DNA of 64,000 nt. Source: Erythrobacter sp. GTDB taxonomy: Bacteria; Pseudomonadota; Alphaproteobacteria; Sphingomonadales; Sphingomonadaceae. Shown here piece by piece: positions 1 through 64,000 of this stretch. The stretch lies in NCBI GenBank assembly GCA_009993605.1, contig JAACTB010000007.1:62001-126000 (forward strand). Reading direction: 5' to 3'. Position 1 is the first letter of the stretch, and each line of letters opens with the position of its first letter. Both the position numbers and the translations under genes were made by a program. The notes beneath the pieces were generated by a model. That model ran no database searches. It was not told the DNA's origin and saw only the letters and a program-made list of their open reading frames with translations.

Positions 1-399
1 TTCCCGCTCACCGGCTATACCGAGCTGCGCTATTCGGAAGACGAGAAGCGCGTCGTCTACGAGCCGGTCGAACTCGCGCAGGATCTGCGCCAGTTCGATT
101 TCATGAGTCCCTGGGAAGGTGCGGATTACGTCCTGCCCGGTGACGAGAAGGCGGGCACGCCCCCGGTCGACGATCCCAAGGTGACCGAAAAGCCGTCCGA
201 CACCGGCGCGGGCGCCAAGGCGGACAAGGAAGCGGCGGAAAAGGTCAGCGAGGGCGCGCCCACTACGGAAGAAAGCGGCACGGACGCACCGCCGCCGCCC
301 GAACCGACCGAGGACCGCGAAGATCGTCCTGCGCGCGAAGGCAAGACGACCGACACCGCCGAGGCGACCGAACCGAAGGGGGATGGCAAGGATGCGTAA
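1..399 (+). CDS. nuoC: NADH-quinone oxidoreductase subunit C, 3' part (5' end outside window), with long acidic/low-complexity C-terminal tail
   Basis: Frame 1 reads [51 protein letters not shown], typical NuoC C-terminus; directly upstream of nuoD; stop TAA 397-399. Confidence 0.93.
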
Positions 400-928
400 G
401 CTGTTGCTTCTCGCCGTTCCCCTCGCGCTCGCCGCGTGCAGCCAGGAACCCGCGCCGAATTCGGGCGACGCGGACGATTTCGCCGCGCGCGTCGGTGCGC
501 CGGGCACGAGCACGACCGGCGGGACTGCCGTCGTCGCGCCGAATGCGGTGGAGACGACCGCCGCGCGCATCGCACCGCCGCCCAATACGGATGTCACCCA
601 GCTCGAACGGCTCGGCAATATCGGCGGGGTCGATCTCGGTCCGCGCGCGGGCGGCTGCACCTTCAGCGCCGATGGACAGGAAATGCTGGTCGCCGCAGGG
701 CCGGGCGATCGCTCGCTGCCCGGCAAGGCGACCGTGCGCGCCGGTGGCAAGCTGATCCTTCTCGACGCGCCTCCGGGTGGATACGATCAGGTCAAAGCGG
801 GCACGACTTTCAACGGGGAGGGCTTCTCGGTCCTCGTCCAGCCGACTGGTCGCGACACCGGCCAGATGACGATAACCGACGTCCAGGGACGCCAGAAAGC
901 CTTCAACGGCAGGTGGGTCTGCTCATGA
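392..928 (+). CDS. putative lipoprotein of unknown function inserted between nuoC and nuoD
   Basis: [18 protein letters not shown] signal with lipobox LAAC; overlaps nuoC end and nuoD start (ATGA). Confidence 0.8.
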
Positions 929-2136
929 GCATGCAACTCGAACGTTCGCCGACGACCGGCGACGAGGTCATTTCCAACTACACGATCAATTTTGGGCCTC
1001 AGCACCCGGCGGCACATGGCGTGCTGCGCATGGTGATGGAGCTGGACGGCGAGATCATCGAACGCGTCGATCCGCATGTCGGCCTGCTGCATCGCGGCAC
1101 CGAGAAGCTGATCGAACACAAGACGTATCTGCAGGCGCTGCCGTATTTCGACCGGCTCGATTACTGTTCGCCGCTGTGTCAGGAGCACAGCTACGTCCTT
1201 GCGATCGAGAAGCTGATGAATGTCGAGGTGCCTGAGCGGGCCCAGTATCTGCGCGTTCTGTTCGCCGAACTGACGCGTATTTCGAACCACATGCTCAATA
1301 TTGGCGCGCATGTCATGGATGTCGGCGCGATGACGCCGAACCTGTGGGTGTTCGAACTGCGCGAAGATTGCATGAACTTCTTCGAGCGGGCGAGCGGCGC
1401 GCGGATGCACAGCGCCTATTTCCGCCCCGGCGGCGTCCATCAGGACGTGCCGGAAAAGCTGCTGGTCGATATCGGCGAATGGCTCGATACGCGCCTGCCC
1501 GAACTGTTCGGCGATGCGATGAGTCTCGTGCTCGACAACCGCATCTTCAAGCAGCGCAATGTCGACATTGCCCATGTCAGCCGCGACGATGCGATCGCCT
1601 GGGGCTTTTCCGGCCCGATGATCCGCGCTGCCGGCATCCCGTGGGATCTGCGCAAGTCGCAGCCCTACGACGTTTACGACCGGATGGAATTCGACATTCC
1701 CGTCGGCACCAATTCGGACTGTTACGACCGCTTCGTGGTGCGCGTGAAGGAAGTCTACGAAAGCGCCAAGATCATCAAGCAGTGCCTGGCGCAGATGCCC
1801 TCGGGCCCGATCGCCAGTGACGACCGCAAGGTCGCCCCGCCCAAGCGCGGCGAGATGAAGCAGTCGATGGAAGCGCTGATCCATCACTTCAAGCTCTACA
1901 CCGAAGGCTTCCACGTGCCTGCGGGCGAGGTCTATGTCGCGACCGAAAGCCCAAAGGGCGAATTCGGCGTCTATCTGGTGAGCGACGGGTCGAACAAACC
2001 CTATCGCTGCAAGATCCGCCCGACGGCGTTCTCGCACCTTCAGGCGATGGATTTCATGTGCAGAGGCCACATGCTGCCCGACGCGACCGCCATTCTGGGC
2101 GCGATCGACGTGGTGTTCGGGGAGTGCGACCGGTGA
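925..2136 (+). CDS. nuoD: NADH-quinone oxidoreductase subunit D (49 kDa)
   Basis: [43 protein letters not shown]...; ends [15 protein letters not shown]. Confidence 0.97.
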
Positions 2137-2618
2137 AGAATGCGCTTGCTATCTTGGCGCTATTTACGACTGCACCGGCGGTATCGGCTCCTCCGCCGCC
2201 GCCATCTCTTGCGGTCACGAAATTCTATGACGATTTCTTTTCTGCGCTTCCGGGATCTTTTCCGGCTGACGACCTAAGCAATCTGGAGCGTATGGTGGCG
2301 GAAGATCTCGTCGTTACCGTCGAAGGATCTACCCGTTTTAATAATCGAAATGATTGGATGACCTGGCTTCAATCGATGTCTGTTCAGAATGACGTTGAAC
2401 GAACAAGTATGAGTCGTGAGGAGTTCTTCTTTCAGTCTGACGACCGGATCCTAGTTCGAGAGTTCTGGTATCCGATTAGGAAGGGCGCCGTGTATCATCC
2501 AACGTTTCCTCACAAACTGGTGAGCTATCAATTCAAAGGTGGAAAGCTGGTAAGGGTGGACTATATGGCTGAGCTAAGGCCAATGAGAACAAAGCCCGGC
2601 GAGAACGCTAATGGCTGA
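2133..2618 (+). CDS. hypothetical secreted protein, possibly NTF2/SnoaL-like, visibly AT-richer than neighbours
   Basis: GTG start overlapping nuoD stop (GTGA); [24 protein letters not shown] signal peptide-like; ORF open to 2618, overlapping nuoE start. Confidence 0.7.
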
Positions 2619-3279
2619 CCGTTCCCCCGCACCCGATAGTCCCGAGCTGCGTGAGCGTTGGGGTGGTTTCGAGTTCACCGACGCCTATCGCGCCAAGGCC
2701 GACAAGGCGATCGCGCGCTATCCCGAGGGACGCCAGCGTTCCGCGGTGATGCCGCTGCTTGATCTTGCCCAACGGCAGGTCGGCGAGGAAACCGATACTC
2801 AAGGCTGGCTGCCGCTGCCGGTAATCGAATATGTCGCCGACTATCTCGACATGCCGGTGATCCGCGTGCTCGAGGTCGCGACCTTCTATTTCATGTACAA
2901 TATGCAGCCGGTGGGCAAATTCCACGTCCAGGTCTGCGGCACGACGCCCTGCATGCTGCGCGGTTCGGACGCTCTGTTCGAAACCTGCAAGGCGCGGGGG
3001 ATGAAGAAGGGGCATGTCTCCGACGACGGCCTTTGGACACTCACCGAAGTCGAATGCATGGGCAATTGCGCGACCGCGCCGATGGTCCAGATCAATGACG
3101 ACAATTACGAGGATCTGACCTCCGAACGCCTCGACGCCGTGCTCGACGCGCTGGCGGCGGGCGAGAGCCCCAAGCCCGGCACGCAGGAACCCGGCCGCCA
3201 TACGAGCGAGCCTGCGGGCGGTCCGACCACGCTCACCGAGATGGTGGACGCCAATCATGACTACCGGGACTCTTGGTGA
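2611..3279 (+). CDS. nuoE: NADH-quinone oxidoreductase subunit E (24 kDa)
   Basis: [22 protein letters not shown]...; 2Fe-2S pattern CGTTPC...ECMGNC. Confidence 0.97.
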   Translation: MADRSPAPDSPELRERWGGFEFTDAYRAKADKAIARYPEGRQRSAVMPLLDLAQRQVGEETDTQGWLPLPVIEYVADYLDMPVIRVLEVATFYFMYNMQPVGKFHVQVCGTTPCMLRGSDALFETCKARGMKKGHVSDDGLWTLTEVECMGNCATAPMVQINDDNYEDLTSERLDAVLDALAAGESPKPGTQEPGRHTSEPAGGPTTLTEMVDANHDYRDSW

Positions 3280-3449
3280 AGCGCGCGCTCGTCTGGATCG
3301 GGATCGTCCTGTTCGTCGCGGGGGTGTTGATCGACATCTTCACCGATCGCGATGTCTTCGGGACGACGATCCTGGTCGCGGGCGCGATCCTCGCGCTCGT
3401 CGCCGGACGGCGTTCGCCCAAATCCGACCAGAGCCTGCGCCGCAAATAA
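3276..3449 (+). CDS. 57-aa predicted two-TM micro membrane protein between nuoE and nuoF
   Basis: GTG start overlapping nuoE stop; [57 protein letters not shown]. Confidence 0.7.
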
Positions 3450-3589
3450 TGGATATCGTCACCATCCTCGTCGCGCTCGTGCTCGTCTTCATCGCCTGGA
3501 AAGTGCTGATGGGCGTGATCAAGTTCGGCGCCATCGCGCTGATCGCCGTCGCGGCGATCTGGTTCATTTCGCAAGGGAACGCATTCTGA
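3449..3589 (+). CDS. 46-aa hydrophobic micro protein between nuoE and nuoF
   Basis: TAATG junction with upstream ORF and TGATG junction with nuo[47 protein letters not shown]. Confidence 0.7.
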
Positions 3590-4881
3590 TGCTCGCCGAC
3601 AAGGACCGCATCTTCACCAATCTCTACGGCTTCCAGGACTGGGGCCTGAAGGCGGCGCAGAAGCGCGGCGATTGGGACGATACCAAGGCGCTGATCGCGC
3701 GCGGCCAGGATTCGATTATCGAAGAGGTGAAGGCGAGCGGCCTGCGCGGGCGGGGCGGCGCGGGCTTCCCGACAGGGCTCAAATGGTCCTTCATGCCCAA
3801 GGAATCGAAGGACGGACGGCCGAGCTTCCTGGTCATCAACGCCGACGAATCCGAACCCGGGTCCTGCAAGGACCGCGAGATCATCCGCCACGATCCGCAC
3901 AAGCTGATCGAAGGCGCGCTGGTGGCCGGTTTCGCCATGCGCGCGCGGGCGGCCTATATCTATATCCGCGGCGAATATATCCGCGAGGCCGAAACGCTCC
4001 AGGCGGCGATCGACGAAGCCTATGACGCCAAGCTGATCGGCAAGAACGCCAGCGGCTCGGGCTACGATTTCGACGTGTTCCTGCATCGCGGCGCAGGCGC
4101 CTATATCTGCGGCGAGGAAACCGCGATGATCGAAAGCCTGGAAGGCAAGAAGGGTCAGCCCCGCCTGAAACCGCCGTTCCCGGCAGGTGCGGGCCTCTAT
4201 GGCTGCCCGACCACGGTCAACAATGTCGAAAGCATCGCGGTCGTCCCGACCATCCTGCGGCGCGGCGGATCGTGGTTCGCGAGCTTCGGGCGGGAGAACA
4301 ACAAGGGCACCAAGCTTTTCCAGATCAGCGGCCATGTGAACAAGCCCTGCGTGGTCGAGGAAGCGCTCTCGATCCCGTTCAGCGAGCTGATCGAAAAGCA
4401 TTGCGGGGGCATCCGCGGCGGCAAGGACAATCTGCTCGCCGTGATCCCCGGCGGATCATCGGTCCCGCTGGTCCCGGCCGAGCAGATCTGGGATGCGCCG
4501 ATGGATTTCGACGGGCTCAAGGAATTGGGCTCGGGTCTCGGCACGGCGGGTGTGATCGTGATGGACAAGTCCACCGACATCGTACGCGCGATCAGCCGCC
4601 TTTCCTATTTCTACAAGCACGAGAGCTGCGGCCAATGCACGCCCTGCCGCGAAGGCACGGGCTGGATGTGGCGCATGATGGAACGCCTGCGCACCGGCGA
4701 TGCCGCGATCGAGGAAATCGACATGCTCCAGCAAGTGACGAAACAAGTCGAAGGCCACACCATCTGCGCGCTGGGCGACGCGGCGGCGTGGCCGATCCAG
4801 GGCCTGATCCGCAACTTCCGTCCCGAGCTCGAACGCCGGATCGAAGAACACAATGCACAGTTTGCCGAGGCTGCCGAATAA
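3589..4881 (+). CDS. nuoF: NADH-quinone oxidoreductase subunit F (51 kDa, FMN/NADH)
   Basis: [31 protein letters not shown]...[17 protein letters not shown]...[15 protein letters not shown]. Confidence 0.98.
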
Positions 4882-6866
4882 TGCCTAAAGTCACCGTAGA
4901 CGGTCAGGAAATCGAGGTTCCGGACGGCGCCACCGTTCTTCAGGCCTGCGAGCTTGCGGGGAAGGAAATTCCGCGCTTCTGCTATCACGAGCGGCTCAGC
5001 ATCGCCGGCAATTGCCGCATGTGTCTGGTCGAAGTGAAGCCGGGGCCGCCGAAGCCGCAGGCGAGTTGCGCACTTCCGGCTACCGAGGGCCAGGAAATCC
5101 GCACCGACACGCAGATGGTCAAGACCGCGCGCGAAGGGGTGATGGAGTTCCTGCTCATCAACCATCCGCTCGATTGCCCGATCTGCGACCAGGGCGGCGA
5201 GTGCGATCTTCAGGATCAGTCGATGACCTATGGTCGCGGCGCCACGCGCTATCACGAGAACAAGCGCGCGGTGACCGAGAAATATATGGGGCCGCTGATC
5301 AAGACGATCATGACCCGCTGCATCCACTGCACCCGCTGCGTGCGCTTCAGCGAGGAAATCGCGGGCGTGGACGAGATCGGCGCGGTCGGGCGCGGCGAGG
5401 ACATGCAGATCACGACCTATCTCGAACAGGCCGCGGAACACGAGCTTTCGGCCAATGTGATCGACCTGTGCCCGGTCGGCGCGCTGACGTCGCGTCCCTA
5501 TGCGTTCGAGGCACGGCCGTGGGAGCTGAAGAAGACGCTGTCGATCGACGTCAGCGATGCGGTCGGCGCGAACATCCGGCTCGACAGCCGCGGGCGCGAA
5601 GTCATGCGCGCGCTTCCGCGCGTCAATGACGACGTCAACGAGGAATGGATTTCCGACAAGGCCCGCTATCAGGTCGATGGCCTCATGCGCCGCCGCCTCG
5701 ACAGGGTCTTCGTGCGGCGCGACGGCAAGCTCACGCCAGCCAGCTGGGACGAGGCCTTCGCGATGATCGCCGACGCCAAGCCGGGAAGCGGCATTGCTGC
5801 GATCGCCGGCGACCTCGTCGATTGCGAGACGATGTTCGCGGCCAAGGCGCTTTTGAAGGCCAGCGGGTCGAGCCTCATGGAAGGCCGCCAGACGGGGATG
5901 GACTACGACGTATCCAATCTCGCGGCGGTGAATTTCAATTCGACGCTTGCCGGCATCGAGAACGCCGATGCGATCCTGATCGTCGGCAGCCATATCCGCT
6001 GGGAAGCGCCGCTGGTGAATGTCCGCCTGCGCAAGGCGGCGAAGCGCGGCGCGAAGATCTTTCTCGTCGGCCCGCGCTGGGATACCACGTTCGGCGGCGA
6101 ATTCCTGGGCACCGATCTCGGCGTCCTCAACGATCTGCCCGGCCATGTCGGCGATGCGTTCGATGCGGCGGAGCGTCCGGCGGTGATCGTCGGCGGCGCG
6201 GGCCTGAAGGGTGCGCATGCGAAAGCGCTGGCGCTGGCCTCGAGCTGGGGCGCGGCGTTCAACGTGCTGCACATGGCGGCGAGCCGGATGGGCGGACTGA
6301 TGCTCGGTTACGCGCAGAAGGGCGGCATTGCGGACATCGCGAAGGCGAAGCCCAAGGTTCTGCTGTCGCTCGGCGCGGACGAGATGGACTATGCCGCGTT
6401 CGATGGAAGCCTGAAGGTCTATATCGGCCATCACGGCGACAAGGGCGCGCATCACGCCGATATCGTCCTTCCGGGCGCGAGCTACGCGGAAAAGGACGGA
6501 ACCTACGTCAACACCGAAGGCCGCGTGCAGTTCGCGGAAAAGGCCGTGTTCGCGCCCGGAGACGCGCGCGAGGACTGGACGATCCTGCGCGCGCTCGCCG
6601 ATGCGCTGGACCTCAAGGTCGGCTTCGACAGCTTTGCCGAATTGCAGGGCGCGATGATTGCCGACGTGCCTGCTCTTGGCGAGGAAGGCCTCGCCGATTA
6701 CGGCGCGCTGCCCGAACCGGATATGGCGGCGAAGGCGGAAGGCGCAGTCGCGTCCTACCCGATCAGGGATTTCTATCTTACCAACCCCATCGCACGGGCG
6801 AGTGCGGTGATGCAGCAATGTTCGGCCGAACTGCTCGGCCCCGAACTCGCGGAGGCGGCGGAATAA
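4881..6866 (+). CDS. nuoG: NADH-quinone oxidoreductase subunit G (75 kDa)
   Basis: [52 protein letters not shown]...; TAATG junction with nuoF. Confidence 0.98.
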   Translation: MPKVTVDGQEIEVPDGATVLQACELAGKEIPRFCYHERLSIAGNCRMCLVEVKPGPPKPQASCALPATEGQEIRTDTQMVKTAREGVMEFLLINHPLDCPICDQGGECDLQDQSMTYGRGATRYHENKRAVTEKYMGPLIKTIMTRCIHCTRCVRFSEEIAGVDEIGAVGRGEDMQITTYLEQAAEHELSANVIDLCPVGALTSRPYAFEARPWELKKTLSIDVSDAVGANIRLDSRGREVMRALPRVNDDVNEEWISDKARYQVDGLMRRRLDRVFVRRDGKLTPASWDEAFAMIADAKPGSGIAAIAGDLVDCETMFAAKALLKASGSSLMEGRQTGMDYDVSNLAAVNFNSTLAGIENADAILIVGSHIRWEAPLVNVRLRKAAKRGAKIFLVGPRWDTTFGGEFLGTDLGVLNDLPGHVGDAFDAAERPAVIVGGAGLKGAHAKALALASSWGAAFNVLHMAASRMGGLMLGYAQKGGIADIAKAKPKVLLSLGADEMDYAAFDGSLKVYIGHHGDKGAHHADIVLPGASYAEKDGTYVNTEGRVQFAEKAVFAPGDAREDWTILRALADALDLKVGFDSFAELQGAMIADVPALGEEGLADYGALPEPDMAAKAEGAVASYPIRDFYLTNPIARASAVMQQCSAELLGPELAEAAE

Positions 6867-7051
6867 TGGCGGTCCCGATCATCCCCCTGGCGCTGATGGG
6901 CGCAGGCGCATACGCGGTCTATCGCGCTTTCGGCGAGAACCGTCCGCACAAGTCCAACGCCGCGAATGGCTGGCGCAACGAAGCCTTTGCGAGCAAGGAC
7001 GCGGAAAAGAACCGGGGCCGTAAGAAGCCGACCGGGAAGGACAAGACGTGA
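6866..7051 (+). CDS. 61-aa small membrane protein with basic C-terminal tail, between nuoG and nuoH
   Basis: [66 protein letters not shown] junction with nuoG, overlaps nuoH start. Confidence 0.7.
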
Positions 7052-8100
7052 CCGAATTCTTCCAATCGCTCGGGCTGACCTACGAATGGGCGTGGTCTCT
7101 GGCGACGCTGTCGGGCGTGCTGTTGATCGCGCTGCCGCTGATGCTGGCGGTCGCGATGATAATCTATGTCGATCGCAAGGTCTGGGCCGCGATCAACCTC
7201 AGGCGTGGGCCCAATGTGGTCGGCCCGTTCGGCCTGTTGCAGAGCTTCGCCGACGGATTGAAGGTGTTCCTTCAGGAAACCATCATTCCCAGCGCGGCGA
7301 ACAAAGGCATCTTCATCCTCGCCCCGATCGTCACCTTCACCGTGGCGCTGGCCGCCTGGGCGGTGATCCCCTTCGATGCGGGCGTGGTGCTGGCGGACAT
7401 CAATGTCGGCCTGCTCTACATCCTCGCGATCAGCTCGCTGTCGGTTTACGGCGTGGTGATGAGCGGGTGGGCGAGTAACTCGAAATACCCCTTCTTCTCC
7501 GCCATGCGCGCCGCGGCGCAGATGATCAGCTACGAAGTCTCGATCGGCTTCATTCTGGTCTGCGTGGTGCTTTATGCGGGCAGCTTCAACCTGACAGAAA
7601 TCGTCAACTCGCAGCGCGGCCACGGCTTCGGGATCGTGAACGGCTATTATTTCAATCTGCTCCTGTTCCCGATCTGGGTGGTGTTCTTCATCTCCTGCCT
7701 CGCCGAAACGCAGCGCGTTCCCTTCGATCTGACCGAGGCGGAGAGCGAGCTCGTCGCGGGCTACCAGACCGAGTATTCCAGCATGAGCTTCGCGCTGTTC
7801 TGGCTCGGCGAATATGCCAACATCCTGCTGATGTGCAGCCTCAACACGCTGCTGTTCTTCGGCGGGTGGCTGCCGCCGATCGACTGGGCGCCGCTCTATG
7901 TCGTACCGGGGATCATCTGGTTCCTGCTCAAGACCTTCTTCTTCTTCTTCATGTTCAGCTGGGTCATGGCGACCGTTCCGCGCTATCGCTACGACCAGCT
8001 GATGCGTTTGGGCTGGAAAGTGTTCCTGCCGATGAGCCTGCTTTTCGTGGTCGCGATCTCGGGCTGGCTGATGATAACCCGTTATGGAGGTGCGGCATGA
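7048..8100 (+). CDS. nuoH: NADH-quinone oxidoreductase subunit H
   Basis: GTG start; polytopic, [45 protein letters not shown]. Confidence 0.98.
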
Positions 8101-8582
8101 GCGTCGCCCATCTGATAAAGTCGTTCACCCTGTGGGAATTCGTGAAGGCGCACGCCCTCACTTTGAAGTACTTCTTCAAGCCCAAGGTGACGATCAACTA
8201 CCCGTTCGAGAAGAACCCGCTTTCGCCCCGTTTTCGGGGGGAACATGCGTTGCGCCGCTATCCCAACGGGGAAGAGCGCTGCATCGCATGTAAGCTGTGC
8301 GAGGCGGTGTGCCCGGCGCAGGCGATCACGATCGAGAGCGAGCCGCGCGACGACGGTTCGCGCCGCACCACGCGCTACGATATCGACATGACCAAGTGCA
8401 TCTATTGCGGTTTTTGCCAGGAAGCCTGCCCGGTCGATGCCGTGGTCGAGGGGCCGAATTTCGAATATTCGACCGAAACGCGCGAGGAACTGCTCTACGA
8501 CAAGGCGAAATTGCTGGCGAACGGGGACAAGTGGGAGCGGGCGATCGCCGCGAACCTTGAAGCCGACGCGCCCTACCGCTAA
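8097..8582 (+). CDS. nuoI: NADH-quinone oxidoreductase subunit I (2x 4Fe-4S)
   Basis: [16 protein letters not shown] and [21 protein letters not shown]. Confidence 0.98.
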
Positions 8583-8609
8583 CCGGCGCGCGAACCAGAC
8601 TGGGGCCCC

Positions 8610-9233
8610 ATGATTCAGACTATCGCCTTCTACCTGTTCGCCGTGCTGGTGATCGCGTCCGCGGTCATGGTCATCATGTCGCGCAATCCGGTCCATTCGG
8701 TGCTGTGGCTGATCCTCGCTTTCTTCAACGCCGCGGGCCTGATGGTGCTGGTGGGCGCGGAGTTCATCGCGATGCTGCTGGTCATCGTCTATGTCGGCGC
8801 AGTCGCGGTGCTGTTCCTGTTCGTCGTCATGATGCTGGACATCGATTTCGCCGAACTGCGGGCCGGGTTCATCAAGAACTTCCCGCTCGGGATCGCGATC
8901 GCGCTGATCCTGCTGGCGGAACTGGTGCTGGGCATCGGCGCTTATCGCGCAGGCGCAATCGCGCTGGGAACGCCGGACGGGATGGCCGCGCCGATCGTCG
9001 GTGTCAGCAACACCGAAGCGCTCGGCGCGCTGCTCTATTCCGACTACATCTTCCTGTTCGAAGCCACCGGCCTGGTGCTGCTCGTCGCCATGATCGGCGC
9101 GATCGTGCTGACGCATCGCAAGAGCGCGGGCGACCATCGCGGTCAGCAGGATATCGCCAAGCAGAACCGCCGCAATCCGAACGAGGCGACCGTGATGAAG
9201 CGTCCTACCGTGGGTGAGGGGGTCGAGCTGTGA
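8610..9233 (+). CDS. nuoJ: NADH-quinone oxidoreductase subunit J
   Basis: [76 protein letters not shown]. Confidence 0.97.
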
Positions 9234-9535
9234 TCGGCATCGAACACTATATCGTTGTGAGCGCGATCCTGTTCGTGCTCGGCGTGCTGGGCATCTTCCT
9301 CAACCGCAAGAACATCATCGTCATCCTGATGGCGATCGAGCTGATCCTGCTCGCGGTGAATATAAACATGGTCGCCTTCAGCGCATTTCTAAACGACCTG
9401 ACCGGCCAGATCTTCGCGATGTTCATTCTCGCCGTCGCGGCATCCGAAGCGGCGATCGGGCTGGCGATCCTGGTGATCTATTTCCGTGGTCGCGGCACGA
9501 TCGCGGTCGACGACGTCAATCGGATGAAGGGATAA
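9230..9535 (+). CDS. nuoK: NADH-quinone oxidoreductase subunit K
   Basis: GTG start; [51 protein letters not shown]. Confidence 0.97.
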
Positions 9536-9542
9536 CCGCCCG

Positions 9543-11606
9543 GTGCAGACCTCCATCATCCTGATCGTCTTCCTGCCGCTGTTCGCGGCGATCATCGGCG
9601 GTATCCTCAACAAGTCGATGCCGAGCGTCGTCACCAAGGCCGTGACGACCGGCGCGCTGTTCGTCGCCTGCGCGCTGAGCTGGCCGATCTTCTTGAGCTT
9701 CGTGTCTGGCGATGCGACTGCAACGGTGGTCCCGGTGCTGCAATGGATGCAGTCGGGCGATCTAACCTTCGACTGGGCGCTGCGCGTCGATACGCTGACG
9801 GCCGTGATGCTGGTGGTCGTCACCACCGTGTCCGCGCTCGTCCACCTTTATAGCTGGGGCTATATGGAGGAAGAACCGGATCAGCCGCGCTTCTTCGCCT
9901 ATCTCTCGCTGTTCACCTTCGCCATGCTCATGCTGGTGACCGCCGACAACCTCGTCCAGATGTTCTTCGGATGGGAAGGGGTGGGCCTCGCCAGCTACCT
10001 CCTCATCGGGTTCTGGTTCAAGAAGCCGAGCGCCAATGCCGCCGCGATGAAGGCGTTCGTGGTCAACCGCGTGGGCGATCTCGGCTTCATGCTCGGCATC
10101 TTCGGGACGTTCCTGGTCTTCGGTACTGTCTCGATCCCCGAGATCCTCGCCGCCGCGCCAGGCATGTCGGGCGCGAGCATCGGTTTCCTCGGCTATCGCG
10201 CCAACACGATGGACGTGCTGTGCGTGCTGCTGTTCATCGGTGCGATGGGCAAGTCGGCGCAGCTTGGCCTCCACACCTGGTTGCCCGACGCGATGGAGGG
10301 GCCGACGCCCGTCTCCGCGCTGATCCACGCCGCGACCATGGTGACCGCGGGCGTGTTCATGGTCTGCCGCCTGTCGCCCATGTTCGAAGCCGCGCCGTTC
10401 GCGCTCGGCCTCGTCACCTTCATCGGGGCCGCGACCTGCATCTTTGCCGCCACGGTCGGCACGACGCAGTGGGACATCAAACGCGTCATCGCCTATTCGA
10501 CCTGTTCGCAGCTCGGCTACATGTTCTTCGCTGCTGGCGTGGGGGCCTATGGCGCGGCGATGTTCCACCTGTTCACGCACGCCTTCTTCAAGGCGCTGCT
10601 GTTCCTGGGCGCAGGCTCGGTCATCCATGCGATGCACCACGAGCAGGACATGCGCTATTACGGGGCTCTGCATAAGGAAATCCCGTTCACCTTCTTCGCC
10701 ATGCTGGCGGGCACGCTGGCGATCACCGGGGTAGGGGTCTATCATCTCGGCGTCGGCTTCGCGGGCTTCTGGTCGAAGGACGCAATCCTCGAAGTCGCCT
10801 ATGCGCGCGGAACCGAATTGGGCCAGTTCGCCTTCTGGATGGGTACGTTCGCGGCCTTGCTGACCAGCTTCTACAGCTGGCGCCTGATGTTCCTGACCTT
10901 CTGGGGCAAGCCGCGCTGGGCCGATAGCGAGCATATCCAGCACGCCGTCCACGCAGGACATGACGAGCCGGACGAGCACAATCCTCCGGTTCAGGAAGAT
11001 GCGGGACACGACGTGACGCATCACGTCCCGTCGCCGAATTATCTGGCGGGCACGGCGGGTTATCACCCGCACGAAAGCCCGATCTCCATGCTCATCCCGC
11101 TCGGCATTCTGTCGATCGGCGCGGTGCTGGCGGGCCAGCTGTTCGCACCGACTTTCCTCGACAGCGCGGCGTTCTGGAACGGGGCGATCTTCTATAACGA
11201 GCCGCTGATCCACGCGATGCATGCGACGCCGTACCTGGTGAAGTATGCCGCCGCGATCGTGATGCTTCTTGGCCTGCTGGCGGCCTGGATGGCGTATATT
11301 CGCGACACCTCGCTGCCTGCGAAGGGGGCGCAGCAGCTCGGCCCGGTGTACCGCTTCTTCTACAACAAGTGGTATTTCGACGAATTGTACGAGCGCGTGT
11401 TCATCCGGCCTTCGCTCTGGCTCGGGCGGCAGTTCTGGAAGCTCGGCGATGTCGGCACGATCGATCGCTTCGGCCCGAATGGTGCGGCCTGGGTGGTCGA
11501 GCGGGGCAGCGTGCTCGCGAAGCGAGTGCAGAGCGGGTACGTCTACAGCTACGCGCTGGTAATGCTTCTCGGCCTGGTCGCCGCAATCACATATGTTCTG
11601 GTTTAA
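9543..11606 (+). CDS. nuoL: NADH-quinone oxidoreductase subunit L, with histidine-rich insert
   Basis: GTG start; antiporter-like polytopic, [18 protein letters not shown]...[32 protein letters not shown]. Confidence 0.98.
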
Positions 11607-11621
11607 GGCGGTTCTGGTCTG

Positions 11622-13181
11622 ATGGAATTCCCCATCCTCTCGACGATGCTGATCGTGCCGCTGGTGGCAGGGATCGCCTGCCTGTTCCTGCCCGCGGCAA
11701 CGGCACGGCTGACCGCGCTGGTCGCGACGCTGGTGAATCTCGCGCTCGGCATCGCGCTCTGGCTGAATTACGATATCGGCGGCGCCCAGTGGCAGTTCAC
11801 CGAACGCGCGGACCTGTTCGCCGTGTTCGATTATGCGCTGGGGATCGACGGGATCGCGCTGATGCTGATCATGCTCAGCGTTTTCCTGATGCCGATCTGC
11901 ATTCTCGCCAGCTGGGACGGGATCCAGAAGCGCGTCGGCGAATACATGGCCGCGTTCCTGATCATGGAGACGCTGATGATCGGCGTCTTCGCGGCGCAGG
12001 ACATGTTCCTGTTCTATATCTTCTTCGAAGCCGGCCTCATTCCGATGTACCTCATCATCGGCGTGTGGGGCGGCGATAACCGCATCTACGCGAGCTACAA
12101 ATTCTTCCTCTACACCCTGCTCGGATCGGTCGTGATGCTGATCGCGATGATGTGGATGGTGAACCAGGCGGGCACCAGCGACATCCCGACCCTGATGCAA
12201 TACGATTTCGCCCCCGGTGCACAGACGTGGCTGTGGCTGGCCTTCTTCGCCAGCTTCGCAGTGAAGATGCCAATGTGGCCGGTGCACACTTGGTTGCCCG
12301 ATGCGCACGTGCAGGCGCCGACGGCGGGTTCGGTCATCCTCGCAGGCGTGCTTTTGAAGCTGGGCGGCTATGGTTTCATCCGCTTCAGCCTGCCGATGTT
12401 CCCCGAAGCGAGCGCACAGTTCCTGTGGCTGGTGTTCGCCCTTTCGATGGTGGCGGTGATCTACACCTCGCTGGTCGCGCTGGTGCAGCACGACATGAAG
12501 AAACTGATCGCCTATAGCTCGGTCGCTCACATGGCGATCGTGACGGCGGGCCTGTTCGCCTTCAACGTCCAAGGCATCGAAGGCGCGATGATGATCATGC
12601 TCGGCCACGGTCTCGTCTCGGGCGCGCTGTTCCTGTGCGTGGGCGTGATCTACGATCGGCTGCATACGCGCGAGATCGGGCGGTATGGCGGGCTCGCGAT
12701 CAACATGCCGCGCTACGCCTTCTTCTTCCTCCTGTTCACCATGGCGAGCATCGGCCTTCCCGGCACGAGCAATTTCGTCGGCGAATTCCTCGCCCTGGCC
12801 GGGGTCTATGAAGTCTCGACCTGGGCCACGCTCATCCTCACCACCGGTATCATTCTGGGCGCTGCCTACATGCTCTATCTCTACCGCCGCGTCGTGTTCG
12901 GCATTCAGAAGAACGCCGATGCGGCTGCGATGCCTGACCTGTCTTTGCGCGAATGGGCCATGCTCGGCCCGATCGCGGCGGCGGTGCTGTGGATGGGTGT
13001 CTATCCCGAAAGCTTCCTCGCGCCGATGCGCGCCGATATCGCCGCGCTGGAGGTCCGCCTCGCCCGCGCCGCGCCAGCGGGTGACAGCGGGCTGGCCATC
13101 GGTCAGCCGCGCGACCATGCCGCGAATTACGTCGCGGGAGCTCACGCCGAGGGATCGGTCGCGGCGGAGGGTGCGCACTGA
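11622..13181 (+). CDS. nuoM: NADH-quinone oxidoreductase subunit M
   Basis: FEAGLIPMYLIIGVWGGDNRIYASYKFFLYTLLGSV...VHTWLPDAHVQAPTAGSVILAGVLLKLGGYG. Confidence 0.98.
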   Translation: MEFPILSTMLIVPLVAGIACLFLPAATARLTALVATLVNLALGIALWLNYDIGGAQWQFTERADLFAVFDYALGIDGIALMLIMLSVFLMPICILASWDGIQKRVGEYMAAFLIMETLMIGVFAAQDMFLFYIFFEAGLIPMYLIIGVWGGDNRIYASYKFFLYTLLGSVVMLIAMMWMVNQAGTSDIPTLMQYDFAPGAQTWLWLAFFASFAVKMPMWPVHTWLPDAHVQAPTAGSVILAGVLLKLGGYGFIRFSLPMFPEASAQFLWLVFALSMVAVIYTSLVALVQHDMKKLIAYSSVAHMAIVTAGLFAFNVQGIEGAMMIMLGHGLVSGALFLCVGVIYDRLHTREIGRYGGLAINMPRYAFFFLLFTMASIGLPGTSNFVGEFLALAGVYEVSTWATLILTTGIILGAAYMLYLYRRVVFGIQKNADAAAMPDLSLREWAMLGPIAAAVLWMGVYPESFLAPMRADIAALEVRLARAAPAGDSGLAIGQPRDHAANYVAGAHAEGSVAAEGAH

Positions 13182-14659
13182 TGACTTACGCTGCTTCCTT
13201 CTACCTCGCCGCGCCCGAAATCATCCTCTCGGTCGCCGCTCTGATCCTGTTGCTGGTATCGGCCTGGATGCCCAAGGCCAGCCGCGCAGTGACCATCGCT
13301 GCGGTCGCGGCCCTGTTCGGCGCCATGGCCTGGACAGCGAGTCTCCTTTTCGATCCCGCCTTCGCGATGGGTGGGGAAGCGTTCGGCGGTCTTTACAGCG
13401 CGGACGGTTTTGCCGGTTTCGCGAAGATCGTGATCTACCTCGCGACGATCGCCTGTCTCGTCGTCACGCCCCGCTTCTTCGATGCGCGCGGTGCCTATCG
13501 CCCGGAATATCCGGTCCTGATGCTGTTCGCGGCGGTGGGCATGGGCATCATGGTGTCGGCGGTCGATCTCGTGACGCTTTATGTCGGCCTCGAACTGTCG
13601 AGCCTGGCGAGCTACGTGCTCGCCGCCTTCCTGCGCAATGATGGACGCTCCAACGAAGCCGGGCTGAAATACTTCATCCTTGGCGCTCTGGCTTCGGGCA
13701 TCATCCTTTACGGGATGAGCCTCGTTTACGGGTTCTCCGGCACCACTTCCTATTCCGGCATCCGCGTGGCTTTTGCCGACGGGTTCTCGACCGGGGCCCT
13801 GTTCGGCGTCGTGTTCGTCCTCGCCGGGCTCGCCTTCAAGATCGCGGCGGTGCCGTTCCACATGTGGACGCCCGACGTCTACGAAGGTGCGCCGACGCCC
13901 GTCACGGCCTTCTTTGCCAGCGCGCCCAAGGTCGCGGCGGTTGTCATGCTTTCGCGCATCGCCCTCGATGCTTTCGGCGCGCAGACCGATGCCTGGCGCC
14001 AGATCGTGATCTTCGCGGCGCTGGCCTCGATCGTGGTCGGTGCGCTCGGCGCGATCGGCCAGCAGAATTTGAAGCGCCTGCTTGCCTACAGCTCGATCAA
14101 CAATGTCGGATTCATCCTGATCGGCCTCGCCGCCGCGACGCCCGAGGGCGCGAGTGCGGTGTTGGTCTATCTCGCGATCTACGCCGCGATGACGATCGGT
14201 TCCTTCGCCGCGCTGCTGATGCTGCGCGACAATTCGGGCGAGCAGATCGAGACCTTTGCAGGTATTTCTGGCCTGTCGACGACCAAGCCCGCCCTGGCAT
14301 GGTGCCTGCTGATCCTGATGTTCAGCCTGGCCGGAATCCCGCCGCTGTTCGGTTTCTTCGGCAAGTTCGTGGTGTTCCAGGCCGCAGTCGAAGCCGATCT
14401 GATCGCGCTCGCCGCTATCGGAATCGCGGCCAGCGTCATCGGGGCGTTCTATTACCTGAAATTCGTCAAGGTGATGTTCTTCGACGAATCACTTAGCACC
14501 GAGCCAGACGGGGAAGCCGTGATCGCCGACAGCCCGAGCGGCCATTGGGTCGTTCTGGGTCTCAGCGCGCTGCTCATGTCGCCGCTCGGCTATCTGGCTA
14601 TCCCGTGGTTGGTCAGCGTGGCCGACCGTGCGGCCAGTGCGCTCTTCACCGTCATCTGA
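13181..14659 (+). CDS. nuoN: NADH-quinone oxidoreductase subunit N
   Basis: GLELSSLASYVLAAFLR...PFHMWTPDVYEGAPTPVTAFFASAPKVA. Confidence 0.98.
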   Translation: MTYAASFYLAAPEIILSVAALILLLVSAWMPKASRAVTIAAVAALFGAMAWTASLLFDPAFAMGGEAFGGLYSADGFAGFAKIVIYLATIACLVVTPRFFDARGAYRPEYPVLMLFAAVGMGIMVSAVDLVTLYVGLELSSLASYVLAAFLRNDGRSNEAGLKYFILGALASGIILYGMSLVYGFSGTTSYSGIRVAFADGFSTGALFGVVFVLAGLAFKIAAVPFHMWTPDVYEGAPTPVTAFFASAPKVAAVVMLSRIALDAFGAQTDAWRQIVIFAALASIVVGALGAIGQQNLKRLLAYSSINNVGFILIGLAAATPEGASAVLVYLAIYAAMTIGSFAALLMLRDNSGEQIETFAGISGLSTTKPALAWCLLILMFSLAGIPPLFGFFGKFVVFQAAVEADLIALAAIGIAASVIGAFYYLKFVKVMFFDESLSTEPDGEAVIADSPSGHWVVLGLSALLMSPLGYLAIPWLVSVADRAASALFTVI

Positions 14660-14672
14660 TCCGCGCGCGCTT

Positions 14673-15383
14673 TTGATCCGCACCGTCGCCGAAACCGGCT
14701 CCACCAATGCCGACCTGCTGGACCGCCTTCGGGCTGGCGATCAGGTCCTGGAGGGCGAGTGGCTCGTCGCCGACCGCCAGACCGCGGGCAGAGGGCGCCA
14801 GGGCCGGGGCTGGTTCGACGGGCACGGCAATTTCATGGGTTCGACTGTCGTCAGAGCCATGTCGGGCGATCCGCCGGCGCATACTCTGTCGCTGGTCACG
14901 GGGATCGCGCTGCACGAAGCTGTCAGGCCTTTCTGCCCCGATGACCGTATCCCGATGCTCAAATGGCCGAACGATCTGCTGGTCGGCGGCGCAAAGCTGT
15001 CGGGGATCCTTCTGGAGTCGACCGGTTCTGCCGTAGTGGTCGGGGTCGGCGTCAATCTTAAGCAGGCACCGGATCTGCCGGACCGCGCGACGATCGCCCT
15101 GTCGGCATTCGGCCCCGCGCCCGACCGCGATTTCTTCGCCGCCGAACTCGCGCGCAATTTCGCGGATATCCTGCAACGATGGCGGACCTACGGGCTTGAG
15201 CCGATCCTGCGGCAATGGAGCGCATTGGCCACGCCCGAAGGCACGCCGCTCAGCGTGCACGAGCCCGGTGGCGCGCTGATTGCGGGGCAGTTTGCCGGTC
15301 TCGCCGAGGACGGTTCGCTGCGACTGCGCTTGGCGGATGGGTCATCCCGTGCCATTCACGCCGGCGACGTGACGCTCGCCTGA
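14673..15383 (+). CDS. birA: biotin--[acetyl-CoA-carboxylase] ligase (BPL/LPL fold, no HTH); start could also be 14628 overlapping nuoN
   Basis: [13 protein letters not shown]...[25 protein letters not shown]...[21 protein letters not shown]. Confidence 0.92.
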
Positions 15384-15393
15384 GGAGGGACCG

Positions 15394-16179
15394 ATGCTGC
15401 TCGCCGTGGATGTCGGCAACACCAATATCGTTTTCGCCTTGTTTGAAGGGACGGATATCAAGACCCGCTGGCGCATCGCCACCGATGCGCGGAGGACAGG
15501 CGACGAATACGCCGTCTGGCTGCTCCAGCTGCTTGCGATCGAAGGGTATGGCAAACAGGACGTGTCGGCGATCATCATTGGATCGGTGGTCCCTCGCGCG
15601 ATCCATAATCTGACGGTGCTGGCGCAGAAATATTTCGGGGTCGAGCCGCTGATCGCGGGACAGGGCAGGGCGGAATACGGGTTTCATGCCGATATCGAAC
15701 AACCGAGTTCGCTCGGCGCCGACCGCGCGCTCAACACCATCGCCGCTCATGCCAAATATGGCGGCGATCTGGTGGTGATCGATTTCGGCACCGCGACAAC
15801 TTTCGATGCGGTCGATTTCAACGGCGCCTACAAAGGCGGGATCATCGCGCCGGGCATTAATCTGTCGCTCGATGCGTTGGTCGGGAACACGGCGAAGCTG
15901 CCACGCATTGCTATCGAGAAGCCGCGCATGAACAGCGTTATTGGCCGCAACACCGAAGATCAGATGCTGATCGGAGTGTTCTGGGGCTATGTCGCGATGA
16001 TGGAGGGGCTGGTCTCCCGCATCAAGGCCGAAATCGGACGCCCGGCAAAGACGGTCGCGACCGGTGGATTGGCCTTGTTGTTCGACGAACACACCGACCT
16101 GTTCGATGCGGTGGACAGCGATCTGACTCTGGAAGGCCTGGCTATATTGGCCGAACGCGCGCGCGATCGCGCGACTTGA
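15394..16179 (+). CDS. coaX: type III pantothenate kinase
   Basis: [19 protein letters not shown]...[12 protein letters not shown]...[13 protein letters not shown]...[15 protein letters not shown]. Confidence 0.96.
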
Positions 16180-16190
16180 AAAGAGGTATT

Positions 16191-17843
16191 GTGAAGAAAA
16201 ATTACGCGCCCGAAGACGAACTGCTTTTCCTGTCCCTGGGCGGCTCTGGCGAGATCGGCATGAACGTCAATCTCTATGGCTGCCAGGGGCGCTGGATCAT
16301 GGTCGATCTGGGGATGACCTTTTCCGGCGATCAATATCCCGGCATCGACCTGGTCTTCGCCGACCTCGAATTTATCGAAGATCGCCTCGACAGCCTCGAA
16401 GCGCTGGTGATCACCCATGGGCACGAGGATCACATCGGCGCGATCCCCTATTTCGCCGCCGATCTCGGCGTCCCGATCTATGCCACCCCCTTCACCGCCG
16501 AACTCGTGCGCCGCAAATTGCAGGAAGCCGGGATCGCCGACCAGATCGAGCTGCATGTGATCGAAGACGATCATGGCGAATTCTCGATCGGACCGTTCGA
16601 TCTGACCTATCTCCCGCTGGCCCACTCGATCGCGGAAGGTAACGCCCTGTTGATCGAGACGCCCCATGGGCGCGTCTTCCACACCGGCGACTGGAAGCTG
16701 GACGAAGATCCGATCATCGGGGAACCGACCACCGAAGAAGAGCTGCGCGCGATCGGGGACGAAGGGGTGCTGGCGCTGGTGTGCGACAGCACCAATGTCT
16801 TCAATCCGAACCCCAGCGGATCGGAAGGCGCGGTCCATCGCGGGTTGATGGAGGAGATCAAGCGGCATGAGGGGAAGCGCGTGCTCGTCACCACCTTCGC
16901 CAGCAATGTCGCGCGCCTGCACACGCTTGGCGAGGTCGCGCGCGAAAGCGGGCGGCAGATTTGTGTCGCCGGGCGCTCGCTTGACCGGATTATCGCGGTG
17001 GCGCAGGACAATGGCTATCTGCTCGACTTTCCCGAGCCGGTCGATTTCGACACCGCCATGGGCCTGCCGCGTGGCGAGGTGCTGATCGTGGCGACCGGCG
17101 GGCAGGGCGAGCCACGCGCTGCCCTCTCACGCATATCGGAGGAAAACCATCCGCTGGAATTGACCCACGGCGACGTGGTGCTCTTTTCCAGCCGCCAGAT
17201 TCCGGGCAACGAGATCGCCATCGGCGCGGTGCAGAACCGCTTGGCCGAACGCGGCATCGTGATGATCACCGACCGTCAGAGCGAGATCCACGTCTCCGGC
17301 CATCCCGGCCGCCCCGAATTGGAGGCGCTGTATTCCTGGCTCCGGCCCGAAGTGCTTGTGCCGGTGCATGGCGAGATGCGCCATCTGCTCGAACAGGGAC
17401 GCTTTGGCGAGGAATGCGGCATTCCGCACTCCGTCATTCAGAAGAGTGGCGAAATCGTGCGTCTGGCGCCGGGTGCCCCGGGCAAGATCGCCGATGTCCA
17501 TGCAGGGCGCCTGGTGCTGGACGGCGACATCATTTCTCCCGCCGATGGCGAGGCGGTCGTCATGCGCCGTCGCCTGTCTCGCGATGGCGTCATGTTCGTG
17601 GTGCTGGACAACGAGCTTCGCGCGCGAATCGAGACGCTCGGACTGCCGCTGGACGAGGATCAGGACGAGTTCCTGGCGGAAGCGTGTGCCGATATCGACA
17701 AGGCGATCGGACGCCTCAAGGGCAAGGATCGCGGCGATCCGGGTGCGATCCACGAGGCGGCCCGTCTCGCGGCCCGCCGCGCGGCACAGCGCTGGTCAGG
17801 CAAGCGCCCGCAGGTCCGCATCATGATGCCGAACAAGCGATAG
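16191..17843 (+). CDS. rnj: ribonuclease J family MBL/beta-CASP nuclease (alternative TTG start at 16176)
   Basis: GTG preceded by AAAGAGG; ELLFLSLGGSGEIGMNVNLYG...ITHGHEDHIGAIPY...VHGEMRHL. Confidence 0.93.
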   Translation: MKKNYAPEDELLFLSLGGSGEIGMNVNLYGCQGRWIMVDLGMTFSGDQYPGIDLVFADLEFIEDRLDSLEALVITHGHEDHIGAIPYFAADLGVPIYATPFTAELVRRKLQEAGIADQIELHVIEDDHGEFSIGPFDLTYLPLAHSIAEGNALLIETPHGRVFHTGDWKLDEDPIIGEPTTEEELRAIGDEGVLALVCDSTNVFNPNPSGSEGAVHRGLMEEIKRHEGKRVLVTTFASNVARLHTLGEVARESGRQICVAGRSLDRIIAVAQDNGYLLDFPEPVDFDTAMGLPRGEVLIVATGGQGEPRAALSRISEENHPLELTHGDVVLFSSRQIPGNEIAIGAVQNRLAERGIVMITDRQSEIHVSGHPGRPELEALYSWLRPEVLVPVHGEMRHLLEQGRFGEECGIPHSVIQKSGEIVRLAPGAPGKIADVHAGRLVLDGDIISPADGEAVVMRRRLSRDGVMFVVLDNELRARIETLGLPLDEDQDEFLAEACADIDKAIGRLKGKDRGDPGAIHEAARLAARRAAQRWSGKRPQVRIMMPNKR

Positions 17844-17855
17844 GAAGGTTTTCCC

Positions 17856-18131
17856 ATGCATTGGACCTCGATCCTGGCGATCTATGTCCTGTTCTGGGTG
17901 ATGAGCGCGTTCGTGCTCCTGCCGTTCGGCGTGCGCACGCATGATGAGATGGGGATCGACAAGGTGCCGGGGCAGGCGGACAGCGCGCCTGCCAATTTCC
18001 GTCCCCGGCGGCTGCTGGTCAGGGCCACTCTGCTCGCCGCGGTGCTGACCGCGCTTTATGTGCTCAACTACATTTACGGTTGGGTAGGGTACGAGCAGCT
18101 CGACCTGTTCAACCGCGCACCGTCCTACTGA
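17856..18131 (+). CDS. DUF1467 family membrane protein
   Basis: MHWTSILAIYVLFWVMSAFVLLPFGVRTHDEMG...GQADSAPANFRPRRLLVRAT. Confidence 0.85.
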   Translation: MHWTSILAIYVLFWVMSAFVLLPFGVRTHDEMGIDKVPGQADSAPANFRPRRLLVRATLLAAVLTALYVLNYIYGWVGYEQLDLFNRAPSY

Positions 18132-18141
18132 GCGATCGGGT

Positions 18142-20763
18142 TTACTCGCGCAGTCTCTCGATCGCCTGCGCGAGAGTGACGTAGAGCTTGCCGATATCGG
18201 AACTCAGCACGGTAACGCCCAAAGCGTGGCCATCGCGGGTCGAGAGCAGCATGCGTAGCATCGCTTCGAAATCGTGGATGTAGCGGCTGACATGCTCGCG
18301 GAAATCCGGCTCGCGATCGTAAAGCTCGGCGATTTCGCGCGCCTGTGTGTTGTCGAGCAGGCGCACGACCCGGCGCGTGAAGATCCCTCTGTCGCCGCGT
18401 AGATACGACGTCCAAGCCGTGTCGGTCACCTCGGTCGACAGGGCTTTACCGATATCGATGGCGTTCGAATTGAGGCTTTCGGTGATGAGCGCGACGCGGC
18501 GCGAGAAATCGTTGTCGACCTGCTCTTCCGCCCGTTCGCGCGCGCGGGCGATGCGCGATTCGAGATTGCCGGCCAGTTCGTTCACCTTGACGAGCTGATC
18601 GCGCAATTGCGTCGCCGCGGCGTGGCTCGCCTCGCTCGCGCGCGTGCCAGCTTCGTCAAGCGATCCGATCGCCGCCTTCGTCCGCTCTTCCAGCGCCTCA
18701 TCGATGGCCTTGGCACTGGCATCGCCGATGCGTCCGGCGAGCGCTTGGATCCGGTCAGCCTGCGTATCCTCGATCCCCGCAAACGCGTCTGCGGCCTCGG
18801 TCTGCAGTTTCGCGATGGCAGCGCTCAATTCTTCGCGCGCCTGCGTTGCGATCCGGGCATTGTCGCCCTCGATCCGTTCGAGCTTTTCGGTAAGCGCGTC
18901 GAGAGCGGCGGCCTGATCTTCGATCGTACCTGACAAGCCTTCGCTGAAAGCGTCCAGCGCCGCTGTCGCCTCGCGGCTGCGATGTTCGGCATTGGCCACC
19001 GTTTCGCCCAATTCGCTCCCGCTCCGATCCGCGTCGGCGAGGGAAGCGTGCAATCTCTCGGCGCGGCTCTCGAGGTCGGCAAGCGTGCCCGCGAAGGCTT
19101 CGATCGCACGGGGAAGGTCTTCCTCGCTATGCGCCGCGCTCGCCTTGATGAGTTCGAGCAGGCGGACGGAGCGGTCGGTTAGATCGCCGACCCTGTCCCC
19201 GGTCCCATCGAGGGAAGCCCGGCTCTCCGCGAGGGTTTCCGTCAAGCGCGCCACGGCTGCCGCAAGAGTCTGTTCGGCTTCGCCACCCTGTCGCGCAGCC
19301 TCGGCGGCTTGGCGAGCAAGCGCATCGATCCGCTCACCGGCCGCATCGCTTCGCTCGCTCAGCGTATCCAAATGATCGAGGTGCCCCGCGCGCTGTTCCG
19401 CAAGGTGGCTGTCGAAAGAGGCGATCCGTCCGGCAAGCGCCTGCAACGCCTCGTACTCGAAAGCGCTGACCTGCGTACGGCGCTGCGCGACCTGTTCATG
19501 ATAGGCGCGGTTGCGCTCGTCCATCAGCGTGTCGATGGCTTCGGCTTCCGCCACCAACTCGCGCAGTTTCGCTTGCGAATTTTCGAGGGATAGCGTGTCG
19601 ATCCGCGTGACTTCCTCGATGATGGAAACCAGCCTGGTGCGCAGCGCCTCGATCTGGCCTGACCACGCGGCGAGTGCAGCCTGTTCGCCTTCGCGCACGG
19701 TCTGTGCCGTCAACGCCGCGTCCTCGTTCAGCCTTGCGATACGTTCCGAAAGAACCGCATAGGATGCGTCCGCATCGGTCTCGCGCGCTTCGGCGAGCTG
19801 GGCGCATTCTTCCTTCAAGGCTTCCGCGCGGCTGTGGATGGCGGCGAGCGCCGCAACCTCTTGCGTATCGATCGTCTCGCGAAGGCGGTCGCTGTTCTCG
19901 CGGATGGTGGCGAAGCGGGCCGTCGCGGCGCCTTCGATCTGATCCAGGCGCTCTCCCATTTCGTCGAGCAGCGATCCGAGCCGGTCGCCCACCGATCCGA
20001 CCTGACGCTCGCTGGCTGTGCCGAAGGTGTTCAATCGTTCGAAACCGGCAATTAGGTCGTCGAGCTGTTCGCTGGCGGTCTGGCCTGCGCCTGCGATCCG
20101 GTTCGTCACATCGCGCGCCGAATTGGCGATGACGGGGAGATCGCCGCGCAGCTTTTCCATATTTTCCAAAGCCGTCGTACTGACCCCTGCGATGGCGTCG
20201 ACCTGATCACCGTTTTCGCGAACGAGCGCTTGTAGGCGGTCGGCGTGAGTCGACAGCCGTTCGGTCGCCGTGCGACCGAGATAATCGAGATCGCGGTTCT
20301 GATCGGCGATGAATTCGCGCGCAAGGCTGAGCTCGCGATTCACCGCCAGCAGCCGCTCCTCCAGTCGCTCCGATTCGAGCGAGAGCAACCGGGCCGCATC
20401 TCCGAACCGGCCCGCTTCGCGTACCGAGAGGCGCATCGTCAGGAGCCAGACCGTGAGGATCAGGAGAACCGGGACCGCCCATGCGGTGACCCATCCGACC
20501 CATTGCTCCGCCGTTCCGCCAGCCAGCATCTGCGCGCGGTAACTCCAGGCGAAGAAGCCCGTCCAACCGATGATGGCACACGCGAACAGGACGGGGAAAA
20601 TCCAGCCTTTCGAGCGGTTTGGGGTAGGTTCCTCCACCCATTCGAATTCTTCGACGGAATCTTCGTCCTCGGCCGGAAGAGCGATGTCCGCATCTTCCAG
20701 CCCAACCGACTGGTCTTCCTGCGATTCGTCGTGCCCTACGGCGCGAATGTGGTCCCTGCTCAT
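18142..20763 (-). CDS. very large coiled-coil protein with two N-terminal TM segments and a conserved-looking C-terminal domain; function unknown
   Basis: 873 aa; acidic N-terminus, TM segments (WIFPVLFACAIIGWTGFFAWSY; WVTAWAVPVLLILTVWLL), then long A/E/R/L-rich heptad-like region and terminal SSDIGKLYVTLAQAIERLRE. Confidence 0.85.
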   Translation of the reverse strand: MSRDHIRAVGHDESQEDQSVGLEDADIALPAEDEDSVEEFEWVEEPTPNRSKGWIFPVLFACAIIGWTGFFAWSYRAQMLAGGTAEQWVGWVTAWAVPVLLILTVWLLTMRLSVREAGRFGDAARLLSLESERLEERLLAVNRELSLAREFIADQNRDLDYLGRTATERLSTHADRLQALVRENGDQVDAIAGVSTTALENMEKLRGDLPVIANSARDVTNRIAGAGQTASEQLDDLIAGFERLNTFGTASERQVGSVGDRLGSLLDEMGERLDQIEGAATARFATIRENSDRLRETIDTQEVAALAAIHSRAEALKEECAQLAEARETDADASYAVLSERIARLNEDAALTAQTVREGEQAALAAWSGQIEALRTRLVSIIEEVTRIDTLSLENSQAKLRELVAEAEAIDTLMDERNRAYHEQVAQRRTQVSAFEYEALQALAGRIASFDSHLAEQRAGHLDHLDTLSERSDAAGERIDALARQAAEAARQGGEAEQTLAAAVARLTETLAESRASLDGTGDRVGDLTDRSVRLLELIKASAAHSEEDLPRAIEAFAGTLADLESRAERLHASLADADRSGSELGETVANAEHRSREATAALDAFSEGLSGTIEDQAAALDALTEKLERIEGDNARIATQAREELSAAIAKLQTEAADAFAGIEDTQADRIQALAGRIGDASAKAIDEALEERTKAAIGSLDEAGTRASEASHAAATQLRDQLVKVNELAGNLESRIARARERAEEQVDNDFSRRVALITESLNSNAIDIGKALSTEVTDTAWTSYLRGDRGIFTRRVVRLLDNTQAREIAELYDREPDFREHVSRYIHDFEAMLRMLLSTRDGHALGVTVLSSDIGKLYVTLAQAIERLRE

Positions 20764-20831
20764 TCAGCGAGCGTATCACGATTCCCCGATCCTTAAACCC
20801 CGCATTAACCGCGACGACCTAAGCCGATCGC

Positions 20832-21143
20832 ATGGCGTTCCATCCCGGCCCCTTCGATCACGCGCTTGCCGCCGCCGCTGGCGACGATCGCGCTCTGGAA
20901 GCGCAATTGCGCACGGGGTTCGTCGAAAGCGTCGAACGTCAGCTCGATCTCATGCAGCGCGCCCGCTGCGACGCGAATTGGCGTCTCGCGGCACAGCATC
21001 TTCACGCGGTCGCCGCCGGTTTCCATGCCGAAGAGATCATGCACCTCGCCGACGAGGCAGCACAGGGCGCCCCCGGCGATCCCGCCGCCCTTCGCAAGAT
21101 CGCCGATATTGTGGACGCCATCCGCAATCCGCGAGACGATTAG
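20832..21143 (+). CDS. Hpt-domain-like protein (phosphoacceptor histidine apparently displaced/absent)
   Basis: 103 aa; CDANWRLAAQHLHAVAAGFHAEEIMHLADEAA aligns by eye to the Hpt core (AHxLKGxAxxxGAxxL). Confidence 0.65.
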   Translation: MAFHPGPFDHALAAAAGDDRALEAQLRTGFVESVERQLDLMQRARCDANWRLAAQHLHAVAAGFHAEEIMHLADEAAQGAPGDPAALRKIADIVDAIRNPRDD

Positions 21144-21229
21144 ACCTATCTGACGCGATCAGATTTTGGCAATTCGCGCGCACATGGCTAGGCGTCGAGG
21201 ACATCGATCGCCGACCGAGGACCAATTTC

Positions 21230-22423
21230 TTGCGTATCGCCTTGCTGACAGCGCTGGCCGAAGAACCCGGACGGGGCTCGCGCAAGGCGGCATTCCGCCC
21301 CTTCGTCGGGCGAAGCGTTCTGTCGCATCAGATCGACTGCGCCCGCGCGCTGGATTGCGACATGGTGCTGTGCATGATCCGCGGGCTCGGCCCGGAAGCG
21401 ATCGTATGCCAGCATCGCGCCGAAAGCCTCGGTATGCGGTTTCGTGCCATCGAAGATCTTCGCCGCCTTTCGGGCGCGGTCAGTGCGGATGATCGCATAG
21501 TCGTCATCGCCGATGGTCTCGCGTTGGATATCGAGACCGCCCAGGCCGCGATCGGCGAGAAACCGGGGATCGCGACCTTTCCAGCGGATGTGGCCGTCCC
21601 GCTCGGCTTCGAACGGATCGATGCCGAAAGGGCCTGGGCCGGTCTCCTGACGATCCGCGGCGATGCGGTGGAGAGATTGTCGGACCTTCCTCCCGATGCC
21701 GACGCGGCCTCGTCCCTGCTCAGGATAGCGCTCCAGTCGGGGGTCCGCACCACGCCCCTCGACCTCGGTTCGATCGAGGACATGGCCGCGATCGGCCCGG
21801 AAGACGATGGCTCTCTTTCGGCGCGGGAGGGCCGCTGGATCGCCCGGCGGGCCCAGCCGGTTTCATTCGCGGCGCCGGGGCGCGCGCTGGCCGAACGGAT
21901 CGGAATAAGACTGGCTCGGGACGTCGTCGGGTCGCGGTTCGAGCGTGTTCCTCTGATTATCGCCGTGGCCGCCGGAGTGCTCGCGGCAATATTGGCTTTG
22001 TTCGGCAAACCGCTGACAGGGCTTCTGATTTCGGGGCTGATGGCAGCCGCGCTGCCGATCGCGGATGTCGTGCTCAGATTGGCGCGGCCGCCGGGAAGAG
22101 AGCCACGGGTGTGGCACGCCACCTCGCTTCTGGCGGGGGCGGGCGACGTTCTCCTGATCGGGTTGATCGCCATGGCTGGCCGCACGACGGGGACGTGGAT
22201 CGACCTGTTCCTGCCGCTGATGCTGATGGGTCTGCTGCGGATCGGGTCTCGCATCGCGCCGACCGGCGTCCGCCCGCTCCTGTCGGACAGGATCGCCTTG
22301 CTTGCGATACTGGTCCCGGCGGGATATCTCGGGATCCTCCAGCCGGTGGTCGCAGCGCTGGCGGTTCTTGTCTTGCTTGCGATTTTCCGCGCGACCCACG
22401 CCGACCGGCTAACGGCGCCTTAA
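21230..22423 (+). CDS. membrane protein with N-terminal nucleotidyltransferase (GT-A)-like region; function unknown
   Basis: TTG start (approximate); LRIALLTALAEEPGRGSRKAAFRPFVGRSVLSHQIDCARAL..., C-terminal half with several TM segments. Confidence 0.6.
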   Translation: MRIALLTALAEEPGRGSRKAAFRPFVGRSVLSHQIDCARALDCDMVLCMIRGLGPEAIVCQHRAESLGMRFRAIEDLRRLSGAVSADDRIVVIADGLALDIETAQAAIGEKPGIATFPADVAVPLGFERIDAERAWAGLLTIRGDAVERLSDLPPDADAASSLLRIALQSGVRTTPLDLGSIEDMAAIGPEDDGSLSAREGRWIARRAQPVSFAAPGRALAERIGIRLARDVVGSRFERVPLIIAVAAGVLAAILALFGKPLTGLLISGLMAAALPIADVVLRLARPPGREPRVWHATSLLAGAGDVLLIGLIAMAGRTTGTWIDLFLPLMLMGLLRIGSRIAPTGVRPLLSDRIALLAILVPAGYLGILQPVVAALAVLVLLAIFRATHADRLTAP

Positions 22424-22447
22424 CCACGCGATGCTACGCGAGAGCGC

Positions 22448-23434
22448 ATGATCGAGCCGACAACCGGGCCTTCCTTTTCAGCAACTCCCCGCGCCGATCC
22501 GCAATGGCCGGAGGGCGAGGCTTTGCGTTCGGCGCTGACCCAGGGCGATCAGGCGCTTGGCCGGATCGGGCCCATTCTCGGCCATCTCCTCTCGACCCGC
22601 GACCAGTCGCTTTTCAGTGACGAATTGGTGGCGCGCATCAGGAGCATGTTGACGCATCTGGCCTGGCAGATCCTGCGCATCCAGGCCGAGGCGACGGGCG
22701 TCAAGGGCCGCGAGGAATTCGCCGCTGCGCATGGCGAGGCCTTGTCGGAGCAGCTTTTCGATACGCCTTCCCTGGTGGCGCATTGCCACGCCCTGGCTCT
22801 CGAATGGCAGCTGACCGCCCGGCTCGAAGCCGGTCATGGGCTCGACCCGGTGATTTCGCCGCTTTTGCAAACCCTGATCGGGAACGAGGATGCTGGCATC
22901 GCCAGTGCGGCGATGGCGTCTCTCGCGGCCCAGGCCCGCTTCGCGCAGAGCCAAAGGCGGATGCAGCTGCCGCTGGGCGAATTGCCGGGCGATCTGTTCC
23001 ACGCTCTGCTGCTGGCTTGGCGCGGCTACAATGGCGAGGACGCGTCGGATGCGCTTGTGCGCGCCGAAGGGCGCCTTCGTGCCGATTACGACGAGGCGAC
23101 GGGGCGGCTATCTCTACTGGAGCGAGTCGTGACTTTGTTCGGCAAGGACGGGGCGCAGGCGCTGACCTTCGATCAAGCGGGCGTTGCGCTCTTCCTGTCC
23201 GCTCTCGCGCTCAGGACCGGGCAACCGCGCGATATCGTCGCCGTGTCCCTGCACGACAGCCAGATGGCGCGGCTCGCTGTCGGGCTGAGGGCTGCGGGCC
23301 TCAAGCCGCAGGATATCGAGGCGCAGATCCTGCGTCTCCACCCCGACCGCGACCCTCCCGAAGGCCTTGCCGATATCGGCACTCGCGAGGCGCTCAATCT
23401 GCTCGCCCGCAGCACGGGCTGGGCGGGAGACTAA
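22448..23434 (+). CDS. conserved hypothetical protein, possibly DUF2336-like (helical)
   Basis: 328-aa ORF, alpha-helical, ends just before histidine kinase gene; no clear catalytic motif. Confidence 0.6.
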   Translation: MIEPTTGPSFSATPRADPQWPEGEALRSALTQGDQALGRIGPILGHLLSTRDQSLFSDELVARIRSMLTHLAWQILRIQAEATGVKGREEFAAAHGEALSEQLFDTPSLVAHCHALALEWQLTARLEAGHGLDPVISPLLQTLIGNEDAGIASAAMASLAAQARFAQSQRRMQLPLGELPGDLFHALLLAWRGYNGEDASDALVRAEGRLRADYDEATGRLSLLERVVTLFGKDGAQALTFDQAGVALFLSALALRTGQPRDIVAVSLHDSQMARLAVGLRAAGLKPQDIEAQILRLHPDRDPPEGLADIGTREALNLLARSTGWAGD

Positions 23435-23436
23435 CG

Positions 23437-24861
23437 ATGGCGACGATCGGAACCAAATTCATCGCCCGCGCAATCGTCGATGCGGACGGGATGCTGACGG
23501 AAGCGGAAGAGCCGCTGGCGAGCTTGCAGGTGGAATGTGGCGGGCGGATCGGCGGTCCGGTGGCCGTGCCGGAACTGCGCGCGCTGGTCGAAAAGGCGCA
23601 GCGTTTCGGGCTGCGCCTCGCGCGCCAGTTTTGCGCGGTCGACGGCCAGGATCGTATCACCGCCTGGATCGAGATCGAGCCGCTGAACGGGCCCGACGGT
23701 TCGCCGCAAGGCTGCGAGCTGGGTCTGGTCTCCTGGCATTCGGAGGAATTGCCGCCGGAGGACGAGCTGGAGGCCGCAAGGCGGCGCGCCGAATTGAGCC
23801 GCAACCTTGCCGATCTCACCGCGCGGCTCGATCCGTCGCAGCGGGTTCTTTCGGTCGCGGTCGAAGCGCCCGACCTCACCCGCCTCCAGATCGCGATGGA
23901 GGGCGGGGTGGGGCGCCCATGGACCGATTTCGTGACCTTTCCCGGCAATCTTCACGAACAGCCCCTCCATTGGCGGCTGCTCGATGGTGCCGAATGCCTG
24001 ATCGAGGGATCGAAAAGGCGCTGGACCGCCCATCTCGAGCCCTTGGGCCAGCCCGAGCTGGGCAGTGCAGGCTTCGTCCTCCATCTCCTCGCGGATCGCC
24101 CGCTGGGTGCCGGCGCACTCGACGATGCGAGCGATCCGGGATCGGAACCGCCCTCGCTCGGCCGCGACCTGTCGCCTGTCCTGCGCCAGCCGATCAACCG
24201 CATCATCGCCAATGCGGAGACCATCCGCACGAAGCTCGCCGGGCCGCTAGCCGAGGAATACAGCGATTATGCCGCGGATATCGCGGCGGCCGGTCAGCAT
24301 CTGCTAGCGCTGATCGACGATCTTTCGGATCTCGAGATCGTGGAATCCGAAGATTTCGTCACCGCGCCCGACCGGATCGATCTCGGCAATGTCGCGCGCC
24401 AGGCCTGCGGCATCCTCGGCGTGCGGGCGCGCGAAAAGGGCATCGAATTGAGCGCGCCGCCCAATGGCGAGAGCCAGCTGGCCATCGCGGAATTCCGCCG
24501 CGTGTTGCAGGTGCTGATCAACCTCATCAACAACGCCATCCGCTATTCGCCGGAGGGCAGCCAGATATGGGTCCGGCTCGACCGGATCGGCCAGCGGGCG
24601 ATGGTCACCGTGGCCGATCAGGGACACGGGATCGACGAGGAGCAGCAGGCGCGCATTTTCGAAAAGTTCGAACGGCTCGGCCGCAGCGGCGACGGGGGCT
24701 CGGGGCTGGGCCTCTATATCTCGCGCCGGATCGCGCGGGCGATGGACGGCGATCTGACCGTCGAAAGCGCCAAGGGGCAGGGCGCCCGCTTCACGCTGTC
24801 CGTCCCGGCGGCGGAGGATCTGCGCAGCGAACCACGAGACGGGCCGAAGGTCGACAAATAA
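23437..24861 (+). CDS. sensor histidine kinase-like protein with intact HATPase_c but H-box His replaced by Pro
   Basis: LINLINNAIRYSPEGS (N), VADQGHGID (G1), IFEKFERLG (F), GSGLGLYISRRIARAMDG (G2); DHp reads DLSPVLRQPINRIIANAE instead of SHELRTPLN. Confidence 0.88.
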   Translation: MATIGTKFIARAIVDADGMLTEAEEPLASLQVECGGRIGGPVAVPELRALVEKAQRFGLRLARQFCAVDGQDRITAWIEIEPLNGPDGSPQGCELGLVSWHSEELPPEDELEAARRRAELSRNLADLTARLDPSQRVLSVAVEAPDLTRLQIAMEGGVGRPWTDFVTFPGNLHEQPLHWRLLDGAECLIEGSKRRWTAHLEPLGQPELGSAGFVLHLLADRPLGAGALDDASDPGSEPPSLGRDLSPVLRQPINRIIANAETIRTKLAGPLAEEYSDYAADIAAAGQHLLALIDDLSDLEIVESEDFVTAPDRIDLGNVARQACGILGVRAREKGIELSAPPNGESQLAIAEFRRVLQVLINLINNAIRYSPEGSQIWVRLDRIGQRAMVTVADQGHGIDEEQQARIFEKFERLGRSGDGGSGLGLYISRRIARAMDGDLTVESAKGQGARFTLSVPAAEDLRSEPRDGPKVDK

Positions 24862-24890
24862 AGCTGGCGCAACTTCTCAGTACGGCCCAA

Positions 24891-24920
24891 CGAAAAAGGG
24901 GGCGCCGTGGCACCCCCTTC
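24891..24920 (-). terminator. Rho-independent terminator of gltA
   Basis: Minus strand GAAGGGGGTGCC-ACG-GCGCCCCCTTTTTCG: stem followed by T5. Confidence 0.8.
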
Positions 24921-24940
24921 TCCGTGTTTCGAAACTCAGT

Positions 24941-26227
24941 TCAGCGCTTGTCGATCGGCACGTAATCGCGCTGCGTCGGCCCGGTGTAGAGCTGACGCGG
25001 ACGACCGATGACCTGGCCGGGATCGGAAATCATCTCGTTCCACTGTGCCACCCAGCCAACCGTGCGCGCGAGCGCGAACAGGGCGGTGAACATCGTGGTC
25101 GGGAAGCCGATCGCCGACAGGATCGCGCCGGAATAGAAATCGACGTTCGGGAACAGCTTCTTTTCGATGAAATAGTCGTCGTTGAGCGCCATTTCCTCGA
25201 GCTGCAACGCGGTCTCGAACACCGGATTGCTGACGTTCAGCGCATCGAACACTTCGCGCACCGTCTTCTGCATCACGGTCGCGCGCGGGTCGTAATTCTT
25301 GTAGACCCGGTGGCCGAAGCCCATCAGGCGGAACGGATCGTTCTTGTCCTTGGCCCGCTCGATATAATGCGGAATCTTGTCGGGCGTGCCGATTTCCTGA
25401 AGCATGTTGAGCGCGGCTTCGTTCGCACCGCCATGCGCCGGACCCCAGAGACAGGCGATGCCGGCCGCGATGCAGGCAAACGGGTTCGCGCCCGACGAAC
25501 CGGCGAGGCGCACGGTCGACGTCGAGGCATTCTGTTCGTGATCGGCGTGGAGGATGAAGATCCGGTCCATCGCCCGCTCGATCGCGGGGTGGATTTCGTA
25601 TTCCTCGGCCGGAACGCCGAAGGTCATGCGCAGGAAATTGCCCGTATAGCTCAGCGAATTCTGCGGCGACATGAAGGGTTGGCCGATCGAATATTTATAC
25701 GCCATCGCCGCGATGGTCGGCATCTTGGCGATCAGCCGGTGGCTGGAAATCTTGCGATGCTCGGGGTCCGAAATGTCGGTGCTGTCGTGATAGAAGGCCG
25801 ACAGCGCGCCGACCACGCCGCACATGATCGCCATCGGGTGCGCATCGCGACGGAAGCCCTGGTAGAACTGACGCAGCTGATCGTGCACCATGGTATGGCG
25901 CGTGATCGTGTAGGTGAAGTCGTCCAGCTCGTCCTGCGTCGGCAGCTCGCCGTTCAGCAGCAGGTGCGAGACTTCCATGAAATTGGAATGTTCGGCCAGC
26001 TGGCCGATCGGATAGCCGCGGTGGAGCAAAACACCTTCTTCACCGTCGATGAAGGTCAGCGCGCTCTCGCAGCTCGCGGTCGACTTGTAACCCGGATCGT
26101 AGGTGAACTTGCCGGTCGCTCCGTAGAGCTTGCGGATATCGACCACGTCGGGTCCGCATGTGCCTTCCAGGACGGGGAAATCCACCGAGCTGTCGCCGAA
26201 GTCCAGTTTCGCCTGCTTGTCGGCCAT
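24941..26227 (-). CDS. gltA: citrate synthase
   Basis: [55 protein letters not shown]...[14 protein letters not shown]. Confidence 0.97.
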
Positions 26228-26242
26228 AGTCTGCTCCTTAAG

Positions 26243-27673
26243 CTATTGGTTTTCCGTGCCTGCCGGGGCGGCTTGCGCGTCGATCCGTGCGAGCGCTTCT
26301 TCCCGTCCCAACAGGACCAGAACATCGAAAATTCCAGGGGACGTGGTCGTCCCCGTCAATGCCGCGCGCATGGGCTGCGCGAGCTTGCCGAGACCCAGTT
26401 CGAGCCGTTCGGCAAGCGCCTTCGTAGTGGCTTCCAGGGCCTCGATTGTCCAGTCGTTTTCCGCCGCCAGCGCTGCCGAAACCTCGGCGAGATAACCGCG
26501 CGCCTGATCGTCGAGCAGGCCCGCCGCCTTCTCCGTCATCGTGAGGGGGCGCGTGGCGAAGAGGAAGTCGGCGCCTTCGGCCAGTTCGTTGAGAGAACGC
26601 GCACGCGGTTTAAGGACCGGCATGGCTTCCGCCAGCATCCGTTCGTCGGCATTCGGGCCGATCCGTTCCGCGACCAATGCGGCGAGACGCGCATCGTCGG
26701 CCTCGCGGATATAATGCCCGTTGAGGTTCTGCAATTTCTTGATGTCGAAGCGCGAGGCACTTTTGCCGACACCCTTCAGGTCGAACAGCTCGATCGCTTC
26801 TTCGCGCGTGATTTCCTCGCGATCCCCGTGGCCCCAGCCGAGGCGCAGCAAATAATTGAACAGCGCTTCGGGCAGAACGCCTTCCTCGTCGCGATAGGCC
26901 TCGACGCCGACCGCGCCGTGGCGCTTGGACAGCTTCGCCCCGTCGGTCCCGTGGATCAGCGGGATATGGGCATAGATCGGCTCGGGCCAATCCATCGCCC
27001 TGATGACCGGCAATTGGCGGAAGGCGTTGTTCAGATGATCGTCGCCACGGATGATATGCGTGACGCCCATGTCGTGATCGTCGACCACGACGGCCAGCAT
27101 ATAGGTCGGCGTCCCGTCCGCGCGCAGGAGGATGTAATCGTCGATCTCCTCGTTGCGCACGGTGACGCGGCCCTGGACCGCATCCTCGATCACGGTTTCG
27201 CCGTCCTGCGGAGTTTTCAGCCGGATCGTGTAGGGTGCACTTTCGGGGGCTTCGGACGGGTCGCGGTCGCGCCAGCGCCCGTCATAGCGCATGGGCAGCT
27301 TGTTCGCCCGCTGATCGGCGCGCATCGCTTCCAGCTCTTCGGGCGTGGCGTAACATTTGTAGGCGTGGCCGGCGTCGAGCAATTGCTGGGCGACCTCGGC
27401 ATGGCGTTCCGCCCGGTCGGACTGGAACAGTGGCGCATCGTCATAGTCGAGGCCGAGCCAATCGAGGCCTTCGATGATCTTGTCGATCGCATCCTGCGTA
27501 GACCGCTTGCGATCGGTATCCTCGATCCGGAGCAGCGCCTTGCCGCCGTGATGGCGCGCGAACAGCCAGTTGAACAGCGCGGTGCGCGCGCCGCCGATAT
27601 GCAGGAAACCGGTGGGCGAAGGGGCGAAGCGCGTGACGACCTTTGTCTGAGCCGCGTCGCTATCGCTTGCCAT
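26243..27673 (-). CDS. gltX: glutamyl-tRNA synthetase
   Basis: [30 protein letters not shown] (HIGH), KLSKRHG (KMSKS). Confidence 0.97.
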
Positions 27674-27701
27674 TATATCCGCTTTCCGTTCTGTTATCGT
27701 T

Positions 27702-28010
27702 ATGGCGACGCGATCGGCGCCCCCGCTGGCTGACTTGCCGCTGCATGGGGGCGAATACCCCCATGATGGTGCAGCGCAGCGCCAATGGCGCAAGCGCCGC
27801 CGATTGTCCAGTGTCGCGGGGGCGTTCGTCAGTCAGGCCGACGCCTTTCTGGGTCGCGCGGGCTTCGATCGTGGACCGTGGCTTGCGGTGGGTTTCGCTG
27901 GCGGGATCGGGGCCTGGTTCCTGCTCGACACGGCGTGGCGATGGATTGCTTTTCTGGCGGCCTGCGGACTTGCCGCCCTCCTCGCCATCGCGGGCTGGCG
28001 CGGGAGGTAG
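27702..28010 (+). pseudogene. comEC: N-terminal fragment of ComEC/Rec2-like protein, terminated by in-frame TAG (28008-28010)
   Basis: Same reading frame as the downstream ComEC body; [70 protein letters not shown]. Confidence 0.6.
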
Positions 28011-28025
28011 GACCGTTCGCACCTT

Positions 28026-29906
28026 TTGATCGCGGTGGTGGCGCTCGCATGCGTGTTGGCGCTGGGGATGACAGCGATCTGGGCGCGGTCGGCCACGGTC
28101 GGCGCCGAACCGATCGCCTATCCGCGCGTCCTTGCGCTCGACGGGCGGATATTGGCGCGCGAGGACCAACCGGCCGAAGATCGTGTCCGCCTTACGCTTG
28201 CCGTTCGGGAGGCCGAGACCAGCAGGGCGATGAAGGTGCGCGTCAACGTGCCGCAGGATCGCGCGACCCCAGCGATGGAGGAGGGCGCGCGGGTGCGGTT
28301 GAAAGCGCGGCTGATGCCGCCCTCTCCCCCGCTGCTGCCGGGAGCCTACGATTTCGCCCGCACGGCCTGGTTTCAGGGGTTGGCGGCCACGGGATCGCTG
28401 ATTGGCCCTGTCGATCTGATCGAACCCGCCGCCCAGACTGCCGCTCTGGCGGAAGCGCAGCGCACGCTTTCGGCGCATGTCCGGGCCAATTTGGAAGGAT
28501 CGGCGGCGAGCATCGCTGCGGCCTTGGCGAGCGGCGATCGTGGCGCGATCAGCGAGGCGGACGAAGCGGCCATGCGCGATTCCGGGCTGACGCACCTCCT
28601 TTCGATCAGCGGGCTTCATGTGAGCGCGGTTATCGCGGCGGCCTATTTCCTCGCGATCAAGCTGCTCGCTCTATCACCTTGGCTTGCGCTGAGAGTACGG
28701 CTCCCGCTCGCGGCGGCGCTGCTGGGGGCGCTGGCCGGTATCGGATACACGCTTTTGACCGGGGCGGAGGTACCGACGGTTCGCAGCTGCGTGGGCGCGG
28801 TGCTCGTCCTGATCGCGCTGGCGCTGGGGCGCGAGCCGCTGTCGCTGCGCATGGTGGCGGTCGCGGCGATCGTGGTGCTCGCGCTCTGGCCGGAATCGCT
28901 CGTGGGGCCAAGTTTCCAGATGAGCTTTGCGGCGGTGATCGCAATCGTCGCGCTGCACAATGCGGGCTGGGCGAAACGGTTTCTCGCGCCGCGCGAACAG
29001 AGCTGGCTTGCGCGGACCGCGCGCCGGATCGCCATGCTGTTCGCGACCGGGCTGCTGATCGAATTCGCGCTCATGCCGATCGTGCTGTTCCATTTCCATC
29101 GTGCGGGCGTTTACGGCGCCTTTGCGAATGTCCTGGCGATCCCGCTGGTGACCTTCGTGACCATGCCGCTGCTGGCGCTGGCGTTGCTGTTCGATCTCGT
29201 CGGAGCGGGCGCGCCGGCATGGTGGGCGGCGCAAGTGTCGCTCGATATCCTTTTGGGTCTCGCCCGATTTACCGCGGCGCAGCCCGGCGCAGTGAAGCTG
29301 ATGCCGCAGATGGGGTTGGACACGGTCTTGGTGATCGTGGCCGGGCTCTTATGGTTGGCCCTGTGGCGGGGACGGGCGCGGCTGTTGGGGCTGATACCGG
29401 TCGCGATCGGCGTGCTGGTCTTTCTGTCGACGCCCATTCCCGACATCCTCGTCACGCGCGACGGGCGCCATGTCGGCGTGACCGGTGAAAGCGAACGACT
29501 GTTGGTCTTGCGCGACAGCCGCTCGGGTTTCGCGCGCGACAATCTGCTGGAACTGGCGGGGGCCGAAGGCGAGGTGCTGCCGTTTGAAGACTGGCCAGGT
29601 GCGTGGTGCAGCCGGGATTTCTGCGTGCTGGCGCTGGAGCGGGGCGGGCGCAAATGGCATCTCCTCATGGCGCGCAGCCGCGACATGGTCGAAGAACGCG
29701 CTCTAGCAGCCGCCTGCGAGCGAGCGGACATCGTCATTGCAGATCGCTTCCTGCCGCGAAGCTGCCAGCCTTCATGGTTGAAGGCGGATAGACGCTTTCT
29801 GAGCCGCGAGGGCGGGACTGCAATTTATCTAGAACGCGAGAGCCTCCGCACGGTCGCGCAATCGCAGGGGGACCATGGCTGGTGGAAGGGTGATCGAGGG
29901 CGGTAG
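28026..29906 (+). CDS. comEC: ComEC/Rec2 family protein, main body (possible TTG re-initiation after the amber codon)
   Basis: SGDRGAISEADEAAMRDSGLTHLLSISGLHVSAVIAAAYF (ComEC competence domain), many TM segments. Confidence 0.85.
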   Translation: MIAVVALACVLALGMTAIWARSATVGAEPIAYPRVLALDGRILAREDQPAEDRVRLTLAVREAETSRAMKVRVNVPQDRATPAMEEGARVRLKARLMPPSPPLLPGAYDFARTAWFQGLAATGSLIGPVDLIEPAAQTAALAEAQRTLSAHVRANLEGSAASIAAALASGDRGAISEADEAAMRDSGLTHLLSISGLHVSAVIAAAYFLAIKLLALSPWLALRVRLPLAAALLGALAGIGYTLLTGAEVPTVRSCVGAVLVLIALALGREPLSLRMVAVAAIVVLALWPESLVGPSFQMSFAAVIAIVALHNAGWAKRFLAPREQSWLARTARRIAMLFATGLLIEFALMPIVLFHFHRAGVYGAFANVLAIPLVTFVTMPLLALALLFDLVGAGAPAWWAAQVSLDILLGLARFTAAQPGAVKLMPQMGLDTVLVIVAGLLWLALWRGRARLLGLIPVAIGVLVFLSTPIPDILVTRDGRHVGVTGESERLLVLRDSRSGFARDNLLELAGAEGEVLPFEDWPGAWCSRDFCVLALERGGRKWHLLMARSRDMVEERALAAACERADIVIADRFLPRSCQPSWLKADRRFLSREGGTAIYLERESLRTVAQSQGDHGWWKGDRGR

Positions 29907-30070
29907 CTCAGGGCTCTCGAACATGGCTGGGCGGAAAGGTCATCGAGGACGGCAACCTTCGGGGGCGGAGCAATACGGTCGGCTTTTTGCGTCTCCAAGC
30001 GCTGAGAAAATAAGATGATTTCAGATACGCACTGCCGTGATATCATGCGCCTCGCTGAGGTCTGCTTCGC

Positions 30071-30448
30071 TCAAGCGGACCCGCTTCGCCCTCGAGCTTC
30101 AATCAATTCGATCCGGTTGCCGAACGGATCGTCGACATAACAGCGGTCGAAACCCGCAAGCGGCTCGTCTTCAGTGACTGAAAAGCCAGCTTCTGCCAGG
30201 TGCTTCGCCAGAATGACGAGATCGGCCAAGCGGAAGGCGGGATGCGCCTTACGAGCTGGACGAAAGTCGGCTTCCACGCCAAGGTGCACCTTGATAACCC
30301 CGCTCTCGAACCAGCATCCGCCTCGCTTGGCGAGATGGAGAGGCTTCGGCACCTCCGGAAGACCGAGAAGGCCCGCATAAAAATCGCGTGCTTCGTCTTC
30401 GCCACCGAACGGCATGGTGAGTTGGACATGATCGAGCGCCTCGATCAC
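30071..30448 (-). CDS. VOC/glyoxalase family protein
   Basis: ALDHVQLTMPFGGEDEARDFYAGLLGLPEVPKP...CYVDDPFGNRIELIEAR; GTG start inferred. Confidence 0.8.
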   Translation of the reverse strand: MIEALDHVQLTMPFGGEDEARDFYAGLLGLPEVPKPLHLAKRGGCWFESGVIKVHLGVEADFRPARKAHPAFRLADLVILAKHLAEAGFSVTEDEPLAGFDRCYVDDPFGNRIELIEARGRSGSA

Positions 30449-30494
30449 CGCGTGGACGCCGATTCTGCGATCGCGAGCGCCTGCCTCACAACCA

Positions 30495-31202
30495 TCAATG
30501 ATAGCGTCGCAAGAGCCCCGCCAGCTTGCCCTGCACTTGCACCTGCGCCGGGTTGTAGATCTGCGCTTCGTAGGACGCGTTCGCCGGATCGAGCCGAACA
30601 CGGCCGTTCTCGCGGCGCAGGAATTTGAGCGTCGCTTCTTCGTTATCGACCAGCGCCACCACGATCTCGCCATCGCGCGCCGTGTCGGTGCGACGGATCA
30701 GAGCATAATCGCCATCGAAAATCCCGGCCTCGATCATGGAATCGCCCGACACTTCCAGCGCGTAGTGATCGCCCGGGCCGAGAAGAGCGGCAGGAACGGG
30801 CAGGCTGCTCTGGCCTTCGATTGCTTCGATCGGGGCACCGGCGGCGATGCGACCGTGGAGCGGGATTTCCAGCACGTCATTGGCCGGTTCGGGCGCTCGC
30901 GCAGCGGTGGCGGCGCCGACCAGATCGTTCGCGACGCTCGGCACGCTCGCCGATGCGGCATTGCGCGCACGCGGGCTCGACACGGCTTCTTCAGGGGTCT
31001 TCAGAACTTCGAGCGCGCGGGCCCGGTTGGGCAGGCGGCGGATGAAGCCGCGTTCCTCCAAAGCCGAGATCAGGCGATGCACACCCGACTTGCTCTTCAA
31101 ATCGAGCGCTTCCTTCATCTCTTCGAAGGACGGCGAAATCCCGGTTTCTTCCAATCGGGTCTGGATGAAGCGGATCAGTTCGTGCTGCTTGGCGGTCAGC
31201 AT
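30495..31202 (-). CDS. lexA: LexA repressor
   Basis: [66 protein letters not shown]...[11 protein letters not shown]...[14 protein letters not shown]. Confidence 0.98.
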
Positions 31203-31252
31203 GGTGCAAGGCTCCTCAAGTTCGGATCCGACCCCATTCCAATGCAGGTCGT

Positions 31253-31267
31253 GAACGAATGAGGAAC
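31253..31267 (-). promoter_or_regulatory. LexA/SOS box GTTC-N7-GTTC upstream of lexA
   Basis: Minus strand GTTCCTCATTCGTTC = GTTC-CTCATTC-GTTC, the alphaproteobacterial SOS box, about 50 bp upstream of the lexA start. Confidence 0.85.
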
Positions 31268-31291
31268 AATTAGGCAACCATTATCGGCAAG

Positions 31292-32485
31292 TCAAGCGAT
31301 TGCGCCATTTTCGAGGAGATAGCACGGTACGAGCGAGCCCTCGGCTTCGGCGGGCGCACCGATCGGGCGGTCGATCAGGACATCCGTCTGCGCAAGGGCG
31401 GCGAGCGCGCTGCTGTCGCGCTCTTCGATCGGAACGACACCCTCGGGGGAGAGGCGGGCGCGCAGGAACTCCCGCCGTGCGCCGCCAGCGGCCAGCCTTC
31501 CCGCAAGCGGTAGGCGGATCGGTTGCGGCAGGGGGCTGTCTGCGCCTGCCATACGGCGCAGCGCAGGCAGGGCGAACAGGAAGGCCGTGACGAAAGTCGA
31601 TACCGGGTTGCCGGGCAGGCCGAGCATCAGCTGAGTGCCGCGACGGGCTACGATGAGCGGTTTGCCCGGCCGGATCGCGACCCGCCAGAAATCCAGCGTG
31701 AAACCCGCGCGTTCCAGTGCGGGCTTGATCAAGTCGTGCTCGCCGACCGAGGCGCCGCCCGAGGTCAGCAGCAGCTCGGCATGGCTCGCGGCGTTCAGAG
31801 CATCCACCACGGCCTCCAAGCGGTCGGGCACCAGCACGCGACTGCTCACCTCCGCGCCGAGAGCGCTCACCATCCGCGCGGTCATCGCGCCGTTCGAAGC
31901 GGGCAGGCCATCGGGCGGACAATCCATGGGATCGGCGTGCAATTCGTCTCCGCATTCGAGGATCGCCACGCGCGGGCGCCGGGTCACGCTGACGGTTCCG
32001 ACGCCCGCGGTCCGGGCGAGGGCGATATGCGGTGCTTCCATGCGGGTCCCGGCCGCGAGGAGCGTGTCGCCCGTATCGAAGTCGAACCCACGGCGGCGAA
32101 TGTGGCGACCAGGGATTGGCGGCGGATCGGCTTGGAGGATGGATTGCGCGAGGCTCGCATCTTCCTTCACCACGATCCGGTCGGCACCTTCGGGAAGCGC
32201 GGCCCCGGTCGATATGGCGACCGCCTGTCCTGAGCCGAGCGCGCGATCGAAGGCGTGTCCGGCCCGCGCCTCTCCGATCAGGGACCACGGCCCTTCGCCA
32301 GATGCCGCAAACCCGTCCATGGCGGAAAGATCGGCGTAGGGCTGCGTTCGCCGCGCGACCACTGGTTCGCGCAGATAACGCCCCCCGCTATCGTCGACAG
32401 GGACCTGTTCCGCTTCCAGCGGCGCGATCGACGACAGCAGCCGGTCCCACGCTTCGTCGAGCGTGATCACGGTTCGGCGCGCCAA
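31292..32485 (-). CDS. moeA: molybdopterin molybdotransferase (MoeA)
   Basis: [11 protein letters not shown]...[20 protein letters not shown]...[12 protein letters not shown]...LPGNPVS. Confidence 0.95.
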
Positions 32486-32940
32486 TGGCCGGACTTGCCG
32501 CCTGCCTTCTCTATCAGGCGCACACCCTCGATCACCATTGCGCGGTCAACCGCCTTGCCCATGTCGTAAAGCGTCAGCAGCGCCACGCTGGCCGCGGCCA
32601 TCGCTTCCATTTCGACACCGGTGCGTCCCGTGCAGGACGTGGTGGCCGTGACGCGGATCGCGTCGCTCTCGCGAGAAAATTCGACCGTCACGGCGTCGAG
32701 CGCCAGCGGATGGCAGAGCGGGATCAACTCGCCGGTCTTCTTCGCCGCCATGATGCCTGCAATCCGCGCGGTGGCGAGCGCATCGCCTTTCGGCCCGGTA
32801 CCGTCCCACAAAGCGGCCAGCGCTTCACCCGACATGCGGATGCGCCCTTCGGCGACGGCCTCGCGCTGGCTCTCCGGCTTGGCGCCGACATCGACCATTC
32901 GCGCGGCGCCATGTTCATCGAGATGGGTGAGGCCGCTCAT
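32467..32940 (-). CDS. moaC: cyclic pyranopterin monophosphate synthase (MoaC)
   Basis: [34 protein letters not shown]...[17 protein letters not shown]...[21 protein letters not shown]. Confidence 0.97.
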
Positions 32941-33728
32941 GCGCCGAGCAGTGCGCGCGTGGCCGCCGCGACATCGGCCTGGCGCATCAGGCTTTCGCCG
33001 ACGAGGAAGCTGCGCACGCCCGATTGGGCGAGGCGCTGGCAGTCCTCATGCGTGGCGATCCCGCTTTCGCCCACCAGCAGCGCATCCTCCGGCGCCAATT
33101 CCGCGAGCCGTTCGGTCGTGGCTAGATCGGTGGTGAAGGTCTTCAGATCGCGGTTGTTGACTCCAATCAGGCGCGATTTCAGCTTCGCGGCGCGCGCCAT
33201 TTCGGCTTCGTCGTGAACCTCGACCAGCACATCCATCCGGCGCTCGATCGCGGCAGCTTCGATTTCGGCCATGACCTCATCGTCCAGCGCGGCGACGATG
33301 ATCAGGATCGCATCCGCCCCGATCGCGCGGGCTTCGGCGACCTGCCAGGGATCGACCATGAAATCCTTGCGCAAGACCGGCAGCGCGCAGGCGGCGCGGG
33401 CCTGCATCAGGTAATCCTCGTGCCCCTGGAAATACGGCGCATCGGTCAGCACGGAAAGGCAAGTCGCGCCGCCTTCCTCGTAGGCGCGGGCGTGATCGGC
33501 GGGGTCGAAATCGGCGCGGATCAGCCCCTTCGAGGGAGAGGCCTTCTTGATTTCCGCGATCAGGCCGAAACCGTCGCGGCTCGCTTTTCGCAACGCCGCT
33601 TCGAAGCCGCGCGGCTCGGATTGCATCATCGCGGCGGCATCGAGATCGCCGATGGTGGAGCGCGTGCGGCGATCGGCCACTTCCTCGCGCTTGGTGGCGC
33701 AGATTTCGTCGAGCTTGTTCATCGTCAC
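32937..33728 (-). CDS. trpC: indole-3-glycerol phosphate synthase
   Basis: [20 protein letters not shown]...[27 protein letters not shown]...[12 protein letters not shown]. Confidence 0.97.
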
Positions 33729-34717
33729 TTCGCCATGTCTATCCAGCGCGCCAGCAGATCGCGCGCCTTGCCGCTGTCGAGCGCTTCCGCCGCCATCGCA
33801 GCACCTTCGCGCCAGTCCTCCGTCCGGCCCGCGACGATCAAAGTCGCGGCGGCATTCAGCAGTACGGCGTCGCGATAGGGCCCGGGCGTGCCGCCGAGCA
33901 GGGCTTCGAGCGCCTTCGCGTTATGTACGGCATCACCGCCCCGGATCGCCTCGATCGGTGCGTGATGGAGGCCGGCATCGCTCGCATCGATCCGCCGCAT
34001 CGCGAAGTCCGATCCCGTCACGTCGGCCAACTCGTTTCCAGCGGCGAGGCTCAATTCGTCCAGCCCCTCGTCGCCCGACACGATGAACGTGCGTTTCGTG
34101 CCGAGGCTCGCCTTGGCTTCGGCATAGATCGGCACATAGGCAGGACGGGCGATCCCGATGAGCTGGCGCTCGACCCCGGCGGGATTGGAGAGCGGACCCA
34201 TGAGATTGAAGATCGTGCGGCGGGCCAGTTTCTGACGGATGGGCTGGATACGGCCCATCGCCGGATGATGGTTCTTGGCGAAAAGGAAACAAATGCCGAG
34301 TTCGGCCAGGGTCTTTTCCGCCGTGCGCCCCGCCGCTTCCATGTCGAGGCCGAGCGCTTCCAGCGTGTCCGCCGCCCCCGATTTGCTGCTCGCCGCGCGA
34401 TTGCCGTGCTTGGCGACCGGCACGCCGCAGGCGGCGACCACCAGACTGACCGCGGTCGAGACATTGAGCGTATGGTGCCCGTCGCCGCCGGTGCCGCAGC
34501 AATCGACCGCGCCTTCGGGTGCCGCGACCGGGATCAGCCGTGCGCGCAGGGCGCGCGCCGCACCGGCGATCTCTTCCGCCGTCTCGCTCCGCTCGGTCAT
34601 GGCGAGGAGGAAGCGGGCGATCTCCTCTTCGCTCGCCTCGCCATCGAGGATCCAGCCGAAGACTTCCTCGGCCTCGGTCTCGGTCATGTGGGGGACGGCG
34701 AGGGGCAGATGCTTCAT
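33725..34717 (-). CDS. trpD: anthranilate phosphoribosyltransferase
   Basis: [52 protein letters not shown]. Confidence 0.97.
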
Positions 34718-35313
34718 GCCAGGATGTTCGCTTCCATACCGCAGATTTCGAGGAAATTGGCGAGCAGGGCATGGCCGTGCTCGGTCGCGATGCTTTCGGG
34801 GTGGAACTGAACGCCGTGGATCGGCAGCTCGCGATGGCGAAAGCCCATCACGCTCGTCCCGTCCAGACCCGGCGTCACGCTCGTCGCGTTGACGTGGAGG
34901 GCGTTCGGAATGTCCTCCACCACCAGCGAATGATAGCGCGTGGCGGTGAAGGGCGAGGGCAGGTCGGCGAACACGCCGCTACCGTCATGGTCGACCGGCG
35001 AGGTCTTCCCATGCATCAATCCGCCGCGCACCACGCGCCCGCCGAAATGCTGCCCGATCGCCTGATGGCCGAGGCATACGCCGAGCAGCGGCAGGCTCGC
35101 ATCGGCACAGGCCGCGACCAGATCGAGGCTGATCCCCGCTTCGTTGGGCGTGCAGGGGCCAGGGGAAATCAGGATACCCTTGGCTCCTGAGGCGAGCGCT
35201 TCGCTGGCGCTCATCGCATCGTTGCGCTCCACCCGCACCTCTGCGCCCAGCTCCATCAGATAATGGACGAGGTTGAAGGTGAAGCTGTCGTAATTGTCGA
35301 TGACGAGGATCAT
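34714..35313 (-). CDS. trpG: anthranilate/aminodeoxychorismate synthase glutamine amidotransferase component
   Basis: [26 protein letters not shown]...[18 protein letters not shown]...[17 protein letters not shown]...[15 protein letters not shown]. Confidence 0.96.
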
Positions 35314-35323
35314 GGGCTTCCCG

Positions 35324-36286
35324 TCACAGACCCGCGAGCTTGTCGGTCGCCCGCACGAGGCCGTCGATGATACCCGGCTCGCCCGCGCTATGGCCCGCAT
35401 CGTGGACGATCCACAAATCCGCTTCGGGCCAGGCCTTTTTCAGCTCCCACGCGGACGTCGGCGGCGTGCAGATATCGTGGCGGCCTTGGACGATGATGCC
35501 GGGAATGTGGCGCATCGTGTCGAGATTCTTGAGCAGCTGCGCCTCTTCGAGGAAAAAATCCTCGAGGAAGAAACGCGCGCAGATGCGGGCGAAGGGGATC
35601 GCCTTGGCGGGATCGCCGAAACTGTCCATCAGCGCCTCGTCGGGCAGCAGCGTGGCGACGCTGCCTTCCCACAACGACCATTCGCGCGCGGCGGCGAGGC
35701 GGGTGTCCTCGTCCTCGCTCGTCAGCCGATCGTAATAGGCCTGGACCAGATTGTCGCGCTCGCCTTCGGGGATGAGCCCGGCGAAATCGTCCCACTGTTC
35801 GGCCATGATCTCGCTCGCGCCGTAGCGATAGAGCCAGTCCTTTTCCTTCTGCCGGGCCAGAAACACGCCGCGCAGGACCAGTTCGCTGACGCGGTCGGGA
35901 TAGGTCTGGGCGTAGGCGAGCGCGAGAGTCGAGCCCCAGCTTCCGCCGAAGGCTTGCCATTTCTCGTGCCCGCACATTTCGCGTAGGCGCTCGATATCCT
36001 CGACGATGCGCCAGGTGTCGTTGCGATCGATTTCCGCGAACGGCGTCGATTTGCCGCAGCCGCGCTGGTCGAACAGCAGGACGTCGTATTTCTCGGGGTT
36101 CCACTGGCGCCGGTGATTGGCGCTCATCCCGCCGCCCGGCCCGCCGTGGAGGAAGACCGCCGGCTTCGCCCCCGGGGTGCCTACCCGCTCGTAATAGAGC
36201 GAATGCCCTTCGCCGACATCGAGCATCCCGGTCTCGTAGGGTTCGATCTCGGGATAGAGGGTGCGGCGTTGCTGCGGATCACTCAT
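35324..36286 (-). CDS. pip: prolyl aminopeptidase (alpha/beta hydrolase)
   Basis: [37 protein letters not shown]...[17 protein letters not shown]. Confidence 0.96.
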
Positions 36287-37124
36287 CGGGCACTTCCTTC
36301 TTCTCGACCACGAGGATCGGTCCGATCGCCGCGCCGCCATCGGTGCGGCCGGTGGCGGGATTCCACAAGGCCGAAACGCTGCCATCGAGGTAGAGCGCGT
36401 TCGGCGTCTTCAATTCGTCGCGGAAGAAGCGGGCGAATTTCCCGAACGAGAGCGGCGCGTTGGAGATCACGAAATGCGCGCGTCCCTTCTCGTCGACGCC
36501 CACCCCGTTGCGGATGAGGCGCGAAGGGCCGTCTTCGGCGATTTCGGGGTGCACCTTGCCGTCGATCAAAAGCATCGGCCCGGATTGCGTGCCGAATTCG
36601 GGCCGATCGGACACATTGGCGAGGAAATCCTCGGTCGTGCGGATTTCCCAGGTGTCGCCCGTGCCGAAGAAGACTCCGTTCGGCTTCAGGTGAAAATTGC
36701 CTTCGCCATCCGCGGTGTTGAGCGTCTTCAGGCGTTCGGAGCTTTCCACGAAATAGCCGATCGGATCGCCATCGTCGTCATACATGCCCGCATTCATGGC
36801 GAAGGCGACCGTCTCGCCGTCCATCGCTTCCGCCAGCTTGGCGAGGCTGCGATAATTTGCGCCCGAGCCGTCCGCCAGGGCGGTTTCGATACGATGCCGC
36901 GAGGGGATGGCGAGGCAGTGGGTGAGCGAGGTGTTCTCGAAGATCACCGAGCGGCAGGCGGATTCGACCTGACTGGCGATGGTTGCATCGTCGCTCGGCA
37001 TGGGGGCGGGGGCGCCCACGCTGCCGTCGATCTTGGCGCGGGCGACCGGCTTGCCCTCGGGCTGGGCATCGCACCCCGTCAGAGCGAGCGCGCCGATCAG
37101 CAAGCTGGCTGCGAAAAGCTTCAT
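36279..37124 (-). CDS. phosphodiester glycosidase (NAGPA-domain) family lipoprotein
   Basis: MKLFAASLLIGALALTGCDAQ lipobox; AFAMNAGMYDDDGDPIGYFVE...LKPNGVFFGTGDTWEI...QSGPMLLIDGKVH...ALYLDGSVSALW. Confidence 0.85.
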   Translation of the reverse strand: MKLFAASLLIGALALTGCDAQPEGKPVARAKIDGSVGAPAPMPSDDATIASQVESACRSVIFENTSLTHCLAIPSRHRIETALADGSGANYRSLAKLAEAMDGETVAFAMNAGMYDDDGDPIGYFVESSERLKTLNTADGEGNFHLKPNGVFFGTGDTWEIRTTEDFLANVSDRPEFGTQSGPMLLIDGKVHPEIAEDGPSRLIRNGVGVDEKGRAHFVISNAPLSFGKFARFFRDELKTPNALYLDGSVSALWNPATGRTDGGAAIGPILVVEKKEVPDE

Positions 37125-38635
37125 CGGCGCTGCTCCGCCTGGCGGAACGCTTCGGCGGCAGCCGCGCGCAGGGCGCCCGCCTTCGCCTCGCATTCGCGGC
37201 GTTCGTAATCGGGATCGCTATCCGCGACGATGCCTGCACCCGCCTGGACGTGCATCACCTTGTCCTTCACCACTGCGGTGCGCAGGACGATGCAGCTGTC
37301 GAGCGATCCGTCGGGCGCGAAATAGCCGACGCCGCCCGCATAGGGCCCGCGTGCATCGCGCTCGAGCTCGGCGACGATCTGGCAGGCGCGCAGTTTGGGC
37401 GCGCCGCTGACCGTGCCGGCGGGAAACCCGGCGAAGAGAGCGTCGATCGCGTCGTATCTCGGATCGAGCCGCCCGACGACATTGCTTACGATATGCATGA
37501 CATGGCTGTAACGTTCGATTGTGAAACTGTCAGTGACTTCGACACTGCCGCTCGTCGCGACCCGGCCCACGTCGTTGCGCCCGAGATCGAGCAACATCAA
37601 GTGCTCGGCCCGTTCCTTCGCGTCGGACAGCAGCGATTCCTCGGCAGCCCGATCGGCCTGCTCGCTCGACCCGCGCGGGCGCGTGCCGGCGATGGGGCGA
37701 ACGGTGACTTCGCTGGCGCCGCCTTCGCCGGGCCGAACCCGGACGAGGATTTCGGGGCTCGATCCCACAACCGCGAAATCGGGCAGGTCGAGGAAATAGA
37801 GGAAGGGTGACGGGTTCACCCGGCGCAGCGCGCGATAGAGTTCGACCGGGGGCAGGGGGAAGGGGCAGGTGTAACGCTGGGACAGGACGACCTGAAAGAT
37901 GTCGCCCGCGACGATGTAGTCCTTCGCGCGTTCGACCATGCTTGTGTAGTCCGCTGCGGTCACGACCGGATCGAGCTGGGCTGAGGGCATGGGCCGGGAT
38001 GAAGCCGGAGTTTTGCTTGCAGCGCCCCCTTCGAGCCGATGCAGGGCGGTTTCGATGCGGTTGCGAGCCTGTTGCACGAGGTCCGACGGATCGTCGGCGC
38101 TTTCAGGCCAGATCGGGGCGATGCAATGCAATTCGTCGCCCAGGCTGTCGAAGACGAGCAACAGGGTGGGGCGTACGAACACCATATCGGGCAGGCCCAG
38201 TCCGGGCCCGGCGGCGCGCGGTACGTCCTCGACCATGCCGATCGTCTCGTAAGCGAAATAGCCGACCAGGCAGGCGAGGGCTGGGGGCAGTCCGTCCGGC
38301 ACATCGATACGGCATTCGTCTGCCAAAGCACGCAAGGCCGTAACGGGATTGTCAGTGCACTCGTCGAAAGCCGCGCGATCGCTTCGCCATTGGCGGTTGA
38401 TCGAAGCCCGGCCCTGCTCGGCGCGAAAGACGAGATCGGGGTCGAGGCCCAGCAGGCTGTACCGCCCGCGCACCGCACCACCTTCGACCGATTCGAGCAG
38501 GAAATCGCCACGTTGCGATTCCATCAGCTTCAGTGCCGCGCCGACCGGGGTCTCGGTATCGGCGACGATCGTCTGCCAGATCAGCGCCGGACGCCCATCG
38601 GCCAGAGCGGCCCGCGCTCTATTCTCACCGCGCAT
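37121..38635 (-). CDS. trpE: anthranilate synthase component I
   Basis: GDIFQVVLSQRYTCPFPLPPVELYRALRRVNPSPFLYFLDL...IAGTRPRG...LLDLGRNDVGRVA...FPAGTVSGAPKLRA. Confidence 0.97.
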   Translation of the reverse strand: MRGENRARAALADGRPALIWQTIVADTETPVGAALKLMESQRGDFLLESVEGGAVRGRYSLLGLDPDLVFRAEQGRASINRQWRSDRAAFDECTDNPVTALRALADECRIDVPDGLPPALACLVGYFAYETIGMVEDVPRAAGPGLGLPDMVFVRPTLLLVFDSLGDELHCIAPIWPESADDPSDLVQQARNRIETALHRLEGGAASKTPASSRPMPSAQLDPVVTAADYTSMVERAKDYIVAGDIFQVVLSQRYTCPFPLPPVELYRALRRVNPSPFLYFLDLPDFAVVGSSPEILVRVRPGEGGASEVTVRPIAGTRPRGSSEQADRAAEESLLSDAKERAEHLMLLDLGRNDVGRVATSGSVEVTDSFTIERYSHVMHIVSNVVGRLDPRYDAIDALFAGFPAGTVSGAPKLRACQIVAELERDARGPYAGGVGYFAPDGSLDSCIVLRTAVVKDKVMHVQAGAGIVADSDPDYERRECEAKAGALRAAAAEAFRQAEQRR

Positions 38636-38657
38636 TCCAGTCAGCTTTCGCTCGCGA

Positions 38658-40595
38658 TCACTGCCGCTCGCCGACCAGCTGGCGTCGCACCGCATCGATC
38701 GCACCCTCGTTGCGTTCGATGCCGACCTCGCCCCGCATGGCGGCGACGAGCTGTTCGGTGTATTCCTGACCGAGAGTCGAGGCGAGCTGTTCGCGCGCCT
38801 GCCCGATCAGCGGATCGTCCGCTTCCATCGATCCGACCGAAATCTCTTCCAGGTCGACCACGAACCAGCCGAGATCTTGCGCGGCGGCGAGCTTTTTCGC
38901 CGTGCCCTGCGCCATGCTGAACATCAGGGCGAGAGGCGGCGGAATGCGGCGGTCCTGCTGGCGAGCCAGATCCTCGCGCGTCAGATTGATGGCTTCGGGC
39001 GAAGGCAGATCGACATCTTCCGCCTGCAAGGCCGCCGCCATGGTCGCGCCGCCGCGCAGGCGCTGAATCAGGCGATCGGCAGCGGCGCGTGCGGCCTTCG
39101 ATCCCTGCTCGAGCCGCCATGCGGCGGTGACCTGATCGCGAATTTCGGCAAGCGGCGGCGTAGCGGCGCCGTTGATGCGCGTGACTTCGAATACGAGGTA
39201 GGTCTCGCCGCGCTCGATTTCCGCGACCTGGGGTTCGCTCTCTTCCATCTGGAATGCGGTCGCGAGAGCCGGAGCGAGCACTTCAGGCGCGCTCTGGTCG
39301 GTGCCGTAGACCTGTCCGTTGGCGGTCAGCGGCTGCGTCGTCTCGACCGCGATGCCGCGTTCGCGCGCGACTTCGGCCAACGTCGCTCCTTCCTCTAGGC
39401 GCTCTTCGATCTCCGCCGCGACATTGGCGAGCGCGCGGGTCCGCTTTTCCTCGCGCACCGTGTCGGCGATTTCATTACGAACCTGCGCAAGACTGCGGGC
39501 GGGTGTCGCATTGACGGCATCGATCCGCGCGACATGCCAGCCCAGCGCGCTGCGCGCCGGGACCGCGACCGTGCCGCGCGCCGCGCCGAAGATCGCTTCG
39601 GCGACTGCGGAGGACGCATCGGACGCCAGCTCGGCGCGTGTCACCGCCTCCTGCTGCACGGTGCGGAAACCTGCTTCCCTTGCGACCGCTTCGAGCGACG
39701 CCCCGCCTTCGACGCGCGCTCTCAAGGCGTTGGCAGCTTGCTGCGTCGGCACGATCAGCTGGGTGTAGCTGCGCGTCTCGCTCGCCGCATATTGCGCGCG
39801 GTCCTGCTGGTAGCGTGCCGTGATCTCATTCTCGGTCGGCTCGATTTCGTCGGCGATCGCATCGTTATCGAAGGTCGCATAGCGCACGATCCGGCGCTCG
39901 GGGCGAATGAAATCGCCCCGGTTCGCTTCGTAGAACGATTGCAATTGCTGGGTGCTCGGCGCGCCTTCGGGGGCAAAGGCGGCAGAGGGGAGAAAGCCGA
40001 TCGCCCCCTCGCGCCGTTCGCGGAACAGGCCGGCATAGCGCTTCGCCAGCGCCTGCGGCATCACGGCGCCGAAAGCGGCGGGTCCCGCGATCTGCTGGGC
40101 GAGCAGGCCCGAGCGGATATCGTCGCGCACCTGCGCATCGGTCAGCCCTTGGGCCGCGAGAGCCTGGCGGTAGGCGTTCTCATCGAAATTGCCATCCGCG
40201 CCTCTGAAGGCCCCGATCGTTTGAATTTCGCTGTTGATCAGATTGTCGCCCGCCCTGAGGCCGTTGTCGCGAGCAAAGGCCGAAATGACGTAGCGGTCGA
40301 TCAGCTGGTTCAGGACCTCCTCGAAACCGCCCCCGGCGATGAAGGCGGGCATCGACAGGGTCGGATCTTCCTGGCGCACCCGGTCGAGCGCGCTCGACGT
40401 CGCGCGGCTCAGTTCCGCGCTGTCGATCCGCTCGTCGCCGACCACCGCGACACGGTTGCCCCCGGCGACACCGCCGAACATCCCGGTGCTCGAAACGTCG
40501 GCGCTGGCAAAGGCGAAGGCGATCAGGCCGAGAAAGGCGAAGGTCAGGCCGAGGCCGATCTTGGACTTGAAGAAACTGCGGAAGAAGGTGAGCAT
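38658..40595 (-). CDS. SurA N-terminal/PpiD-like peptidyl-prolyl isomerase, single N-terminal TM
   Basis: MLTFFRSFFKSKIGLGLTFAFLGLIAFAFASADVSS...; parvulin-like repeats (SLEAVAREAGF; ALGWHVARIDAV). Confidence 0.88.
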   Translation of the reverse strand: MLTFFRSFFKSKIGLGLTFAFLGLIAFAFASADVSSTGMFGGVAGGNRVAVVGDERIDSAELSRATSSALDRVRQEDPTLSMPAFIAGGGFEEVLNQLIDRYVISAFARDNGLRAGDNLINSEIQTIGAFRGADGNFDENAYRQALAAQGLTDAQVRDDIRSGLLAQQIAGPAAFGAVMPQALAKRYAGLFRERREGAIGFLPSAAFAPEGAPSTQQLQSFYEANRGDFIRPERRIVRYATFDNDAIADEIEPTENEITARYQQDRAQYAASETRSYTQLIVPTQQAANALRARVEGGASLEAVAREAGFRTVQQEAVTRAELASDASSAVAEAIFGAARGTVAVPARSALGWHVARIDAVNATPARSLAQVRNEIADTVREEKRTRALANVAAEIEERLEEGATLAEVARERGIAVETTQPLTANGQVYGTDQSAPEVLAPALATAFQMEESEPQVAEIERGETYLVFEVTRINGAATPPLAEIRDQVTAAWRLEQGSKAARAAADRLIQRLRGGATMAAALQAEDVDLPSPEAINLTREDLARQQDRRIPPPLALMFSMAQGTAKKLAAAQDLGWFVVDLEEISVGSMEADDPLIGQAREQLASTLGQEYTEQLVAAMRGEVGIERNEGAIDAVRRQLVGERQ

Positions 40596-40781
40596 GGCTG
40601 CGAACGACATCCTGTCGGAAGTGATGGCCGACCACCAGGGGTCGGAAGGTTTGCCGCGCTTTATCCGCGCTGCGACCTTGCCGCAACAGGTGTCGAAGGT
40701 TTTGACCCAGGCTCTCCGGTCGGCTAGCGGACCTCGCCCGGCATGACCATATGGCGGGACCCAATCTGAAATCTGCAGGAA

Positions 40782-41549
40782 ATGACCATGGCCGAACGGC
40801 CCTACATCGTTGGAAACTGGAAGATGAACGGCACGCGCGCCATGCTGTCGGAAGCGCGCGCGATCGACCGTGCGGCGCAGCGCTACATGAAGGTCGAGGT
40901 CGCTCTGGCTCCTCCCTCCACGCTGCTGCACGCCGTCCATCGCGAAGCCGAGCAGATCGGAGTGGGCGCACAGGATTGCCATGCGGAACCTGACGGCGCG
41001 CATACCGGCGATGTCAGCGCCACGATGGTCGCCGATTCGGGTGCGAAATTCGTCGTTCTGGGCCACAGCGAACGGCGCGGCGATCACGGCGAGAGCGATG
41101 CGCTGATCGCGGCAAAGGTTTCCGCTGCGCTCGAAGCGGGGCTGCGGATCATCCTGTGCTGCGGCGAAAGCGAAGCGACGCGCGATGCGGGCAAAGCCGA
41201 AGATTTCGTGCTCGACCAGTTGCGCGCGGGCCTGCCGAAGCTGGACGATGCGGCGGAACGCGTGACTGTCGCCTACGAACCCATCTGGGCGATCGGGACC
41301 GGGCGCACTGCCGAGGCCGCCGATATCGCCGCCATGCACCGCGCCATCCATGGCCTGTTGGTCGAAACCTATGGCGAAGAGCAGGCTGCGGGCGTTCGCA
41401 TTCTCTATGGCGGCTCCGTCAAGCCCGACAATGCGCGCGAGATCCTCTCGCTCCCCCATGTCGGTGGTGCGCTGGTCGGCGGGGCGAGCCTGTCGGCCGA
41501 AAGCTTCCTCGGCATCGTCGTCGCCGCGTCCGAAGCGGACGAGGGTTGA
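40782..41549 (+). CDS. tpiA: triosephosphate isomerase
   Basis: YIVGNWKMNG...VVLGHSERR...VAYEPIWAIGTG...ILYGGSVKPDNA. Confidence 0.97.
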   Translation: MTMAERPYIVGNWKMNGTRAMLSEARAIDRAAQRYMKVEVALAPPSTLLHAVHREAEQIGVGAQDCHAEPDGAHTGDVSATMVADSGAKFVVLGHSERRGDHGESDALIAAKVSAALEAGLRIILCCGESEATRDAGKAEDFVLDQLRAGLPKLDDAAERVTVAYEPIWAIGTGRTAEAADIAAMHRAIHGLLVETYGEEQAAGVRILYGGSVKPDNAREILSLPHVGGALVGGASLSAESFLGIVVAASEADEG

Positions 41550-41623
41550 GGTAGGGGCGCGCTCTTGTGCGCGCCGCCGACCGGACCTAGTTACACGTCA
41601 CTTGAATCCAGAACGGATATCCG

Positions 41624-41989
41624 ATGTTCTTTTTCCTCACCGTCGTTCAGGCCATCGTCGCCGCTGCCCTCGTGGGTGTCATTCTCATGCAGCGTTCCGA
41701 AGGGGGCGGGCTGGGTATCGGCGGTAGCCCGTCGGGGATGTTGAGCGCGCGCGGCGCGGCGGATTTCCTGACACGCTCGACCAAATGGCTCGCGGTCGTG
41801 TTCGTGGTCCTCTCGATCGCTTTGGCGGCGATCGCGGTCGAAACGACGCAGGGTTCCTCGCTCGAGACGACGCTGGATCGCAACGTCACGCCGATCGAAC
41901 AGCAGGACCCGCTCGGCGGCACGCCGGTCACCGGTCCGAACGAAGCCGCTCCGGCAGCGCCCGCCAACGACGATCCGCTCGCGCAATAA
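41624..41989 (+). CDS. secG: preprotein translocase subunit SecG
   Basis: VVQAIVAAALVGVILMQRSEGGGLGIGGSPSGMLSARGAADFLTRSTKWLAVVFVVLSIALA. Confidence 0.95.
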   Translation: MFFFLTVVQAIVAAALVGVILMQRSEGGGLGIGGSPSGMLSARGAADFLTRSTKWLAVVFVVLSIALAAIAVETTQGSSLETTLDRNVTPIEQQDPLGGTPVTGPNEAAPAAPANDDPLAQ

Positions 41990-42093
41990 GCGAATTCGAT
42001 CGAGATAATTGTGGACGGGCGAGCGTCGGATCGTTCGCTTCGTCCGGTTTACGCTTGCCCCGAATCACGACCGGGGCTTAAGGCCCGGCTCCC

Positions 42094-43728
<1,635 letters not shown>

Positions 43729-44060
43729 ATTTTTCGTCTTTCGCGTGGCGCAGCTAAGCGATTGAATCGAAAAGACGACAGCGCATTCGATCGGCTGCGG
43801 GGCCGGTGCGCGTTCGAAACGCTGTCCGAAAGCCTTTATCTTTTCGCAAGTTTGGGGCACAACGATGCTCGCGATTGGGGGCTGGCGCGATTTTCTTTCA
43901 ATTTGGCCCGCGTTCGCGCAACAAGGTTAAAGGCTTGCCTCGAAACCTGCCGTCTTCTGCGACCCGGACGGCGAATTCCGAGGCTTGGCGGCGCCTGGCG
44001 TCGCGGGGGCAGTGCTTTCGGGCATTGCCCCCTATCGTTTCCGTCCTGTCGATCGGCGTC

Positions 44061-44095
44061 AAAAAGAAAGGGCGGAGCCTCGCGGCCCCGCCCTT
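44061..44095 (-). terminator. Rho-independent terminator of hsp20
   Basis: Minus strand AAGGGCGGGGCC-GCGA-GGCTCCGCCCTTTCTTTTT. Confidence 0.75.
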
Positions 44096-44119
44096 CGTTC
44101 TGTCAAATCGCATTAGCGA

Positions 44120-44611
44120 TCAGGCGACGTCGCGATCCTTGCCGCTCTCGTCGTCTTCGGACTTGTCGCCCTCGACCACTTCGAGCTTGCGAGTGCCGCC
44201 GATCATGACCTTTTTCGGCTTCATCGCGTCGGGCACTTCTCGCACCAGCTCGATCGTCAGCAGACCGTCCGCCAGATCGGCATTCGCCACGCGGACGAAA
44301 TCGGCGAGTTCGAAACGGCGTTCGAAACCGCGATTGGCGATGCCGACATGCAGCATTTCGCCATCGACCGTTTCGTCGCGCTTCTTGCCTTGGATCGTGA
44401 GAAGGTTCTGCTGCGCGGTGATGTCGAGATCGCGCTCGCGGAAGCCCGCCACGGCAAGCGTGATGCGATAGCTGTCCTCATCGCGGCGCTCGATATTGAA
44501 GGGGGGATAATTGTCGCCCGCATTGTTGCGAACTTGGCTTTCGAGCAGGTCGAACAGGCGGTCGAAGCCGACAGTGGTGCGGCGATAGGGGGAAAAATCG
44601 GTACGGTTCAT
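44120..44611 (-). CDS. small heat shock protein (Hsp20/IbpA family)
   Basis: FNIERRDEDSYRITLAVAGFRERDLDITAQQNLLTIQGKKRDE...HVGIANRGFERRFELADFVRVANADLADGLLTIELVREVPDA. Confidence 0.96.
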   Translation of the reverse strand: MNRTDFSPYRRTTVGFDRLFDLLESQVRNNAGDNYPPFNIERRDEDSYRITLAVAGFRERDLDITAQQNLLTIQGKKRDETVDGEMLHVGIANRGFERRFELADFVRVANADLADGLLTIELVREVPDAMKPKKVMIGGTRKLEVVEGDKSEDDESGKDRDVA

Positions 44612-44619
44612 CGAAACAA

Positions 44620-44636
44620 ATCCTCTTGTGAGCGAT
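44620..44636 (-). promoter_or_regulatory. ROSE-like RNA-thermometer hairpin sequestering hsp20 Shine-Dalgarno
   Basis: RNA AUCGCUC-ACAA-GAGGAU: U(U/C)GCU-type motif opposite GAGGA, just upstream of hsp20 AUG. Confidence 0.65.
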
Positions 44637-44716
44637 TTTCATAGTAAGAGTCAGCCCAGATCGGCACTGTCCCCTGACGATGCGCCCCAAGCGCCTTGCG
44701 GCCGCTTCGGACCGTT

Positions 44717-44747
44717 CCAAGATAAGTGCGGCGCAGGGGTGTTCAAG
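44717..44747 (-). promoter_or_regulatory. RpoH (sigma-32) type heat-shock promoter of hsp20
   Basis: Minus strand CTTG-N17-CTTATCTTGG, full match to the alphaproteobacterial consensus CTTG-N17/18-CYTATNTNNG. Confidence 0.8.
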
Positions 44748-44794
44748 AACCCCGAATGCGGAGCCGTTTCGCCCCAACAAAGGATCAATCCATC

Positions 44795-45058
44795 ATGAGC
44801 ACGCCCGAAGTCACCATCTACACCAAATTCGGTTGCGGCTATTGCAGCCGGGCCAAGCGCCTGCTCGATGAAAAGGGCGTCGATTACACCGAACACGACA
44901 TCACCATGGGCGGTCCGAAGCGGGAAGAGATGCTCGAAAGAGCGCCCGGTGCGAGGACAGTTCCGCAAATCTTTATCGGGAGCACGCATGTCGGCGGCTC
45001 TGACGATCTTGCGAGCCTGGAACGGCAGGGCGAGCTGGAAAAGCTGCTTGCCGGATGA
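44795..45058 (+). CDS. grxC: glutaredoxin 3
   Basis: MSTPEVTIYTKFGCGYCSRAKRLLDEKGVDYTEHDI...RTVPQIFIGSTHVGGSDDL. Confidence 0.96.
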   Translation: MSTPEVTIYTKFGCGYCSRAKRLLDEKGVDYTEHDITMGGPKREEMLERAPGARTVPQIFIGSTHVGGSDDLASLERQGELEKLLAG

Positions 45059-45882
45059 GTACGGTGGTCCGCATCGCGCTGTTTCAAGCGAACACCGGGA
45101 TCGATCCCGACAAGAACGCCGAGGCGCTCGACCGTGCTGCCGACCAGGCGGCAGAGGGCGGGGCGATGATGCTCTTCACGCCCGAGATGAGCAATCTGCT
45201 CGACCGGGATCGGGAGCGCGGCGGCCGAAACCTTGCGAGCGAGCGGGACGATCGCGTGCTTGCCGCCATGCGCGAGGCGGCTGCCCGAACCGGGCTCTGG
45301 ATATCGCTCGGTTCCTTTGCTTTCGCCAATGCCGATGGCTCGCGCGCCAACCGGGCGGTCGTCATCGATCCTACAGGGGAGATCAGGACGTCCTACGACA
45401 AGATCCACATGTTCGACGTAGATCTGGCCGATGGCGAAAGCTGGCGGGAATCGAATGTTTACCGCGCGGGGGATCGTTTGGGTCTGGTGGACAATACGCC
45501 AATCGGTCGGCTCGGTTTGTCGATCTGCTACGATGTCCGCTTCCCGGCGCTGTTCGATGCGTTGGGACGGGCACGATGCGATGCGATTGCCATTCCGGCG
45601 GCTTTCACCGCCCCGACAGGGACTGCGCACTGGCACATCCTTCAGCGCGCGCGGGCCATCGAAGCGAGCGCGTTCGTGATCGCTGCGGCCCAGGTCGGCC
45701 AGCATGAAGACGGGCGGCGCACCTATGGCCACAGCCTGGTGGTCGACCCGTGGGGCGAGGTGCTGCTGGATATGGGTGGAGAAAGCGCGGGCGTCGGCTT
45801 TGCGAACCTAGATCTCGCGCGCATCGAGGAGGTAAGGGCCCAAGTGCCGAGCCTTGCCAATCGCCGCGCGATTGTGGAGTAG
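45055..45882 (+). CDS. carbon-nitrogen hydrolase (nitrilase superfamily)
   Basis: FTPEMSN (Glu), SYDKIHMFDVDL (Lys), LGLSICYDVRFP (Cys). Confidence 0.94.
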   Translation: MSTVVRIALFQANTGIDPDKNAEALDRAADQAAEGGAMMLFTPEMSNLLDRDRERGGRNLASERDDRVLAAMREAAARTGLWISLGSFAFANADGSRANRAVVIDPTGEIRTSYDKIHMFDVDLADGESWRESNVYRAGDRLGLVDNTPIGRLGLSICYDVRFPALFDALGRARCDAIAIPAAFTAPTGTAHWHILQRARAIEASAFVIAAAQVGQHEDGRRTYGHSLVVDPWGEVLLDMGGESAGVGFANLDLARIEEVRAQVPSLANRRAIVE

Positions 45883-45889
45883 CGCGCGG

Positions 45890-46384
45890 ATGATCGTGTT
45901 CGACCTTCAATGCGGCAACGGCCATCGGTTCGAAGGGTGGTTCGGATCCTCCTCCGACTTCGCCGATCAGATGGCGCGTAGCTTGCTCGCCTGCCCTACA
46001 TGCGACGATCTCGAGATCGCGAAAGCGCCCATGGCGCCGGCAATCGGTCGCAAAAGCAATTCCGCTCCGCATAATGTCGAAGATCGCCGGAAAGGGGATG
46101 CGACCGATCAGCCAACTAGTCCCGACGTATCGAACCAACCGATACCTGCGGAGCTGAAAGAGGCCTTCAGGAAAATCGCGAAGGCGCAGACGCAGGCCCT
46201 GAAGACGAGTTCCTGGGTCGGTGACAAGTTCGCCGACGAAGCGCGATCGATGCATTATGGCGAAAAGGACGAAAAGCCGATCCACGGCCGCGCCAGCCCC
46301 AAGGAAGCGCGCGACCTTATGGAAGAGGGCGTCACCGTGGCACCGCTGCTCATCCCAATCGCGCCCCCCGACGAACTCAACTGA
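45890..46384 (+). CDS. DUF1178 family protein
   Basis: MIVFDLQCGNGHRFEGWFGSSSDFADQMARSLLACPTC...FADEARSMHYGE. Confidence 0.9.
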   Translation: MIVFDLQCGNGHRFEGWFGSSSDFADQMARSLLACPTCDDLEIAKAPMAPAIGRKSNSAPHNVEDRRKGDATDQPTSPDVSNQPIPAELKEAFRKIAKAQTQALKTSSWVGDKFADEARSMHYGEKDEKPIHGRASPKEARDLMEEGVTVAPLLIPIAPPDELN

Positions 46385-46432
46385 TCGCGCCTCCGATTGC
46401 GCGCCGCGTTAAGCCTGCTAAACGAGGCGCGG

Positions 46433-46509
46433 GCGCCCGTAGCTCAGCAGGATAGAGCACCAGATTCCTAATCTGGGGGCCACAGGTTCGAATCCTGTCG
46501 GGCGCACCA
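46433..46509 (+). tRNA. tRNA-Arg (anticodon CCT), CCA encoded
   Basis: GCGCCCG acceptor pairs CGGGCGC; anticodon arm CCAGA-TTCCTAA-TCTGG; TTCGAAT T-loop; ends ACCA. Confidence 0.95.
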
Positions 46510-46542
46510 TCAGTTCAGTTGCCCAATTCGTGGCCAGGCTGA

Positions 46543-47478
46543 TTAAGCAGCCTGGCCCACATCCTTCCCCAAGGGGATTCTCTCCTTGAAGGTGTGCGTC
46601 ACGTAGGGGAACGGAATTTCGATACCTGCATCGTCCAGCGCGGCCTTGATCGCGCGCACGACCTTGTCCTTGCTTTCCCATCCGGAACGCGGCGTCGAAC
46701 CGGCCCACCACCGGACGAGGAAATCGACCGAACTCGCGTTGAATTCCTGCGCGAAGATATCGAGCGTCTTCTCGCTGTCGACCTCCTCGATACCTTCCAC
46801 TGCCCGGCGGATAACGTCGGCGGCGTGATCGAGATTGGTATCGTAGCTGACACCGACCACGACCTCGTGGCGGCGTTTGACCTCGTCGGTGAGGATTTCG
46901 ACCGGGTTCTTGAACAGCATCGAGTTCGGCACGAGCGTGACCTCGCCCGAGAGTTTGCGAACGTGGGTTTCGCGCAGAGTGATATGCTCGACCTTGCCGA
47001 TGATGCCTTCGCATTCGATGATATCGCCGATCCGCATCTTCTCGCGCAGCATGATGAGCACGCCCGCCATGAAATTCTCGAAGATGTCCTGGAACGCGAA
47101 GCCGATCGCAACCGCGCCGATGCCGAGCCCGGCAAACAGGCTGGCGGGCGTCAGGCCGGGCATGACCACGATCGCCGCGATCATGATGCCGACGATCCAG
47201 ATGACCAGCCGGACGATCGTGTCGATCAGGTTCTTGAGGCTGGGGCGGACGTCGGTCTTGCCGATCAGCAGGTCGGCAATGCGGGCTGCGAAACGTGCCA
47301 CGATCCATGTGACGAGCAGAACCACCAGAGCGATGGCGAGGCCTGGAAGAGCGCGGACGAACCCTTCGCCCATTCCCACCAATTGGTCCTGCAAGGTGGC
47401 GACTGTGTCGACACTCGTTGCGGATGTGGGGTTTGCTGCGGCGTCAGATGCCTGAACCGCCGATTGGCTTGCCTGCAT
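46543..47478 (-). CDS. mscS: small-conductance mechanosensitive channel, MscS family
   Basis: PASLFAGLGIGAVAIGFAFQDIFENFMAGVLIMLREKMRIGDIIE. Confidence 0.95.
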   Translation of the reverse strand: MQASQSAVQASDAAANPTSATSVDTVATLQDQLVGMGEGFVRALPGLAIALVVLLVTWIVARFAARIADLLIGKTDVRPSLKNLIDTIVRLVIWIVGIMIAAIVVMPGLTPASLFAGLGIGAVAIGFAFQDIFENFMAGVLIMLREKMRIGDIIECEGIIGKVEHITLRETHVRKLSGEVTLVPNSMLFKNPVEILTDEVKRRHEVVVGVSYDTNLDHAADVIRRAVEGIEEVDSEKTLDIFAQEFNASSVDFLVRWWAGSTPRSGWESKDKVVRAIKAALDDAGIEIPFPYVTHTFKERIPLGKDVGQAA

Positions 47479-47556
47479 GAATTTTCCCTCGTTTAGGGCG
47501 CATAACGGGCAAAAACCCGCCATGGTTCCGAAACGAGGGAAAGGTGGCTCGCGATG

Positions 47557-48135
47557 TCAGGCCGATTTGGCGGCGTTTTCCTTGCGAGCGATCTCGTGGA
47601 GCCAGTCCGCGTGCTTCGGCGCGGTCTTCGTTTCGCTCCATTCTTCGAGCATGACCGGCGCGACGCGCTTCAGTTCGGCATATTGCTCGTCCGTGCCGAT
47701 ATCGGTCGCCAGTTCGACGCGGTGACCGTTGGGGTCGAAGAAATAGATCGACTTGAAGATGCCGTGATGCGTCGGACCGAGCACGTCGATGCCGAGGCTT
47801 TCGACATGCTCCTTGGCCGCCAGCAATTCCTCTTCGCTCGCAACCTTGAAAGCGAGATGCTGGACCCATTGCGGCGTATTCTCGTCGCGGCCCATATCCT
47901 TCTGGTTGGGCAGTTCGAAGAAGGCGAGGATGTTGCCATTACCCGCGTCGAGGAAGACGTGCATGTAGGGATCGTAATCCCCGGTCGAGGGAACGTGATC
48001 CTCGGCGAAGGCGGTGGTGTAATCCATGCCCAGGACCTTGCCGTACCATTCGACGGTCTCCTTCGCATCCTTGCAGCGATAGGCCGCATGGTGGACGCCG
48101 CCGAGCTTGATGGGGTGGGGGGCTTGATCGATCAT
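47557..48135 (-). CDS. VOC family protein, translationally coupled to hppD
   Basis: [29 protein letters not shown]...[13 protein letters not shown]; overlaps hppD stop. Confidence 0.88.
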
Positions 48136-49253
48136 TTCGCAGGCTCCGTCTCGATGGTCTTGGCTTCTTCGACGCTGAGCGTACCGCGCTTGATCTGGTC
48201 GCGCTCCATGCTTTCGAACAGGGCCTTGAAATTGCCCTCGCCGAAGCCTTCGTCGCCCTTGCGCTGAATGAATTCGAAGAAGACCGGGCCGACCTGCGCC
48301 TCGGCGAAGATCTGGAGGAGCAGGCGCGGTTGGCCGCCCTCGGTTGTTCCGTCGAGAAGGATGCCGCGCGCCTTCAATTCATCGACCGGCTCGCCGTGAT
48401 CGGGCAGGCGTTCGGGCAGCATCTCGTAATAGGTTTCGGGCGGCGCGGTCATGAAGGGCACGCCGAATTCCTTCAGCTTGTCCCAAGCGGCCACAAGATC
48501 GTCGCAGATGAGGGCGATGTGCTGGATGCCTTCGCCGTTGAATTCCTTCAGGAACTCCTCGATCTGGCCCTTGCCGCCTTCGCCTTCTTCGTTGAGCGGA
48601 ATGCGGATCTTGCCGTCGGGCGCGGTCAGCGCCTTGGAGGTCAGGCCGGTATATTCGCCCTTGATGTCGAAGAAGCGGATCTCGCGGAAGTTGAACAGGG
48701 TCTCGTAATAGTCGGCCCAATATTTCATGCGTCCGTTGTAGACGTTGTGGGTGAGGTGATCGATCACGTCGAACCCGGCTCCTTCGGGGTGGCGTTCCAC
48801 ACCCTCGCGATACTCGAAATCGATATCGTAGATCGAGAGACCCTCACCATCCTCGTTCTCGTAACGGTCGATCAGATAGACGATCGCGCCGCCGATGCCG
48901 CGGATCGCGGGAATGCGCAATTCCATCGGCCCGGTTTCGACCGACACAGGCTCCGCGCCGCGTGCCAGCAATTCCTCATAGGCCTTCGCTGCGTTCTTGA
49001 CGCGGAAGCCCATTCCGCAGGCCGAGGGGCCGTGTTCGCGGGCGAAGAACCAGGCCGCACTCTTCGGTTCGTAATTGATGATCAGATTGATCCGACCCTG
49101 ACGCCACAATTGCACGTCCTTCGAACGGTGGTCGGCGACGTGGTTGAACCCCATCGCTTCGAATACCGGTTCCACCATCCCCTTCTCGGGAGCGCAAAAT
49201 TCGACGAATTCGAAACCGTCGAGGCCGATGGGATTTTCGAAGAGATCGGGCAT
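48132..49253 (-). CDS. hppD: 4-hydroxyphenylpyruvate dioxygenase
   Basis: [23 protein letters not shown]...[36 protein letters not shown]...[13 protein letters not shown]...[29 protein letters not shown]. Confidence 0.96.
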
Positions 49254-49274
49254 GGGAAATCCTCTGTTTGGTTA

Positions 49275-49292
49275 TAGTTTCAATGGAAACTA
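49275..49292. promoter_or_regulatory. operator-like palindrome upstream of hppD
   Basis: Perfect inverted repeat TAGTTTC-AATG-GAAACTA, 21 bp upstream of hppD start. Confidence 0.6.
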
Positions 49293-49411
49293 GTTACCGA
49301 CACGCGCCGAACGTGTCAAGGATGCAACGGATCGGTGCTCGTGCAAGTTCCGCAAGTCTTTCAAGGCACAAGGGGCTTGCGCGCGGCGGGCAAAAGTGAT
49401 TCTGTCGCGAT

Positions 49412-49735
49412 GTGAAACGCAAACGCGCAGTTTTGGGCAAGACTCGCCAGGGCAGGGTGCAATCCTTCGCCCTGCTCGCTCTGTTGCTCATGGGCGGGTT
49501 CGCGATCGCCGGCCCGTCCGGCCTGCTCGCATGGAGCGAAAATCTGCGGCTTCGCGACCAGCGTGAGGCGCAGCTGGCCGAATTGACGGCCGAGCGCGAT
49601 ATGCTGCGCAACAAGGTCGAACTGCTCGACCCTGAAAGCGCCGATCCCGACATGGTCGGCGAGCTGCTGCGCAGCCAGCTGAATGTCGTCCACCCGGACG
49701 AGGTCATGATACGGCTCGAAGATCCGGCCGACTGA
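49412..49735 (+). CDS. ftsB: FtsB/DivIC septum formation initiator family protein
   Basis: GTG start; single TM then coiled coil LRLRDQREAQLAELTAERDMLRNKVELLDPESADPDMVGELLRSQLNVVHPDEVMIRL. Confidence 0.88.
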   Translation: MKRKRAVLGKTRQGRVQSFALLALLLMGGFAIAGPSGLLAWSENLRLRDQREAQLAELTAERDMLRNKVELLDPESADPDMVGELLRSQLNVVHPDEVMIRLEDPAD

Positions 49736-49866
49736 CCAAACTGGTCCGGTTGTGAAGCCCGGCGGTTCCGTAACGTTTTCGTATGCAAACATGGTCCTCG
49801 CCGTTGCGCGCGCGATGAGCCTGTGCCTATAGGCGGGTGAGCGCCGATCCGGCGCACCGATCGATC

Positions 49867-50970
49867 ATGAGAGGGAAGAGCACCTTGGCCAAAGCTCCTG
49901 CAAAAGCGAAGAATTCCGCACCTGCTGCGCAAACAAATCCCGATGCCGAGGACTTCGCGCTCCGCAGCTTGCAGCAGGAGCTGGAGCAGCAGAAACGCTT
50001 CGATGCCTCCGACGAACAGATGCTGCATTTCTACGAGCAGATGCTGCTGATCCGCCGGTTCGAGGAACGTGCCGGGCAGCTCTACGGCCTCGGCCTGATC
50101 GGCGGGTTTTGCCATCTCTATATCGGCCAGGAAGCGGTCGCGATCGGCCTTCAAAGCGCGCTCGACAACGATCGCGACAGCGTCATCACCGGCTATCGCG
50201 ATCATGGCCACATGCTCGCCTACGGGATCGATCCCAAGGTTATCATGGCGGAACTGACCGGACGCCAGGCCGGCATTTCGAAGGGCAAGGGCGGCTCGAT
50301 GCATATGTTCAGCACCGAGCATAAATTCTACGGTGGCCACGGCATCGTCGGCGCGCAGGTCGCGCTGGGTGGCGGGCTCGCTCTCGCGCATCAATATAAC
50401 GAGGATGGCGGCCTGTGCTTAGCCTATTTTGGCGACGGCGCGGCGAACCAGGGTCAGGTCTACGAGACCATGAACATGGCTAGCCTGTGGAACCTGCCAA
50501 TCGTTTTCGTGGTCGAAAACAATCAGTATGCGATGGGCACCGCGGTCAAGCGCAGCTCCGCCGAAACCGAATTCTATCGTCGCGGCACCGCCTTCCGCAT
50601 CCCCGGCATGGACGTAAACGGGATGGACGTGCTCGAGGTGCGCCAGGCGGCGGAAATCGCGTTCAAGCATGTGCGCGATGGCAACGGCCCGGTGCTGATG
50701 GAGTGCAACACCTATCGCTATCGCGGCCATTCCATGTCCGATCCTGCGAAATACAGGACGCGCGAGGAAGTGCAGGATTATCGCGACCACAAGGACCCGA
50801 TCGAAGCGATCAAGAAGCTTCTGATCGAGAAGGGAAAGAGCGAGGACGATCTGAAGGCCATCGACAAAGACATCCGCAAGGTGGTGAGCGAAGCCGCCGA
50901 TTTCGCCGAGAACTCGCCCGAGCCCGATCCGGCCGAACTTTATACCGATGTTCTGGTGGAGGAGTATTGA
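49867..50970 (+). CDS. pdhA: pyruvate dehydrogenase E1 component subunit alpha
   Basis: MLLIRRFEERAGQLYGLGLIGGFCHLYIGQEAVAIG...GKGGSMHMFSTEHKFYGGHGIVGAQV...FGDGAANQGQVYE. Confidence 0.97.
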   Translation: MRGKSTLAKAPAKAKNSAPAAQTNPDAEDFALRSLQQELEQQKRFDASDEQMLHFYEQMLLIRRFEERAGQLYGLGLIGGFCHLYIGQEAVAIGLQSALDNDRDSVITGYRDHGHMLAYGIDPKVIMAELTGRQAGISKGKGGSMHMFSTEHKFYGGHGIVGAQVALGGGLALAHQYNEDGGLCLAYFGDGAANQGQVYETMNMASLWNLPIVFVVENNQYAMGTAVKRSSAETEFYRRGTAFRIPGMDVNGMDVLEVRQAAEIAFKHVRDGNGPVLMECNTYRYRGHSMSDPAKYRTREEVQDYRDHKDPIEAIKKLLIEKGKSEDDLKAIDKDIRKVVSEAADFAENSPEPDPAELYTDVLVEEY

Positions 50971-50973
50971 GCC

Positions 50974-52365
50974 ATGGCGATCGAACTGAAGATGCCCGCT
51001 CTCTCCCCCACAATGGAGGAAGGCACGCTTGCCAAATGGCTCAAGCAGGAAGGTGACGCGATCGAGATCGGCGACATCATCGCCGAGATCGAAACCGACA
51101 AGGCGACGATGGAATTCGAAGCGGTCGACGAAGGCACGCTCGGCAAGATCATGGTCGCGGAAGGGACCGAGGGCGTGAAGGTCGGCGAAGTGATCGCGAT
51201 ACTCGCAGGCGAGGGCGAAGACGCGTCCGACATCGAAGCTCCGACATCCGACGACACGAAGGTTGAAGACACGCCTGGCGAGGGCAAGGATGTCGGCCAG
51301 GACGATGCGGACGGATCGATCACACCGGAAAAACCGAAGTCGGAGCCGAAATCCGATCCCGAAATTCCCGACGGCACCAACATGCTGACGATCAGCGTGC
51401 GCGAAGCCTTGCGTGATGGCATGGCCGAAGAAATGCGCCGTGACGAGCGCGTGTTCGTGATGGGCGAGGAAGTCGCCGAGTATCAGGGCGCCTACAAGGT
51501 CACGCAGGGCTTGCTCGACGAATTCGGGCCCAAGCGCGTGATCGACACGCCGATCACCGAATACGGCTTTGCAGGAATCGGCACCGGCGCTGCGATGGGG
51601 GGGTTGCGCCCGATCGTCGAATTCATGACCTTCAATTTCGCGATGCAGGCGATCGATCACATCGTCAATTCGGCGGCCAAGACGAATTACATGTCGGGCG
51701 GTCAGATGCGCTGTCCGGTCGTTTTCCGTGGACCCAACGGTGCGGCGAGCCGGGTCGGCGCGCAGCACAGTCAAAATTACGGTCCGTGGTATGCCAGCGT
51801 CCCCGGCCTGATCGTGATCGCACCCTATGACAGTTCGGATGCGAAGGGCCTGATGAAGGCCGCGATCCGCAGCGAGGATCCGGTGGTCTTCCTCGAGAAC
51901 GAGCTCGTGTATGGCCGCAGCTTCGAATTGCCGCAGCTGGACGACCATGTCCTGCCGATCGGCAAGGCTCGCATTGTCCGCGAAGGATCGGACGTGACGA
52001 TCGTGAGCTATTCGATCGGTGTCGGCTTCTCGCTCGAAGCGGCGGAAAAGCTCGCCGAAGAGGGGATCGAGGCGGAGGTCATCGATCTGCGCACCTTACG
52101 TCCGCTCGACAAGCAGGCGATCCTCGACAGCCTGGCGAAGACCAATCGCCTGGTTATCGCGGAAGAAGGCTGGCCGACCTGCTCGATCGCCTCGGAAGTG
52201 ACGGCGATCTGCATGGAAGAAGGCTTCGACCATCTCGATGCGCCGGTCCTCAGGGTCTGCAACGAAGACGTGCCGCTGCCCTATGCCGCCAATCTCGAAA
52301 AGCTCGCGCTCATCGATGCGCAGCGCATCGTCGAGGCGGTCAAGAAGGTCTGCTACCGGGACTGA
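50974..52365 (+). CDS. pdhB: pyruvate dehydrogenase E1 component subunit beta with N-terminal lipoyl domain
   Basis: [54 protein letters not shown]...[39 protein letters not shown]. Confidence 0.97.
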
Positions 52366-52377
52366 GCTCTGTTGGGC

Positions 52378-53085
52378 TCAGGCGCAGAGATCGATGCTGG
52401 AAGCCGGAACGGCGGGGGCTGGATTGAACACATTGCCGTAGCGAGGATCACGCAGCAGGTCGCCCGTCAGGTCGCGATCATCGCGTACGAACATCGCAGC
52501 GTTCTTGCGTATGGTCTGCCGGGGCACGATCGACGTGAAAACCAGGGGTTTGTATTCGTAGGCGATTTCTACATACATCACGGCGAAATTCTGTTCGGCA
52601 GTCACCCGATTGCTGCTCGGCCCCATACCCGGATAGCTGGTTCCGACCGCGCCGGTCCCCTGCCGCCCGTATTGCGGCGCATATTGGGTCTTGGCGCCGA
52701 AGCAGCGTTGCCAATGGATCCACTGCCCGCCCGTTACATTTCGCTCGAGGCTCGACAAGACGATGCGTCCGTTGGTCCGGATATCGAGGCCACCGGACTG
52801 CAATTGCGCGCCCTGAAAGACTTGGCGTGCGTCGTGTTCGCGAAAGCGAGGGGCCGCGCCCGATACGAATTGCCGAGCCCGAGAGGCGTTGTCGGCGAGC
52901 GAAATGGCAAGCTGGCTGACGCGCATTTGGGTCAGCGCGTAATTGGTCAGCTCAGCGCCGGCCATGGCAAGCACCAGCAGGATCGGAGCGACATAGGCGA
53001 ACTCGACGAGAGCGAGGCCCTTCTGATCGGCGCGTAAGGCCGAGAACCGACGCAGTCGCGCGCATTTGAAAAGACTCAGGGACAT
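52378..53085 (-). CDS. TadE-like pseudopilin family protein
   Basis: ALRADQKGLALVEFAYVAPILLVLAMAGAELTNYALTQMRVSQLAISLAD. Confidence 0.85.
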   Translation of the reverse strand: MSLSLFKCARLRRFSALRADQKGLALVEFAYVAPILLVLAMAGAELTNYALTQMRVSQLAISLADNASRARQFVSGAAPRFREHDARQVFQGAQLQSGGLDIRTNGRIVLSSLERNVTGGQWIHWQRCFGAKTQYAPQYGRQGTGAVGTSYPGMGPSSNRVTAEQNFAVMYVEIAYEYKPLVFTSIVPRQTIRKNAAMFVRDDRDLTGDLLRDPRYGNVFNPAPAVPASSIDLCA

Positions 53086-53681
53086 ATCCGCGTCCCGATC
53101 TGCTGCGACTGGACACCGAACGGCTGGTTCCGGAGGGTCGTCTCGGCGCTGATCTTGTTCGTCGAAGGCTGGCCGACGAGTTTCCAGAGCGGAAAGATCT
53201 TGTTGTACGAAACGCTTACGGTGAAGACGACGACATCCTCGGCCCCGCCTTGGCTGTTCGAACGACCGCGATCCTGATCCCAGCGTGCGTTGCCGTTCAT
53301 GTCGGTAAAGCATTCGTTCGCATCGTAGCGGCCGTTTGCATTGCTGTCGTTGAAGTCTTCCGGCGTATTTACGTCGGTGAAATCCGTGTAGCTGCGCCGT
53401 TTGATATCGATCTGAGCGTTCGGGATGACCGTCTTGATACGTTCCCGCACTTTCGCATCGACGGCGGCTTGGCTCGCATTGTTGTCTTCCAGACCGGAAT
53501 CCCGCGCCGCAACCTGAAGCGCTGCGCGGGTTATGCCCTTGACGTAACCGAGATGGCCGACCTCCATGCCGCCGATGATGATCAGCAGCAAAACGGGCGC
53601 GACCACGGCAAATTCGATGATGGTCGTTCCGCGCTGGTCGCCGAAGAGGCGAGCCGTCGTTTTCGGTGAAGCGAGCGTCAC
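53076..53681 (-). CDS. TadE/TadG-like pseudopilin family protein with two Ca-loop-like motifs
   Basis: LFGDQRGTTIIEFAVVAPVLLLIIIGGMEVGHLGYVKGITRAALQVAARD; NDSNANGRYDANECFTDMNGNARWDQD. Confidence 0.85.
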   Translation of the reverse strand: MTLASPKTTARLFGDQRGTTIIEFAVVAPVLLLIIIGGMEVGHLGYVKGITRAALQVAARDSGLEDNNASQAAVDAKVRERIKTVIPNAQIDIKRRSYTDFTDVNTPEDFNDSNANGRYDANECFTDMNGNARWDQDRGRSNSQGGAEDVVVFTVSVSYNKIFPLWKLVGQPSTNKISAETTLRNQPFGVQSQQIGTRICP

Positions 53682-55585
53682 TGGCCCAGCCTCAAACTGG
53701 CGATCTGGGAGGCGATCGACTTGAATTGCGTTCGCAATTGAACACTGTCGGCTGCGAAGTACACTCGGTCACCGGTCGCGCAGTACCGCATGTCGTCGGT
53801 TATCGCCGTGCCGAAGGCGACCATCCATACGACCACGTCTTCGTTCTTGGCTGCATCGCAAGCCGCTCTAAATCGTGCCGAATGGTACGGAATGAGACCG
53901 AGATCCTCGGTGTATCGCGGAGCAACTCGGTTGGCGAAGACCTCGATCCCGTAATTACCGGCCACGAGCCTGTTCGGCTGAAGAGCGCCGTCGGTCATGA
54001 AGATGATATGCCTGGACGCGGACCGGTACGGTTGGTCGTTGACGTTCGCGGCCATGATACCCCGCTTGCTCGCCATCCGCGCGCCCCAGATCATCCCGAT
54101 GTCGTGGTAGGTGGCTCCTTCGGCGTTGAGACCCGACAGATACGTTTCCACCCAAGCCGGCACCGTAGTGCTCGAAACGTCCGCAGTGGTGAACGCTCTC
54201 ATGCTCTGGGGACAGGCCGTGAAGCCGCCTGAAGGCTGGCTGTTTACTGCGGTGGTGTATTCCGGTTCGTAGGTATTCCGATAATACATCACCCCGGTCC
54301 AATTTGGGGCCCAGTACGAATCTGCGACGCCACCTTGCGGAGCGGACACGACATCGAGATCGCGCGCGCCAGCCGGAACCGGGTTGAAATTGGCCGTCTG
54401 AACAGTAGCACGTTCGATGACGCAGCCATTCCAGGACGAATTGATAGTGCTGATACCCGACGAATTGGTGGCGTTCATCCCCGCCAATTCGCGCATGTCG
54501 TAGGTTCCAGCCGTCTCAACCCATGCCGAGGACCCGTGGACGCCTAGCGGCACGTTCCCGAAGCCCGAAAGCCCCGTCGTGCTGATCGGCGCTTCATGAT
54601 AGACATAGCGCGTGAAGTCATAGACGCGCTTCATCGTGAAGGGCTGCGATACGCGACGCCGCTTGCAGGTCCCAAAAGATTGGAAAAAGAAATTGTAGTA
54701 TTGGTGCGTGTAGGAGACGAACTCGTAGGACGTGGTTACGAAGTTAGGCGAACTTCCGGTTGTCGTCTTGTTGTTCCAGTCGTTACTCCACTCGTTTCCA
54801 GCGCCGTCACAATCGTTGCGATAGACGTTACCAGAGTACGTTTCGGTAGCTCCGTAGGTCTTCGTCCCGTTTTGAACAATGTCGCGCGGCGTGTTGAATT
54901 CCGATTCGCGCGTCGTGTACGTCGCCGAGGTTCCGAAGTAGCTTGCGGGAAGCTGGTTCTGCTGGATCAAATATTTGGCGTTGACCGTGCTGGAATAGGG
55001 CACGAAGCCATACCGGACGCGCGTATCGGGCGAAATGGACGCCGACCCCATCGCGACGTGGAAATCACGCACGGCATTCTTCAGTCCTTCGAGAGGAGTT
55101 CCCAGCATCGACCCGGTCGTATCGAGCACGAACATGACATCGGTGTTGGTGATCTGCAATTCGGCGGTGCAGTCGACCTTCAGATCGAAATCGTCATAGG
55201 CGAAGACGCCCATGATCATCGTGGGCAGAACTGCGGTGGCAACGCCCGAAATATCTTTGTTCGTTTCCTGTTTGCTGGTGAAGTTCGAAGTCGTGACCGA
55301 AAGCTTGGCGGGCTCGAAATTGGCGTTGAACATCTTGTTCGCTTTCGCCTTTTCCACCGCGTCGTACTTGCCGGAACGGCCCGATGCGCGGCGGCCCGCC
55401 AAAACGCCGGCGTCGCAGGCCGATTGAAGCTGCGCCTGCGCCATGTAGGCGCGGCTCATATCCACAGTCCCGCCGACGACGGCGAGGATGGGAAGAACGC
55501 TGGCGGCCGCTATCGCGAGCACATTGCCGCCGCTATGGCCGCGCAACGCTCTCAGAGAATATCTGTCGTTCGGACGTGCCGTCAT
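53678..55585 (-). CDS. TadG-like protein with von Willebrand factor A domain
   Basis: LRGHSGGNVLAIAAASVLPILAVVGGTVDMSRAYMAQAQLQSACDAGVLAGRR; DVMFVLDTTGSMLGTPLEGLKNAVRDF (MIDAS-like). Confidence 0.88.
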   Translation of the reverse strand: MTARPNDRYSLRALRGHSGGNVLAIAAASVLPILAVVGGTVDMSRAYMAQAQLQSACDAGVLAGRRASGRSGKYDAVEKAKANKMFNANFEPAKLSVTTSNFTSKQETNKDISGVATAVLPTMIMGVFAYDDFDLKVDCTAELQITNTDVMFVLDTTGSMLGTPLEGLKNAVRDFHVAMGSASISPDTRVRYGFVPYSSTVNAKYLIQQNQLPASYFGTSATYTTRESEFNTPRDIVQNGTKTYGATETYSGNVYRNDCDGAGNEWSNDWNNKTTTGSSPNFVTTSYEFVSYTHQYYNFFFQSFGTCKRRRVSQPFTMKRVYDFTRYVYHEAPISTTGLSGFGNVPLGVHGSSAWVETAGTYDMRELAGMNATNSSGISTINSSWNGCVIERATVQTANFNPVPAGARDLDVVSAPQGGVADSYWAPNWTGVMYYRNTYEPEYTTAVNSQPSGGFTACPQSMRAFTTADVSSTTVPAWVETYLSGLNAEGATYHDIGMIWGARMASKRGIMAANVNDQPYRSASRHIIFMTDGALQPNRLVAGNYGIEVFANRVAPRYTEDLGLIPYHSARFRAACDAAKNEDVVVWMVAFGTAITDDMRYCATGDRVYFAADSVQLRTQFKSIASQIASLRLGQ

Positions 55586-55699
55586 GGATTGGCCTCAGCG
55601 AAATAGCCCATGACGGGCCCTATGCGGCCGTTGCGGTTAAGCTTGGGTACGGCTTTATGCCTAACGTTGTGTAAACCGCGATCTTTCACCGGAGGACAA

Positions 55700-56335
55700 G
55701 TGGACCGCAGTCTCATCCATCGAATCGCAACGAGCTACGCGCCGGCCCATGCCCGCCCGGCTATCGCCACTCTGCTTTCCCTGGAGGCGCAGTTCGCCAA
55801 ATTCGTCTTCACGGCCAGCGAACCTATTCTGGCGCAGATGAGGCTCGCCTGGTGGCGCGATCGGTTTGCCCAGCCGAGCGAGGAATGGCCGGTCGGCAAT
55901 CCGCTGCTGGCGGAGCTTGCAACGTGGCATGCCGAAACGTCGGAGCTCGGTCAGGTGGTCGACGGTTGGGAAGCTCTGCTGGCGAATTCGCCGCCAACTC
56001 CTGCGGATTTCGAAGCGTACCGGCGGGGAAGGGCAGCCGGATGGCAGGTTCTGGGCCGCCATCTTGGTGTAAGCTTCGATAAAACCGGGATCGCACAGGC
56101 AAGCGAGCGATGGAGCATGGCGGATGCGGCGGCGAGCCTGGGCGAGCCCGGCGCGCGGGATGCGGCGATGCGAGAGGGGCGAGAACTCGCAAAGCCGCCA
56201 CGCCTGCCGCGTGCTTTGCGGACGTTGACGGTGCTGGACGCGATCGGGCGGCGAGCATTGGAGAGTGGAGCGCCCCCACTTTCGCGGCCGAGCGATCTCC
56301 TATCTGTCTTGCGGCATGGGCTGACGGGGCGCTAG
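55700..56335 (+). CDS. squalene/phytoene synthase-like protein (apparently lacking DxxxD motifs)
   Basis: GTG preceded by GGAGGA; EPILAQMRLAWWRDRFAQPSEEWPVGNPLLAEL; short 211 aa. Confidence 0.7.
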   Translation: MDRSLIHRIATSYAPAHARPAIATLLSLEAQFAKFVFTASEPILAQMRLAWWRDRFAQPSEEWPVGNPLLAELATWHAETSELGQVVDGWEALLANSPPTPADFEAYRRGRAAGWQVLGRHLGVSFDKTGIAQASERWSMADAAASLGEPGARDAAMREGRELAKPPRLPRALRTLTVLDAIGRRALESGAPPLSRPSDLLSVLRHGLTGR

Positions 56336-56366
56336 ACGGGCTGTCTGACCGGAGGAGGGCGTCGTC

Positions 56367-56831
56367 ATGCGAAACGGGTTGTTGGGCGCATTCTGCGCCT
56401 TGCTGCTGGCGGGGATCGGTTTCTTCTGGTGGCAGGGCCGGGCGGAGGTCGAACGCGGTGCGCCGCCGCCCCTTCCGATCGAACCGACCGAGAGTTTCGA
56501 CGAGCCCCAATTGCCGAGCGCCGATGCGGCCGATCTACGCGGGCCGGAACCGCCCGAAGCGACCGAACTCACGCGAGAACAGCGCCGCTTCTTCCGCTAC
56601 GACCGCAATCGCGACTGGAAGATCTCGCGCACCGAGATGCTTTCCAGCCGCACGGAAGCCTTTCGGAAGCTCGACAAGGACGGCAACAATCTGCTGGACT
56701 TCGAGGAGTGGGCGGTCGCCACGGTCGACAAGTTCGAAGGCGCCGATGCGGACGGAAATCTCTCCCTGACACCGGCGGAATTCGCTACCACGGCCCCCAA
56801 GCGCAAGGCCAAACCGGCCTGCCGGTGCTGA
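56367..56831 (+). CDS. membrane-anchored EF-hand domain protein
   Basis: N-terminal TM; loops DRNRDWKISRTEM, DKDGNNLLDFEEW, DADGNLSLTPAEF. Confidence 0.85.
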   Translation: MRNGLLGAFCALLLAGIGFFWWQGRAEVERGAPPPLPIEPTESFDEPQLPSADAADLRGPEPPEATELTREQRRFFRYDRNRDWKISRTEMLSSRTEAFRKLDKDGNNLLDFEEWAVATVDKFEGADADGNLSLTPAEFATTAPKRKAKPACRC

Positions 56832-56838
56832 ACCGGGA

Positions 56839-58206
56839 TCAGGCGGGAACGCGCTCCAGCATGGGCAGCCATTGGCCGAGATCCGCTTTCGCCCGCGCGG
56901 TATAGGCTTCCTTGCGCTGTTTCTTGCCGACCTCGTGCAGCGGCGGAAACAGGCCGAAATTGACGTTCATCGGCTGAAAGGTATCGGCCTCCGCATCGCC
57001 TGTGATGTGCGAGAGCAGCGCGCCAAGCGCCGTGGTTTTCGGGGGAGGGGCCCAGTCCTGGCCGGCCAGTTCGTTTACCGCCATTAGGCCAGCCATCAGG
57101 CCGACGGCCGCGCTCTCGACATAGCCCTCGCATCCGGTCACCTGTCCGGCAAAACGGATGTGGGGTGCCCGATTGAGCCTTAATTGTCGGTCGAGCACGA
57201 GCGGCGAATTGAGGAAGGTATTCCGGTGCAACCCGCCAAGGCGCGCGAATTCGGCGTTCTCGAGACCGGGGATCGTGCGGAACAGTTCGACCTGCGCGCC
57301 GTGTTTGAGCTTGGTCTGGAAACCGACCATATTCCACAGCGTGCCCAATTTGTTGTCCTGCCGCAGCTGGACCACGGCATAGGGCCAGCGGCCTTGCGGA
57401 AATTCCGGCGTCGTATCGCGCGGATTGTCGAGACCGACCGGCTTCATCGGACCGAAGCGCAAGGTCTCGACCCCGCGCGCCGCCATGACCTCGATCGGCA
57501 TGCAGCCGTCGAAATAGGGCGTGTCCTTTTCCCATTCGCGGAACTCGGTCTTCTCGCCGTCCATGAGACCCTGATGGAAGGCGTAATACTGCTCCTTCGT
57601 CATGGGGCAGTTGATGTAATCACCTTCTTCGTTCGAGGCTTCGGTCCGCTTGTTCCAGCGCGACTGGATCCAGCAAATGTCCATATCGATACTGTCGCGA
57701 TGCACGATCGGGGCGATGGCGTCGAAAAAGGCCAGCCGGTCCTGCCCGGTGGCTTCGACGATGCTTTGTGCCAGCGATTGCGCGGTCAGCGGGCCGGTTG
57801 CGACGATGGTCGGGCCGCTATCTGGCAGAGCATCGACGCGCTCGCGCACGACGGTGACATTGGGGTGTTCCATCAGGGCGCGCTCGACCTCAGCCGAGAA
57901 GACGTCGCGATCGACCGCCATCGCCGATCCGGCGGGAACCCGCGCCTTTTCCCCTGCCGTCATGACCAGGCTGTCGAGGCGCCGCATTTCGTCATGCAGC
58001 AGGCCGACCGCATTCTTGTCGCTGTCGTCAGAGCGGAAGCTGTTGGAACAGACCAGCTCGGCCAAACCGTCGGTCTGGTGGGCGGGGGTCATATCGCCGG
58101 AGCCGCGCATTTCGGACAGGCGGATGCGGAAGCCCCGCTGCGCCAACTGCCAGGTCGCTTCGCTGCCGGCGAGCCCGCCGCCGATGATGTGGATATCGTG
58201 AGCCAT
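56839..58206 (-). CDS. trmFO: methylenetetrahydrofolate--tRNA-(uracil(54)-C(5))-methyltransferase
   Basis: [35 protein letters not shown]...[13 protein letters not shown]...[14 protein letters not shown]...[13 protein letters not shown]. Confidence 0.96.
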
Positions 58207-58296
58207 CCTTGAGGCCGCTACGCCAAACGGGGCGCGCTTTCAACGCAAGGGGCTTGATGGCTTGTCGGCAGGGTCAAAGCGCGGCATTCGCGGGCA

Positions 58297-58974
58297 ATGC
58301 CCAGACCCGCCCGCAAAGCCCTGATCGATCATCGGCCCTGGCTACTGGCCAGTGTCATCGCGTCGCTCGGCTATTTCCTGCTTTCGGATCAGCTTCCGGG
58401 CCTTTTCGCCATGGCGCTTAAAGGGGCGGGGGTCGGCCTGCTGGCGATCTACGCCGCCCGGCGCAGCAGAGGGATCGACGGCGCCCTGATTACGGCCATC
58501 CTCGTTCTGGCCTCGCTTGCAGACATCGTTCTCGAGATATCTTTCCTATTCGGCGCGGCGCTGTTCGCGCTGTCGCATCTCGTCGCGATTGCACTTTACT
58601 GGCGCAATCGCAGGGTGAACTTAAGGGCCAGCCAGAAACAGGCAGCGATCGCAATTTTGCTGCTGGTCCCGGCGATCGCGGCGCTGTCGACCTGGCCGCA
58701 AGCGAATTGGCACCTGGCGACTCTTTATGCCGCCGCTCTTGCTGGGATGAGCGCATCGGCCTGGATCAGCCGCTTTCCGCGCTACCGCGTCGGGGTGGGG
58801 ACGCTACTGTTCGTCGTATCAGACCTGATGATCATCGCTAGAGAGGCCGGACGGTTCGATCCGATAGTGGCGGACTGGATGGTCTGGCCGCTCTATTATG
58901 TCGGCCAGATCATGATCGCAACCGGCGTGGTGCAAGCCCTTCGCAACGACACTGCAAAGGCCCTGCACCGATAG
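58297..58974 (+). CDS. lysoplasmalogenase (YhhN family) membrane protein
   Basis: Polytopic; LASLADIVLE...AALFALSHLVAIALYWR...VGTLLFVVSDLMIIAREAG...YYVGQIMIATGVV. Confidence 0.82.
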   Translation: MPRPARKALIDHRPWLLASVIASLGYFLLSDQLPGLFAMALKGAGVGLLAIYAARRSRGIDGALITAILVLASLADIVLEISFLFGAALFALSHLVAIALYWRNRRVNLRASQKQAAIAILLLVPAIAALSTWPQANWHLATLYAAALAGMSASAWISRFPRYRVGVGTLLFVVSDLMIIAREAGRFDPIVADWMVWPLYYVGQIMIATGVVQALRNDTAKALHR

Positions 58975-58977
58975 CGC

Positions 58978-61824
58978 TCAGTCGCTGTCCGGTTCGTCCT
59001 CGATATTGTCGTCCGAATGCGCGGTCGTGTGCGGCGTGGTCGGATGGATCGAACCGCCATGGCTGGCGATCTCGTCCGCGACCGCTTCCTCGGCCTCGTT
59101 CTCCGGCTCTTCGGTTTCGTCGATCGGCGCGGCGCCAACGATCTGTTCGCCCTTGGCGACGTTGAAGATGCGAACGCCCGACGATCCGCGGCCCGAGATC
59201 GAATAGCCCGCATGAGTGTCGAAGCCATTTTCGATCAGATGGCGGAAATGGATCGGCAGGCGGATCAGCTTAGCCTGGTCGGTCACCAGCATCAGCTGCG
59301 ATCCGTGCTTGACCGGGAAGCTGGCGACGACGGGTCCGTTACGGTCCGGGTTCTTCGACGGTTCGCCGATATTCGTCAGGCCCTGACCGCCCCGCCCGAT
59401 CGTGCGATATTCGTAGCTCGACGAGATCTTGCCGTATCCGTTCGCGGTCAGCGTCAGGATGAACTCCTCGCTCCCCGCCAGCTCCGCGATTTTCTCGTCG
59501 GGCAGATCGATTTCGGTGTCGTTGTTCTTCCAGCTCGCCCCGCGCAGATACGCGTCGCGCACCTCGGTTTCCGGCTCGCCCGCATCGAGCACTGCCATCG
59601 AGACGACCTTGGCGCCGCCTTTCAGCAGCATACCACGCACGCCGATGCCCGTGCGGCTCTTGGTCTCGCGCGCGTCGGTCGCCTGGAAGCGGATAGCCTT
59701 GCCCGAATCGGAGGCGAGGAAGATCTCCTGGCTTTCGCTTAGCAGTCGCACGCCCACCAGCCTGTCGCCGCTATCCTCGACGAAGCCCATCGCGTATTTG
59801 CCGTTGGACGGCACGTTGGTGAAGGCGTCCATCGAATTGCGCCGCACCATGCCCTGTTCGGTGGCGAACACGATGTTGAGCTTGGCCCACTCCGCCTCAT
59901 CCTCCGGCAGCGGCAGCACATTGGTCACGCGCTCGTCATCGCCCAGCGGCAAGAGGTTCACCATCGGGCGCCCCTTGGTCTGCGGGCCGCCTTCGGGCAG
60001 TTTCCACACCTTGAGGCGATAGACCCGGCCGGTATTGGTGAAGAACAGGACCGGATTGTGCGTCGAGGTGACGAACAATTCGACCACCGCGTCCTCGTCC
60101 TTGGTCGCCATGCCGCTGCGGCCCTTGCCGCCGCGCGCCTGCGCGCGGAAGGTCGTGAGCGGGGTGCGCTTGATATAGCCGCCGTGCGTCACGGTGACGA
60201 CCATCTCCTCGCGCTCGATCAGATCCTCGTCCTCGAGCCCGTCCCAGGCTGGGGCGATCTCGCTGAGGCGCGGGGTGGCATAGGCGTCGCGGATTTCCTG
60301 CAGCTCTTCGCGCATCACGGCATAGAGCTTCACACGGTCGCCCAGAATCGCGAGATATTCCTCGATCGCGATCGCCAGCTCTTTCAGCTCATCGCCGATT
60401 TCGTCGCGGCCCAGCGCGGTCAGGCGGTGGAGGCGCAGGTCGAGGATGGCCTTCACCTGCCGTTCGGACAGGCGATAGGTGCCGCCTTCCTGTTCGGCAT
60501 CCGGTTCGATCGCTTCGACCAGCGCGATATATTGCGCGATGTCGCCGATCGGCCATTCCTTGGCGAGCAGTTTCGCCCGCGCCTCGGCCGGGTTGGACGA
60601 GCCGCGGATCATCGCCACGACCTCGTCCATGTTCGACACCGCGACAACGAGACCGAGCAGGATATGGGCCCGTTCGCGCGCCTTGTTCAGTTCGAACTTG
60701 GTGCGCCGCGTAATGACCTGTTCGCGGAAACTGATGAAGGCCTGGATGAAATCGCGCAGCGTCAGCGTTTCGGGCCGACCGCCGCGGATCGCCAGCATGT
60801 TGGCGGGGAAGCTCGCTTGCGCGGGCGAATAGCGCCAGATCTGGTTGAGGACGACTTCGGGCGAGGCATCGCGCTTCAGGTCCACGACCACGCGCACGCC
60901 TTCGCGCGAGCTTTCGTCGCGGATGTCGGAAATCCCCTCGATCCGCTTTTCCTTCGCGGCTTCGGCGATCTTTTCGACGAGGCCGTTCTTGCCGACCTGA
61001 TAGGGGATGGAGGTCAGGACGATCGAGCGGCGCTCTCCGCGCTTTTCCTCGATCTCGTGCCGGGCACGCATCAGGATCGATCCGCGTCCGGTGGTGTAGG
61101 CCGAGCGGGCGCCCGATTTGCCAAGGATCAGCGGCGCGGTGGGGAAATCGGGGCCGGGGATGATCTCGAACAGTTCTTCCGACGTGATCGCGGGATTGTC
61201 CATATAGGCGAAGCAGCCGTCGATCACCTCGCCCAGATTGTGCGGGGGAACATTGGTCGCCATGCCGACCGCGATGCCGCCCGCACCGTTGACCAACAGG
61301 TTCGGGAAGCGCGCGGGCAGGACCGTGGGTTCCTGCCGCGACTGGTCGTAATTGTCGGTGAAATCGACCGTGTCCTTGTCGAGATCGTCGAGCAGGGCAT
61401 TGGCGACGCGCGCCAGGCGCGCTTCAGTATAGCGCATCGAGGCGGGCGGATCGGGATCCATCGATCCGAAATTGCCCTGGCCGTCGACCAGCGGCACACG
61501 CATCGACCAGTCCTGCGTCATGCGGGCCAGCGCGTCGTAGATCGCGCTGTCGCCGTGCGGGTGGTAATTGCCCATCACGTCGCCGACGATCTTGGCGCTC
61601 TTGCGATAGGGGCGCCCGGCGACGAAACCGCCTTCCTGGCTGGCGAAGAGGATGCGGCGGTGAACCGGCTTCAACCCGTCGCGCACATCGGGAAGCGCGC
61701 GGCTGACGATCACGCTCATCGCGTAATCGAGATAGCTGGTCTTCATCTCATCGACGATGTCGATGCGGGCGTATTCGTCCCCGCCATAGGGCGCGGGTGT
61801 GGTCATGTCGGTATCGTCGCTCAA
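58978..61824 (-). CDS. gyrA: DNA gyrase subunit A
   Basis: [30 protein letters not shown]...[18 protein letters not shown]...GyrA-box QARGGKG. Confidence 0.97.
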
Positions 61825-62122
61825 GACTGCGTCTTCTCGATAGTCAGCGGAATTGCGGAATGGTGGGAGGCTAGGGCAAAAAGCCGCTGCGCGCCACCGG
61901 AACCGGGGAACCGGCCCGCCCTGTCGCGCGCTTTATCCACACATCCGGGCCGAACGCGCGGAAAGCCTGAAATGAACTGCGGCACTTGTGGACATTCAAA
62001 CGCTATTCAGCCCGCTTCGCCTAGACCGATTTGCAATGAAGGAGCCTTGTCGCCAAAGGTCCGCCCGATCGTCGGGCGATCCGGTTGCAAGGATCACCTG
62101 TACCACTCTTGGGAGCACTCTT

Positions 62123-63406
62123 ATGCGATTTACCGTTTTCTCCAAGCGCTCGTCCACTCTCGCCTTGGCGCTCGCGCTGGGCATGGGCGGCGCGCTGTCC
62201 GTGACCGCGCTGGAAGCACCCGCTGCCGCGCAGAAGAAAAAGAAGGACGGCGATGACGCCGCCAAGCCGCAATATTCCAAAGCATTCGTCGCGGCTTACA
62301 ATCCGGTCCAGACACAACTCGATCAGGGCGGCGATATCGCGGCCATCAAGGCGGCGCTGCCCGGTGTGATCGCTGCTGTCGAGAACAACGATGATCGTTT
62401 CGTCGCGGGCAATTTCACATATTCCGTCGGCACCAAGGCGAGCGATCGCTCGCTCCAGCGCCAGGGCATCGCGATGATGCTCGAAAGTGGAAAGGTCCCA
62501 GCGGCCAATCAGCCGCAATACAACTTCCTCGCCGGCCAATTCGCCTATCAGGACCGCGATTTCAGCGCGGCGCGCAGCTATCTTGAACAGGCGGTGGCGC
62601 TCGGTTACACCGAGAACGATCCGGAGGCCCTGATCGCTGAGACCTATTTCGGAGAAGACCGCTTCGCCGATGGGATCACCTATCTGAGCAAGGCTATCGA
62701 AGCGAAGCGTCAGGCCGGACAGACGGTCGACGAAGCGTGGATCAAGCGTGGTCTGGCCATGGCCTACAACAACCAGCTCGACCAGCAGGCGCGCGAATAC
62801 GCCTCCATGTATGTGCGCGACTATCCCAGCGACACCAGCTGGGGCGATGCGATCGGCATTCTTTACAACACTTCGGACGTGACCGGGCAGGATTCGCTCG
62901 ACCTGCTGCGGTTGGCCCGACGCGTGAACGGCATCCGTCAGGCCAATCAGTATCTCGAATATGTCGAGCAGGCCGATCCCCGCAAGCTGCCGGGCGAAGT
63001 CGTCGCGGTGATCGACGAGGGCTATTCCAGCGGCATGCTGGACCGTAGCAACAGCTTTGTGACCGAAGCGCGGGCCGAAGCGGCGCGCCGCGTGAAGATC
63101 GACGAGACGGAACTGCCGGACCTCGCACGCGATGCGCGGGCTTCGAGTGCCAACCTCGCCACGGTGATGGCGGCGGGTGACGCCTATCTGAGCTACGGTC
63201 GCGGTGCCGAGGCCGAGGAATTCTATGCGAAGGCCTCGGGCATGTCGGGCGCCAACACCCCGCTGGTGTTGACGCGCATGGGCATCGCCCAGCTCGATCA
63301 GGGCAAGTATTCGGAAGCCGAAGCGACCTTCAACAAGGTCCAGGGTGCACGTCAGGCGATCGCCAATCTTTGGGCGATCTATGCCACGCAGCAGGCGGGC
63401 TCCTGA
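62123..63406 (+). CDS. exported tetratricopeptide-like protein
   Basis: Signal peptide MRFTVFSKRSSTLALALALGMGGALSVTALEAPAAAQ; TPR-like helices (FAYQDRDFSAARSYLEQAVALGY; LTRMGIAQLDQGKYSEAEATFNKV). Confidence 0.82.
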   Translation: MRFTVFSKRSSTLALALALGMGGALSVTALEAPAAAQKKKKDGDDAAKPQYSKAFVAAYNPVQTQLDQGGDIAAIKAALPGVIAAVENNDDRFVAGNFTYSVGTKASDRSLQRQGIAMMLESGKVPAANQPQYNFLAGQFAYQDRDFSAARSYLEQAVALGYTENDPEALIAETYFGEDRFADGITYLSKAIEAKRQAGQTVDEAWIKRGLAMAYNNQLDQQAREYASMYVRDYPSDTSWGDAIGILYNTSDVTGQDSLDLLRLARRVNGIRQANQYLEYVEQADPRKLPGEVVAVIDEGYSSGMLDRSNSFVTEARAEAARRVKIDETELPDLARDARASSANLATVMAAGDAYLSYGRGAEAEEFYAKASGMSGANTPLVLTRMGIAQLDQGKYSEAEATFNKVQGARQAIANLWAIYATQQAGS

Positions 63407-63432
63407 TCGCACGTAGCCTTCGGTAAGAAACG

Positions 63433-63470
63433 AAAAAGGGCGCGGCGGCTTCGGCCTCCGCGCCCTTTTT
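63433..63470. terminator. bidirectional Rho-independent terminator
   Basis: AAAAAGGGCGCGGCGGC-TTCG-GCCTCCGCGCCCTTTTT, T5 on either strand. Confidence 0.85.
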
Positions 63471-63491
63471 GCGTTCAAGACAGTCCGGCGG

Positions 63492-64000
63492 TCAGCGCAG
63501 CCGTTTGACGTAGATCCCGTTATTGTCGCGCCGCTCGATCTGGAACTGGTCGATCGCTTCGAACAGGTCCGACAGGCGCTTGTACCCGTAATTGCGCACA
63601 TCGAAGCTGGAGCGGTTTCCGGCGATCTTGCCGACCTCGCCCATCGGAGCGAAGCCTTTGTCGTCGCGCTTGGCGGCTTTCCAGGCATTGCCGAGCAATT
63701 CGACCAACTCGTCGTCGATCTGTCCCTTGCCGGTTGCGGCGCGCGCCTTCGGCGTTTCCGGCTCGTCCGAGGCGCCCTTGATCAAAGCATCGATGTCGAT
63801 GAAGCGAGTGCAGGCGCTCTTGAACGCGGCCGGCGTCTTGCTCGTGCTGCCGAAGCCGTAGACCACCAGGCCATCCTGGCGCAGCCGAGTGACGAGCGGG
63901 GTGAAATCGCTGTCGGAGCTCATGATCCCGAACCCGTCGACCTTGCCCTGATAGAGCAGGTCGATGGCATCGATCGTCATCGCCATGTCGGTGGCGTTCT
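63492..64000 (-). CDS. NYN domain (LabA/DUF88-type) protein with C-terminal OST-HTH/LOTUS-like domain; 5' end outside window
   Basis: NATDMAMTIDAIDLLYQGKVDGFGIMSSDSDFTPLVTRLRQDGLVVYGFG...TPAAFKSACTRFIDID; C-terminal FAPMGEVGKIAGNRSSFDVRNYGYKRLSDLFEAIDQFQIERR. Confidence 0.88.
   Translation of the reverse strand, partial: NATDMAMTIDAIDLLYQGKVDGFGIMSSDSDFTPLVTRLRQDGLVVYGFGSTSKTPAAFKSACTRFIDIDALIKGASDEPETPKARAATGKGQIDDELVELLGNAWKAAKRDDKGFAPMGEVGKIAGNRSSFDVRNYGYKRLSDLFEAIDQFQIERRDNNGIYVKRLR

Follow-up and report, generated by a model that had tools for sequence, protein, structure and literature searches.

A conserved Sphingomonadaceae locus in which a histidine kinase and a neighboring Hpt-like protein have both lost the phospho-histidine

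Related systems

Kinases and Hpt proteins that lack the acceptor histidine are known singly. Caulobacter DivL is a polar pseudo-histidine kinase with DHp-CA architecture, in which tyrosine replaces the phospho-histidine and which binds DivK~P and works at the cell pole without kinase activity (PMC4211667), and Arabidopsis AHP6 is an Hpt protein without an acceptor histidine that inhibits cytokinin signalling (PMC3572949). Other His-less or inactive transmitters, of the RcsD and ChrS types, are likewise kinase-like proteins whose transmitter does not work, but the passages available from PMC3842833 and PMC9491836 describe no His-less Hpt paired with them in one island. We found no report in the open-access literature of a His-less kinase together with a His-less Hpt; what sets the present locus apart is that both steps of a relay seem to have fallen silent jointly at a single conserved site.

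The same locus encodes a protein related to RgsE, which shapes the growing cell poles of rhizobia (PMC7327166) and is a homolog of Agrobacterium GPR (PMC8262873), and a membrane protein related to the inositol-phosphate enzyme IPCT-DIPPS (NF041135, PDB 4mnd).

Organization and conservation of the locus

The window, a 64,000-nucleotide stretch of Erythrobacter sp. DNA, carries the five island genes, with rnj and DUF1467 to their left and gltA to their right. Its features are as follows.

16176..18131, + strand: left flank, ribonuclease J (rnj) and DUF1467, named in L283
18142..20763, − strand: RgsE-type scaffold of 873 aa with a coiled coil and two TM segments (hydrophobic segments; C-terminal domain common to RgsE)
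18145..18531, − strand: 129-aa domain at the scaffold C terminus, conserved and entirely helical (alignment A1; AF2 pLDDT 87)
20434..20604, − strand: N-terminal part of the scaffold with two transmembrane segments predicted by a Kyte-Doolittle scan
20832..21143, + strand: 103-aa pseudo-Hpt, whose gene diverges from that of the scaffold (AF2 pLDDT 93.9; Hpt-type fold matches)
20994..20996, + strand: CAG codon for Q55, the Hpt phospho-histidine position (homolog alignment)
21230..22423, + strand: membrane protein that derives from a CDP-inositol-type phosphotransferase but no longer has the catalytic motif (profile versus 4mnd, E 2.3e-9)
22448..23434, + strand: diverged DUF2336-like helical protein (PF10098, E 4e-5, below cut-off)
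23437..24861, + strand: pseudo-histidine kinase, 474 aa (HATPase_c E 2.8e-29, HisKA E 1e-7)
24175..24177, + strand: codon for P247, the H-box histidine position of the kinase (ortholog alignment)
24496..24813, + strand: HATPase_c domain, in which the N, G1 and G2 residues are conserved (ortholog alignment, 74/74)
24941..26227, − strand: right flank, citrate synthase gltA, named in L283

All five ORFs are found as an earlier note on this DNA had described them, contiguous between DUF1467 and gltA with the scaffold divergent and the other four co-directional, and, also as that note had it, no response regulator gene lies within the island. The note had proposed to look for co-conservation of the neighborhood, and its reading survives this comparison: the order rnj-DUF1467-<scaffold-hpt-gta-DUF2336-kinase-<gltA is found across the window's GTDB family and recurs in most of the 80 family genomes examined. 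Because the order recurs so widely and the histidine losses described below are family-wide, the island and these losses represent more than chance.

The module is not strictly obligate. Twenty genomes that retain the His-less kinase have no Hpt at the locus (at least three of these carry one elsewhere), thus the pseudo-kinase does not always depend on Hpt, and in 15 family genomes kinase, DUF2336 and Hpt are jointly absent from the stretch examined around the locus.

The scaffold and its Hpt neighbor

The scaffold gene is present in 29 of the 31 family genomes checked. Its hydrophobic segments span residues 54-72 and 92-110, and its body has a weak, below cut-off similarity to Apolipoprotein (PF01442, E 6.4e-7). 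By alignment, it shares with RgsE the predicted two-TM architecture and the C-terminal domain; residues 1971-2088 of Sinorhizobium meliloti RgsE match alignment A1 with 92.6 bits. This domain occurs in 129 of 337 genomes of the class, and its AF2 model gave no convincing fold match in the PDB. The likeness to RgsE (PMC7327166) extends to the apolipoprotein-like helical body and to a divergent Hpt neighbor, whereas RgsE has 2089 aa and a His-bearing neighbor Hpt, and the window scaffold has 873 aa, a His-less Hpt and three extra genes. GPR (PMC8262873), compared by its published description, likewise begins with two TM segments, and its body is long and helical. (A 2121 aa scaffold in G333, considered as Agrobacterium GPR, was ruled out, as it comes from a Rhodospirillaceae genome.) The scaffold is therefore placed as a putative RgsE-type polar protein, for which polar localization and a role in cell shape are predicted here. 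Its two-TM coiled-coil layout also brings TipN to mind; the sequence comparison was made with RgsE.

Hpt genes divergently adjoin RgsE-like scaffolds in several alphaproteobacterial families and are normally His-bearing there, as at the S. meliloti rgsE locus. Sister families have scaffold and hpt only, without the gta-DUF2336-kinase block; the Hpt adjoining the scaffold is older than the remaining island genes.

The window Hpt is confidently predicted to keep the four-helix Hpt-type fold: the best PDB matches of its AF2 model are Hpt domains (3myf, probability 1.00, TM 0.61, E 0.086 by Foldseek, with weak E-values). It has no match to PF01627 (gathering score 24.6), to which the His-bearing Hpts of the early-branching genome G087 and of S. 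meliloti score 36.6 and 37.1 bits. The motif around the lost histidine remains conserved, and in the crown group Q, M, L or W stands in place of the histidine of HxxKG. This differs from AHP6 in context, since AHP6 is a plant cytokinin inhibitor, whereas the island Hpt is bacterial and adjoins a pseudo-kinase and a scaffold.

The pseudo-histidine kinase

The H-box histidine is lost in 73 of the 74 aligned kinase orthologs and is P247 in the window; position 248, the H-box acid, is never D or E. (A '-' in the per-genome kinase column is a gap in the profile alignment; the residues were read from a separate comparison.) At the ATP site N366, D394, G396, G421, G423 and G425 are invariant in 74/74 orthologs, and H288 of the second DHp helix is invariant among the aligned kinases. 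The DivL structure 4q20 is one among many kinase matches to this protein, which has Pro in place of DivL's Tyr; DivL keeps the rest of its H box, whereas the island kinase has also lost the acid and has a His-less Hpt as partner gene.

The His-bearing kinases of L101-L104, L107 and L108 were considered as paralogs, and this was ruled out. They are orthologs, because they share the DUF2336 linkage, lie next to gltA in L101 and L108, and in the kinase tree are joined by the window type to the exclusion of 14 other kinases (SH-aLRT 98.6). His-bearing orthologs thus survive within the same family and allow direct comparison.

The membrane protein and DUF2336

The earlier note had called the third product a GT-A/membrane protein. 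It is a membrane protein (its gene probably has a TTG start), but in place of GT-A we find, judging from the match to 4mnd (IPCT-DIPPS) and that of an early-branching ortholog to PF01066, a diverged relative of CDP-alcohol phosphotransferases and remnant of an inositol-phosphate pathway. That ortholog retains DGVDGKLAR, which is present in G087, G018, G003, G032 and G040; the PF01066 catalytic motif DGxxAR is absent from the window protein, and the CDP-alcohol motif is lost in 75 of 85 sequences. The early-branching membrane protein corresponds to the CDP-alcohol phosphotransferase half of IPCT-DIPPS and the gene adjoining it to the cytidylyltransferase half, whereas the window copy has lost the motif and its island no longer contains the partner enzymes. 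The window genome was also searched for a complete inositol cluster at another site, and this was rejected: an INO1-like paralog (C1:481581) is only 25% identical, and the other queried genes are not nearby.

The fourth product, previously a helical hypothetical, remains helical but is now recognizable as a diverged DUF2336 protein. It scores 23.6 bits against PF10098 and does not reach the gathering score of 34.6; early-branching orthologs reach 178.6 and 213.7 bits (E 2e-52 and 4e-63). In open-access text we found no paper on DUF2336 or on loci adjoining rgsE/gpr.

Joint loss of the two histidines

By alignment, early-branching family members have a His-bearing DUF2336-PAS-kinase and Hpt, and in one such genome the two lie at the position of the present island, in company with genes for inositol-phosphate synthase, a cytidylyltransferase-like protein and Wzi. 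On an independent tree, built from genes other than kinase and Hpt, both losses fall at the base of one 81-genome crown, with one exception; at this base the kinase lost its H-box acid as well. The tree requires one change for the kinase histidine and two for that of Hpt. As both changes map to the same crown base and earlier-branching orthologs keep both residues, the two histidines were apparently lost on one branch, in most Sphingomonadaceae. Among 55 genomes whose kinase is His-less, 54 also have a His-less Hpt, in one case as a truncated copy, while the exception, G036, retains the Hpt histidine; a further 20/20 genomes have a His-less Hpt too. In Hpt, the histidine is present in 14/14 sister-family genomes, in 4/4 with a His-bearing kinase and in G005, which has no kinase. 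The earlier note's observation of a kinase and an Hpt-like protein without acceptor histidines thus holds, joint loss at both relay steps is supported, and crown-group orthologs, which the note had asked about, generally lack both residues. The meaning that it proposed, protein-protein regulation in place of phosphate flow, would fit these data. With roughly a single event behind each loss, no statistical proof of correlated evolution is possible; presence and absence of kinase versus Hpt on independent pairs gave no significance, with too few pairs.

The dN/dS values (hpt about 0.04-0.12, close to those of rnj and gltA; kinase 0.06-0.26) argue against decay. Together with the alignments they indicate purifying selection on the island genes, which maintains the kinase's ATP site and DHp scaffold residues as well as the fold of Hpt. 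The membrane protein diverges fast (0.19-0.50).

A possible docking module and its alternatives

The most likely reading, which we consider somewhat more probable than not, is that the island is a former phosphorelay turned into a non-phosphorylating docking module on an RgsE-type polar scaffold. The pseudo-kinase would change conformation upon ATP binding and dock the pseudo-Hpt, which would in turn engage the scaffold, so that ATP-dependent binding and not phosphate would carry the information; the membrane protein and the DUF2336 protein may have been co-opted as its membrane and adaptor parts.

The precedents of AHP6, and of DivL binding DivK~P, suggest another role, in which the pseudo-Hpt would act as a trap for receiver domains, or the pseudo-kinase would sense the phosphorylated form of a response regulator, or both, in the service of a phosphorelay encoded elsewhere. 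The conserved motif around the lost Hpt histidine is the usual receiver-docking face and fits this, but the constant neighbor is a scaffold rather than a response regulator, the island has no regulator gene and the H-box loss exceeds that of DivL, which is intact except for the histidine; we regard this as rather unlikely. It is unlikely that scaffold-hpt and gta-DUF2336-kinase are adjacent blocks with separate functions: they lie apart in G044, G046 and G093 and sister families hold only the former, but most family genomes keep them side by side, and the tree places the loss of the two histidines at the same point.

Fast divergence of the membrane protein, the widespread loss of its motif and the joint absence of kinase, DUF2336 and Hpt from several genomes would also be expected of leftover genes persisting by inertia after loss of the inositol-phosphate pathway, with catalytic residues lost randomly. 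The invariant kinase ATP site and the low dN/dS of hpt make such a relic quite improbable, and in G018 the kinase histidine is lost though INO1 and Wzi are still present, so its loss is not a simple consequence of pathway loss. It is very improbable that phosphate still flows through another residue, such as a displaced histidine. Close to Q55, residues 56 and 58 of the window Hpt are histidines, but these are not conserved, and a displaced acceptor there was ruled out; the invariant H288 is found also in a His-bearing relative (GRHLL in L101) and therefore looks structural, and the kinase H-box acid is lost too.

Returning to the docking module, a broader form of it is somewhat less probable than not. 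Here a complete kinase-Hpt pair of the Sphingomonadaceae would have become, on about one branch, a docking switch that depends on ATP but not on phosphate and controls an RgsE-type polar scaffold, while the pairing of Hpt with such scaffolds would be a widespread, undescribed regulatory partnership of alphaproteobacteria. The pairing with RgsE is a concrete candidate regulator of polar growth factors, for which the literature passages available name no phosphorelay partner. Culturable Sphingomonas and Sinorhizobium make these ideas on kinase, Hpt and scaffold testable; the synteny is also present in the named species Sphingomonas parapaucimobilis.

Island gene content

The island consists of five genes flanked by DUF1467 and gltA, with a scaffold gene divergent from four co-directional genes:

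18142-20763, minus strand: scaffold, 873 aa, two hydrophobic segments at the N-terminal end followed by a long helical body
20832-21143, plus strand: Hpt-like protein, 103 aa, no Pfam match
21230-22423, plus strand: membrane protein, probable TTG start, no Pfam match
22448-23434, plus strand: DUF2336-like helical protein, Pfam DUF2336 score under the cut-off
23437-24861, plus strand: kinase-like protein, Pfam HATPase_c (2.8e-29) and partial HisKA (1e-7)

In Pfam the scaffold has weak similarity to Apolipoprotein. This gene order is found again in most of 80 examined genomes of the family (Sphingomonadaceae) and in Sphingomonas parapaucimobilis, and this bears out the neighbourhood co-conservation that the earlier note had proposed to look for. 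Twelve family genomes (L353-L362, L364 and L365) keep the scaffold and membrane protein, with Hpt, DUF2336 and kinase genes not found in the fetched stretch.

The scaffold and its Hpt neighbor

The C-terminal 129 aa of the scaffold, predicted to be all-helical, occur in 129 of 337 class (Alphaproteobacteria) genomes, in one copy each with two exceptions, at the ends of large open frames. No PDB fold matches this domain (18145-18531) convincingly, and Pfam gives no hit to it in the window protein; across the class it terminates large coiled-coil membrane proteins. A Sinorhizobium meliloti CDS of 2089 aa carries it (92.6 bits), and the polar growth protein RgsE has the same length (PMC7327166). 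An Hpt gene with EAHRLKG divergently flanks that CDS (L281:4733-5101, CP090106.1), an arrangement shared by Shinella; we found no paper on the rgsE-adjacent Hpt gene in open-access text. CP090106.1 (3.72 Mb) is titled pSymB yet is chromosome-sized, with rgsE and cytochrome c1 genes, and may be mislabelled. Among 40 other class loci, a stand-alone His-bearing Hpt lies no more than 1.2 kb from the scaffold start in six and a hybrid kinase with Hpt adjoins the scaffold in a seventh, with no Hpt match beyond those seven. A divergent His-bearing Hpt adjoins the scaffold in 14/14 sister-family genomes checked, and the membrane, DUF2336 and kinase genes are absent from that locus there.

Loss of the acceptor histidines

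The core of the earlier proposal, joint loss of the acceptor His from kinase and Hpt, is supported, and the losses are family-wide in both proteins. The Hpt-like protein retains the (R)LKGLAASF surround with residues such as Q, M, L, W or S in place of His, and His is also missing in 20/20 further genomes. Its AF2 model (pLDDT 93.9) has Hpt domains as closest PDB matches (probability 1.00, TM ~0.6), but with E 0.086. Among 74 aligned kinases, only the one at locus L098 has His at the H-box His position; the others carry P, A, R, Q, K, E, D, S or another residue there. The residue that follows is V or A in 68 of the kinases and D/E in none. L249, R250 and P252 are mostly retained, and N366, D394, G396, G421, G423 and G425 are invariant.

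A canonical MSHELRTPL box is present in the DUF2336-linked PAS kinase of six family genomes, and these kinases cluster with window-type kinases versus 14 other kinases (SH-aLRT 98.6). Hpt His is kept in all four family genomes with such a kinase and an identifiable Hpt.

Timing, selection and interpretation

On a tree from the scaffold C-terminus, GltA and RNase J (Hpt and kinase left out; all trees are quick searches), kinase His requires one change and Hpt His two, the second in genome G036. There, an Hpt with His (AAHRLQG; L092) neighbours a kinase whose His position is Val, by reversion or retention. Both losses map to the base of the 81-genome crown (SH-aLRT 99). In G018, the first-branching crown genome, the kinase is His-less and Hpt was not detected, which leaves room for the Hpt loss one node later. 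Whether Hpt is called depends on the profiles used and on the stretch fetched for each genome; in at least three genomes with a kinase, an Hpt scored as missing lies elsewhere. Within the family the two His states match in all genomes but one (Fisher p 1.1e-6, related genomes not being independent).

In close pairs, some with saturated dS, pairwise dN/dS is 0.04-0.12 for hpt, 0.06-0.26 for the kinase, 0.05-0.16 for rnj and gltA, and higher (0.19-0.50) for the membrane protein. The nearness of hpt and kinase to rnj and gltA speaks against simple decay.

The evolutionary steps are documented by these comparisons. On the best reading of the sequences, the phosphorelay would have become a docking module that serves an RgsE-type scaffold without phosphate; the module would dock and act at the pole, and its likely switch would be the pseudo-kinase's binding of ATP.

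The membrane gene and a possible lost inositol pathway

A profile of the membrane-protein family hits the CDP-alcohol phosphotransferase half of 4mnd (E 2.3e-9), and early-branching copies match PF01066 and retain DGVDGKLAR. A DGxxA[RK] match is absent in 75/85 sequences, the window copy included; the pattern is loose, and matches outside G003, G018, G032, G040 and G087 look like chance. At the window's locus genome G087 (L347) has the order gltA, kinase, DUF2336, three further genes, membrane protein, Hpt, scaffold, DUF1467 and rnj. The G087 (L347:5946-9235) and G018 (L352:5589-8918) islands add an INO1-type inositol-phosphate synthase, an NTP transferase (best named match, the IPCT half of NF041135) and Wzi, and these synthase, cytidylyltransferase-like and Wzi genes of the ancestral island possibly formed an inositol-based envelope pathway. 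G018 combines all three with a His-less kinase, so loss of His was not simply a sequel to loss of the pathway. Elsewhere in the window genome there is just a distant INO1-like paralog (G000:C1:481581-481898), 25% identical to the island-type enzyme.
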